Shown: in pieces, positions 1 through 38,143 of the stretch
Layout: every line of letters begins with the position of its first letter
Numbering within the stretch: the stretch's first letter is position 1
Assembly: GCA_009783145.1 (NCBI GenBank)
Contig: WRHR01000009.1
Coordinates: 1-38,143 of the forward strand
DNA length: 38,143 nucleotides
Direction: 5' to 3'
DNA from: Alphaproteobacteria bacterium
GTDB lineage: Bacteria > Pseudomonadota > Alphaproteobacteria > Rs-D84
Translations under genes and position numbers: made by a program
Notes under the pieces: generated by a model
What the model saw: only the letters and a program-made list of their open reading frames with translations
Told to the model about the DNA's origin: nothing
Databases searched by the model: none

Positions 1-45
1 TTCGTATATCGGCATTACTTCTTAAAGATTACAAGAACCACCCCG

Positions 46-77
46 CCCCCTCCGGGGGCACCCCTCCACAGGAGGGG
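46..77. repeat. GC-rich tandem hairpin repeat
   Basis: Two adjacent perfect hairpins: CCCCC/GGGGG (46-58) and CCCCTCC/GGAGGGG (61-77, loop ACA). A related unit lies at 29372-29409, with the same order of a short GC hairpin, GCACCCC and a purine/pyrimidine hairpin. A third cluster of similar composition is at 25950-26022. This looks like a dispersed intergenic palindrome; no coding potential is seen. Confidence 0.6.
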
Positions 78-104
78 AACACCACCTGCGACCATTTTAC
101 AAAC

Positions 105-132
105 AAAAAAACGCGCCGACGGCGCGTTTTTT
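105..132 (-). terminator. Rho-independent terminator, bidirectional form
   Basis: Stem ACGCGCC-GAC-GGCGCGT (111-127) is flanked by an A-run on the left and a T-run on the right, so it can work on both strands. It lies 37-64 bp past the stop of the minus-strand gene ending at 169 and probably ends that operon. A second perfect palindrome (GGGCGAA-N6-TTCGCCC, 138-157) lies between the two. Confidence 0.8.
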
Positions 133-168
133 ATAAAGGGCGAATTTTCATTCGCCCCTACATTTCTA

Positions 169-1665
169 CTACCTCACCCCGACCCGGAACTCGTCGCCGA
201 AGTCGGCCACGGTTTCACCGTCGACGCTGCAATGGATGCCGTCAAAGCCTTTCTTCAACTGGTTTTTCTTTATAATCGTATGAGTGACCAGGCCTCCGAC
301 CGTTCCCAGCGCCGCGCCCGCCACCGAGTCCGATATCAAGCGCGCCGTATTGAATTTGCCTTCGGCATTCTTCCACTGGCTGCGGCCAAAGCTGTCCATC
401 GTGTTATTCAGGTTATCGAAAGTATTGGAAATTGAAGTTGTAAGGTCGGCGACGACGGCATCCTGCGTCAGCTCGCACTTGCTTCCGTTCCATTCATAGC
501 CTTTGCCCTTCTTGCTGCAATCGCATTTTTTATTCGTTGTGTCCCACTCTCCGCCACCGTCACGGCACTTTTGTGCATCTTCTTCCGCCTGCACACCAGG
601 CTTCTTTACGCAAGCCGAGCCATTCCAGTCAAAATTTTTATCAACGCAGTTGCACGTTTTGGCCGCAGCATCCCAAGTTGCAACGGCCGGACCGACTTTA
701 TTGCAAGCCTCCATAGCAGCCTGATTCGGATCCGGACAGGAGCCTGTGTTATTCACAACGACCAAAGGAAAACCATTTATGCATTTGCAAATTTTTGCAG
801 TTGAATCCCAAGTGAAAACCGTTCCGAAAGCTCCCTGCGGCCCAAGGCCTTTGCAATTCTTTTCGTCTTGCGGAACTGGTTTGGAAGGCGTTACACAGTT
901 ACCGGTTCTGCTGCCAGCGGGGGTCCATACCTGACCGGCAGTATTGCATACGCAATTCGGGAAGGTCCCAGTTGCGTTGCCGGCGGCGCATATGGCTTCA
1001 TTTTCTTTCGTATCTTCTTCTTTTTTCTTTTCTTCTTCCGCCTCCTTAGCGCCCTTATCATCGCACAATATGAACGCCGTCACAGCTCCATTAACCTTTA
1101 TTTCTCTTTGAGGCGAGCCTGCCGGACAGATATCGGAACATTGTCTTGTCGAAGTCAGATAATAATTATTCGGCAAGTTAACTGGATTTCTTGGGCAACC
1201 GTTGAAATATTGCGGATTAACGTTTTGTTCCCTTGCCGAGTTCTTTAAAGTCGTCATATAAACAAACGGTTTCAAAGCATTGATATTTATATCTATCCCT
1301 TCAACTATGGGGGTCTGGAAACTTGTTATAGCCAAAGGGTGCAATGTATAAACATCTCCCCTTTCGGCACTACAGATAATGTGCTGGCTGGTTGAAACCG
1401 GAAACGATGATTTATCATCTACATTTATACCCATTATACCCAAGCCCGCAACTCTTTGCTGAACAGATTTCCAAGCTCTATTACATGCGAAAAGCAATCT
1501 GCCGGAATATGTATTAAGAATAAAACTATCGTTATATTTACCCGCGTTAGGCGCAAGTTCAAACCTTTGCGGCAACTCTATGATAATATAGTCGTCAGCA
1601 ACTGCCGGCAAGCTAAGCGTCATCATAAGAACTGCAAAAACCGGTAATATCTTAAAAGCTCTCAT
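169..1665 (-). CDS. Exported protein with Cys/Trp-rich modules and C-terminal glycine-rich segment
   Basis: I do not recognise a named family. The start is taken at the internal ATG at 1665, not the ATG at 1689, because AAGGAG lies 7 nt upstream of it and because it leaves a clean signal peptide (cleavage after A-V-A, about residue 23). The 498-aa product has a globular N-terminal half, a highly charged Glu/Lys stretch around residues 205-230, then three or four modules of about 40 residues built on a W-D-x(4)-K-x-C-x-C core followed by W-N-G-S-x-C. The modules resemble disulfide-rich, EGF-like repeats. Near the C-terminus a Gly/Ala-rich segment (GAALGTVGGLVTHTII) could insert in a membrane or form a glycine zipper. 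It lies 37 bp downstream of the gene at 1703-2539, which carries a similar glycine-rich segment; the two form an operon. An envelope or secreted role is inferred. Confidence 0.75.
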   Translation of the reverse strand: MRAFKILPVFAVLMMTLSLPAVADDYIIIELPQRFELAPNAGKYNDSFILNTYSGRLLFACNRAWKSVQQRVAGLGIMGINVDDKSSFPVSTSQHIICSAERGDVYTLHPLAITSFQTPIVEGIDININALKPFVYMTTLKNSAREQNVNPQYFNGCPRNPVNLPNNYYLTSTRQCSDICPAGSPQREIKVNGAVTAFILCDDKGAKEAEEEKKKEEDTKENEAICAAGNATGTFPNCVCNTAGQVWTPAGSRTGNCVTPSKPVPQDEKNCKGLGPQGAFGTVFTWDSTAKICKCINGFPLVVVNNTGSCPDPNQAAMEACNKVGPAVATWDAAAKTCNCVDKNFDWNGSACVKKPGVQAEEDAQKCRDGGGEWDTTNKKCDCSKKGKGYEWNGSKCELTQDAVVADLTTSISNTFDNLNNTMDSFGRSQWKNAEGKFNTARLISDSVAGAALGTVGGLVTHTIIKKNQLKKGFDGIHCSVDGETVADFGDEFRVGVR

Positions 1666-1702
1666 CTCAAATCTCCTTCGTGGTTCCATTTTATTGGACC
1701 TT

Positions 1703-2539
1703 TTATCCTTTCAACTGCGGGTCGGACAGTAACGCCTTATAGTTTATCTGATTACATTCGTCCGGCTGTTTCTGCGTCTCCCATATCTTGTCGTCGCATT
1801 TTTCCTCCAGCTTTCTTAAATCAGACATAAACTTGCTGAACTCGCTGGGGCTTTCTTTTTTCAAGACCAATAACTGAGAGCGCAGCAATTCCGTCCCTTC
1901 GATACCCTTTTGACCCATGACCTTGCCGCCGATCAATCTGTTACCGAACAGCTCCATCGCGCCGACCCCGACCACCGCGCCGCCGACCGCGCCCGCAATA
2001 GTACCGCCCACGCGTCCCTTCTTCTTGCAATCAAGTATCGTCTGTTCCAGCTTTTTCTCGTCCGCCCAGCTTCCGCAAGTAATGCCTTGGCCCAGCTCTT
2101 TATAAACCGGCGCGATGTTCGACAGCCCGAAACAGGACTCGGAACTGCTAAGCTCTATCCTGACAAAGCATGCGTTATTTTCCGGGTTCTTGGTATCTTC
2201 GACCATATTCGCATATTCGCCCGCGCCGCCGACCCTGGACGCCCACACGAAGGTATTTCCCATGCCGCGATTGTTCGCGAGACATGCGTTCTTTTCTTCG
2301 GTGCGCATATCCGGCAAGGTTGGCCCGGGCCCCACCGGCGGCGGAGTCACTGCCCCCGGAGGACAATTCGGTCCTGGGCAAGTATTGACGCCCAGACTTG
2401 GCATGCGATCCTGCGTTGGCGCGCTCATAAGCATCGCGCCTTGGACTGTGCCGGGACGGCCGCGACTGGTGGCGCCCGCAGCAATGGCATCCGCCATGAA
2501 CAACGCTGAAATTATTGCAAAGCTTGTTAAAATCCTCAT
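1703..2539 (-). CDS. Exported protein with glycine-zipper segment
   Basis: Family not recognised. The start is placed at the ATG at 2539 (SD GGAG, 6 nt spacing), six codons inside the longest frame; this gives a signal peptide of about 20 residues ending A-I-A-A. The mature part (278 aa in total) has a Pro/Gly-rich stretch near residues 55-85, a Cys-containing domain and, around residues 180-205, a glycine zipper (GGTIAGAVGGAVVGVGAMEL). A charged, probably helical tail with two Cys follows. It is the first gene of the operon with 169-1665. A TATAAT-type -10 lies at 2565-2570 on the minus strand, with a weak -35. The matching architecture of both genes suggests an envelope pair, but nothing shows the biochemical role. 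Confidence 0.75.
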   Translation of the reverse strand: MRILTSFAIISALFMADAIAAGATSRGRPGTVQGAMLMSAPTQDRMPSLGVNTCPGPNCPPGAVTPPPVGPGPTLPDMRTEEKNACLANNRGMGNTFVWASRVGGAGEYANMVEDTKNPENNACFVRIELSSSESCFGLSNIAPVYKELGQGITCGSWADEKKLEQTILDCKKKGRVGGTIAGAVGGAVVGVGAMELFGNRLIGGKVMGQKGIEGTELLRSQLLVLKKESPSEFSKFMSDLRKLEEKCDDKIWETQKQPDECNQINYKALLSDPQLKG

Positions 2540-2662
2540 TCCAAACTCCATTGACATTTACTTTATTATATCACAACATTTGGGGAGAAAAAAGTATATT
2601 TTGGTTTTAATGCAATAAGCGATTTTGTCATTGCGGTTGCCCTTGCGCGGGTTTTCTATTTA

Positions 2663-2671
2663 TGATAAAAT
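2663..2671 (+). promoter_or_regulatory. Extended -10 element, leaderless start
   Basis: TG-A-TAAAAT ends 7 nt before the ATG at 2679. The layout is the same as at 6279-6295. A possible -35 (TTGCCC, 2637-2642) is poor. No SD is present. Confidence 0.5.
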
Positions 2672-2678
2672 AAAAATG

Positions 2679-3044
2679 ATGAAGAAATTTTTTATTCTCT
2701 TTTACTCTTTTACTCTCTTACTCTGCGCGCCTGCGGCGCGCGCCGACGACTGGCTGCCTAATTTCGAAGACATTCCGAAGATGGACTTGACCTATGTCGT
2801 TGAAGACGACGGGTTCGTATACTCCCAGCCTGACGGAAAAATCGCCCAGACCACCGTCGCATCCGACGCCGTCACCCGCCGCCAATTCCAGCGCTTTTAT
2901 CGCGACGCTTTGGACGAGCTGGGGTGGAAAAAAATCAAAGACGACAGCGACCGGCAGATTTTCCGGCGCGGCAATGAAGAGCTGAAAATAGAAATCGTAA
3001 AGACAGACCCGCTGACCGCGAAGTTCACGGTCGCGCCGAAATGA
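2679..3044 (+). CDS. Small exported hypothetical protein
   Basis: 121 aa. Of two adjacent ATGs (2676 and 2679) the second is preferred because it lies 7 nt after an extended -10 box, suggesting a leaderless mRNA; no SD is visible. The N-terminus MKKFFILFYSFTLLLC...ARA is a signal peptide (cleavage near residue 22). The mature part, about 98 residues, is acidic then basic, with a motif resembling (F)Y-x(2)-T/A-L-x(2)-L-G-W and a C-terminal F-x-V-A-P. This resembles small periplasmic proteins of unknown function in alphaproteobacteria (recollection, not searched). It is convergent with clpB, across a repeat. Confidence 0.7.
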   Translation: MKKFFILFYSFTLLLCAPAARADDWLPNFEDIPKMDLTYVVEDDGFVYSQPDGKIAQTTVASDAVTRRQFQRFYRDALDELGWKKIKDDSDRQIFRRGNEELKIEIVKTDPLTAKFTVAPK

Positions 3045-3074
3045 AAAATGAAAAGTGAAGAATGAAAAATGGTG

Positions 3075-3097
3075 GTCGCGCTTACGCGCGGCTTTTT
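3075..3097 (+). terminator. Possible weak terminator
   Basis: CGCG-CTTA-CGCG hairpin followed by CGGC and a T-run, 30 bp past the stop of the 2679-3044 gene. The stem is short and separated from the T-run, so it may be inefficient. Confidence 0.4.
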
Positions 3098-3100
3098 ATT

Positions 3101-3196
3101 AACTGGATTGCCGCGCCCTTTCGGGCTCGCAATGACAAGGAAGAGTAAAAACAAACACCGAATTGTCATTGCGAGCGTAAGCGAAGCAATCCAGTT
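3101..3196. repeat. Inverted pair of the TCATTGCGAG repeat
   Basis: Left arm 3101-3136 (AACTGGATTGCC...GCTCGCAATGAC) and right arm 3165-3196 (GTCATTGCGAG...GCAATCCAGTT) are inverted copies around a 28-bp spacer. The spacer end AAACAAACACCGAATT recurs at the copy near 8176. Outside it, A-rich (3045-3070) and T-rich (3228-3256) runs built from ATGAAAAATG-like units form a looser outer inverted repeat. This is a non-autonomous palindromic element of the kind scattered through many bacterial genomes. Confidence 0.8.
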
Positions 3197-3256
3197 ATTA
3201 AATCGTGAGCGATAGCGAACACATTAATTTTTCATTTTTCACTTTTCATTCTTCAT

Positions 3257-5311
3257 TTAATTTATAATCAGCTCTTTCCCTTTCACATCAACACTAACAG
3301 TGCCGCCGTCGGAGAGAGTCCCGCCCAGGATTTTATCCGCTATGCGGTCTTCGACCTCGCTCATTATAATCCTTTTCAGCGGACGCGCGCCGAACATAGG
3401 ATCATATCCGTTGTCGGCCAGCCACGCTACAGCCTTGTCGGAAACATGCAATGTAATGCGGCGCGACTCCAATCTCTGCTGCAGATTCTTCAATTGGATG
3501 CGCACGATTCCCGGCATCGTATCTTTGCCCAGCGCATTAAACCAGACTATCTCGTCAATGCGGTTTATGAACTCCGGCCGGAAGTGCTTGCGCACCGCCG
3601 CGTCGTCTTTCAGATTGCTGGTCATGATTATAATCGTATTCGTAAAGTTGACCGTGCGGCCCTGCCCGTCCGTCAGCCGCCCGTCGTCCAAAATCTGCAA
3701 GAATACATTAAAGACATCTTGGTGAGCTTTTTCAATCTCGTCGAACAAGATCACTTGATAAGGGCGCCGGCGGATGGATTCGGTCAGCGCGCCGCCTTGC
3801 TCGTACCCCACGTATCCCGGAGGACTGCCGATAAGCCGGCTGACGCTGTGCGGTTCCATGTATTCGCTCATATCTATGCGCGTCATTGCCGTATCGTCGT
3901 TGAATAATTGCGCGGCCAAGGCCTTTACCAGCTCCGTCTTTCCAACCCCGGTCGGCCCCATGAACATAAAGCTGCCCGAAGGGCGCCGCGGGTCCGACAA
4001 GCCCGCTCGGCTTCGGCGTATCGCGCGCGCGACCGCGCCGATCGCGGTATCTTGGCCGATGACGCGCTGGCGCAATTCGTCTTCAAGGTTCAGCAATTTC
4101 GACTGTTCGTCGCCCGTAAGTTTCTCGGCAGGGACGCCTGTCCAACGGCCTACAACCGCGGCAATGTGTTCCGGCAATACCGTCTTGTACTCTTTCTCGC
4201 TTTCGAATCCTGCGATTTGCTTTTCCAATTCCGGGATTTTTCCATATTGCAATGCGGAGGCTTTTTCAAAGTCGCCCGTTCTTGTTGCTGACGCAACCTC
4301 GGCCTTGGCCGCATCCAATGCGGCCATAGCGTCCGACAGCCCGCGCATCTTTTGCTGCTGAGCATGCCAATCCGCCGTCAGAGCATCCGATTCCGCCGCG
4401 ACGATCGCAATCAGTTTTTCCAAGTCGCCCAGACGCTTTTTACTGTCCGGGTCTTTTTCTTTTTTCAGCGCTTGCTGCTCTATCTTCAGCTGCATCAGGC
4501 GACGGTCGATTTCGTCCAGCTTTTCGGGCTTGCTGGAGACTTCTATACGGACACGAGCAGCCGCTTCGTCCATCAAATCTATCGCTTTATCCGGAAGAAA
4601 CCTGTCCGTTATATATCGTTCGGACAGGCGCACCGCAGCAACAATCGCCGCGTCGGAAACGCGCACTCCGTGATGCCCTTCGTATTTTTCCTTCAGTCCG
4701 CGAAGGATTGAAATAGTATCTTCAACGCTCGGCTCGTCCACGAACACAGGCTGAAAGCGCCGCGCCAGCGCAGGATCTTTTTCAATATATTGCCTGTATT
4801 CATCCAAAGTCGTCGCGCCCATAGCATGCAATTCGCCGCGCGCAAGCATCGGTTTCATCAGGTTTCCGGCGTCCATTGAACCTTCCCCCTTACCCGCGCC
4901 GACCATTATATGAAGCTCGTCAATAAACAAAATTATTTGCCCGTTGCTGTCTTTCACCGCTTTCAGCACGGCTTTCAAGCGCTCTTCAAACTGACCGCGG
5001 AACATGGCGCCTGCCATCAGCGCGCCGATGTCCAATGATAACAATTTCTTGCGCAACAGGTTCTCCGGCACGTCGCCCGCGATGATGCGGTTGGCAAGGC
5101 CTTCTACTATCGCGGTCTTTCCAACTCCAGCATTGCCGATTAAAACAGGATTATTTTTCGTGCGGCGGGACAGTACCTGAACCGCGCGGCGAATTTCCTC
5201 GTCCCGGCCGATGACCGGGTCAAGTTTGCCGTTTGCGGCCAATTCCGTGAAGTCCGTAGTGTATTTTTTAATCGCCGCCTCGGGCGTCTCTTTCATATCG
5301 TCGGGGTTCAT
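3257..5311 (-). CDS. clpB: ClpB disaggregase lacking the N-terminal domain
   Basis: Hsp104/ClpB AAA+ chaperone that resolubilises aggregated proteins with DnaK/DnaJ/GrpE. The product is 684 aa; family members are usually about 860. The missing part is the roughly 150-residue N-domain. NBD1 has Walker A GNAGVGKT (59-66), Walker B ILFIDE (127-132) and an aromatic pore loop GAMFRG (101-106, Phe in place of the usual Tyr). A coiled-coil middle domain spans about 262-385, including the conserved [15 protein letters not shown]2 has GPTGVGKT (452-459), pore loop GYVGYE, Walker B ILFDE and sensor-2 GARPLKR. The middle domain marks it as ClpB, not ClpA or ClpC. The start is genuine, not a frameshift: AGGAG lies 7 nt before the ATG, and an RpoH-like promoter sits directly upstream. 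The segment after sensor 1 ([10 protein letters not shown]...) is also shorter than usual. Confidence 0.96.
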
Positions 5312-5332
5312 ATCAGGCTCCTTTACGCGAAA

Positions 5333-5360
5333 ATATAGTTATTTTAACTTGACTTTCAAG
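5333..5360 (-). promoter_or_regulatory. RpoH (sigma-32)-like promoter of clpB
   Basis: On the minus strand CTTGAAA (5360-5354) and ACTATAT (5339-5333) are separated so that CTTG-N17-ACTATAT closely fits the alphaproteobacterial heat-shock consensus CTTG-N17/18-CYTATNT. It lies about 20 bp from the clpB start, as expected for a heat-shock gene. Confidence 0.6.
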
Positions 5361-5377
5361 TCGCTTGGGTGTAATTT
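5349..5377 (+). promoter_or_regulatory. Sigma-70 promoter of rpmB
   Basis: TTGACT (5349-5354), a 17-bp spacer and TAATTT (5372-5377). Its -35 box lies inside the palindrome ACTTGA-N3-TCAAGT (5347-5361), which also contains the clpB -35 on the other strand, so the two divergent promoters overlap. Confidence 0.6.
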
Positions 5378-5404
5378 GTGCGTCGCTAATTAAAGGATTA
5401 TACC

Positions 5405-5767
5405 ATGCCAAGAATGTGCCAAGTTACAGGAAAAAAGACCGAAGTCGGAATGAATGTCTCGCACTCGCACCGCCGGACGAAACGGACTTTTCTGCCCAAT
5501 CTGCAGAACATGAAGTTCCGCAGCGAAATTCTGGGACGCGAATTCGCGCTGCGCATATCCGCAGCGGGCCTGCGGACGCTCACCAAGCATGGCGGGCTGG
5601 ACGCTTACGTTATGGCAAAGCCGATATCGCGCTTGTCGGCGGATATGGCGGCCGTGAAAAAAGCGATTGAAAAGAAAGTCGGCGCGCCCGCAAAGCCGGC
5701 GAAAAAACCGGCGCACAAGCCGAATATTTCGGCGCGTTTGGCGAAAAAAGTCGCAGCGAAGAAATAA
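5405..5767 (+). CDS. rpmB: 50S ribosomal protein L28 with extended C-terminus
   Basis: Large-subunit ribosomal protein bL28. Residues 1-75 carry the family pattern: MPRMCQVTGKK, then V-S-H-S-H-R-R-T-K-R-T-F-x-P-N-L-Q, then R-I-S-A-x-G-L-R-T-L-x-K-x-G-G-L. It is 120 aa long, against about 78-97 in most bacteria; the excess is a Lys/Ala/Pro-rich basic tail (from about residue 85) likely to bind rRNA. SD AAAGGA lies 7 nt from the ATG. It is divergent from clpB, and tRNA-Leu begins 8 bp after the stop, so the tRNA is probably processed from the same transcript. Confidence 0.96.
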   Translation: MPRMCQVTGKKTEVGMNVSHSHRRTKRTFLPNLQNMKFRSEILGREFALRISAAGLRTLTKHGGLDAYVMAKPISRLSADMAAVKKAIEKKVGAPAKPAKKPAHKPNISARLAKKVAAKK

Positions 5768-5775
5768 TCCCGCAT

Positions 5776-5860
5776 GGCCTTGTGGCGGAACTGGTAGACG
5801 CGCTTGACTCAAAATCAAGTTCTGAAAGGAGTGTCGGTTCGATTCCGACCAAGGCCACCA
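5776..5860 (+). tRNA. tRNA-Leu (anticodon CAA)
   Basis: 85 nt with a 7-bp acceptor stem GGCCTTG/CAAGGCC, long variable arm, T-arm GTCGG-TTCGATT-CCGAC, discriminator A and encoded CCA (5858-5860). The anticodon loop CTCAAAA on stem TTGA/TCAA reads CAA (codon UUG). No own promoter is obvious; it follows rpmB by 8 bp. A palindromic repeat starts directly at the CCA end. Confidence 0.97.
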
Positions 5861-5958
5861 CCCTTCGCCTCTGCGAGGCTTCGGGTGGCTACGCCACCAG
5901 AAATGACGAGCAGTAGCAGGCGAAGGAGTGTCGCCCGAAGCCTCGCAGAGGCGAAGGG
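5861..5958. repeat. Long inverted repeat abutting tRNA-Leu 3' end
   Basis: Arms 5861-5885 and 5934-5958 are perfect 25-bp inverted copies starting CCCTTCGCCTCTGCGAGG. Inside are a second palindrome GGTGGC-TAC-GCCACC (5884-5898) and 35 bp without a clear feature. The left arm starts at the base after the tRNA CCA. The same unit occurs after tRNA-Val (9971-10003) and, diverged, at 7682-7738. The right arm ends in AAGGGGG, which may serve as SD for the next gene. Confidence 0.85.
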
Positions 5959-5972
5959 GGACTAAGACTAAA

Positions 5973-6218
5973 ATGTTCTATGTATATTTAATACAAAGCA
6001 TAAATTTCCCAAATCAACGTTATATCGGCTTTTCTTCTGACTTAAAACAAAGACTTGAAGCCCATAATTCCGGAAAGTCTTTTCACACAAAAAAATATAT
6101 GCCATGGAAGCTTGTAGCATATTTGGGATTTGAAACAGAAGCATCCGCAAAAGCTTTTGAAAATTACTTAAAATCAGGTTCCGGTCAAGCATTTGCAAAT
6201 AAACGACTTTGGAAATAA
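5973..6218 (+). CDS. Single-domain GIY-YIG nuclease family protein (YhbQ-like)
   Basis: 81 aa, essentially a bare GIY-YIG domain: Y-V-Y-L-I near the N-terminus, R-Y-I-G-F about 20 residues later, the conserved Arg in K-Q-R-L-E-A-H-N-S-G-K, and the Glu in A-F-E-N-Y-L-K-S-G-S-G. These are the metal- and scissile-phosphate-binding residues of the family (UvrC N-domain, Slx1, homing nucleases). Members of this size are usually annotated as putative endonucleases; substrate unknown. The start is the ATG before F-Y-V-Y-L; the longer frame would read through the upstream repeat. The only SD-like run, AAGGGGG, is 12 nt away and belongs to the repeat. It is followed by a terminator. The link with a tRNA-abutting repeat may reflect mobility, but that is only inference. 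Confidence 0.85.
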   Translation: MFYVYLIQSINFPNQRYIGFSSDLKQRLEAHNSGKSFHTKKYMPWKLVAYLGFETEASAKAFENYLKSGSGQAFANKRLWK

Positions 6219-6239
6219 AAACGCCCCAGGGCGTTTTTA
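6217..6239 (+). terminator. Rho-independent terminator
   Basis: AAAACGCC-CCAG-GGCGTTTTT directly at the end of the GIY-YIG gene; it also reads as a terminator on the other strand. Confidence 0.85.
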
Positions 6240-6278
6240 TTTTAGGAATTCTATCCGGGCGGCATATCTCCGCTTTTC

Positions 6279-6287
6279 TGATAAAAT
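6279..6287 (+). promoter_or_regulatory. Extended -10 element, leaderless start
   Basis: TG-A-TAAAAT ends exactly 7 nt before the ATG at 6295, placing +1 at or next to the start codon. No good -35 is seen, which fits an extended -10 promoter. Confidence 0.55.
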
Positions 6288-6294
6288 CATCGGC

Positions 6295-6942
6295 ATGTAC
6301 GAACTCCTTTCATATTACGGACTAAGATCAATCGAACTGCTCAGCGCTTTCTTAGTAGTCATGGTTTTCCTGAAGGTTTTCGGCATGAACTATCAGATGA
6401 AGCAAATGACCACCTTGGACCTTATCATCAACCTGATTCTGGGCGCGATTATCGGCGGATTTGTCGCCAACGACAGGCTTTCTACTTTCAGCTTTTTCAT
6501 AATAATGTCGATCTATATCGCAATGGTGTATCTGATAAATTTGATTACCAAAAAGACCGACTGGGGACGACGAATATTAATCGGCGGGCCGAAAGTTATA
6601 ATTGAAGACGGCAAAGTCGACGACAGAATGATAAACAGGCTGAATCTTACCGCACACGAGGTCGCGTCCGCTCTGCGCCAGCAGAAGATACACTCGCTGA
6701 CCGAGGTAAAAATGGCCCAGATCGAGCCTGGAGGCGAGCTGACCGTCGTAAAAAAGGGCGACCGGGATTACTCCATCATAATCATTGATAACGGGATAGT
6801 TGATGAATATGCCCTCCGAGAGATCGAAAAGAGCGAAAATTGGCTGAAAAAGCAGCTTAGCGCGAAGAAAATCAAGGACGCCGACGATGTATTCATCGCT
6901 CAATGGCACCGCGGAAGATTGCATATAGTAAGGAAATCGTAG
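6295..6942 (+). CDS. DUF421/YetF-type membrane protein
   Basis: 215 aa. The N-terminal 85 residues form about three transmembrane helices (IELLSAFLVVMVFLKVF; LDLIINLILGAIIGGFV; FFIIMSIYIAMVYLINL). They are followed by a cytoplasmic YetF C-terminal domain with the family pattern P-K-V-I-I-E-D-G-K-V, L-x-A-H-E-V-x-S-A-L-R-Q-Q-K-I and I-I-I-D-N-G-I-V. The biochemical function of the family is unclear. The start is chosen at the ATG after an extended -10 box; the longer frame overlaps a terminator. Monocistronic, ending in a repeat. Confidence 0.88.
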   Translation: MYELLSYYGLRSIELLSAFLVVMVFLKVFGMNYQMKQMTTLDLIINLILGAIIGGFVANDRLSTFSFFIIMSIYIAMVYLINLITKKTDWGRRILIGGPKVIIEDGKVDDRMINRLNLTAHEVASALRQQKIHSLTEVKMAQIEPGGELTVVKKGDRDYSIIIIDNGIVDEYALREIEKSENWLKKQLSAKKIKDADDVFIAQWHRGRLHIVRKS

Positions 6943-6974
6943 CTTTTTGTGTTCGATACGCTCACAAGTTTATT

Positions 6975-7060
6975 AACTAGATTGCCGCGCCCTTCGGGCT
7001 CGCAATGACAAGTCGGTATAAATTGTCATTGCGAGGAGCGCAAGCGACGAAGCAATCCAG
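6975..7060. repeat. Inverted pair of the TCATTGCGAG repeat
   Basis: Left arm 6975-7010 and right arm 7024-7060 are inverted copies (AACTAGATTGCC...CTCGCAATGAC and GTCATTGCGAGG...GCAATCCAG) with a 13-bp spacer. It lies between the DUF421 gene and the promoter of the RNA starting near 7106. Confidence 0.8.
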
Positions 7061-7070
7061 CAAAAATGCC

Positions 7071-7099
7071 TTGATTTTAGTGACCAAGGCGCTTATAAT
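7071..7099 (+). promoter_or_regulatory. Sigma-70 promoter of a structured RNA
   Basis: TTGATT (7071-7076), 17-bp spacer, consensus TATAAT (7094-7099). Predicted +1 is near 7106. No translated ORF starts in the following 175 nt up to the terminator. Confidence 0.75.
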
Positions 7100-7105
7100 T
7101 CCACC

Positions 7106-7282
7106 GGAATCTAACCGGTTCCGGCATCGGGGCTTAGTACACCCCAACAAACTTCTTTCGTAGAAATGCCCTCTGCTCAAAAGGCAGGAGGGCTGGCAAA
7201 ATAAGGCCCTCGGGCCGAATATGCCGCGCTACGGTTTGTTGTAGGTACTAACCTCCTGCCACCATTTTTTGGTGGCTTTTTT
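7106..7282 (+). ncRNA. Structured small RNA, about 177 nt (possible 6S-like rod)
   Basis: The unit runs from a consensus promoter to a strong terminator and has no reading frame. Visible pairing: a 5' hairpin CCGGAA/TTCCGG (from 7104), then a long rod closed by TTAGTAC with GTACTAA (7114-7250 region). It continues, after a small internal loop, with AACAAAC/GTTTGTT and CGTAG/CTACG. Inside sit two hairpins (GCCCTCTGC with GCAGGAGGGC, and GGCCC-TC-GGGCC). A long interrupted rod of this length is the general shape of 6S RNA, which binds RNA polymerase, but I see no diagnostic conserved block. I found no SRP tetraloop, RNase P core or tmRNA tag, so those are unlikely. The class is uncertain; existence as an RNA gene is well supported. 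Confidence 0.65.
7258..7282 (+). terminator. Rho-independent terminator of the 7106 RNA
   Basis: Perfect stem GCCACC (7258-7263), loop ATTTTTT, GGTGGC (7271-7276), then six T. A textbook intrinsic terminator. Confidence 0.9.
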
Positions 7283-7301
7283 ACAAGCACAGGGGGCGAA
7301 A

Positions 7302-7517
7302 ATGGGGTTTTCAGAACAAGAAATAGCGGAAATGGACAAAGCCGCCGCAGAACGCCGAAAGCAAGAACTCATTAAATATTTGAAGCAATATATCGCGAAA
7401 CATATACAGTTTGACAGGGATTTCTTTACTTTGATAAACCTTATCTGCGCGTATCATCAGGGGCGCAACGACGGTCCGCCCAACAAAGCGTATATCGTCC
7501 GAGAACCCCGCCAATGA
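7302..7517 (+). CDS. Hypothetical 71-aa helical protein
   Basis: Not recognised. Start at the ATG at 7302 with SD AGGGGG 5 nt upstream; the longer frame begins inside the terminator. The N-terminal 45 residues are Glu/Lys/Ala-rich and likely helical (EMDKAAAERRKQELIKYL), followed by a more hydrophobic stretch (FFTLINLICAYH) and a polar tail. No signal peptide. It starts 20 bp after the RNA terminator, so it depends either on readthrough or on an unseen promoter. Confidence 0.55.
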   Translation: MGFSEQEIAEMDKAAAERRKQELIKYLKQYIAKHIQFDRDFFTLINLICAYHQGRNDGPPNKAYIVREPRQ

Positions 7518-7579
7518 CTCAAAAAGACCTTGTTTTTACTAGATTTTCCCTTGCCATAGATTTTTTTGACAATTTTTAC

Positions 7580-7607
7580 TTGACAATAGGGATTTTTGTA
7601 TTATATT
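7580..7607 (+). promoter_or_regulatory. Strong sigma-70 promoter of a small RNA
   Basis: Consensus TTGACA (7580-7585), 16-bp spacer, TATATT (7602-7607). A second TTGACA starts 14 bp upstream (7566-7571) in a T-rich stretch. Predicted +1 is near 7614, directly before the first hairpin. Confidence 0.75.
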
Positions 7608-7681
7608 AATCAGCGTAAAGAGGCTTCGGTCGCTTTACAGGGCGCCGGGGTTAGACTCCCTCCTACATTCTCTCTCCTCTA

Positions 7682-7738
7682 ATTCTGGCGCCCACCCTTC
7701 GCTGCTGCGCAGCTTCGGGTGGCTTACGCCACCAGAAT
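7682..7738. repeat. Diverged copy of the tRNA-abutting repeat
   Basis: Outer arms ATTCTGG (7682-7688) and CCAGAAT (7732-7738) enclose CACCCTTCGCTGCTGCGCAG-type sequence, GGGTGG and CTTACGCCACC. The core matches 5861-5898 after tRNA-Leu and 9971-10003 after tRNA-Val. Here it lies inside the candidate small RNA. Confidence 0.65.
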
Positions 7739-7807
7739 AGCAAGTAGCGAACACAGTTTAGAATGTCCTTTTTTCTCCTTCCTTCCTTCCTTTCGGACAT
7801 TCGAAAA

Positions 7808-7834
7808 AACCGCGGCGAACGCCGCGGTTTTTTT
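7808..7834 (+). terminator. Rho-independent terminator of the 7614 RNA
   Basis: Perfect 9-bp stem AACCGCGGC-GAAC-GCCGCGGTT with a T-run after it and an A-run before it; works in both directions. Confidence 0.92.
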
Positions 7835-7948
7835 AATTAGCAATTAGCGATTAGCAATTGGGAGAATGTTAATAGCATTGTCCAATATATTGGACATTTC
7901 CCGCTGTTGCAACAAATTGCTAATTGATAATTGCTAATTGCTAATTAA
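7833..7948. mobile_element. MITE-like palindromic element
   Basis: Perfect 16-bp terminal inverted repeats TTAATTAGCAATTAGC (7833-7848) and its complement (7933-7948), with further AATTGCTAAT units inside each end. At the centre is an 18-bp perfect palindrome TGTCCAATATATTGGACA (7879-7896), with flanking GGGA...TCCC also able to pair. No ORF. The right end supplies the stop codon of the small lipoprotein gene at 7945-8058. The form fits a miniature inverted-repeat element; target-site duplications are not clear. Confidence 0.5.
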
Positions 7949-8058
7949 TACAGCCCGCTTTCTATTTCGCTGAGCAACGCGGCGTCATTATCCTTGGCGC
8001 AACCGCCAACCGCCGCAACCAATGTCAAACACATAAACAGCAATATGATTTTTTTCAT
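7945..8058 (-). CDS. 37-aa lipoprotein
   Basis: Below the usual ORF length cut-off. The N-terminus is MKKIILLFMCLTLVAAVGGC, with a lipobox V-G-G-C-A (Cys20), so Lgt should lipidate it; the mature part is only 18 residues (C-A-K-D-N-D-A-A-L-L-S-E-I-E-S-G-L-Y). Size and form are like entericidin-type or other tiny lipoproteins. A promoter TTGAAT-N17-TAAAAT ends 6 nt before the ATG, so the mRNA is probably leaderless. The stop lies in the palindromic element downstream. Confidence 0.7.
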   Translation of the reverse strand: MKKIILLFMCLTLVAAVGGCAKDNDAALLSEIESGLY

Positions 8059-8064
8059 AGTGGC

Positions 8065-8093
8065 ATTTTACCATAAATATTATTATAATTCAA
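8065..8093 (-). promoter_or_regulatory. Promoter of the 37-aa lipoprotein
   Basis: On the minus strand TTGAAT (8093-8088), 17-bp spacer, TAAAAT (8070-8065), then 6 nt to the ATG at 8058. Transcription should start at or next to the start codon. Confidence 0.6.
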
Positions 8094-8110
8094 CTTGGTT
8101 CGATTATTTT

Positions 8111-8227
8111 CTGGATTGCTTCGTCGCTTGCGCTCCTCGCAATGACAAGGGAGAACAAGAAGAGGCACATAGCCTAAAACAAACACCGAATTGTCATTGC
8201 GAGCCGCAAAGCGGCGTGGCAATCCAG
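8111..8227. repeat. Inverted pair of the TCATTGCGAG repeat
   Basis: Left arm 8111-8146 (CTGGATTGCTTCGTCGCTTG...GCAATGAC) and right arm 8192-8227 (GTCATTGCGAG...GGCAATCCAG), spacer 45 bp. The spacer shares AAACAAACACCGAATT with the copy near 3150. Confidence 0.8.
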
Positions 8228-8280
8228 TCTTAAATACCGAACCTATATATGTATTCATTTATTATCAATTGGAGGAAAAA

Positions 8281-9099
8281 ATGAAAAACACAAAAGACAA
8301 CGATAAACAAATAGCTCTGTTCTGCGGAGCTAAACGCCTGCCCTTTCTGGTTCGCGATTCGCTTCGCGCGCACGGATGGGACGTCTTCGTCATAGGACTG
8401 CGAAACTTCTGCGACCCTGCGTTAAAGCCAGACCTGGTCATACGCATCGGCGGCGGAGGCACAGCCGCAAAAGAATGCAAAAAGCGCGGAATCACAAAAC
8501 TCTGCTTTGCCGGCGCGATCGGGCACTTGAACCTGTCCGACGTCCGCCCGGACCTTTGGTCCATCGGCATTCTGGCCAAGGTCATCAAAAACCAAAGAGG
8601 GTACGAGTCTATGTTCGCCGCGCTTATCGCCGGCATCGAATCCAAAGGATTCAAAATTTTCGGCGCCCAGGATCTATGTCCGGACCTGGTATTCAAGCCG
8701 GGCGTTCAGACTAAAACCAAACCGGGCAAAGCCGATCTCGCCGACATAAAGCGCGCGGTCGAAGTTTCAAAACTAATCGGCGCGGCGGACATCGGGCAGA
8801 GCGTCGTGGTCGACAAGCAGGTCTTGGCCGTGGAAGCGGCCGAGGGCACGTCGGGCATGCTCAAACGCGTGGAAGAAGTCCGCAAAGGGCGCAAGCAATC
8901 CGGCGTTTTCGCGAAGATGATAAAGCCCCAGCAGGACTTGCGCATAGACTTGCCCGCAATCGGGACCGACACTTTGCGCGATATTGCGGCGGCGGGCTTG
9001 CGCGGGATCGTCGTTGACGCGGGAAACTGCTTCGTAATCGACCGCGACGAGGTGCTTGCCGCGGCTAACAAGGCAAATATGTTTATCCTTGCAAAATAA
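8281..9099 (+). CDS. lpxI: UDP-2,3-diacylglucosamine pyrophosphatase LpxI
   Basis: Hydrolyses UDP-2,3-diacylglucosamine to lipid X plus UMP, the fourth step of lipid A synthesis; LpxI is the alphaproteobacterial replacement for LpxH. The 272-aa protein shows the LpxI (formerly DUF1009) layout: a short N-terminal domain opening with I-A-L-F-C-G-A-K-R-L-P, then the C-terminal catalytic domain with D-I-G-Q-S-V-V-V, V-L-A-V-E-A-A-E-G-T-S-G-M-L and D-L-R-I-D-L-P-A-I-G-T-D-T-L. It closes with A-A-A-G-L-R-G-I-V-V-D-A-G. SD GGAGG lies before the ATG; the longer frame begins within a repeat and is rejected. It is alone, not in the usual lpxA-lpxI-lpxB cluster. Confidence 0.93.
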   Translation: MKNTKDNDKQIALFCGAKRLPFLVRDSLRAHGWDVFVIGLRNFCDPALKPDLVIRIGGGGTAAKECKKRGITKLCFAGAIGHLNLSDVRPDLWSIGILAKVIKNQRGYESMFAALIAGIESKGFKIFGAQDLCPDLVFKPGVQTKTKPGKADLADIKRAVEVSKLIGAADIGQSVVVDKQVLAVEAAEGTSGMLKRVEEVRKGRKQSGVFAKMIKPQQDLRIDLPAIGTDTLRDIAAAGLRGIVVDAGNCFVIDRDEVLAAANKANMFILAK

Positions 9100-9104
9100 C
9101 ACTT

Positions 9105-9238
9105 GTCATTGCGAGGAGGTTTTGTATTGCGCCTGCGCAGGCAAAACCGACGCGGCAACCCAGACAATAAAGCCGCGCCGGCTTGCCGGCGCAACAAAAT
9201 CAACTGGATTGCTTCGCCCTTTGGGCTCGCAATGACAA
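9105..9238. repeat. TCATTGCGAG repeat pair
   Basis: Left unit 9105-9162 begins GTCATTGCGAGG and ends GCAACCCAG; right unit 9199-9238 begins AACTGGATTGC and ends GCTCGCAATGAC. The units are inverted to each other. Between them is a CCGCGCCGGC/GCCGGCGC palindromic stretch. It fills the space between lpxI and the glycosylase gene. Confidence 0.75.
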
Positions 9239-9244
9239 AAAAAT

Positions 9245-9847
9245 ATGCAGAAAAAAACCATTCCATCTTCAGAATATTTACGAGACCCATTCCAGGTCGC
9301 GCGCGATGTATTATTGGGCGCGACCTTGTATTCGTTTGTTGGCGGAAAGCTGACCGGAGGGAAAATCGTAGAGCTGGAGATTTATCTGGGCTGCACGGAT
9401 CGCGCATGCCATGCTTACCCGAACAAAAAGACTCCGCGCAACGCCGTGATGTTCGGCCCCGGCGGGCATGCTTATGTATATTTCGTTTACGGCTTGCATA
9501 ATATGTTTAACGTGGTAACCAACGCTCCGGGACAACCTAATGCTATCTTGATACGAGCGCTGGAACCTGTCGTCGGAATCGATACGATGCAAGCGCGGCG
9601 AGGGATGGCGGATGTGACCGGCCTTTGCAACGGGCCGGCAAAATTGACCCGGGCGCTGGGCATAACAACGGCGATGAACGGAGCGGACCTCGCGACAATA
9701 AACGAAATCTGGATAGAGCCGCGCAAAGGCCCAGCGCCGAAAGTCGCGGCGGGTCGCCGCATAGGCATAGACTATGCGGGCCCGGACGCCGCGCATCCTT
9801 GGCGGTTTGTGGTCGCGGGCAGCAAGTTCGTCAGCCGGCCGGTATAA
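9245..9847 (+). CDS. 3-methyladenine DNA glycosylase (AAG/MPG family)
   Basis: Base-excision repair enzyme that removes alkylated purines such as 3-methyladenine and hypoxanthine. 200 aa, normal for bacterial members. Family features: E-L-E-I-Y-L-G (general-base Glu about residue 45, equivalent to the human V-E-T-E-A-Y), C-H-A with P-R-N-A-V-M-F, the G-x-A-Y-V-Y-F-V-Y-G-L-H-N-M-F-N-V-V block (residues 74-91), I-R-A-L-E-P, and N-G-P-A-K-L-T-x-A-L-G-I. No SD precedes the ATG; the sequence directly upstream is repeat, so the exact start is less sure than the family. Confidence 0.93.
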   Translation: MQKKTIPSSEYLRDPFQVARDVLLGATLYSFVGGKLTGGKIVELEIYLGCTDRACHAYPNKKTPRNAVMFGPGGHAYVYFVYGLHNMFNVVTNAPGQPNAILIRALEPVVGIDTMQARRGMADVTGLCNGPAKLTRALGITTAMNGADLATINEIWIEPRKGPAPKVAAGRRIGIDYAGPDAAHPWRFVVAGSKFVSRPV

Positions 9848-9854
9848 ATTACAG

Positions 9855-9882
9855 TTGCAATCAAACAGTCTGATGTTATAAT
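9855..9882 (+). promoter_or_regulatory. Sigma-70 promoter of tRNA-Val
   Basis: TTGCAA (9855-9860), 16-bp spacer, TATAAT (9877-9882); the tRNA starts 11 bp later. Confidence 0.7.
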
Positions 9883-9893
9883 AATTCGCACAC

Positions 9894-9970
9894 GGGTGAT
9901 TAGCTCAGTTGGTTAGAGCGCTTCGTTCACATCGAAGAGGTCGTTAGTTCGAGTCTAATATCACCCACCA
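9894..9970 (+). tRNA. tRNA-Val (anticodon CAC)
   Basis: 77 nt: acceptor GGGTGAT/ATCACCC, D-arm with GCTCAGTTGGTTAGAGC, anticodon stem CTTCG/CGAAG with loop TTCACAT (anticodon CAC, codon GUG), T-loop TTCGAGT, discriminator A and encoded CCA (9968-9970). It has its own consensus-like promoter and is followed directly by a repeat and terminator. Confidence 0.96.
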
Positions 9971-10003
9971 CCCTTCGCCTCTGCGAGGCTTCGGCTGGCA
10001 AGC
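9971..10003. repeat. tRNA-abutting repeat, copy after tRNA-Val
   Basis: Starts at the base after the CCA with CCCTTCGCCTCTGCGAGG, identical to the first 24 bases of the left arm at 5861, then diverges. Only one arm is present here, followed by a terminator. Confidence 0.8.
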
Positions 10004-10010
10004 CAAAATT

Positions 10011-10034
10011 AAAACCGCGCCTGGCGCGGTTTTT
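10011..10034. terminator. Bidirectional terminator
   Basis: AAAACCGCGC-CTG-GCGCGGTTTTT. It serves tRNA-Val on the plus strand and the convergent coiled-coil gene (stop at 10038) on the minus strand. Confidence 0.88.
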
Positions 10035-10037
10035 CAA

Positions 10038-10403
10038 TTATCTCTTCTGCAAGGATATTTTATCCCTGACTAATTGCAATCTCTGATTGATTATTTCTTC
10101 TATGCCTTCCCTGCCGCGATACTGTTTTATAACCTTCTGCTCCCCTTTAAGGATTTCAATTTCGGTTTTATGCTTTTTTATCAGATTCTCTTTAGTGCTT
10201 ATTATTCCTCTAGTCTCGTCGGCTTCCCTGGGTTCGGTCAATTTCTCGATATTATAAGTGGTCCAATGACCTTTAATTTCTTCTTCCGTTTCGGCTATCT
10301 TTTTTTGCAGACGCCCAATCTGTTCTTGGCGGGTTGCGATTTTCGTATCGTCGTCCAAGGCGAGAATCGGATTAATGACTTTCGGGAATTTCTTATTCGG
10401 CAT
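10038..10403 (-). CDS. Coiled-coil hypothetical protein
   Basis: 121 aa, not recognised. No signal peptide or transmembrane segment. Most of the chain is charged and heptad-like (RQEQIGRLQKKIAETEEEI; TKENLIKKHKTEIEILKGEQ), predicting a coiled coil with a break near the middle. SD AGGGAG lies 6 nt before the ATG. It is divergent from the Hsp70-like gene and convergent with tRNA-Val. Confidence 0.7.
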   Translation of the reverse strand: MPNKKFPKVINPILALDDDTKIATRQEQIGRLQKKIAETEEEIKGHWTTYNIEKLTEPREADETRGIISTKENLIKKHKTEIEILKGEQKVIKQYRGREGIEEIINQRLQLVRDKISLQKR

Positions 10404-10427
10404 GGCTTGCTCCCTATGTTCATCTGT

Positions 10428-10456
10428 AGTCTATTACAAGATTGTACTTTCGTCAA
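10428..10456 (-). promoter_or_regulatory. Promoter of the coiled-coil gene
   Basis: On the minus strand TTGACG (10456-10451), 17-bp spacer, TAGACT (10433-10428), about 25 bp before the start at 10403. Confidence 0.5.
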
Positions 10457-10478
10457 TAAAAATAAATTCCGCCATAGT

Positions 10479-10507
10479 TTGACTTTTGTACAAAAGCACG
10501 GTATAAT
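10479..10507 (+). promoter_or_regulatory. Promoter with embedded palindrome, Hsp70-like gene
   Basis: TTGACT (10479-10484), 17-bp spacer, TATAAT (10502-10507). The spacer and the end of the -35 contain the perfect 14-bp palindrome CTTTTGTACAAAAG (10483-10496), well placed for a repressor. A leader of about 113 nt follows before the ATG. Confidence 0.75.
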
Positions 10508-10626
10508 TTTTCTTACAAAAGTTGTCGCTTTTCTGACGACCGAAAATTTTTCCCGAATATTCTTTATTGCGCACGGTCGCCCGAATACGCCAAAGGGACA
10601 AGTAGGTCTTGTGAATGGAGGCAAAA

Positions 10627-11892
10627 ATGAAAAACATCTCAGCAGGTATTGATTTCGGAACCAGCAATTCGGCCGCCGCATTCGGACCCGGAAGCGCCCC
10701 TGAATTGGTCGCACTGGAAAACGCGCATACAACAATTCCAACCGCTCTATATTTCGAAAACGCCGACGGCGTGTTGTTCGGGCGCGAAGCCATTGCTTGC
10801 TATATGGACGCCGAGCCCGATGCCGGCCGCCTGATGCGCAGTATAAAGCGCATATTGGGGACATCGCTGATGAATTCCGGCGGCACTTTGGTCGGAAAGC
10901 GGCTTTTGAAATACGACGAAATCATTGGAACCTTTATCCGCCACATCAAAGAAAAAATCGATGCGGCCGCCGGCGAGGATATAGAAAACGTCGTCCTGGG
11001 GCGCCCCGTGCATTTCCGCGACAACGACCCGGCCGGCGACGCGCGAGCACAGGCCGAGCTACACGCCATCGCCATCAACGCCGGGTTTAAAAGCGTCGCT
11101 TTTCAGCTGGAGCCTATTGCCGCCGCGTTCGCGCACGAGCGCTTGCTGACCGGTGAAAAACTTGCCTTCGTCGCCGACATCGGCGGCGGGACCAGCGACT
11201 TTACAATCATTCGCCTGGGACCCGAATACGCGCAAAAGCTGGACCGCGCAGCAGATATCTTGGCGAACCATGGCATCCGCGTTGGCGGAAATGATTTTGA
11301 TAAAGCGTTCTCGTTAAAGTCTTTCATGCCGCAGTTCGGAATGGAAACGGAAATCGGCCTGGGCAAGACCTTGCCCATCCCAACCGCGCCGTTTTTCGAG
11401 CTTTCTACCTGGAGCCAGATAAACGACCTTTACACCTATAAATCTCTGAACCTGATTAAAAAATATCTGCATCAATCGCGCGCGCCCCAGCGGGTCGAAC
11501 GCTTGCTGGAAATCGTAGAGCGTCGCCTGGGACATAAAAACTTGGCCCGAGTAGAAGAAGCAAAAATAGAATTATCAGGCGCGCCCCAGATAAAAACCGT
11601 TCTGGAATTTTTATCCGGCGCGCCGGCGATTACCGCAACGCGCGAAGATTTCGAAATTGCCATAGAACGCGATGCGCAAAAGCTGAACGAAGCAATCAAA
11701 GAATGTATCCGACGCGCCGGCGTAAAAGCATCTGATATAAATCTGGTTATTTTAACCGGCGGATCCACTGAAATCCCGTACATCAGCCAAGCCATGCGTG
11801 CACATTTTCCAGATGCCGAGCTGTCTGCAGCAGACAAGTTTTCCAGCGTGGGCCTGGGCCTGTCCTTTGACGCCGCGCGCAGGTTCAATTAA
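10627..11892 (+). CDS. yegD: YegD-type Hsp70-family ATPase
   Basis: 421 aa: an Hsp70/actin-fold ATPase domain without the C-terminal substrate-binding domain of DnaK, as in YegD. Phosphate-1 motif I-D-F-G-T-S-N-S-A near the N-terminus; phosphate-2 V-A-D-I-G-G-G-T-S-D-F (residues about 185-195); adenosine motif L-T-G-G-S-T-E-I-P-Y-I (about 380-390). E. coli YegD is a putative chaperone without a well-defined client. The start is at 10627 with SD TGGAGG; the upstream in-frame ATG at 10615 overlaps that SD. It has its own palindrome-bearing promoter. Confidence 0.9.
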   Translation: MKNISAGIDFGTSNSAAAFGPGSAPELVALENAHTTIPTALYFENADGVLFGREAIACYMDAEPDAGRLMRSIKRILGTSLMNSGGTLVGKRLLKYDEIIGTFIRHIKEKIDAAAGEDIENVVLGRPVHFRDNDPAGDARAQAELHAIAINAGFKSVAFQLEPIAAAFAHERLLTGEKLAFVADIGGGTSDFTIIRLGPEYAQKLDRAADILANHGIRVGGNDFDKAFSLKSFMPQFGMETEIGLGKTLPIPTAPFFELSTWSQINDLYTYKSLNLIKKYLHQSRAPQRVERLLEIVERRLGHKNLARVEEAKIELSGAPQIKTVLEFLSGAPAITATREDFEIAIERDAQKLNEAIKECIRRAGVKASDINLVILTGGSTEIPYISQAMRAHFPDAELSAADKFSSVGLGLSFDAARRFN

Positions 11893-11894
11893 TC

Positions 11895-11922
11895 TTGACT
11901 TATTAACAATCTATAATACAAT
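11895..11922 (+). promoter_or_regulatory. Promoter of the MccF-like gene
   Basis: TTGACT (11895-11900), 16-bp spacer, TACAAT (11917-11922), starting 3 bp after the yegD stop. The SD-like AAGGGG is near 11937-11942. Confidence 0.65.
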
Positions 11923-11947
11923 CCTTTCGAAAAAAAAGGGGCGTATT

Positions 11948-12973
11948 ATGTTGATAAAACCTGCAAAACTTGTCCGCGGCGATACCGTTGCGTTCATATC
12001 TCTTTCCTGGGGCGGCGCCGGCCTTTTGCCGGATCGGTACAATCAGGGCAAGCGCCAATTCGAGCAGACTTTTGGATGCAAGGTAATTGAAACTCCGAAC
12101 GGATTGGCTCCTGCGAGTTATTTATACGAGCATCCGGAACTCCGCGCTGCCGATTTAATGTGGGCGTTTAAAAATCCGGAAGTAAAAGCAATTATCGCGA
12201 ATATCGGCGGCGACGATTCCATACGCATGCTGCCCCATATAGACTATGACATTATCCGCAATAATCCGAAAATCTTCATGGGATTTTCCGATTCTACTGT
12301 CACTAATTTTATCTGCAACCATGCGGGCGTCGCGTCTTTCTATGGGCCGGCGGTTTTGTGCCAATTCTCGGAGGCGGGCGGAATAATGCCCTATGTGAAA
12401 AACAGCATCGAAAAAGTCTTGTTCGACAACGGGCCCATCGGCGTCATTCCGGAAAACAAAGACGGATTCACTTACGAGTTCATCGACTGGTTTACTCCGG
12501 CCGGGCAGACTCAAATCCGCAAGATGCAGCCCACGGACGGTTGGCACTGGATACAGGGCCAGGACCGCGTTTCCGGCAAATTGTTCGGCGGCTGTTTGGA
12601 AGTAATAGAAACAATAAAAGGCACGTCAATCTGGCATCCCGAACGACTCAAGGATGCGATAATGTTCTTTGAAATTTCCGAACACGACCCATCGCCGGAA
12701 CAGGTATTATTCTGGCTGCGCAACTACGGCGCGACCGGCATCCTGGCAAACCTGAAGGCGATTTTATTCGGCCGCCCGAAGAATGAGAAAAATGAAAAAT
12801 ACGAAGCCGTGATATTGAAAGCTTTGCGCGAATACGGACGGACCGATATGCCGGTGGTTACGCATATGGACTTTGGCCATACGGACCCGATTATGGTTAT
12901 GCCTTACGGGGTAAATGCAACCATCGACTGCGAAGCCAGGACTTTTGAAATTACGGAATCCGCGGTTGTTTAA
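11948..12973 (+). CDS. S66 family serine peptidase, MccF-like
   Basis: 341 aa. The S66 family covers LD-carboxypeptidases (murein recycling) and MccF, which cleaves the amide bond of microcin C-type toxins. Catalytic triad visible: nucleophile Ser114 in M-G-F-S-D-S-T, Glu242 in F-F-E-I-S-E, His311 in D-F-G-H-T-D-P. The spacing of Glu and His and the G-H-T-D-P-x(4)-P-Y-G ending match the MccF branch better than LdcA. No signal peptide, so cytoplasmic. Self-immunity to a peptide-nucleotide antibiotic or a peptidoglycan role are both possible; no microcin biosynthesis gene is nearby. The stop overlaps the convergent PEBP gene's stop (TTAA). Confidence 0.9.
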   Translation: MLIKPAKLVRGDTVAFISLSWGGAGLLPDRYNQGKRQFEQTFGCKVIETPNGLAPASYLYEHPELRAADLMWAFKNPEVKAIIANIGGDDSIRMLPHIDYDIIRNNPKIFMGFSDSTVTNFICNHAGVASFYGPAVLCQFSEAGGIMPYVKNSIEKVLFDNGPIGVIPENKDGFTYEFIDWFTPAGQTQIRKMQPTDGWHWIQGQDRVSGKLFGGCLEVIETIKGTSIWHPERLKDAIMFFEISEHDPSPEQVLFWLRNYGATGILANLKAILFGRPKNEKNEKYEAVILKALREYGRTDMPVVTHMDFGHTDPIMVMPYGVNATIDCEARTFEITESAVV

Positions 12974-13506
12974 TCTCTTCCATAAAGCCCGATGATTGCA
13001 GTTTGAGCAATTGATTGCGCCTCTATCGCCGATGCTATCTCATGCGGGCTGTTGGTGGATGAAAACTCTAATGTCTGCGCCCCCAACGCATACAAAGTAA
13101 AATGATAACGATGCGGACCGCTGCCGGGCGGCGGGCATGGCCCGTTATATCCCGGCCGGTTGAAATCCGTATTCAACTCCCTTGCGGGCGGAGCGAAATT
13201 CGCCCCTTCTGCAACGCCCATAACAGTTGGCGGAATATCGACGACTATCCAATGATAAAATCCGTTTGCGCGCGGCGCGTCCGGATCATGGACAACCAGC
13301 GCAAGACTTTTTGCACCAATCGGCACCCCCGTCCATTCCAAATCAGGAGATATATTTTCCGCACTCGCTCCGCATCCAATACCAGCCTGCTGGGCCGATA
13401 TAAATTCATTGTTTTGCACAGCCCGGCTGGAAATGCTGAACGCCAACGTCTGATTATGCGCCATAACAAACACTCCCGCAAATAAAAATGCAAACAGTTT
13501 CTTCAT
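12970..13506 (-). CDS. Periplasmic PEBP family protein (YbhB/YbcL-like)
   Basis: 178 aa with signal peptide (cleavage after T-L-A, about residue 22). Bacterial phosphatidylethanolamine-binding-protein fold: S-P-D-L-E-W, L-A-L-V-V-H-D-P-D-A-P, Y-H-W-I-V-V-D-I-P, and the ligand-site loop G-Y-N-G-P-C-P-P-P-G-S-G-P-H-R-Y-H-F. The function of bacterial members is poorly known. A TACAAT box ends 6 nt before the ATG and no SD is seen, another leaderless candidate. Confidence 0.9.
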   Translation of the reverse strand: MKKLFAFLFAGVFVMAHNQTLAFSISSRAVQNNEFISAQQAGIGCGASAENISPDLEWTGVPIGAKSLALVVHDPDAPRANGFYHWIVVDIPPTVMGVAEGANFAPPARELNTDFNRPGYNGPCPPPGSGPHRYHFTLYALGAQTLEFSSTNSPHEIASAIEAQSIAQTAIIGLYGRD

Positions 13507-13548
13507 ATTTATATTGTAACGCCGGGCCGTGCAAAACGCCGCAGGAGC

Positions 13549-15138
13549 CTATTCCTCGCGAGTTGGGAACTCGCCGCGGTCAAGCATTGCCGCTATTTCG
13601 AAATGCTTGATTTTCCTGGTGCTTGTTTGCGGCAGCTCTTCTTCCGTTATCGCAAAATGGCTGACCCATTTATACGGCGCAATCTTAAGATTAGATGCCT
13701 TTAACAGCAAGCTGACCCGCGCCCGCGTTGTTCCGGGCTTTACCTGAAACACTCCATAGGCCACTGTTTTGCCCCTTATCACGCGTTCAAGCACCGCCGC
13801 AGCTAATATATCGTCGTTCTGCAGATACAGGTCTTCCAGCTCGTCCGGATACACGTTTTTGCCGGTATCCAGGACAATGACTTGTTTCTGCCGCCCTTTG
13901 ATAGTAAGGCGATTTTTGGAGTCAATCACCCCCAGATCGCCCGTTTTCAACCAGCCGTCTTCGAACGCTTCAACATTCGCGACGTCGTTCCCGACATATC
14001 CCGACATAACCGCGGTCCCCCGCAGCCACACTTCGCCGACGCCTTTCTTATCCGGATTATGGATTTTGATTTCATTGCCCGGCAGCGACCCCGCATAACT
14101 TTTCATTTTTCCATCCGGCGTGACATAATCGAAGTTAATGCTGCCCGATCCGCCCGTCTCGGTCATGCCATAGCAATCGGCGACCGTAAACCCAAGCCTT
14201 TCGAAGAAATTCCGTATGGTCGGTTTCAGTTTCGCGCCGGCCGATACCAAGACTCTCACATTTCCGCCAAAGACGTCATGCACCGGATCCGTCACTTTCT
14301 TTACCAGCCACCCCATGCCTACGGCGCGCCAGAATCTGCGCGTGGCCAAAATGATTCTCATCGCCGCATATTTTTTCTTCTCTTTCGCCCCGTCGATTAT
14401 CTTTTTATAAAAGCCTTCCCATATGCGCGGCACGCCCGGAACGACTTCGGGCTTGTACTGCTTGAAATCCTTCAGGAATTCCTTTGGATTCAATATCGGC
14501 TGCAACAGCAGCTTCGCGTTCAAAACCAATGGCGCGATAATATTGATCGCCACTCCGTATATATGATACAGCGGCAGGAAGCCGTAAATCGTGTCTCCAG
14601 GTTTTATAATCACCTTGTAAACTTTGGCGCCGTCGCCGATGGCCACAAGATTGCTATGCGTCAGGCCCACGATTTTCGGATTGCCCGTGGAACCGGACGT
14701 GAACGACAGCATCGCCATATCGCCGGGGCCCACATCCGCGGCAACGAAATCCCTTTCATCCGTAGAATCCAAAGTTTCTATATCGAACGTTTTCGGGCCG
14801 CCTTTGATAAAGTAAGATTTCTGCGCCAGCAGAAGATCGCATTTCGTATGCCGCATCATGTTCAGATGCTCGTCGCTTGACAGGCCGGTATCCAGCATCA
14901 GGACTTTCGCGCCCTGGGACAGCACCGCGAAATACGAGTTTATGAACTGCGGCGTGTTTCCGGAAAGAATCGCGACAGTGTCGCCTTTCTTTATCCCGAA
15001 CTTGTTCGCCAGCAAAACCGCGCGTTTTTTCACATTAGATAACAAGTCCGCATAAGTTTCGCCTTGGCGCACAAAAAACGTGCGGGCGCCGTTTTCCAAG
15101 CAAACCCTATACAGCACTTCATATATGTTTTTCATCAT
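13549..15138 (-). CDS. AMP-forming acyl-CoA synthetase/ligase
   Basis: 529 aa, ANL superfamily. Adenylation of a carboxylic acid, probably a fatty acid, and transfer to CoA or another thiol. Motifs: P-loop S-F-T-S-G-S-T-G-N-P-K-I-V (residues about 144-156), Y-G-M-T-E-T-G-G (about 323-330), G-W-L-K-T-G-D-L-G (hinge region, Asp binding ribose), and the C-terminal L-P-Q-T-S-T-R-K-I-K with the catalytic Lys. No signal peptide. Substrate is not predictable by eye; a long-chain fatty acid is the most common choice for this type. Two adjacent start ATGs are possible (15138, 15135). A perfect palindrome lies just upstream. Confidence 0.9.
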   Translation of the reverse strand: MMKNIYEVLYRVCLENGARTFFVRQGETYADLLSNVKKRAVLLANKFGIKKGDTVAILSGNTPQFINSYFAVLSQGAKVLMLDTGLSSDEHLNMMRHTKCDLLLAQKSYFIKGGPKTFDIETLDSTDERDFVAADVGPGDMAMLSFTSGSTGNPKIVGLTHSNLVAIGDGAKVYKVIIKPGDTIYGFLPLYHIYGVAINIIAPLVLNAKLLLQPILNPKEFLKDFKQYKPEVVPGVPRIWEGFYKKIIDGAKEKKKYAAMRIILATRRFWRAVGMGWLVKKVTDPVHDVFGGNVRVLVSAGAKLKPTIRNFFERLGFTVADCYGMTETGGSGSINFDYVTPDGKMKSYAGSLPGNEIKIHNPDKKGVGEVWLRGTAVMSGYVGNDVANVEAFEDGWLKTGDLGVIDSKNRLTIKGRQKQVIVLDTGKNVYPDELEDLYLQNDDILAAAVLERVIRGKTVAYGVFQVKPGTTRARVSLLLKASNLKIAPYKWVSHFAITEEELPQTSTRKIKHFEIAAMLDRGEFPTREE

Positions 15139-15159
15139 GTAAGCACTCTTTATTTAGAA

Positions 15160-15176
15160 TGGGTCACCATGACCCA
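15160..15176. promoter_or_regulatory. Palindromic operator candidate
   Basis: TGGGTCACCATGACCCA: 7-bp perfect arms around CCA, 22 bp before the acyl-ligase start and 128 bp before the autotransporter start. It lies just downstream of a possible minus-strand promoter (TTGTTT, TATACT), a position where a bound repressor would block transcription. A TetR- or GntR-type regulator answering to acyl-CoA is a guess. Confidence 0.5.
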
Positions 15177-15304
15177 AACATAATAGTATATAGGTTTTGC
15201 CGAAGGAAAAACAACTTAATTATTCAAAGCGCGGAACTAAGAATACACGCCTATAAACTTTTAAACAGCCTTTTAATATCATCAAAATGAATAAAAGGTT
15301 TGAT

Positions 15305-18300
15305 ATGAAAATCCGAATTATCGGCTTATTGGCGGCGGTCTTTTGTCTGGGCGGCATTCGGGCGGGTTTTGCCGCAAATGTCGTGACTTCATCCGATTTT
15401 GCAAATGCTTGGAACAGCGGCGCATCCCCGATAATAGTCGTCGGCGCGCCATTGAACGGCACCAGCAATTATGGAATCGTCTTGGCGAACGCATTGAATC
15501 CGTTCCTTGGGGCCAGTATGACCATCAACAGCTATAGCGGCCTGCCGGACGGCACCGCGCTGATAATGAACGGCTATACCCTGGCATTCGCTCCGGCTTG
15601 GGGCAATGATATGAACGCAAGCATCTCCAACCTGACCGTTTACGGCGCGACTAATGGCGCGATATCTTTCGCAGGCAACGGCACCGGCGCGCATAGCCTG
15701 ACCGTCGACGGGACTTATTTCTATAACAATGCGACCGGCAGCGACGGAGGCGCGGTAAGCGTTAACTCGCAACAGCAAAGCACGTCCGACAACACATATA
15801 TCCTGACCGATAACGACTATGTGGGCAACAGCGCGATAAACGGCGGCGCGGTATATATGGCGTCTAATAATTCTATATATTCCGGCGCGGCGAATCCGAA
15901 CGCCTTTTCCGTCATAGACGATACCGGGGGCAATCATTACATCGCGATGAACAGAGCAACCGGAAGCAATGGAGGCGGCATATATTTCTTGGCGAACAAC
16001 GCGGACGGCGGCAATGTAGATAATCAATTCACGGCACAGGGATATAATTATTATCAGAACTATGCCAAGGGCTTGGGCGGCGCGATTTACAACGGGGTCT
16101 TGAACGGAAACGCGCCGGCGATAAACGATTTTAATATTCTAGGGGGAGTATTTACTCAAAACCAAGCAACCAACGGCGGCGCGATCACAAATGAAATAAA
16201 CGGCGGCAACACGACCGTGAACGTGGACATCGACGGAAGCTTTTATTCCAACATCGCGATAGCGAACGGCGGCGCGATATATAATGCTGTCGGCGACCAA
16301 TATTCTCCGTACGGCGGCAATATAACATTTAACATAACCGGGCCTTTTGACAGCAACAAGGCGACAAACGGCGGCGCTATTTATAACGATATTCAGCCGG
16401 GCCAATCGACGGTTATTACCAATATCGGCAGCAGTTTCACGAATAACTATGCATCCGGCGGGGGCGGCGCGATTTATAATACATCCGGAAATAATAATCC
16501 GGGAACGTCGGTTATCAATATTGCGGACGGAACTTTGTTTTTCGGGAACGGCGCGATTTATGGAGGCGCCATATATAACTCCGGAAACGGAATTATAAAT
16601 CTAAATGCCGTTACCAATGATTGCACGATATTGGGAAACTGTATAAACTTTACCAACAACTACTCGTCCGGAGCGACGAACGGTTCGGACATATATCAAG
16701 ACTCCGCGACTGCCGTCATAAATATAATCGGCACCGGAACGGTAAATATAGACGACGGAATCGCCGGAATAGGAACAATAAATCAAGACGCCGGCACTAC
16801 ATTCAACTTGAACCAGTCCAGCTTCAACATATACTTTACCGGCATATATAACAATGCCGCGGGCAGCACTATTAACGCGTTGGGATTCATGTTCGGCGGG
16901 GAAAACAATATCGGCGGCATCGCGAATATCACCAGCGCGCAAAACAGTTTCTATTTTAATGCGAATATGCTGTCGAACTCCGAATTGAACTATACGACCA
17001 TGTCGACCAGCACGGTATCCGTCGGCGCCGCGGCCGGCAATTCTTCGGCCGGTATAAACTTCGAGGGAAGCGGCGCGACGATCGGATTCAACGCGGGACT
17101 TGGAACGGCACGGTACTTGCTGCAAGACGATATCAGCAACGGTCAATCAAATCAGATAGCCTTTAATAACAGCGACGTCACTTTCGGCAGCGCGCAGTAT
17201 GCGGGAAGCACTGATTACGCTTTTTACAATAGCTCTATCCTGGACCTTGCGAATTCGTCAGCAAGCTATCAGCAGTATAATTTTATGAACCTGAATACGG
17301 ACGGCACGTCGGCGCTTTCATTCAAGATAGGCAACGACCAGAATCAGGGCGCGCTGGCGGCGGATACTATCAATGTTGCGAACGAAGGCGGCACAATCAA
17401 TCTGGGCAAGATTTATATCGACGACGCGAACGGAATCATAACCGGCTTGATACAAATAATTTACGGCACTCCGCTGGATTTTATAAACGGACAGCAACAA
17501 TTTATAGCGACTTCGAACGGCACCTATACCGTCACCACCGTGAATAACCAGTACGTCCAGTTGGATAGCGTTCCGACAACCGGCGGCGGAACGACCAGCT
17601 CGACCGTAGGCTCGAACGGAGGAACAACCAGCACTACGAACAATCCGGGAGGCGGGACAACCGTTACCACGACCGACCCGAACGGCGGAGCGACCACTAC
17701 CACGAACAACGGCGGCGGCGATACGACGACAACCACGAACAACCCCGACGGCAGCACCACGGTCACTGTCAGCGACGGTTCGGGCGACACTATAACGGTC
17801 ACGACAAATCCCGACGGCAGCGCGACGATAACCCAGGAACCCAGCGGCACGGTAACAAACATCCCGGATGGCGGGTCTGGCAGCGCATCTTTGCCGGATG
17901 GCACAACGGTCACGGTCGGGCCGGACGGAAGCGGCGGCACAACCACGACTACGACAAACCCGGACGGCACGACTACGGCCAGCACCGTCGATCCGATCGG
18001 AAGCGGTGGCACGACCACGACTACAACGCCGGGCGGCGGAGGCGGCTCTACCACGACCACCACCGACCCGAACGGCGGCGGATCGTCCGTGACCAATCCC
18101 GACGGCAGCACGGCAGGCACGACCACGACACCGGGCGGAGGCGCCACGGGCACGGCCAGCAATCCTTCCGTCGTGCTGGTGCTGAACGATGTGAACGCGT
18201 TGGATGCGGCTGCAATCGCTGCGACACTATCCAGCAGCGCTCCGCGCGCGTGGCAGGTTGGCGCGGGAGAAACCTATCTTTCCGATACCGGCCTTGCCCC

Positions 18301-21046
18301 GGCGGCGACAGGCCTCGATGCGATGGCATCGGGCGTATTCTCCGTTCACGGCGCGAACGCCGGCACAGTAACTTCAGTATTGGACGGCGACAATCTCTCG
18401 ATGTTCAATATAGAAAGCGGCGCAGTCGCGACTTTCACTTTGCAGGATTTGACCGTCCAGAACGCATATACCGCCGGCGGAGGTTCCGTCATCAATATGG
18501 ACGATGCCGGCTCGACGGCGATACTGACTAATCTTGTCGTTCAGAACAATCGCTCTGATGGGAACGGAGGCGCGGCGAACATCGTTGCCGGCACCGTGTA
18601 CAGCACCGACATAGATTATATAAACAATCATGCGGACGGAGACGGTGGCGCGTTCTATAACTCCGGCACCATAATCAAGCACGGAGGCTCTTACGTCGGA
18701 AACAGCGCGGGAGGCAACGGAGGCGCGATTGCCAACGCTTCGCCGGTGTCGGCGACTCCGACGACTATCTACTCCGGCTCGTCCACGATGAACTTCACCG
18801 ATAACACGGCCGGGAATCTCGGCGGAGCGATTTACAACGAAGGCTATCTGGACATCAGCGTTGCATACGGGGCCGACTGGGTATTCCAGGGCAATACCGA
18901 CCACGGTGGAGTTGGCGGCGCGAAGAGAAATAATGACATCTATAACGCCGGCACGATTACGTTCACGTCGACCGGGGGTTCGCTCACCATCAACGGCGGC
19001 ATCGCAGGCACGGCGGGCGCATTGATAGAGAAGCACAGCCCCGCGTTTTTCATCTTGGGCGAGACCGCGGACAATTCCGGCTATCTCGGCACCTTTAATC
19101 AATACAACGGCATAGTCGAGGCATACGGCATGTTCTTTGGCGGAACCAATAATATCGAAAGCGGAATCCTGAACTGGCACGAAAACGCGACCAAACTGGA
19201 TACCGCGACTTTGAATATAACCGGCGGCACCATAAACATCTATGGCAACTTGCGCCTTGTCGACGGCGACAACGTCGGCCCGGCGTCCACTTTGAATCTT
19301 TATTCCACGGGATTCATAGATCTTGCCGGAGGAACCTTGTTCCTGGACCCGAACGACGTTATGTTGGCAAGCGGCGGCGGCATCGGGAATGCTGCGGGAG
19401 GCGGCAATGGTCTCGGCGGCGCGCAGCAAAGCGACGGTTATTTGGTCGCGACCGGCGCGGGACTGACCGTATATTCCGCAGTGTTTGAAAAAACCGGCGG
19501 CGTGACGCTGCTGGAAAACTATGCGACCGGCTATATCCGCAGTCCGGCGCCCAGCGGCGGCATTACCGGCGGCGACATAATCGTATCAAACGCAACATTG
19601 CTTATCCAAGGCAACAGCCTGAGTGTCGGCGCGGGCGCAGGCACAGTTGTGCCGACCACCGGAATGCTTGCCGTGGGAGACAACGCGCTGATCGATTCCA
19701 TAGACGGCACATTGCAGACGCACGTGTTTGCGGGAAAGTTCGCGATATTCTCAGCTCTGACCGATCCGCTGAACAGTATCGCGAACTTTGCGGTCGACCT
19801 GGACGCTCAAAAGTTCCAGTCCGACCAGTTCGTATTTTCCGGCACCGCAATGCCCGGCGAATTGATTATGCAAGGCAACGGCAGCAATATAGAGGACATC
19901 TATGCGATGGATGCAATCGTTATGCTGTCGCAGATTAACTTGCTGAACTCTCCAAGAACTTCGGTAGTGCCGTTCAATATAATGCAGAGCCCGAATTACG
20001 ACCCGGCAATAATGTTCGCGGCGACAACCGACTTGGTCTATACTCCGGCCGGCACGTATGCTCTGGTCTCGCTTGGCGACGGAAATTATGAACTGGTATT
20101 GCAATCGGCAATCAATCCTGCGGCATCGCGCACGGGCGCGTCCGCAAACGGAGTAATGTCCGCGCAAGCGTTCTTGAATAATACCTTGTTCGACCATGTG
20201 TTCCTGGACAGCAACGAATGCTTGGGATGCGAATATGCTCCATGGCAGTTCCAACAGCACAGCAAAGCCGTTTGGGCCAAGGGATATGGGGGCTCGGAAA
20301 AATTGAAACTGGGCGGTGATGTGCCGAAACTGGATAATAATTTCTATGGAGTAATCGCAGGAATCGACTTCGAGTCGCAACCCTTGGGCCCGGATAAGCA
20401 ATGGCGCTGGCTGCCGACTCTGTATATGGCATACAACGGCGGCACGCAGAAGTTCGCCGGCGCGGATATGAACATCAACGGCGCGCAAGTCGGCGCGATG
20501 AGCAGTTGGTCGAACGGGGACTTCATCGGCGCGTTGCTGGCGTACGGCGGAATTTATAATACTCGGATAGATATAGACGGAACTACGGATTCCGTGAACA
20601 ATTGGCTTGCGGGAGGCGCGGGTAAAGTTGCTTACGATGTGCGGCTGAATGCTGAAAATATAATACTCCAGCCGAATCTGTTGTTGTCCTATAATTACAT
20701 CGGCGCACAGAATTGGGATTCCGATTACGGGAACATCGATATGGCGTCCGGTTACCTTAACGGGCTGAATGTGGCGCCGGGATTAGCATTCATAGCAGGC
20801 CTTGGCGACTCGTTCAATGTGTTCCTGTCGGGGCTTTATATGAGGAATATTACAAATGACAACGTAAATAAAATCGGAGAAATGGAGGCGCCGGCGCTGA
20901 CGACTCCCGATTATTATTTCGAATACGGTATCGGGGCCGTCGGCTTTATAACAGAAGCGACGTCATTGGAAGCCAAAGCTGGGTTGCGTACCAGCGGCAG
21001 CGTCAACGGCTTTAACGGTCATATCGGGATTTCGTATAAATTCTAA
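15305..21046 (+). CDS. Giant Pmp-like autotransporter (type V secretion)
   Basis: 1913 aa. Start at 15305 (SD AAAGG, 6-nt spacing), with a signal peptide ending G-F-A-A (about residue 24). The passenger has two blocks of the chlamydial polymorphic-membrane-protein type, pairing F-x-x-N with G-G-A-I/V. Block 1 covers about residues 110-460 (for example F-T-Q-N-Q-A-T-N-G-G-A-I and F-D-S-N-K-A-T-N-G-G-A-I). Block 2 lies around residues 1080-1190. Between them is a low-complexity Thr/Gly/Asp-rich linker (about 757-955) built on T-T-T-T-x(2)-P-D-G-S variants. The last 270 residues form the autotransporter barrel, ending G-I-S-Y-K-F with the usual C-terminal Phe. A right-handed beta-helix exposed at the cell surface is expected; adhesion is the likely role. 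The stop overlaps that of livF (CTAA). Confidence 0.9.
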   Translation: MKIRIIGLLAAVFCLGGIRAGFAANVVTSSDFANAWNSGASPIIVVGAPLNGTSNYGIVLANALNPFLGASMTINSYSGLPDGTALIMNGYTLAFAPAWGNDMNASISNLTVYGATNGAISFAGNGTGAHSLTVDGTYFYNNATGSDGGAVSVNSQQQSTSDNTYILTDNDYVGNSAINGGAVYMASNNSIYSGAANPNAFSVIDDTGGNHYIAMNRATGSNGGGIYFLANNADGGNVDNQFTAQGYNYYQNYAKGLGGAIYNGVLNGNAPAINDFNILGGVFTQNQATNGGAITNEINGGNTTVNVDIDGSFYSNIAIANGGAIYNAVGDQYSPYGGNITFNITGPFDSNKATNGGAIYNDIQPGQSTVITNIGSSFTNNYASGGGGAIYNTSGNNNPGTSVINIADGTLFFGNGAIYGGAIYNSGNGIINLNAVTNDCTILGNCINFTNNYSSGATNGSDIYQDSATAVINIIGTGTVNIDDGIAGIGTINQDAGTTFNLNQSSFNIYFTGIYNNAAGSTINALGFMFGGENNIGGIANITSAQNSFYFNANMLSNSELNYTTMSTSTVSVGAAAGNSSAGINFEGSGATIGFNAGLGTARYLLQDDISNGQSNQIAFNNSDVTFGSAQYAGSTDYAFYNSSILDLANSSASYQQYNFMNLNTDGTSALSFKIGNDQNQGALAADTINVANEGGTINLGKIYIDDANGIITGLIQIIYGTPLDFINGQQQFIATSNGTYTVTTVNNQYVQLDSVPTTGGGTTSSTVGSNGGTTSTTNNPGGGTTVTTTDPNGGATTTTNNGGGDTTTTTNNPDGSTTVTVSDGSGDTITVTTNPDGSATITQEPSGTVTNIPDGGSGSASLPDGTTVTVGPDGSGGTTTTTTNPDGTTTASTVDPIGSGGTTTTTTPGGGGGSTTTTTDPNGGGSSVTNPDGSTAGTTTTPGGGATGTASNPSVVLVLNDVNALDAAAIAATLSSSAPRAWQVGAGETYLSDTGLAPAATGLDAMASGVFSVHGANAGTVTSVLDGDNLSMFNIESGAVATFTLQDLTVQNAYTAGGGSVINMDDAGSTAILTNLVVQNNRSDGNGGAANIVAGTVYSTDIDYINNHADGDGGAFYNSGTIIKHGGSYVGNSAGGNGGAIANASPVSATPTTIYSGSSTMNFTDNTAGNLGGAIYNEGYLDISVAYGADWVFQGNTDHGGVGGAKRNNDIYNAGTITFTSTGGSLTINGGIAGTAGALIEKHSPAFFILGETADNSGYLGTFNQYNGIVEAYGMFFGGTNNIESGILNWHENATKLDTATLNITGGTINIYGNLRLVDGDNVGPASTLNLYSTGFIDLAGGTLFLDPNDVMLASGGGIGNAAGGGNGLGGAQQSDGYLVATGAGLTVYSAVFEKTGGVTLLENYATGYIRSPAPSGGITGGDIIVSNATLLIQGNSLSVGAGAGTVVPTTGMLAVGDNALIDSIDGTLQTHVFAGKFAIFSALTDPLNSIANFAVDLDAQKFQSDQFVFSGTAMPGELIMQGNGSNIEDIYAMDAIVMLSQINLLNSPRTSVVPFNIMQSPNYDPAIMFAATTDLVYTPAGTYALVSLGDGNYELVLQSAINPAASRTGASANGVMSAQAFLNNTLFDHVFLDSNECLGCEYAPWQFQQHSKAVWAKGYGGSEKLKLGGDVPKLDNNFYGVIAGIDFESQPLGPDKQWRWLPTLYMAYNGGTQKFAGADMNINGAQVGAMSSWSNGDFIGALLAYGGIYNTRIDIDGTTDSVNNWLAGGAGKVAYDVRLNAENIILQPNLLLSYNYIGAQNWDSDYGNIDMASGYLNGLNVAPGLAFIAGLGDSFNVFLSGLYMRNITNDNVNKIGEMEAPALTTPDYYFEYGIGAVGFITEATSLEAKAGLRTSGSVNGFNGHIGISYKF
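17575..18168 (+). repeat. Low-complexity Thr/Gly repeat inside the autotransporter
   Basis: About 600 bp of GC-rich, ACC/ACG/GGC-dominated imperfect repeats, all in frame. The units vary around T-T-T-T-N-P-D-G-S-T-T. Such tracts are prone to length change by slippage and may vary between strains. The antisense Pro/Val-rich frame here is a shadow. Confidence 0.75.
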
Positions 21047-21738
21047 AAGATTTTATCAAGCATTTTAGTCAGAGTCTTGCCATCGGATGCGCCGTCATAA
21101 ATGATTTTGCCAGTGGATAAAATTATCGCGCTGTCGGTCAATGGCAGAAGAGTTTTCAAATTATGCTCCACTATTACAAAGCCCGTTCCGGTCTTCTGAT
21201 TTATCTCGCGCAGCTTGTGGAAAGTATCGCTGATAAGTTTCGGCGCAAGGCCTATTGACGGCTCGTCCAGCAACAGCAATCGCGGCCGGTTGATAAGCCC
21301 GCGTGCAAGCGCGACCATCTGCTGCTGCCCGCCGGATAAATTTCCCGCCATATCATCAAGACGTTCGCGCAAATCCGGGAAATACGTCAGCACTTCGTCC
21401 AGTCTCGCCGGAAACTCCGCACGCGACGACCAATAATGAGTCATAATTTCCAGGTTATCCGCTACGCTCATATTCGGGAAAACCCGCTGACCCTGCCCTA
21501 TCATAAACAAGCCATGCCCGATCCAAGCACGCGGCGAAGGAGCAAACTGTCTGCCACTGAATTTCAGTTCGCCGGACATAGGTTTCAACAAACCCATTAT
21601 CGTTTTCAGCAAAGTAGTCTTACCGCAGCCGTTCGGTCCCATAATCACGGTAATTTTCGACGGGTCCAAACAGGTCGTAATTTCATCCAATACAACCTTG
21701 TCCCCGTATCCTGCAATAATGCGCGAGAGTTGGATCAC
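21043..21738 (-). CDS. livF: Branched-chain amino acid ABC transporter ATPase LivF
   Basis: 231 aa, second ATPase of a HAAT-type importer. Walker A G-P-N-G-C-G-K-T-T, Q-loop with G-Q-G-Q-R-V-F-P, signature N-L-S-G-G-Q-Q-Q-M, Walker B L-L-L-L-D-E-P-S-I-G-L, switch His in I-V-E-H-N. The G-Q-G-R/Q-x-V-F-P element is typical of LivF. The start codon is GTG, with AAAGGA upstream overlapping the end of the preceding SBP gene (gap 4 bp). Last gene of the ten-gene operon; converges on the autotransporter with overlapping stops. Confidence 0.95.
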   Translation of the reverse strand: MIQLSRIIAGYGDKVVLDEITTCLDPSKITVIMGPNGCGKTTLLKTIMGLLKPMSGELKFSGRQFAPSPRAWIGHGLFMIGQGQRVFPNMSVADNLEIMTHYWSSRAEFPARLDEVLTYFPDLRERLDDMAGNLSGGQQQMVALARGLINRPRLLLLDEPSIGLAPKLISDTFHKLREINQKTGTGFVIVEHNLKTLLPLTDSAIILSTGKIIYDGASDGKTLTKMLDKIF

Positions 21739-21742
21739 TTTA

Positions 21743-22867
21743 TTATTCCTTTATCACGACCGGTATCCCGTTTTGAATTTCGCGGACTACAATGGACATA
21801 AGAATATCGCCTTCTTCGTCCGTTTGCAAAGTTCCAAGCGGCGTTTTCAACCCGGCCGTATTTTTCTTCATAGATTTTACAACAGATTCTTTCGTCGGCC
21901 TTTGCCCCGGCTCTGTATCCGCCTTTTCCCAAGCATTTATCAAAACATTCAGCATCGTATAAGTCGCGTCGGAATAATAAGTATCCGTTCCGCCCAATAC
22001 TTTGCTGTATTTTTCAATCCATTCGGGACTGGCGGACACATCGTTGATTTCCCACATTCCTTCGGCCAGAGACTTGTCTTTCAGCGTCCCCAGAGTCTGA
22101 TACGCGGTCGCCGGGATTCTCAGATTATTTCTTTTCATGGCGATGAAAAACAAATCCGATTCCGGCGGCAATGCTTCCAGTATCAACATGTCCGCGTCCG
22201 ACTGCTTGATTTTCTGTATAATTACATCAAAGTTCTTTTCGCCGGGATTAATCCGGAAAGTCGGCCCCAGCGCGACTTTGTCCTGCGCTTTCATTTGCCG
22301 GATAATTTCTTCATACAAGATATTGCCGGAGACATCGTTGCTGGCCACCAGCGCGATTTTTTTTACGCCTTGGTTCTGCAAGCGCGAAACCAATTTGCCG
22401 ATCGCCAATTTCACATCGGTGGCCAGGCGGAAAGCGTAATCGCCGCTGCTCGTCGCCGGATCAAGCGTATAGTTTATGTTTATAATCCGATACTTGTCCG
22501 TAATCGGATTTATCGCAAGCGAAATCGACGACAAAATATTCATAATCGCATCAGCCTCGTCATTCAACGCGATACGTTGCATCGCAGTGACGGCCTTTTG
22601 CGTGGAAAGCTGCACATCTTCGAAATGAACCTCGTATTTGTATCGCGCGTTCGGATTATTGGATTCCCATTCCGATAGGAACGCTTCTATGACCTTGCGG
22701 CTGGCGTCGCCGTAAATCGCCGCGTCGCCGGACATAGGATAGAGCGCCGCGATTTTCACAACCGGCTTATCGCTGGCCGGCATAGGCGCGCGACGCGGAG
22801 AAAATGCAAGCGCAATCGCCGCGACAATGGCGATGACGGCGATAATTATCCAAAGTTTTTTGTTCAT
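21743..22867 (-). CDS. Liv-type substrate-binding protein (fifth in operon order)
   Basis: 374 aa, periplasmic binding protein type I fold (LivJ/LivK, Leu/Ile/Val-binding family). After the N-terminal helix the mature part opens V-K-I-A-A-L-Y-P-M-S-G-D-A-A-I-Y-G, the family's usual first strand and ligand loop. The N-terminus is KKLWIIIAVIAIVAAIALAF followed by S-P-R-R; there is no lipobox Cys, so it is either an uncleaved anchor or poorly cleaved at A-L-A. SD AGGGGA before ATG; 4 bp downstream of the previous SBP gene. It differs from the other four receptors in the ligand region, so its substrate may differ. Confidence 0.88.
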   Translation of the reverse strand: MNKKLWIIIAVIAIVAAIALAFSPRRAPMPASDKPVVKIAALYPMSGDAAIYGDASRKVIEAFLSEWESNNPNARYKYEVHFEDVQLSTQKAVTAMQRIALNDEADAIMNILSSISLAINPITDKYRIININYTLDPATSSGDYAFRLATDVKLAIGKLVSRLQNQGVKKIALVASNDVSGNILYEEIIRQMKAQDKVALGPTFRINPGEKNFDVIIQKIKQSDADMLILEALPPESDLFFIAMKRNNLRIPATAYQTLGTLKDKSLAEGMWEINDVSASPEWIEKYSKVLGGTDTYYSDATYTMLNVLINAWEKADTEPGQRPTKESVVKSMKKNTAGLKTPLGTLQTDEEGDILMSIVVREIQNGIPVVIKE

Positions 22868-22871
22868 TCCC

Positions 22872-23972
22872 CTACTCCTCTACAATTTCCGGTTTTCCGT
22901 TCGTGACGCGCTTGATAACCGCATCGGATTGGAATATTCCATTATCGCTTTGGGTCAAGCGCCCGACTATGCCGTCGTATTCTTTAATCGCGCGCAAAGC
23001 GGCTGCGGCTTCTTCCGGCGTCTCCGCGGTTTCAAACGCTTTCACCATCAGCATAATCGCGTCATAGAAGTTTCCGGTCGCGAAATCGCTGGCGGTGGAT
23101 TTATATTCGCCGCGCAGGCGAGCGTTGAACTCTTCCGGGCTTTGCGCGACATCGGAAAAATAAGCTCCTTCCAGTATGCTGAAATCCGGCGCCATTGAAA
23201 ACGTTTCGGTATTCGCGATCGGCATGGTCAATCCGGACTCGTGATATTGCTTGATCAAAATAGGAAGCTGCGCGCCCCAGACGCCCACAACCAACGCGTC
23301 GGGCTTCATCTGTTTTATTTGCGCGAGTACCGGGCGGAAATCTTTTTCGGTAGGATTTATCTCGAAAGTTTTCGTTTTAATCCCGGCATTTTTCGCAGCG
23401 CCGGCAAGCGCTTTTTCCAGAACGCTGAATCCGGCATCAACTTCGGAAATTATCGCAATGTTTTTGTATCCCTTACGCGCAAAGAATTCCGCCAGCCTGC
23501 CGGTCGTCTGCGACGGCATCGTCCAGTGTATGAACGCGTAGCCGCCTTTCGCTATATTTTGGTCGCTTGCCCCCACGTTCATATAAATCACTTTATGCTT
23601 GTCGGCAATTGGCGCGACGACCAGTCCGGGAGTGCTTGCGAAACCGACAATCGCAGCCACGGCGTTGCTGAAAATCTGCTTGTTGGCCAGCACCACTGTT
23701 TTTTTAACTTCAAACCTGTCGTCATCAACCACCAATTTATAATAATATCTGTTGTCAGCGTTTTTATTGGCGTTCGCCACTGCCATCATAATTGCATTTT
23801 TCGCAGATTCCCCAACATTCGCCAAATCCCCGGACAAGGGCAGAATCGCGCCGATTTTGATTACGGGCTTATTGTCGGGATTTTCCGCGCTATGGCGCGG
23901 AGAAAATGCAAGCGCAATCGCTGCGATGATCGCAATGACTGCAACAACTATCCACAGTTTTTTATTCTTCAT
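22872..23972 (-). CDS. Liv-type substrate-binding protein (fourth)
   Basis: 366 aa, same family: I-K-I-G-A-I-L-P-L-S-G-D-L-A-N-V-G-E after an N-terminal helix almost identical to that of the next SBP (KKLWIVVAVIAIIAAIALAF-S-P-R). The pair 22872/21743 probably arose by tandem duplication but has diverged in the binding domains. The start ATG overlaps the livH stop (ATGA), so translation is coupled. This is the most classical LivK-like member, with the conserved Y-x-N-V-G-A-S-D region and F-x-A-R-L stretch. Confidence 0.9.
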   Translation of the reverse strand: MKNKKLWIVVAVIAIIAAIALAFSPRHSAENPDNKPVIKIGAILPLSGDLANVGESAKNAIMMAVANANKNADNRYYYKLVVDDDRFEVKKTVVLANKQIFSNAVAAIVGFASTPGLVVAPIADKHKVIYMNVGASDQNIAKGGYAFIHWTMPSQTTGRLAEFFARKGYKNIAIISEVDAGFSVLEKALAGAAKNAGIKTKTFEINPTEKDFRPVLAQIKQMKPDALVVGVWGAQLPILIKQYHESGLTMPIANTETFSMAPDFSILEGAYFSDVAQSPEEFNARLRGEYKSTASDFATGNFYDAIMLMVKAFETAETPEEAAAALRAIKEYDGIVGRLTQSDNGIFQSDAVIKRVTNGKPEIVEE

Positions 23973-24841
23973 TTTTCATTCCTTATTTCGCACTTGGTCG
24001 GCTTTGGCCGGCGAGTGAAAATTCCTTCGGGACGCAGCCACAGTAAAATGATAAATATCACGAATGCAATCACATCGCGCCATTGGCTGGCGAACAGCCA
24101 GACTCCTATATTCTCCGCGCCGGCCAGGACCATTGCGCCCAAATAAGCGCCGCCGATCGTCGGGCCGCCGATAATCGCCGCTATCATGCCCTTGAACAAA
24201 ATATTAAAGCCCATTGTCGGCTCCATACCCGTATCGTATCCTACGCACAAGCCATATGCGCCCAGAATCACGCCCGTCAGCACGGAGACTATCATCACCA
24301 CGCGCCCTACGTCCAATCCGATAATGTTCGCCAGCGGAGGGCTGTCGTGAATTGCGCGGACTTGCTTGCCAAAGAATGTGCGCTGCAGCATAAATGACAA
24401 GCCAACCAACACGACTGCGCCCAGCGCGATGATTACGAATTGAGCAGTTGGAATTCCCATGAATTTTGAAAAATCAACCGCCGACCCCAGAGTCTGATAC
24501 TGCGGCCCGAACAGCAGATGAATCACGCTTTCAAAAATCGTATACACACCCAAGGACACCACCAGTAAGACCATCGGCGACGCGCCGAGTTCGCGGATTG
24601 GCTTGTAAACAAATGCTTCCAAAGCCCAGGTAAATGCCGCGACCAAAATTGCAACAATAGGCCATGCCGCGGCGCCCATCACCGGCACCAGCGCGTATCC
24701 CAGATAAGCGCCCAGCGCGACCGATGCGCCGAGTGTCAGATTAAAGAAAGGCGACACCCAGTACATCAAGCGGAACGCCATGGCGACAAGGGCATACCCG
24801 CTGCCGATTATCAGAGTATTAAGAAGCAATTGTGCCAGCAT
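23969..24841 (-). CDS. livH: Branched-chain amino acid ABC transporter permease LivH
   Basis: 290 aa inner-membrane permease, about eight hydrophobic segments. LivH hallmarks: L-L-N-T-L-I-I-G-S-G-Y-A-L-V-A-M-A-F, F-F-N-L-T-L-G-A, G-K-Q-V-R-A-I-H-D-S-P-P-L-A-N-I-I-G-L-D (the cytoplasmic loop contacting the ATPase), and the late G-G-P-T-I-G-G-A-Y-L-G-A. The start shares one base with the stop of the upstream SBP (TAATG) and the stop overlaps the next SBP start. Pairs with LivM. Confidence 0.95.
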   Translation of the reverse strand: MLAQLLLNTLIIGSGYALVAMAFRLMYWVSPFFNLTLGASVALGAYLGYALVPVMGAAAWPIVAILVAAFTWALEAFVYKPIRELGASPMVLLVVSLGVYTIFESVIHLLFGPQYQTLGSAVDFSKFMGIPTAQFVIIALGAVVLVGLSFMLQRTFFGKQVRAIHDSPPLANIIGLDVGRVVMIVSVLTGVILGAYGLCVGYDTGMEPTMGFNILFKGMIAAIIGGPTIGGAYLGAMVLAGAENIGVWLFASQWRDVIAFVIFIILLWLRPEGIFTRRPKPTKCEIRNEK

Positions 24842-25923
24842 TATTTTACCGGCTCCATCTTGCCGTCTTTCACGATTGAAAGCATAGACGAGCTTTCAAA
24901 TTCGCCGCTTGGTTTTACTTTATATTCCGCGTCAATCCCGCGCCATTTGCCAAAGCCGCGAATTGTTTTCACAACGTCCGCGCCATCCGTTGTCTCGGTC
25001 TTTTCAAACCCATCCGCCAGTGCCGAAATCATATCATATATATAATTTGAAAACCCAGGATTATCGCCAGACTTCAGCCCTATGTGTTTTTGAAATTCTG
25101 CATCCGGAACAAGCCCGCCGATATTATACATTCCTTCGAAAATTGCCATATCACGGGAGAAACGCATAGTATCCGCGAAGAATACCGGCTTTGTGATTTT
25201 CTGAAGCAATATTTCGCGCGTCAGCAAGGTCTGCGCCGGTTCAAAAGAGTCTATAACTATAACTTCGTCGTTATAATCATTCTTTACTTTCGCAACCAAT
25301 TGTGAAAAATTCTTTTCATCAGTATTGAATAAATCCAAGTGGTATTTTATTCCCGCACGATCAAGCTGCGGCAGTAGCTCTTGCATAAATTTTTGCGAAT
25401 TACCGATATTTGCCAGCAGCAATGTCGTGCTTTTTATATTCCTTTGCTTGAATATTTCAACAAACTTTGCATACATATCGCCCATGTTTAAATAAAGGTC
25501 TGTGGGATTTTTCAACTCTTGGCCTTGGGAACAATTAAAATGCGCTATATTATGCTCGGCCGCAACGATGGAAATAATCTTCCCTGCGTTGGTAGTATAT
25601 GACACCAGCGCGTTTGCACCCTTGGCGGCCAGCATTTTTGCGGCATTATTGGCGACTTTATTATCTCCGCCGAAATCTTCAACCAAAAGTTTGTAATAAT
25701 ACTTGCAATTATCAGCACATTTTTTATTTATGTCGGTTACTGCTGTTTCAGCAGCCTTGCGCTCTACAACCCCCAAATGAGCAAAGTTCCCGGTCAGCGG
25801 CAGAACAATACCGATTTTAATAACGGGCTTGTCCGGCGCAACTTCACGCACCGGGCGGAATGCAAAAAATGCTGCAATCACAATTGCAATAATCCCGATA
25901 ATTATTAAAAGTTTCTTTTTCAT
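24841..25923 (-). CDS. Liv-type substrate-binding protein (third)
   Basis: 360 aa: V-I-K-I-G-I-V-L-P-L-T-G-N-F-A-H-L-G after the N-terminal helix MKKKLLIIIGIIAI...FFAF-R-P. The helix is near-identical to that of the 26031 gene, marking a second duplicated pair. Contains two close Cys (N-K-K-C-A-D-N-C-K-Y), unlike the others, which may form a disulfide. SD AAGGAG. The 107-bp gap to the previous gene holds three strong hairpins. Confidence 0.88.
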   Translation of the reverse strand: MKKKLLIIIGIIAIVIAAFFAFRPVREVAPDKPVIKIGIVLPLTGNFAHLGVVERKAAETAVTDINKKCADNCKYYYKLLVEDFGGDNKVANNAAKMLAAKGANALVSYTTNAGKIISIVAAEHNIAHFNCSQGQELKNPTDLYLNMGDMYAKFVEIFKQRNIKSTTLLLANIGNSQKFMQELLPQLDRAGIKYHLDLFNTDEKNFSQLVAKVKNDYNDEVIVIDSFEPAQTLLTREILLQKITKPVFFADTMRFSRDMAIFEGMYNIGGLVPDAEFQKHIGLKSGDNPGFSNYIYDMISALADGFEKTETTDGADVVKTIRGFGKWRGIDAEYKVKPSGEFESSSMLSIVKDGKMEPVK

Positions 25924-25949
25924 AATTTACTCCTTTTGTTTGTTCTGTA

Positions 25950-26022
25950 GGGGCAGGGTTTGCCTGCCCCGGGGCGGGCCGACCCCGCCCCTACTTTCCT
26001 CCCCCAATTTCATTGGGGGAGG
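25950..26022. repeat. Three consecutive hairpins within the liv operon
   Basis: GGGGCAGG/CCTGCCCC (25950-25970), GGGGCGGG/CCCGCCCC (25971-25991) and an 11-bp perfect stem CCTCCCCCAAT/ATTGGGGGAGG (25998-26022). They fill the gap between two SBP genes. Such hairpins may stabilise upstream mRNA or tune expression along the operon; equally they may be dispersed repeats related to 46-77 and 29372-29409. Confidence 0.8.
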
Positions 26023-26030
26023 TGGTGCCC

Positions 26031-27119
26031 TTACATTCTCACTACCTGGCCGTTTTCTATGCGCACGCGGATAAGCGGGCTGTCTATTATTCCGTCTTTA
26101 TCAACACTAATTTTTACACCCAACGCCGACGGGTAATCTTTGATTTGATACAGGCGGTCTTTCACTTCCGGGCCAGTCAGCTTATGGTCCGCAGATTCAT
26201 AAATGCTGACCAGAATTTTGAAGTTATCATACAAATTCGCAGTACAAGGCATTATATGCAAGTCCGTGCGATCGGCCAGACGGCTTTGAAATTCAGGGCT
26301 GCCGCTGATGGACGAAACGAATACAGAGCCTTCCAGATAATCCCTGTTTGGCGTATTTGCAATTTCATCTATGGACGTATATGGAATGTTCAGATTCTGC
26401 TCTGCTGCCTGCTTTGCAAAAATCGTCATCTGCGGATCAAGAAGCATCAGCATTACTAAGTCCGGCTTTTGCGCGCGCATTTTCTCTATCACCAGTCTGA
26501 AATCTTTTTCATTGATATTCACAAGGTTCATCGACGTGAATTTGATTCCGTTTTTTGCCGCAAGTTTTTCAACCTCATCCATCAGTTCCGTTATATTCGC
26601 GGAATTCTGCGCGATGGAAGATATGGTTTTTATGCCCCTGTCTTTCATCAAAGAAACAAATGCCGCAGCCTGGGTGGCGGGCCGCGACCAATGATTAAAT
26701 GAATATTCGTAATCCTTGAAAAACTTCGCGCCCCAAGTGCAGCCCATACCGGGAATTTGATGTTTTTCTATCACGGGCGCGCCGATATTGGAGCCATCAA
26801 ACATAAACAGCATCGCGTCCGCGTTTTTCGCGCTGATAAGACGGGTAGTGTTTAACACGATTTTCTTCATATCATATTGATCGTCTTCAAAGATAAGCTC
26901 ATAACGATATTTGGAATTGGCTGGAATTTCCGCCTGCGCCATCAACAAGGATTCACGGATAACGCTTCCGATTGACGCCAAATTCCCCGTCAGCGGCAAT
27001 GTAGCGCCAATTTTTACCACCGGCCGAGGATCCGCGGATTCGCGCGCTGGGCGGAATGCGAAGAATGCCACAGCAGCGATTGCGATAATCCCGATGATGA
27101 TCAAGAGCTTCTTTTTCAT
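26031..27119 (-). CDS. Liv-type substrate-binding protein (second)
   Basis: 362 aa: V-K-I-G-A-T-L-P-L-T-G-N-L-A-S-I-G after the helix MKKKLLIIIGIIAI...FFAF-R-P. No lipobox. Type I periplasmic binding fold inferred from the conserved strand order. SD AAGGA, 7 nt from the ATG, 10 bp after the small Cys-protein gene. Ends in R-I-E-N-G-Q-V-V-R-M, the usual C-terminal strand of this family. Confidence 0.88.
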   Translation of the reverse strand: MKKKLLIIIGIIAIAAVAFFAFRPARESADPRPVVKIGATLPLTGNLASIGSVIRESLLMAQAEIPANSKYRYELIFEDDQYDMKKIVLNTTRLISAKNADAMLFMFDGSNIGAPVIEKHQIPGMGCTWGAKFFKDYEYSFNHWSRPATQAAAFVSLMKDRGIKTISSIAQNSANITELMDEVEKLAAKNGIKFTSMNLVNINEKDFRLVIEKMRAQKPDLVMLMLLDPQMTIFAKQAAEQNLNIPYTSIDEIANTPNRDYLEGSVFVSSISGSPEFQSRLADRTDLHIMPCTANLYDNFKILVSIYESADHKLTGPEVKDRLYQIKDYPSALGVKISVDKDGIIDSPLIRVRIENGQVVRM

Positions 27120-27129
27120 GATTATTCCT

Positions 27130-27501
27130 TTATTTTTTCGAGTTGCATTGAACGTACGGAGTTGCGATTTTTGGAACTATCCAAGGATTCGCAATCAGAA
27201 ACTCCGAAACGTTGACCGTGCGGCGGGTGTCGAACAGATAATGATTAACCGTCTTCCATTGATCCGGCGTCAGATTCGCCAAAACCGCATTGGCAACGCA
27301 TTCGCAAATACCATCCGTGGTCGGCGTAGCGCATTTATCAATCAGTTTTTTTACCTGCTCTTCGGGGCTGACCGTCTCAACTACTTTTGACACGACTTCG
27401 CCGACCTTGCCGTCGCCGCCGAAAATGCTGGACCACGACAAGGCCGACGCCGATGTAACAACCATGCTGAGCATTCCGATCATTAAGAGTTTCTTTTGCA
27501 T
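27130..27501 (-). CDS. Small exported Cys-containing protein within the liv operon
   Basis: 123 aa, family not recognised. Start at 27501 by SD AAGGA and a clean signal peptide (MQKKLLMIGMLSMVVTSASA, cleavage after A-S-A). The mature protein is about 100 residues with four Cys, three of them clustered in C-A-T-P-T-T-D-G-I-C-E-C and one near the C-terminus (Y-V-Q-C). The helical part L-T-P-D-Q-W-K-T-V-N-H-Y-L-F resembles small periplasmic helix-bundle proteins. It is not a known Liv component, yet it sits between livG and an SBP gene with gaps of 16 and 10 bp, so it is co-transcribed. Confidence 0.8.
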   Translation of the reverse strand: MQKKLLMIGMLSMVVTSASALSWSSIFGGDGKVGEVVSKVVETVSPEEQVKKLIDKCATPTTDGICECVANAVLANLTPDQWKTVNHYLFDTRRTVNVSEFLIANPWIVPKIATPYVQCNSKK

Positions 27502-27517
27502 GTTTTTTCCTTTCTTG

Positions 27518-28249
27518 TTAGATGCCAAGATATGCTTCTTGGACTTTTTTGTTTTTCAGGACCGCGTCGGGGGTGCCGTTCGCCAGCAGCTGGCCATGAT
27601 CAAGCACTATTATATTATCGCACAAGCGGCGGATAAGGCCTATGTTATGCTCTATAACCACCAAGGTTTTCCCAGCCGAACGAAGTTCACCCAACAACCC
27701 GGCGACCTGCTCTACCATTGCTGGGAACAGGCCCGTAAAAGGCTCGTCCAGCAGATAAACATCCGCGTCTTGAATCATTGCGCGGCCCAGCTCTAACAAT
27801 TTCCTTTGGCCGTAAGACAAATCTTCGGCGTTGGCGTTTCGTTTATCCAAAAGATGAATTTTGCTCAGCATTGAATCAATCCTGAGCGCATATTCCTCCG
27901 TGCCGACTTCGCCAAGGCCGCCCATAATTTTCGTATTCGCAATTGCCAACAGCAAATTATCCGTTACCGACATTTGATTTATCAGCCGGCCGTCCTGGAA
28001 AGTGCGGGCAATACGAAGTGAGCGCAACGCCATAGGCTGTATATGAGTAAAAGTTTCGCCGCTGATAACAACTTCCCCGCAATCGGGCGTTAGGGTTCCG
28101 GTCAGCAGGTTCATCAACGTGGTCTTGCCCGACCCATTAGGTCCGATAAGGCCGGTCGCAATGCCGCGCGGAAAAGCCACGGACAAGTCATCCACCGCCC
28201 GCAAGCCTCCGAATGCTTTTGTAAGATGCTTTACTTCTATCGCGTTCAT
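27518..28249 (-). CDS. livG: Branched-chain amino acid ABC transporter ATPase LivG
   Basis: 243 aa. F-G-G-L-R-A-V-D-D (typical LivG opening), Walker A G-L-I-G-P-N-G-S-G-K-T-T, Q-loop I-A-R-T-F-Q, signature L-S-Y-G-Q-R-K-L-L-E-L, Walker B V-Y-L-L-D-E-P-F-T-G-L, switch V-I-E-H-N. The ATG overlaps the stop of the preceding SBP gene (ATGA). Forms the ATPase heterodimer with LivF. Confidence 0.95.
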   Translation of the reverse strand: MNAIEVKHLTKAFGGLRAVDDLSVAFPRGIATGLIGPNGSGKTTLMNLLTGTLTPDCGEVVISGETFTHIQPMALRSLRIARTFQDGRLINQMSVTDNLLLAIANTKIMGGLGEVGTEEYALRIDSMLSKIHLLDKRNANAEDLSYGQRKLLELGRAMIQDADVYLLDEPFTGLFPAMVEQVAGLLGELRSAGKTLVVIEHNIGLIRRLCDNIIVLDHGQLLANGTPDAVLKNKKVQEAYLGI

Positions 28250-29337
28250 TTTACGACTTCAAATTTTCCATCTTTTACTTGCTTGATTATATCTTCGGTC
28301 TGGAAGAATTGACCGGCTTGTTTATATTTCTCGCCGGTTTCGCCAACAAAAGTTTTTTGCGCGTTCAGCCATTCTATCGCGCCGGCAACCGAGTCCGAAT
28401 TTTCAAACGCCTGCACGATAATCGATGCGATATCATATATTATCGATGCATTTTGCGTGCTGCGCAGCTTGGAAAAATCTTTGAAGTTTTTCAGAAACTT
28501 ATCGCTTCCGTCCGGATAGAAAATATACCAAGTATCGTTAAAACTCGCGCTGTTTTCCGAATACTCTGTTTGCTGAACGCTGGTAAATGGAATATCTATT
28601 CCCAATTCAAACATCTGCTTGCGCATTATATCAAAGTCCGGAATTTCCAAAATGGACATTACGATATCCGGTTTCGCGGATTCGATTTTTTTAAGCGTGG
28701 TTCTGAAATCGCGCGTTCCCATACTCAATGATTGGTCGCTTACAATCTTGATGCCGAAATCGTGCGCTTGCTTTCTGAATTCGCCCATAAGCGTATCGGC
28801 AAAGCTGTTTATGTTGCCTATGATCGCAAGCTCTTTGACGCCCAGCCGTTTCATTTCCACCAAAGAAGCCGCTGCTTCGCTTGACAGCCTGGGGCCCATA
28901 TTAAAGCTGTTGGAATGGGATATCGTATCCATACTTGCCCCCATGTTGAAATGCACGACCGGCGCATTTTTCACATTCTGGGACACGACTTGCCCGGCGG
29001 CATCCCAATACGAGATTATCGCAGAAACTTTGTCGTGCGATACAAATTTGCTGGATATTGTAGAACCGGATTTCAAATCCCAATGGTCTTGGCCTTCTAT
29101 TATGAATTCGTATCTATTCCGGGTATTTTTATCCTTCAAATCCCGCTGAAACATAAGAAGGGCTTCCTTTGCGATTTCTCCATTTTCATTATAATCTCCG
29201 GTCAAAGGCAACACTGCACCGATTCTGATAATTGGCTTATCGCCTTGGGCAACTGGCGCATGCCTTGGCATAACAGCAAACACCAATGCAGCAATCGCAA
29301 CTATTATTCCGATTATTAGCCAGATTTTCTTTTTCAT
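28246..29337 (-). CDS. Liv-type substrate-binding protein (first)
   Basis: 363 aa: I-I-R-I-G-A-V-L-P-L-T-G-D-Y-N-E-N-G after an N-terminal helix MKKKIWLIIGIIVAIAALVF-A-V-M-P-R; no lipobox. SD AAGGAA. Of the five receptors its helix is the most distinct. Translationally coupled to livG. Confidence 0.88.
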   Translation of the reverse strand: MKKKIWLIIGIIVAIAALVFAVMPRHAPVAQGDKPIIRIGAVLPLTGDYNENGEIAKEALLMFQRDLKDKNTRNRYEFIIEGQDHWDLKSGSTISSKFVSHDKVSAIISYWDAAGQVVSQNVKNAPVVHFNMGASMDTISHSNSFNMGPRLSSEAAASLVEMKRLGVKELAIIGNINSFADTLMGEFRKQAHDFGIKIVSDQSLSMGTRDFRTTLKKIESAKPDIVMSILEIPDFDIMRKQMFELGIDIPFTSVQQTEYSENSASFNDTWYIFYPDGSDKFLKNFKDFSKLRSTQNASIIYDIASIIVQAFENSDSVAGAIEWLNAQKTFVGETGEKYKQAGQFFQTEDIIKQVKDGKFEVVK

Positions 29338-29371
29338 TTTGGTTCCTTTGTTTTATTTTACCCCTGCCCCA

Positions 29372-29409
29372 CCCGCTTACGCGGGCACCCCTTCCCCAGG
29401 GGGAAGGGG
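29372..29409. repeat. GC-rich hairpin pair between livM and the first SBP gene
   Basis: CCCGC-TTAC-GCGGG (29372-29385) and CCCCTTCCCC with GGGGAAGGGG (29388-29409). The same arrangement as 46-77 at the window start. It lies in the 77-bp gap after livM and may set the ratio of permease to receptor mRNA. Confidence 0.75.
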
Positions 29410-29414
29410 AATTA

Positions 29415-30281
29415 TTACATCCTATACTTCCCCAAGAATCCTTTGGGTTTGAAGACCATCATCAGCACCAGTGTTGCGCCGTAGATTATTTGTTGCAGTT
29501 GCGCGGCGACCTCGTACGGCAGGCCTATGAACCGCAATGCTTCGGGTAATGACAGCAGCACCAGCGCGCCCAGGACACTGCCCCAGCTGCTGGCCAGTCC
29601 GCCGATTACTATAATCGTGAATAAGAATATGCCCTCTTTAACCTGAAACGTGCTGGGGTCAATAAACGCGATATAACTGGCGAACAGGCTGCCTGCGATA
29701 CCTGCAATCACGGCGGACATAATGAAAATAAGGCTTTTCATTTTCTCCGCCGGGTATCCCAGCACTGTGGCCAGTTGCTCATCCTCGCGGACTGCTTTCA
29801 GTGCGCGGCCGAAAGACGACCGATCTATCCATTCATACAATGCGAATATTATACCCAGCACGACCAAGCACAAAATCAAAAAGCCCGCGTTGCTTTCTAT
29901 TCCCTGGCCGAAAATTGCAGGCTTTGGAATTCCAAATATGCCCAGCGGCCCGCGCGTAAGTTCTTTCCAATTAAGTAAAATTGAAAATACAATTATGGAT
30001 AATCCGGCGGAAACAATCGCATAATAATCGCCTTTCCAGCGCGATAAAATTCGTCCGACAAAGCCAGCCGCGATTATATTTAGGCCTGCGCCCAGCGCCA
30101 GCGATGTAAAGAAGTCCATGCCCAATGCGGTCATGCCCAACGCCGTCGCATATGCGCCGATTCCATAGAAAGCAGCCTGGGCCAGCGACAGCAATCCAGC
30201 CATGCCGACGACCAAATTTAGGCTCAGCGCCAGCACCCCATAAATGCAGAACAAAATCCCAAGATTTAGTAAATATTCCAT
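29415..30281 (-). CDS. livM: Branched-chain amino acid ABC transporter permease LivM
   Basis: 288 aa, multi-spanning. LivM hallmarks: A-L-S-L-N-L-V-V-G-M-A-G-L-L-S-L-A-Q-A-A-F-Y-G-I-G-A-Y, G-D-Y-Y-A-I-V-S-A-G-L, the coupling loop S-F-G-R-A-L-K-A-V-R-E-D-E and G-G-L-A-S-S-W-G-S-V-L-G-A. First gene of the operon. TATAAT lies 9 nt before the ATG and no SD is present, so the mRNA has almost no leader. Confidence 0.95.
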   Translation of the reverse strand: MEYLLNLGILFCIYGVLALSLNLVVGMAGLLSLAQAAFYGIGAYATALGMTALGMDFFTSLALGAGLNIIAAGFVGRILSRWKGDYYAIVSAGLSIIVFSILLNWKELTRGPLGIFGIPKPAIFGQGIESNAGFLILCLVVLGIIFALYEWIDRSSFGRALKAVREDEQLATVLGYPAEKMKSLIFIMSAVIAGIAGSLFASYIAFIDPSTFQVKEGIFLFTIIVIGGLASSWGSVLGALVLLSLPEALRFIGLPYEVAAQLQQIIYGATLVLMMVFKPKGFLGKYRM

Positions 30282-30290
30282 AGCGGGATA

Positions 30291-30320
30291 ATTATAGGAA
30301 GAAAGATGTCAAGATATCAA
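30291..30320 (-). promoter_or_regulatory. Promoter of the liv operon
   Basis: On the minus strand TTGATA (30320-30315), 18-bp spacer, TATAAT (30296-30291), then 9 nt to the livM ATG. Two consensus TTGACA boxes (30312-30307 and 30338-30333) lie around it; the further one could pair with TATCTT (30316-30311, spacer 16). Overlapping start sites are possible. Confidence 0.65.
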
Positions 30321-30364
30321 TAAGAAAAATTATGTCAAGCCTGCCGGATTGATTAATGCGAATA

Positions 30365-30787
30365 CTATATATAGCCTTCGTATTGCGTAAAGCCGATGTA
30401 ATATTTATACTTTTCCGGCGTAAAGCGCAGAAATACATAAGTCGGATCGTCGTATCCAGTGACTCCGAATTTCTTTATACCCGGCAGAAAACGATTTTGC
30501 TTTTCACGCATATCCTCAATGATCTCTATCCGGCCAAAAAGCCGCAGAGACATCCTTGTTGCCGGGTTGAAGTAATAAAGGCAAATATTGTGATTTTCTG
30601 AAACCTGCCACAGCGTCTTCCATCTGGTCGATGTAAAGAAATATAGGTCCAGATCCGTAATCTCGCGGTTGAAAATATTTATCACATTACGCGCGTCCGG
30701 ATATTTATCCGGCCTGTTTGTCGCCAGGATAACGTCTTCGCACGAACGGATTATATCTATAAAAGACTGTTTTTGTTCGTCTGTCAT
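30365..30787 (-). CDS. Pyridoxamine 5'-phosphate oxidase-like FMN-binding protein
   Basis: 140 aa, split-barrel flavin-binding fold of the general-stress-protein/PNPOx-like group. Visible: V-I-L-A-T-N-R-P-D-K-Y-P-D-A-R-N-V, the strand L-Y-F-F-T-S-T-R-W-K-T-L-W-Q-V (phosphate-binding Thr/Ser-Lys region), I-C-L-Y-Y-F-N-P and R-L-F-G-R-I-E-I-I-E-D. Cofactor binding and substrate not proven. The start is preceded by TG-A-TAGAAT and 7 nt, without SD, so the transcript is likely leaderless. Confidence 0.82.
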   Translation of the reverse strand: MTDEQKQSFIDIIRSCEDVILATNRPDKYPDARNVINIFNREITDLDLYFFTSTRWKTLWQVSENHNICLYYFNPATRMSLRLFGRIEIIEDMREKQNRFLPGIKKFGVTGYDDPTYVFLRFTPEKYKYYIGFTQYEGYI

Positions 30788-30794
30788 ATAAACA

Positions 30795-30803
30795 ATTCTA
30801 TCA
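30795..30803 (-). promoter_or_regulatory. Extended -10 element, leaderless start
   Basis: On the minus strand TG-A-TAGAAT ends 7 nt before the ATG at 30787, the same geometry as at 2663-2679 and 6279-6295. Confidence 0.5.
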
Positions 30804-30841
30804 GCGATTCATACGAAACAAACAGGTATTGATTCCGATGG

Positions 30842-31603
30842 TTATCCCTCATCCCATATCATGGGATATACGCTTTCAAAACCTTTGCCATGCCCGGCAT
30901 TCGGGACTATTATAATCTTAGTCGGATCGCCTATGAAATTTATGATCAAGCTTGCCGGTATCACCATATCTTTTTCGCCGACATAATGTACTTGCGGAAT
31001 TTTTTTCAATTCTTCCCTATATGAATTCAAATCCAACGATTCACTCAACTGTGGTAACTTTTTCATGCGCGTCCATTCGGTATGGTCAAGATTTCCGGCA
31101 ATCGTGACCAGTTTCTTCACATTCAATTCAGGATGAAGAACCGCCGCCAATCCCGCTATTTGCGCGCCGCCGGAAAAACCGATTAGAATCACAGTACGCT
31201 TATCCGCGATCTGCATAATTGCCTGCGACGCGCTATCAACCGCCTGCTTTGAAAACCGCGCGTTCGCCCAATCTTCGGGCCGGCACGCTTCGTCTTTCAC
31301 ATACTGGCAAGGCCGACCCAGATAAATCACATTCGGCGCCGGATCGGCAAACGCCAGCCGGCGCATAAAATCATTCCGCGGCGTTGGATCGCCGGTCTGA
31401 CGGCCATGGCCGTCGAATGCGCGGCCGTCGCCTTCGATATAAACTTTAACCGCTGCGGCCGGATCCGTTAATTTCTGATATGAACGCAGAGCAAATATTG
31501 TCGTGCGAATATCGCGTTCTTCAAAAAAGTCCGGCGGCTGCATTGTTTGCGCACATGCAGCCGCCAGAATTAAACATAAATGCAAATAAATTATTTTTTT
31601 CAA
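30842..31603 (-). CDS. Alpha/beta-hydrolase lipoprotein
   Basis: 253 aa. Start codon TTG at 31603, overlapping the stop of the upstream autotransporter gene (TTGA), so translation is coupled. Signal peptide with lipobox L-A-A-A-C (Cys near residue 17): a lipoprotein. Alpha/beta-hydrolase features: nucleophile elbow G-F-S-G-G-A, acid in G-E-K-D-M-V-I-P, and His in N-A-G-H-G-K-G. The order Ser-Asp-His fits the fold. Substrate unknown; coupling to the autotransporter suggests a surface or periplasmic role linked to it. Confidence 0.85.
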   Translation of the reverse strand: MKKIIYLHLCLILAAACAQTMQPPDFFEERDIRTTIFALRSYQKLTDPAAAVKVYIEGDGRAFDGHGRQTGDPTPRNDFMRRLAFADPAPNVIYLGRPCQYVKDEACRPEDWANARFSKQAVDSASQAIMQIADKRTVILIGFSGGAQIAGLAAVLHPELNVKKLVTIAGNLDHTEWTRMKKLPQLSESLDLNSYREELKKIPQVHYVGEKDMVIPASLIINFIGDPTKIIIVPNAGHGKGFESVYPMIWDEG

Positions 31604-33846
31604 AACTTATACTTGAACGACAGCAATCCGGTGTTGTCCATATAACTTTCACGAAACCGGCCTATGTACGCAATCGTCGCATCAAGACTTCCGAATGTTG
31701 CGGTCAGGCCTGCACCGGCCTCTACCGCAGTGCGGGCAAGCGCGCTGCCGTTTACATTCACTACCGCGCCGTTCGCCATGGCCATTGTCGCATTAACATC
31801 GCTGGTTATCATGTCATACGTCGCGCCAACATACAGTTCGGGCACGCATCTTGAACCGCTGCGCGCCACGCCGCCGCCATAATATGCCTGCCTATGCTTT
31901 TCGTACGAAAGTTTAAAGCCCGCAATGCCGGTAAGGTAATCAAAGGTATGGCCGTCTATACGCGAATTCGTGGAATCGGTATATCCCCTTTCTCGAACAT
32001 TAAAATAGCGCAGTCCCGCTTGCGGCGTCACTACGAAATCCGCCGCGCCGATTTCATAACCCGTCAAACCCTGCGCGGCGAAAGTATCCACCTTGTGGCT
32101 GCTGTGCACTTCCACCCCCGTAATAGTCTTATTATCCGAATACATACCGAACGTATTGCTGACCACGCCGTTCAAAAACCATTCGGTCGGTTTGTATTCT
32201 CCATACGCCAATATGGTATTCGAATTTATTTTGGTCTCCCCAATCGTCGGTTCTACCTCGGTGTGCGTATAGGCGTACCCTATGCCGAGTTTTGTCGAGC
32301 TTGTCAGATTTGTCTCCGCGCCCGCCGCAACACCAAGCGAATTCGCGTCAAAACCATTATATCCGTTCAGCCTTGCCGCGTTAGCCAAACCCTGGACCCA
32401 AACGGCTGTGCCGCCGACTTCAAAATCACCCGAAGACTGTCCGCGCGGAGCGGCCGCCATGCCTGAAAGCCGCGTTCCAACCGCGTCGAAGACTTGCAAT
32501 GCGTTCTGCTGCGACACCACCTGGGCCTGGGGCGCGGTCGTCGGCCCGAACGCGCTGGCGGCCGCAAGTCCGGCGGCCGTGTCAAGGGAGTTTCCTGTCT
32601 GCAACAGCGCGGTAATGTTATTCGCAATCTCATTAAAATCGTTATTCGCTGAAGCGCCGCTCATCAATCCGGCAATTATTGCAAGCTGGCCGGCATCCGC
32701 GCCCGGAACATTCAAAGTATGCTGCGACACATTGAACGTGCCGTCAGCATTCTGCGCGATATTATACAACGCATTGCTTGCAGGTCCGGTATAAGCAAAG
32801 GTTCCGGTTGCGTTCGCGATTTCCCATAACTCCAGATTATCGCCTCTGACGCCGATGTCTATAATCAGGCTGCTGACTGTGCTGCCGCTGCCTATCGTTA
32901 TAGTATCCGCGGAAATAGTCGGCGTTATATTCAGCCTGGCAATCAATGTCGTATTCGCATCAAATATTATGGAGCTTCCCGCGCCGCTTGCAATACCTCC
33001 GTCAAGCGTCACTGTCCCACCATTCGCAAAGTGCAAAGTTCCGGCATTATAAATGTCGTTCAATACTCCCGCGACCATATTGTTGGAGAATGTCACGTCA
33101 CCGTCGAATGCAAGGCTTGCCCCCGTTTCGTTGTAAATCGCGCCGCCAAGCAGACCGGCGCTGTTGTCATAGAACTCGGCCCCGGCGCCGATGGTCATAG
33201 AGTTGTTATTGTAAATCGCGCCGCCCCATCTGGCTGCCGTATTGCCGGAAAACAGCGCGCCTGTCCCGATCGCCGCCGAAGATATTCCGCCGCCCGTATC
33301 AAAATTTAAAATCGCGCCGCCGCTGCTGCCGGCTATGTTTCCGATAAATTCGGCATCGTTGCCTATGGTGGTTGTCGCACCTTGAAGGAATGCCGCGCCG
33401 CCGGAACCGCCCGATTCATTTCCGTTAAATGACACGTTGTCCGAAACGCTGAGCGTTGATGCGATACCTACACCCATAACATAAATCGCGCCGCCGGCAT
33501 CGTCCACCGCAATGTTGCGGGTAAAGCTAACGCCGTCTTGAATGGCCACATGGGACGGAGGATATCCCTGGGTACTGTCGGTGCTGCTATAAATAGCGCC
33601 GCCGGAATTCGCCCTGTTATCGGAAAAAGAAAGCCCGCTTGCGACGGTTACCGTTCCAAAATTTTCAACAGCGCCGCCCGTGTCGCCGCCCGGATGCGGC
33701 CCGGTCCAATCTTGGTTGGAAATGTCTGTTGAAATAGTTATATCCTCGTCGAATAAAACTATCACCCTGTCTGGAGCGGCCCCCTTGGCGGATATCGCCG
33801 CTAGGGCAAATATGACTGTTGTCAAACTGGTTTTCGAGAGCCTCAT
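31600..33846 (-). CDS. Pmp-like autotransporter
   Basis: 748 aa. SD AGGAGG before ATG; signal peptide ending S-A-K-G-A-A (about residue 24). Passenger residues about 55-270 hold seven F-x-x-N motifs, mostly paired with G-G-A (F-S-D-N-R-A-N-S-G-G-A-I; F-T-R-N-I-A; F-N-G-N-E-S; F-I-G-N-I-A; F-S-G-N-T-A; F-Y-D-N-S-A; F-S-N-N), the chlamydial Pmp repeat signature. A linker around 440-480 leads to the C-terminal autotransporter barrel (about 475-748: V-W-V-Q-G-L-A-N, Y-G-E-Y-K, ending L-S-F-K-Y-K-F). Related in plan to the 15305 gene but less than half its length and without the Thr-rich linker. Confidence 0.9.
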   Translation of the reverse strand: MRLSKTSLTTVIFALAAISAKGAAPDRVIVLFDEDITISTDISNQDWTGPHPGGDTGGAVENFGTVTVASGLSFSDNRANSGGAIYSSTDSTQGYPPSHVAIQDGVSFTRNIAVDDAGGAIYVMGVGIASTLSVSDNVSFNGNESGGSGGAAFLQGATTTIGNDAEFIGNIAGSSGGAILNFDTGGGISSAAIGTGALFSGNTAARWGGAIYNNNSMTIGAGAEFYDNSAGLLGGAIYNETGASLAFDGDVTFSNNMVAGVLNDIYNAGTLHFANGGTVTLDGGIASGAGSSIIFDANTTLIARLNITPTISADTITIGSGSTVSSLIIDIGVRGDNLELWEIANATGTFAYTGPASNALYNIAQNADGTFNVSQHTLNVPGADAGQLAIIAGLMSGASANNDFNEIANNITALLQTGNSLDTAAGLAAASAFGPTTAPQAQVVSQQNALQVFDAVGTRLSGMAAAPRGQSSGDFEVGGTAVWVQGLANAARLNGYNGFDANSLGVAAGAETNLTSSTKLGIGYAYTHTEVEPTIGETKINSNTILAYGEYKPTEWFLNGVVSNTFGMYSDNKTITGVEVHSSHKVDTFAAQGLTGYEIGAADFVVTPQAGLRYFNVRERGYTDSTNSRIDGHTFDYLTGIAGFKLSYEKHRQAYYGGGVARSGSRCVPELYVGATYDMITSDVNATMAMANGAVVNVNGSALARTAVEAGAGLTATFGSLDATIAYIGRFRESYMDNTGLLSFKYKF

Positions 33847-34008
33847 TCTTCCCTCCTGGTTAATAATGTGATTATGATAACAAACATAAAGTTTTAAGGT
33901 ATAGGTTTGTATTCCAAGGCAGTAAGCATTCTCGCAACTCGGGGATTTTTAAGGGATAATGGTGGCTTTCAAGAAAAATTTTGAAACTAAGTCTTGGTTA
34001 ATCAATTC

Positions 34009-35283
34009 TTAATTATTTACTAATGATATGATCCAATTAATCCATGAAGAAATGGTCGAACTTCTTCTATTATATGTTGAAGGAGAAGCAACTTTGTACA
34101 AATCGCATTTTTTCATAATTGCTACAATTTCTTCTTTACTTAATGGCTTTGCACTTTCAAAGTATTTTATTAAGACGTCTTTAAACACACGATGAGAAAT
34201 TATTGCTTTGGCAAATTGTAATTGTTTATCATGAACGTTTGAAGACAATATCTTTTTTGCTTTTTCTGATAGCATAACCGCATCTTTACTTTCTTCTATC
34301 AATCCCAAATATTTTGCCGCCGAAACATAATAATCTGTCTGCCTACGGTCAAAGCCATAATTACTAGTTATATCTTGTTTGGATAGTCCTACATTCAATA
34401 ATAGCTCGCATAAGTTAATCACGCGTTCAAAACTATCGGCCTGAGGGAATGGAATATTGGGTTCTTGCGTGATTTGCGTTGTTTCTATCAGATCTTTTAT
34501 ATCCGATATCGCTATATCCAATTTTGCCAAATTGTATCTCTGAAATTTTTTTAAAGTCAACGAATTATAATCATTAACATCTTTAAATTCATATTCGTAC
34601 AAATAAAATATGTTGTTAGTGTAAACAAGGAATATTGTTTTTATCTTCTTATTGATTTTTTTATTCCATAATCGCAATGGATAATATAATTGTCTTACAA
34701 TAAAGTCATCTGCAATGTTGTTTTTGGCTTCTATTATTGTAAAGCTTTCAGCTCCTTCATACCCTCCATCAATTTCTAATTGAGAACCGATGACGTTTAA
34801 TTCAACTTTTTTGTTTGTCTTACAATCTGCTATATCGAAACTAAATTCATTTGAGGACATTCGGCCACTTACTGTTGGTTTCAACTCAACATCGCCTATA
34901 AAGTCTTCTAATATGCCAGAGAGATAAGCACAACTAATCGCAGCCGCTTCACTAGTAATGTTATTAGGGTTTAAGCTTTGTATATTCTCCGGGAATTCCA
35001 TATTTTTGATATTTGAAGAATATATATCCTCTGTAAATTTAGCATAAACTTCTAAAGGTGCGATTATATAGCTACTTCTCGTTATTGGTAAAATAGCTAA
35101 TTTGTTTTCCGTAAATACCTTGGGAAGCTGGGACATATTATCAAATTTCGTAACCAATCTAGGCTCTGCGCGTAGATTCTTTATTTGAGCAGCCGTAATT
35201 TCGAATTGGCCGTCTTTACTGATACAATCAAAGATATTGTATCTCTCAAATGCTTCCTTCCAAAATTTATCGGACTTAGTCAT
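34009..35283 (-). CDS. Probable type II restriction endonuclease
   Basis: 424 aa, AT-rich. A PD-(D/E)XK-type site is visible: E170/D172 in L-E-I-D-G-G and E185-A-K187 in F-T-I-I-E-A-K-N, on a strand-turn-strand as in many restriction enzymes. The C-terminal third looks like winged-helix DNA-binding segments (S-K-Q-D-I-T-S-N-Y-G-F-D-R-R-Q-T-D-Y-Y). The ATG lies 8 bp inside the end of the methylase gene, so the two are coupled and the nuclease is made after the methylase. I cannot assign the family with certainty; the assignment rests on the motif and the partner. Confidence 0.78.
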   Translation of the reverse strand: MTKSDKFWKEAFERYNIFDCISKDGQFEITAAQIKNLRAEPRLVTKFDNMSQLPKVFTENKLAILPITRSSYIIAPLEVYAKFTEDIYSSNIKNMEFPENIQSLNPNNITSEAAAISCAYLSGILEDFIGDVELKPTVSGRMSSNEFSFDIADCKTNKKVELNVIGSQLEIDGGYEGAESFTIIEAKNNIADDFIVRQLYYPLRLWNKKINKKIKTIFLVYTNNIFYLYEYEFKDVNDYNSLTLKKFQRYNLAKLDIAISDIKDLIETTQITQEPNIPFPQADSFERVINLCELLLNVGLSKQDITSNYGFDRRQTDYYVSAAKYLGLIEESKDAVMLSEKAKKILSSNVHDKQLQFAKAIISHRVFKDVLIKYFESAKPLSKEEIVAIMKKCDLYKVASPSTYNRRSSTISSWINWIISLVNN

Positions 35284-36109
35284 AATTACTTATCAAAACC
35301 TCTTCTATATCGCCTCTTGTAGTTGCATCAGCACTTATTTGTCGCTTAGCGAATATAGTTTTTATGTTATAGTCTTTGTATAACCCTTTTATAAAATCTG
35401 TTGCAGAATTAGACAACAAAAATTTTATTCCAGTATTATTCAATCTATCACAAGTTAATTTAAGTCTTAGTTGTTCATCTTTACCGAATCCCGTATCTGT
35501 ATAACCTGTGAAATTTGAAGACATAGATATTGGATCATAGGGTGGATCAAAATATACAAACGCTCCTTTCCTTACCCTTTTTAATACATCATCGAAATCT
35601 CCTGTTTTGAATATTATATTATTTGCATTTAAATAACCACTAACAGCTCTTATAACAATATCATTCACTATATTAGGAGACTTGTAATAACCAAATGGTG
35701 AATTAAATTCACCCGCTCTATTTACTCTGAACAAACCATTATAACAAGTCTTGTTTAGATAAATTAAACGAGATGCTTTTTTTACATCTGAAAGATTGCT
35801 ATACCGTTTATGGTCTCTGTCGATCTCGCGGATTTCATAATAATATTCCGGAGTGTTTTCATGGCGCATCAAATCTTCTATTAATTCTTCAGGATGGGTC
35901 TTGATAACCTTATAAACATTCATCAAAGCATCATTAAAATCATTTATCACAGCATTTTTTGGCTGTAATTCAAATAATAATGCTCCCCCACCAAGAAAAG
36001 GCTCATAATAAGTAGAAAAGTGTGGAATATTTTTGCAGATCTCAGGTAAAAGCTGACGCTTTCCTCCAGCCCACTTAACGATTGGAATAACTAACTTGTT
36101 ATGTTTCAT
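35276..36109 (-). CDS. Dam-family adenine-N6 DNA methyltransferase
   Basis: 277 aa, D12 class (alpha group). Motifs: V-K-W-A-G-G-K-R-Q-L-L (11-21, SAM-binding N-terminus), E-P-F-L-G-G-G-A-L (motif I, 36-44), and catalytic D-P-P-Y (188-191). The T-C-Y-N-G-L-F-R-V-N-R-A-G-E-F-N-S-P-F-G block (121-140) closely matches the DNA-contact segment of Dam and DpnM, so GATC is the likely target. Low-GC codon use contrasts with the flanking housekeeping genes and supports acquisition by transfer. Followed by its nuclease partner. Confidence 0.9.
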   Translation of the reverse strand: MKHNKLVIPIVKWAGGKRQLLPEICKNIPHFSTYYEPFLGGGALLFELQPKNAVINDFNDALMNVYKVIKTHPEELIEDLMRHENTPEYYYEIREIDRDHKRYSNLSDVKKASRLIYLNKTCYNGLFRVNRAGEFNSPFGYYKSPNIVNDIVIRAVSGYLNANNIIFKTGDFDDVLKRVRKGAFVYFDPPYDPISMSSNFTGYTDTGFGKDEQLRLKLTCDRLNNTGIKFLLSNSATDFIKGLYKDYNIKTIFAKRQISADATTRGDIEEVLISNYD

Positions 36110-36309
36110 TTTTTAAGTTCTCTACGAGTACAGTCTATCACAGTTTTGATAACCGAGGCAATTAAAAAGCAGATATTTTAGATTTCTGGCGGAAGCGCAG
36201 GGATATGCTCGGCGCGCTGCGTCTGTGCGTATCCTCGTAGTTGCTCAATCTTCGCTTCGCTTGATTTCGCATACTCGGATTCAAGTCAGGTGCATTCAAT
36301 TAGATAAAT
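36110..36309. other. Intergenic region between tRNA-Ser and the R-M genes
   Basis: 200 bp. The methylase-proximal 70 bp are AT-rich like the R-M genes; the tRNA-proximal 120 bp are GC-rich and contain short alternating GCG/CGC and GCTTCGCTT motifs without one clear palindrome. The composition break near 36185 may mark the edge of the acquired segment. No direct copy of the tRNA 3' end was found on the far side by eye. Confidence 0.45.
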
Positions 36310-36399
36310 TGGCGGGCAGAGAGGGATTCGAACCCCCGAAGGACTTGCGCCCTCAACAGTTTTCAAGACTGCCGCGTTCAACCACTCCGCCATCTGCCC
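36310..36399 (-). tRNA. tRNA-Ser (anticodon UGA)
   Basis: 90 nt, acceptor GGGCAGA/TCTGCCC, class II long variable arm, anticodon loop CTTGAAA on stem CAGT/ACTG (anticodon TGA, codon UCA), T-loop TTCGAAT, discriminator G and encoded CCA. It starts 17 bp after the lgt stop, so it is probably co-transcribed with lgt. The region beyond its 3' end (36110-36309) separates it from the restriction-modification genes. Confidence 0.96.
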
Positions 36400-36416
36400 A
36401 AGACCAGGATTATAAT

Positions 36417-37223
36417 TTATTTTTTCCGCATTGCAACCGCAAACACCGCCGCGCCCGCGATGAACATTACCGCGCTGAGCAACTGCCCCATCGTCAGCCC
36501 CCAACTGGTCAAGAATCCTATCTGCGCATCCGGCGCGCGGAACTGTTCCGCGAATATGCGAAAGATGGCGTACAGCATCCCGAAAATCCCGCCCAGCGCC
36601 CCTGGTTTTTCCTTCAACTTCGTCCAGCGCCACAGGCAAAGCATAATCACAAACAGCGCCAAGCCTTCCAGCGCCGCCTCGTACAGCGGGCTTGGGTGGC
36701 GCGGCGTCATATCGTCCGCTCCCGCAAATACTATCCCCCAAGGTCTTGCCGTTTCGCGCCCCATTACCTCCATATTTATAAAATTCGCAATCCTCCCGAA
36801 AAACAGTCCTATCGGAGCGACAACCGCCAGCATATCCAAAATGCTGAAGGCATTTTGGAAGGTCGTAGAGCGCTGCTGTTTTTTGTTTCGCCAAGCGAAC
36901 AGAAAAACAGCAACAATAACTCCCAGCAGGCCGCCATGGAACGACATTCCTCCATTCCATATCGCGAAGACTTCCAGCGGATATTTCATAAAAAACGGCA
37001 GATTATAAAACAGCACGTACCCCAGCCGCCCGCCGATAATAACGCCGAGAACAAGCGCGGTGAAAAGATCGTCAAATGATTTCTTTGAAAACGCTGCCCC
37101 GGCCAGGCGCTTGAAAAGCCAGCCGCCCGCTATAAACGCGGCGACATACGCCAGCGCGTACCAGCGCACCGCAAAGCCCGCAATACTAAACGCAACCGGC
37201 GAAATAGGCTCGATAAGTATCAT
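36417..37223 (-). CDS. lgt: Prolipoprotein diacylglyceryl transferase
   Basis: 268 aa polytopic inner-membrane enzyme that transfers diacylglycerol from phosphatidylglycerol to the lipobox Cys of prelipoproteins. Key features: N-terminal R-W-Y-A-L-A-Y, G-G-R-L-G-Y-V-L-F-Y (65-73), F-H-G-G-L (95-99), and the family signature G-R-I-A-N-F-I-N-x-E-x-x-G (143-155, with the essential Arg and Asn), then R-H-P-S-P-L-Y-E-A. About seven transmembrane helices. The start rests on TTGATT-N17-TATATT ending 9 nt before the ATG; no clear SD. Confidence 0.96.
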   Translation of the reverse strand: MILIEPISPVAFSIAGFAVRWYALAYVAAFIAGGWLFKRLAGAAFSKKSFDDLFTALVLGVIIGGRLGYVLFYNLPFFMKYPLEVFAIWNGGMSFHGGLLGVIVAVFLFAWRNKKQQRSTTFQNAFSILDMLAVVAPIGLFFGRIANFINMEVMGRETARPWGIVFAGADDMTPRHPSPLYEAALEGLALFVIMLCLWRWTKLKEKPGALGGIFGMLYAIFRIFAEQFRAPDAQIGFLTSWGLTMGQLLSAVMFIAGAAVFAVAMRKK

Positions 37224-37232
37224 TTCCGCTTA

Positions 37233-37261
37233 AATATACAGACAAGCGGCTTAAAAATCAA
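37233..37261 (-). promoter_or_regulatory. Promoter of lgt (near-leaderless)
   Basis: On the minus strand TTGATT (37261-37256), 17-bp spacer, TATATT (37238-37233), then 9 nt to the ATG at 37223. Confidence 0.65.
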
Positions 37262-37265
37262 CTAT

Positions 37266-38143
37266 TTAACTGCTGAAGACCAAGTTTTTTGCGTGCTCGT
37301 ATTTAATTTTCCTATTGCCGCCCCCGACCTCTTCCATCATTTTATACAACACTTCGGCGGATGCATTGTTTATACTTGTTGCTTTCCCCACCTCTTTATA
37401 TTGCTCGCGCAGATATTTATCAAAATCGCTGGGGCTTGTAAAAAAGACTTTTATCAGATATTCAATATCAACTTTTCTTTCTTCCAATTCCAAAAGCAAT
37501 TCCGCCACTTGTTTTTTAGTATTCTTATTACAGGGGGTTTTTGACTCTGTTTTTCTTATCTGTTTTTTTAATTCCTTCAGCTCTTCCCGCCAGAATTTCA
37601 CAAGCTCTTTTCTGACCTCCAAAGTTTCGACAAGAATCGCCATAACCGCGACGGGAGACTTATTGGAAGCGCCTCTTAGAAAAGTAAAATTTCCCAGTAT
37701 TAAATCTTCCAGTTCTTGGGCTTTTATTCTGCTGTCTTTTTTAATTTTTACATTCGTCCCGTTCTTCAACCTAAGCAATTTCTTCAGCGAATCCGCCACT
37801 ATCTTTACCGCATCTGCCTGCGCGGAATTCTTGGGCGAAACAGGCTTGCGTTTTTGGCTTATAATTGCCGCCCGCGTGTCGGCGCTTATGCCTTCTTCTT
37901 TAAAGATGGCATTGACACCCGTTTCAGACAGAACAGCATCCGTTCCCGATTCTTTATATAGTTTCTCAGCTTCCTTGATTATAGAAGATACAATATCCCC
38001 CGCTTTGCTTATCAAAACATCCCGATTTTTTTCATTCCGACTGATCTCCTCGCAAACTTTGCGCAACTTTTCCTTCCATCCGGCAATAAATTCTTTCGAA
38101 GTAGTTTCTATTTTCCCCGTTCTTCCGGAGTCTATCGGTTTCT
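37266..38143 (-). CDS. C-terminal part of a hypothetical helical protein (5' end outside window)
   Basis: The frame stays open from the stop at 37266 to the window edge, so the start lies beyond 38143; an internal TTG at 38066 is not convincing as a start because coding-like sequence continues upstream (E-F-I-A-G-W-K-E-K-L-R-K). At least 292 residues are visible: Lys/Glu-rich, largely helical with coiled-coil potential (for example VKFWREELKELKKQIRK). No signal peptide or known motif is seen in this part. Not recognised. Confidence 0.7.
   Translation of the reverse strand, partial: KPIDSGRTGKIETTSKEFIAGWKEKLRKVCEEISRNEKNRDVLISKAGDIVSSIIKEAEKLYKESGTDAVLSETGVNAIFKEEGISADTRAAIISQKRKPVSPKNSAQADAVKIVADSLKKLLRLKNGTNVKIKKDSRIKAQELEDLILGNFTFLRGASNKSPVAVMAILVETLEVRKELVKFWREELKELKKQIRKTESKTPCNKNTKKQVAELLLELEERKVDIEYLIKVFFTSPSDFDKYLREQYKEVGKATSINNASAEVLYKMMEEVGGGNRKIKYEHAKNLVFSS

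Follow-up and report, generated by a model that had tools for sequence, protein, structure and literature searches.

The closest described systems are the cuckoo/alpha-r14 small RNAs (sRNAs), such as NfeR1 and SmelA075, and CcsR1-4 of Rhodobacter, in which two to four hairpins bear conserved anti-Shine-Dalgarno loops while their stems vary freely; NfeR1 acts independently of Hfq and exerts repression through pairing with start regions (PMC10746234, PMC4504443, PMC3927594). EcpR1 of Sinorhizobium, also Hfq-independent, folds into two stem-loops with a loop identical in all homologues analysed, and represses dnaA by pairing across its ribosome-binding site (PMC4414408). PmaR of Agrobacterium presents on a long stem an accessible, single-stranded C-rich loop that serves as its target-binding element (PMC6234868). 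Finally, the phage regulatory RNAs AgvB, SprY and DicF act within host RNA networks (PMC12197685): AgvB imitates the mRNAs that a host sRNA targets, and SprY titrates such an sRNA.

In the window (the whole stretch of 38,143 nucleotides analysed here, from a genome of 0.95 Mb), positions 7580-7834 of the forward strand correspond to a stand-alone small-RNA gene composed of a promoter, hairpins and a terminator, and devoid of any conserved ORF. The sigma-70-type promoter, TTGACA-16-TATATT (7580..7607), matches 11 of the 12 consensus positions. When the RNA of the window and those of 22 relatives were folded, a 5' hairpin, H0, appeared at 7615..7638; this element is variable and missing from some genera. 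Hairpin H1 (7640..7693), supported by its fold, its invariant core and the covariation of its stem, has 16 bp and displays the 22-nt loop 1, CTCCCTCCTACATTCTCTCTCC (7656-7677). Hairpin H2 (7761..7802) displays the 26-nt loop 2 (7769-7794), complementary to the Shine-Dalgarno region of dnaA, whose core in the window reads CTCCTTCCTTCCTTCC (7775-7790) for a family consensus of CTCCTTTCCTTCC. According to the fold, a GC-rich intrinsic terminator with a CCGCGGCG/CGCCGCGG stem and seven T's ends the gene (about 7804 to 7834). At -96.6 kcal/mol, the fold of the predicted transcript, about 220 nt long, is far more stable than those of dinucleotide-shuffled sequences (-60.8 +/- 4.4; z -8.1), and not one of the 200 shuffles equalled it. 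A preliminary description, made from sequence alone, had proposed a promoter leading into hairpins and a terminator without an ORF, along with two loops made of C/U tracts. Both claims held: each tract lies in the loop of one hairpin, H1 or H2, and these loops contain only C and U except for two A's in loop 1. Its 7-bp closing stem failed, the closing stem of H1 being 16 bp long here. The discrete sRNA gene is real as a conserved gene with promoter, terminator, invariant loops, stem covariation and complementarity; its expression is inferred.

The same description had treated a repeat embedded between H1 and H2 (about 7692-7753), which forms a hairpin of its own, as a feature of the RNA. This interpretation was rejected, as the repeat is missing from the congener G001, in which H1 runs straight into H2, and as its many copies are dispersed in the genome of the window and in relatives. 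G002 and G012 carry different insertions at the same H1/H2 position. The embedded repeat is a species-specific insertion lying outside the RNA family. Copies of this dispersed repeat are found in the window at 7692-7753, 5858-5902 and 9968-9999, two of them directly 3' of tRNA genes, and many more occur in the genome and the family. Other elements surround the locus. A palindromic dispersed repeat of the ATTGTCATTGCGAGGAGCGCAAGCGACGAAGCAATCC type lies on both sides (6976-7064 and 8106-8230), and a long AT-rich inverted repeat (TAGCAATTAGCGATTAGCAATT...; 7838-7943) immediately follows the terminator. The minus strand of 7945-8058 encodes a small ORF of 37 aa with a lipoprotein-like signal (MKKIILLFMCLTLVAAVGGCAK...), and neither this ORF nor the other small neighbour of the sRNA in the window matched Pfam. 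A second structured RNA candidate with a terminator occupies 7104-7284 (z -7.1); part of it (7183-7268) weakly resembles sRNA-Xcc1 (RF02221) at 37.8 bits, below the gathering score of 53, and no further copy was found among the relatives' loci compared.

The organism of the window is a member of Rs-D84, an order of the Alphaproteobacteria that groups gut bacteria with genomes of about 1 Mb and includes in GTDB Candidatus Enterousia, host-associated bacteria with reduced genomes (PMC12306168). The contigs sharing the loop belong to gut Alphaproteobacteria of ruminants, horses and other animals, Candidatus Enterousia included. When family homologues from 22 genomes were collected by DNA similarity and then aligned, a 28-nt core showed zero changes while the stems differed. 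The loop 1 core, AGA-CUCCCUCCUACAUUCUCUCUCC-UCU, is present in 167 of 201 order genomes, all from family f1 (about 183 genomes), and the same pattern read backwards had no match in the order genomes, which excludes chance. All listed copies from these 167 genomes are exact save for one paralogue, in which the closing A-U pair is replaced by a compensatory G-C. As a rule, a genome carries a single copy of the sRNA; it was not found in the family genomes G003 (95% complete) and G007 (61%).

Covariation supports the structure. Among 62 distinct sequences, 96.2% of the H1 stem cells are paired versus 79.9% after shuffling, and double changes affect 13 of the 15 pairs around an invariant loop; the pairing is lost when partners are shifted by one to three columns. 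This alignment was fitted to the model, which somewhat favours the result; alignment A1, built without the model, retains double changes at 12 of 15 pairs. H2 was recovered in 109 of 113 distinct loci, as was the terminator T-run, and a TTGACA + TANNNT promoter precedes the loop in 106 of them. Loop 2, CUCCUUUCCUUCC, is nearly invariant in the family, and the H2 stem covaries more weakly than H1 (double changes at 6/11 pairs). Families f2, f3 and f4 harbour a diverged loop 1, CCCUCCU-UAUUUU-CUCUCUCC, on unrelated stems; in f4 the spacer inside the loop is altered and the two anti-purine motifs are kept. First-model E-values for these versions are weak (0.004-0.05), and the match rests on both motifs together with a flanking stem. 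A candidate homologue from family f5 (G027) was left uncounted, having only the CUCUCUCCUC half in common. As a separate observation, five f4 loci (L197, L198, L199, L202 and L203) contain beside the H1 homologue an extra hairpin with an invariant loop, ACGACCCCUCAUUU. No member outside Rs-D84 was detected under strict filters in a class-wide sample of 385 genomes. The RNA is a conserved structured family of the order Rs-D84. The absence of conserved structure in relatives, which according to the preliminary description would have refuted the RNA, is not what was observed, and its other objection, that of a repeat remnant, applies to the inserted repeat only.

How does this family relate to known ones? 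In Rfam 15, a comparison suggested by the preliminary description, no family reached its gathering score at the sRNA locus, and only three tRNAs did in the whole window; permissive matches at the locus remained below gathering scores, the best ones centring on the terminator stem. Membership of an Rfam family was rejected on these grounds. The resemblance to cuckoo RNAs, initially proposed along with differences, held on both counts. Like cuckoo and CcsR RNAs, the Rs-D84 RNA carries conserved anti-Shine-Dalgarno loops on variable stems. Cuckoo/alpha-r14 RNAs are recognised by two to four hairpins each bearing the identical loop CCUCCUCCC, whereas this motif is absent here, no CCTCCTCCC occurs in the window, and the two Rs-D84 loops, of 22-26 nt, are unlike each other; the cuckoo family was therefore rejected. 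The Rs-D84 RNA is a single-copy, single-gene unit. No DUF1127 gene, as found alongside at the CIN1 locus and in the CcaF1-CcsR type, was recognised next to it, among neighbours that were scanned with Pfam in the window only and assigned by eye in relatives. It shares with EcpR1 a complementarity over the dnaA ribosome-binding site, but EcpR1, a Rhizobiales RNA that also targets gcrA, has a GC-rich loop 1, while the predicted dnaA seed here is the CU-rich loop 2, and the sequences are unrelated. PmaR likewise offers a single-stranded C-rich loop on a stem; unlike the Rs-D84 RNA, it has one loop, acts mostly as a positive regulator and is not anti-Shine-Dalgarno. The Rs-D84 RNA likely works like cuckoo/NfeR1 and EcpR1, a mode of action that is inferred, is a member of neither, and is filed as a new family.

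Target prediction against Shine-Dalgarno sites, also suggested initially, was carried out for both loops with start regions from about 40% of two genomes. For start regions as a class, the true loops had no better mean energy than shuffled loops, whichever the loop, and a general claim of better-than-shuffled pairing is unsupported; pairing specificity resides in a few sites. Within the genome of the window, dnaA stood out for loop 2, at -27.3 kcal/mol versus -20.5 +/- 1.7 for shuffled loops. The loop 2 consensus is the exact complement of the 13-mer GGAAGGAAAGGAG, which occurs in 172 of 201 order genomes (none when read backwards), one copy usually being at the sRNA itself. Wherever the other sites were read, they are Shine-Dalgarno sites, above all that of dnaA: the six second sites first read were all dnaA, its identity being confirmed by Pfam, and across 34 genomes with a located dnaA, 33 of 41 second sites lie 314-359 nt ahead of the DnaA ATPase domain and share its strand. 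The remaining eight are also Shine-Dalgarno sites, seven for a secreted flavodoxin-like protein (L395, L397-L402), with the same 13-mer as dnaA, and one for another exported protein. The 13-mer is absent from the 18 genomes outside f1, where this loop 2 was not found. Over 20 genomes, loop 2 pairs with dnaA at a mean of -21.0 kcal/mol versus -16.2 +/- 1.2 for shuffled loops (0/150 as good), and among start regions the median rank of dnaA is the 0.2nd percentile; loop 1 is unspecific for dnaA, 63% of shuffles being as good.

Several observations temper this association. As dnaA was chosen as the best match in one genome, the other genomes test conservation and are not fully independent. The window's own loop 2 core is a variant that pairs with its own dnaA only via a bulge. 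In part of the family the dnaA site is degenerate and loop 2 unchanged (e.g., G067 and G094), hence dnaA cannot be the sole constraint on this loop. The 13-mer may also have been kept for other reasons, because dnaA leaders share ancestry and an upstream AAACTCTTT is conserved in them too; G003, in which the RNA was not found, still has a similar dnaA site. Given the degenerate sites, the failure of loop 2 to track them and the shared AAACTCTTT, dnaA is best read as one target of several. Independently, the dnaA leaders of f2 and f4 (L309-L321) contain AGGAGAGA or GAGAGAAAA, complementary over 8-9 nt to their own H1 loop type, an observation without background control.

With its 3' half, loop 1 matches the start sites of tolC and of other export proteins, more weakly than loop 2 matches dnaA, and this target set is inferred. 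The complement of that half, AGAGAGAAU, is present whole or in part at the tolC start sites of most of 13 genomes; sites of this type are spread over many genera, and a fusion-protein partner of tolC has GGAGAGAGAA in the genome of the window and in G013. Loop 1 pairs with tolC at a mean of -12.2 versus -9.8 +/- 1.2 for shuffled loops (2/150 as good); loop 2 shows no preference for tolC over shuffled loops. Genes with GAGAGA start sites tend toward signal peptides (p 0.002-0.009 in the genome of the window, 0.035-0.08 in G010), a trend that is suggestive only, given that the predictor was homemade and that several patterns were tried. A search of 40 genomes, allowing up to 3 mismatches, found no single antisense partner spanning all of loop 1. 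Hfq (PF17209) was undetected in all 40 relatives, the control genomes being positive.

The exact 22-nt loop 1 also occurs in six IMG/VR contigs (none for the backwards control). L190, L193 and L194 contain an ordinary sRNA locus. The three others are phage contigs that display loop 1 on different stems of 11-13 bp, without H2: L191 (4115-4136, minus strand), L192 (7907-7928, plus strand) and L195 (11646-11667, minus strand). L195 (36 kb) has an ORF of 2199 aa and encodes a Holliday junction resolvase; L192 encodes an Erf-like annealing protein as well as a Gam-like one; the genes of L191 (231 kb) lack clear matches. A consensus TTGACA-17-TATAAT promoter precedes the loop 1 hairpin in L195 and L191; TTTTTT directly follows the hairpin in the former, and a terminator-like hairpin follows in the latter. 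In L195 only the 22-nt loop resembles the host copies; the similarity reaches into the inner stem in L191 and goes further still in L192. Since L193 shares with L192 the metagenome 3300028888, an sRNA-bearing bacterium was present in the latter's sample. Aside from these, a further exact loop 1 on another stem (2704-2725, minus strand) is found in L099, a contig of 4 kb that carries an HNH endonuclease gene. A collection of named phage records gave only short, poor matches, and the f4 loop was not found in viral contigs. The loop is retained in phages and the stem altered, which speaks for the loop as the active element. Its role in phages could be that of a mimic or of a decoy against loop-binding partners, a possibility put forward without a demonstrated host assignment. 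In contrast to AgvB and SprY, the phage RNA here displays the identical seed loop of the host sRNA on another stem.

Could the loops serve another purpose? They might be held by a cold-shock domain protein, an S1-type protein or another pyrimidine binder, which the RNA would bind or sequester, the Shine-Dalgarno complementarity being a by-product of C/U composition. In favour of this view, a fully invariant 22-nt loop exceeds the needs of a typical 7-13-nt seed, no searched genome offers a single full-length complement of loop 1, and neither loop beats shuffled loops over all start regions. We nevertheless consider it unlikely, as the exact 13-nt partners of loop 2 lie at Shine-Dalgarno sites wherever read, as pairing energies are loop- and gene-specific, and as f4 changes the loop 1 spacer yet retains both anti-purine motifs. 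Even less probable is a general damper of translation, whose loops would compete globally for exposed Shine-Dalgarno sequences without privileged targets. Generic AAGGAG/AGGAG sites do match the loop motifs, and pairing at -12 kcal/mol or better is found in many start regions; against this, each loop has an exact sequence of its own and not a generic one, AGGAGG is seldom found in these genomes, and dnaA stands far above background for loop 2 and not for loop 1.

A 5' leader, riboswitch or attenuator of a neighbouring gene, or a repeat remnant, is all but excluded. The recurrent neighbours look by eye like birA-, trmA-type and lpxI genes, and certain genomes have lpxI about 80-300 nt downstream of the sRNA, which speaks for a leader. 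But the RNA has its own promoter and a terminator ahead of the next gene, its downstream neighbours vary in identity and strand from genome to genome, and the repeat is an insertion missing from relatives. The reading of an anti-Shine-Dalgarno regulatory RNA, put forward at the outset, is supported by comparative evidence, namely about one copy per genome, a covarying stem with an invariant loop, a conserved promoter and terminator, and the 13-nt complementarity to dnaA.

The RNA is likely an Hfq-independent, trans-acting sRNA of Rs-D84 using its two loops as antisense seeds; transcription, pairing, repression, trigger and the loop 1 target set are inferred. Two stable stems would present the long single-stranded C/U loops as separate seeds. 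Loop 2 would pair with the long purine Shine-Dalgarno regions of a few mRNAs, above all dnaA, and thereby block ribosome binding or promote mRNA decay, so that replication initiation could be turned down through dnaA repression. Loop 1 (CUCCCUCCU-ACAUU-CUCUCUCC) would pair with start sites of a different set, among them the unusual GAGAGA-type sites at the genes for TolC and for further exported or membrane proteins. A bolder reading, merely possible as one joint claim, is that this sRNA, working without Hfq, couples replication initiation (dnaA, loop 2) to envelope export (tolC and secreted proteins, loop 1), and that phages infecting the same bacteria have taken over the loop 1 seed alone, placing it on new stems behind strong phage promoters. 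The phages would thereby drive or block the host regulon, for example to reduce a TolC-type surface protein once infection has occurred.

This previously unlisted RNA would be an order-wide sRNA of uncultured, genome-reduced gut Alphaproteobacteria. Its predicted action on dnaA is concrete and parallels that of EcpR1 through unrelated sequence, and the loop 1 copies of phages offer a natural test of seed capture. In bacteria in which Hfq is undetected, it would illustrate the use of long loops as seeds.
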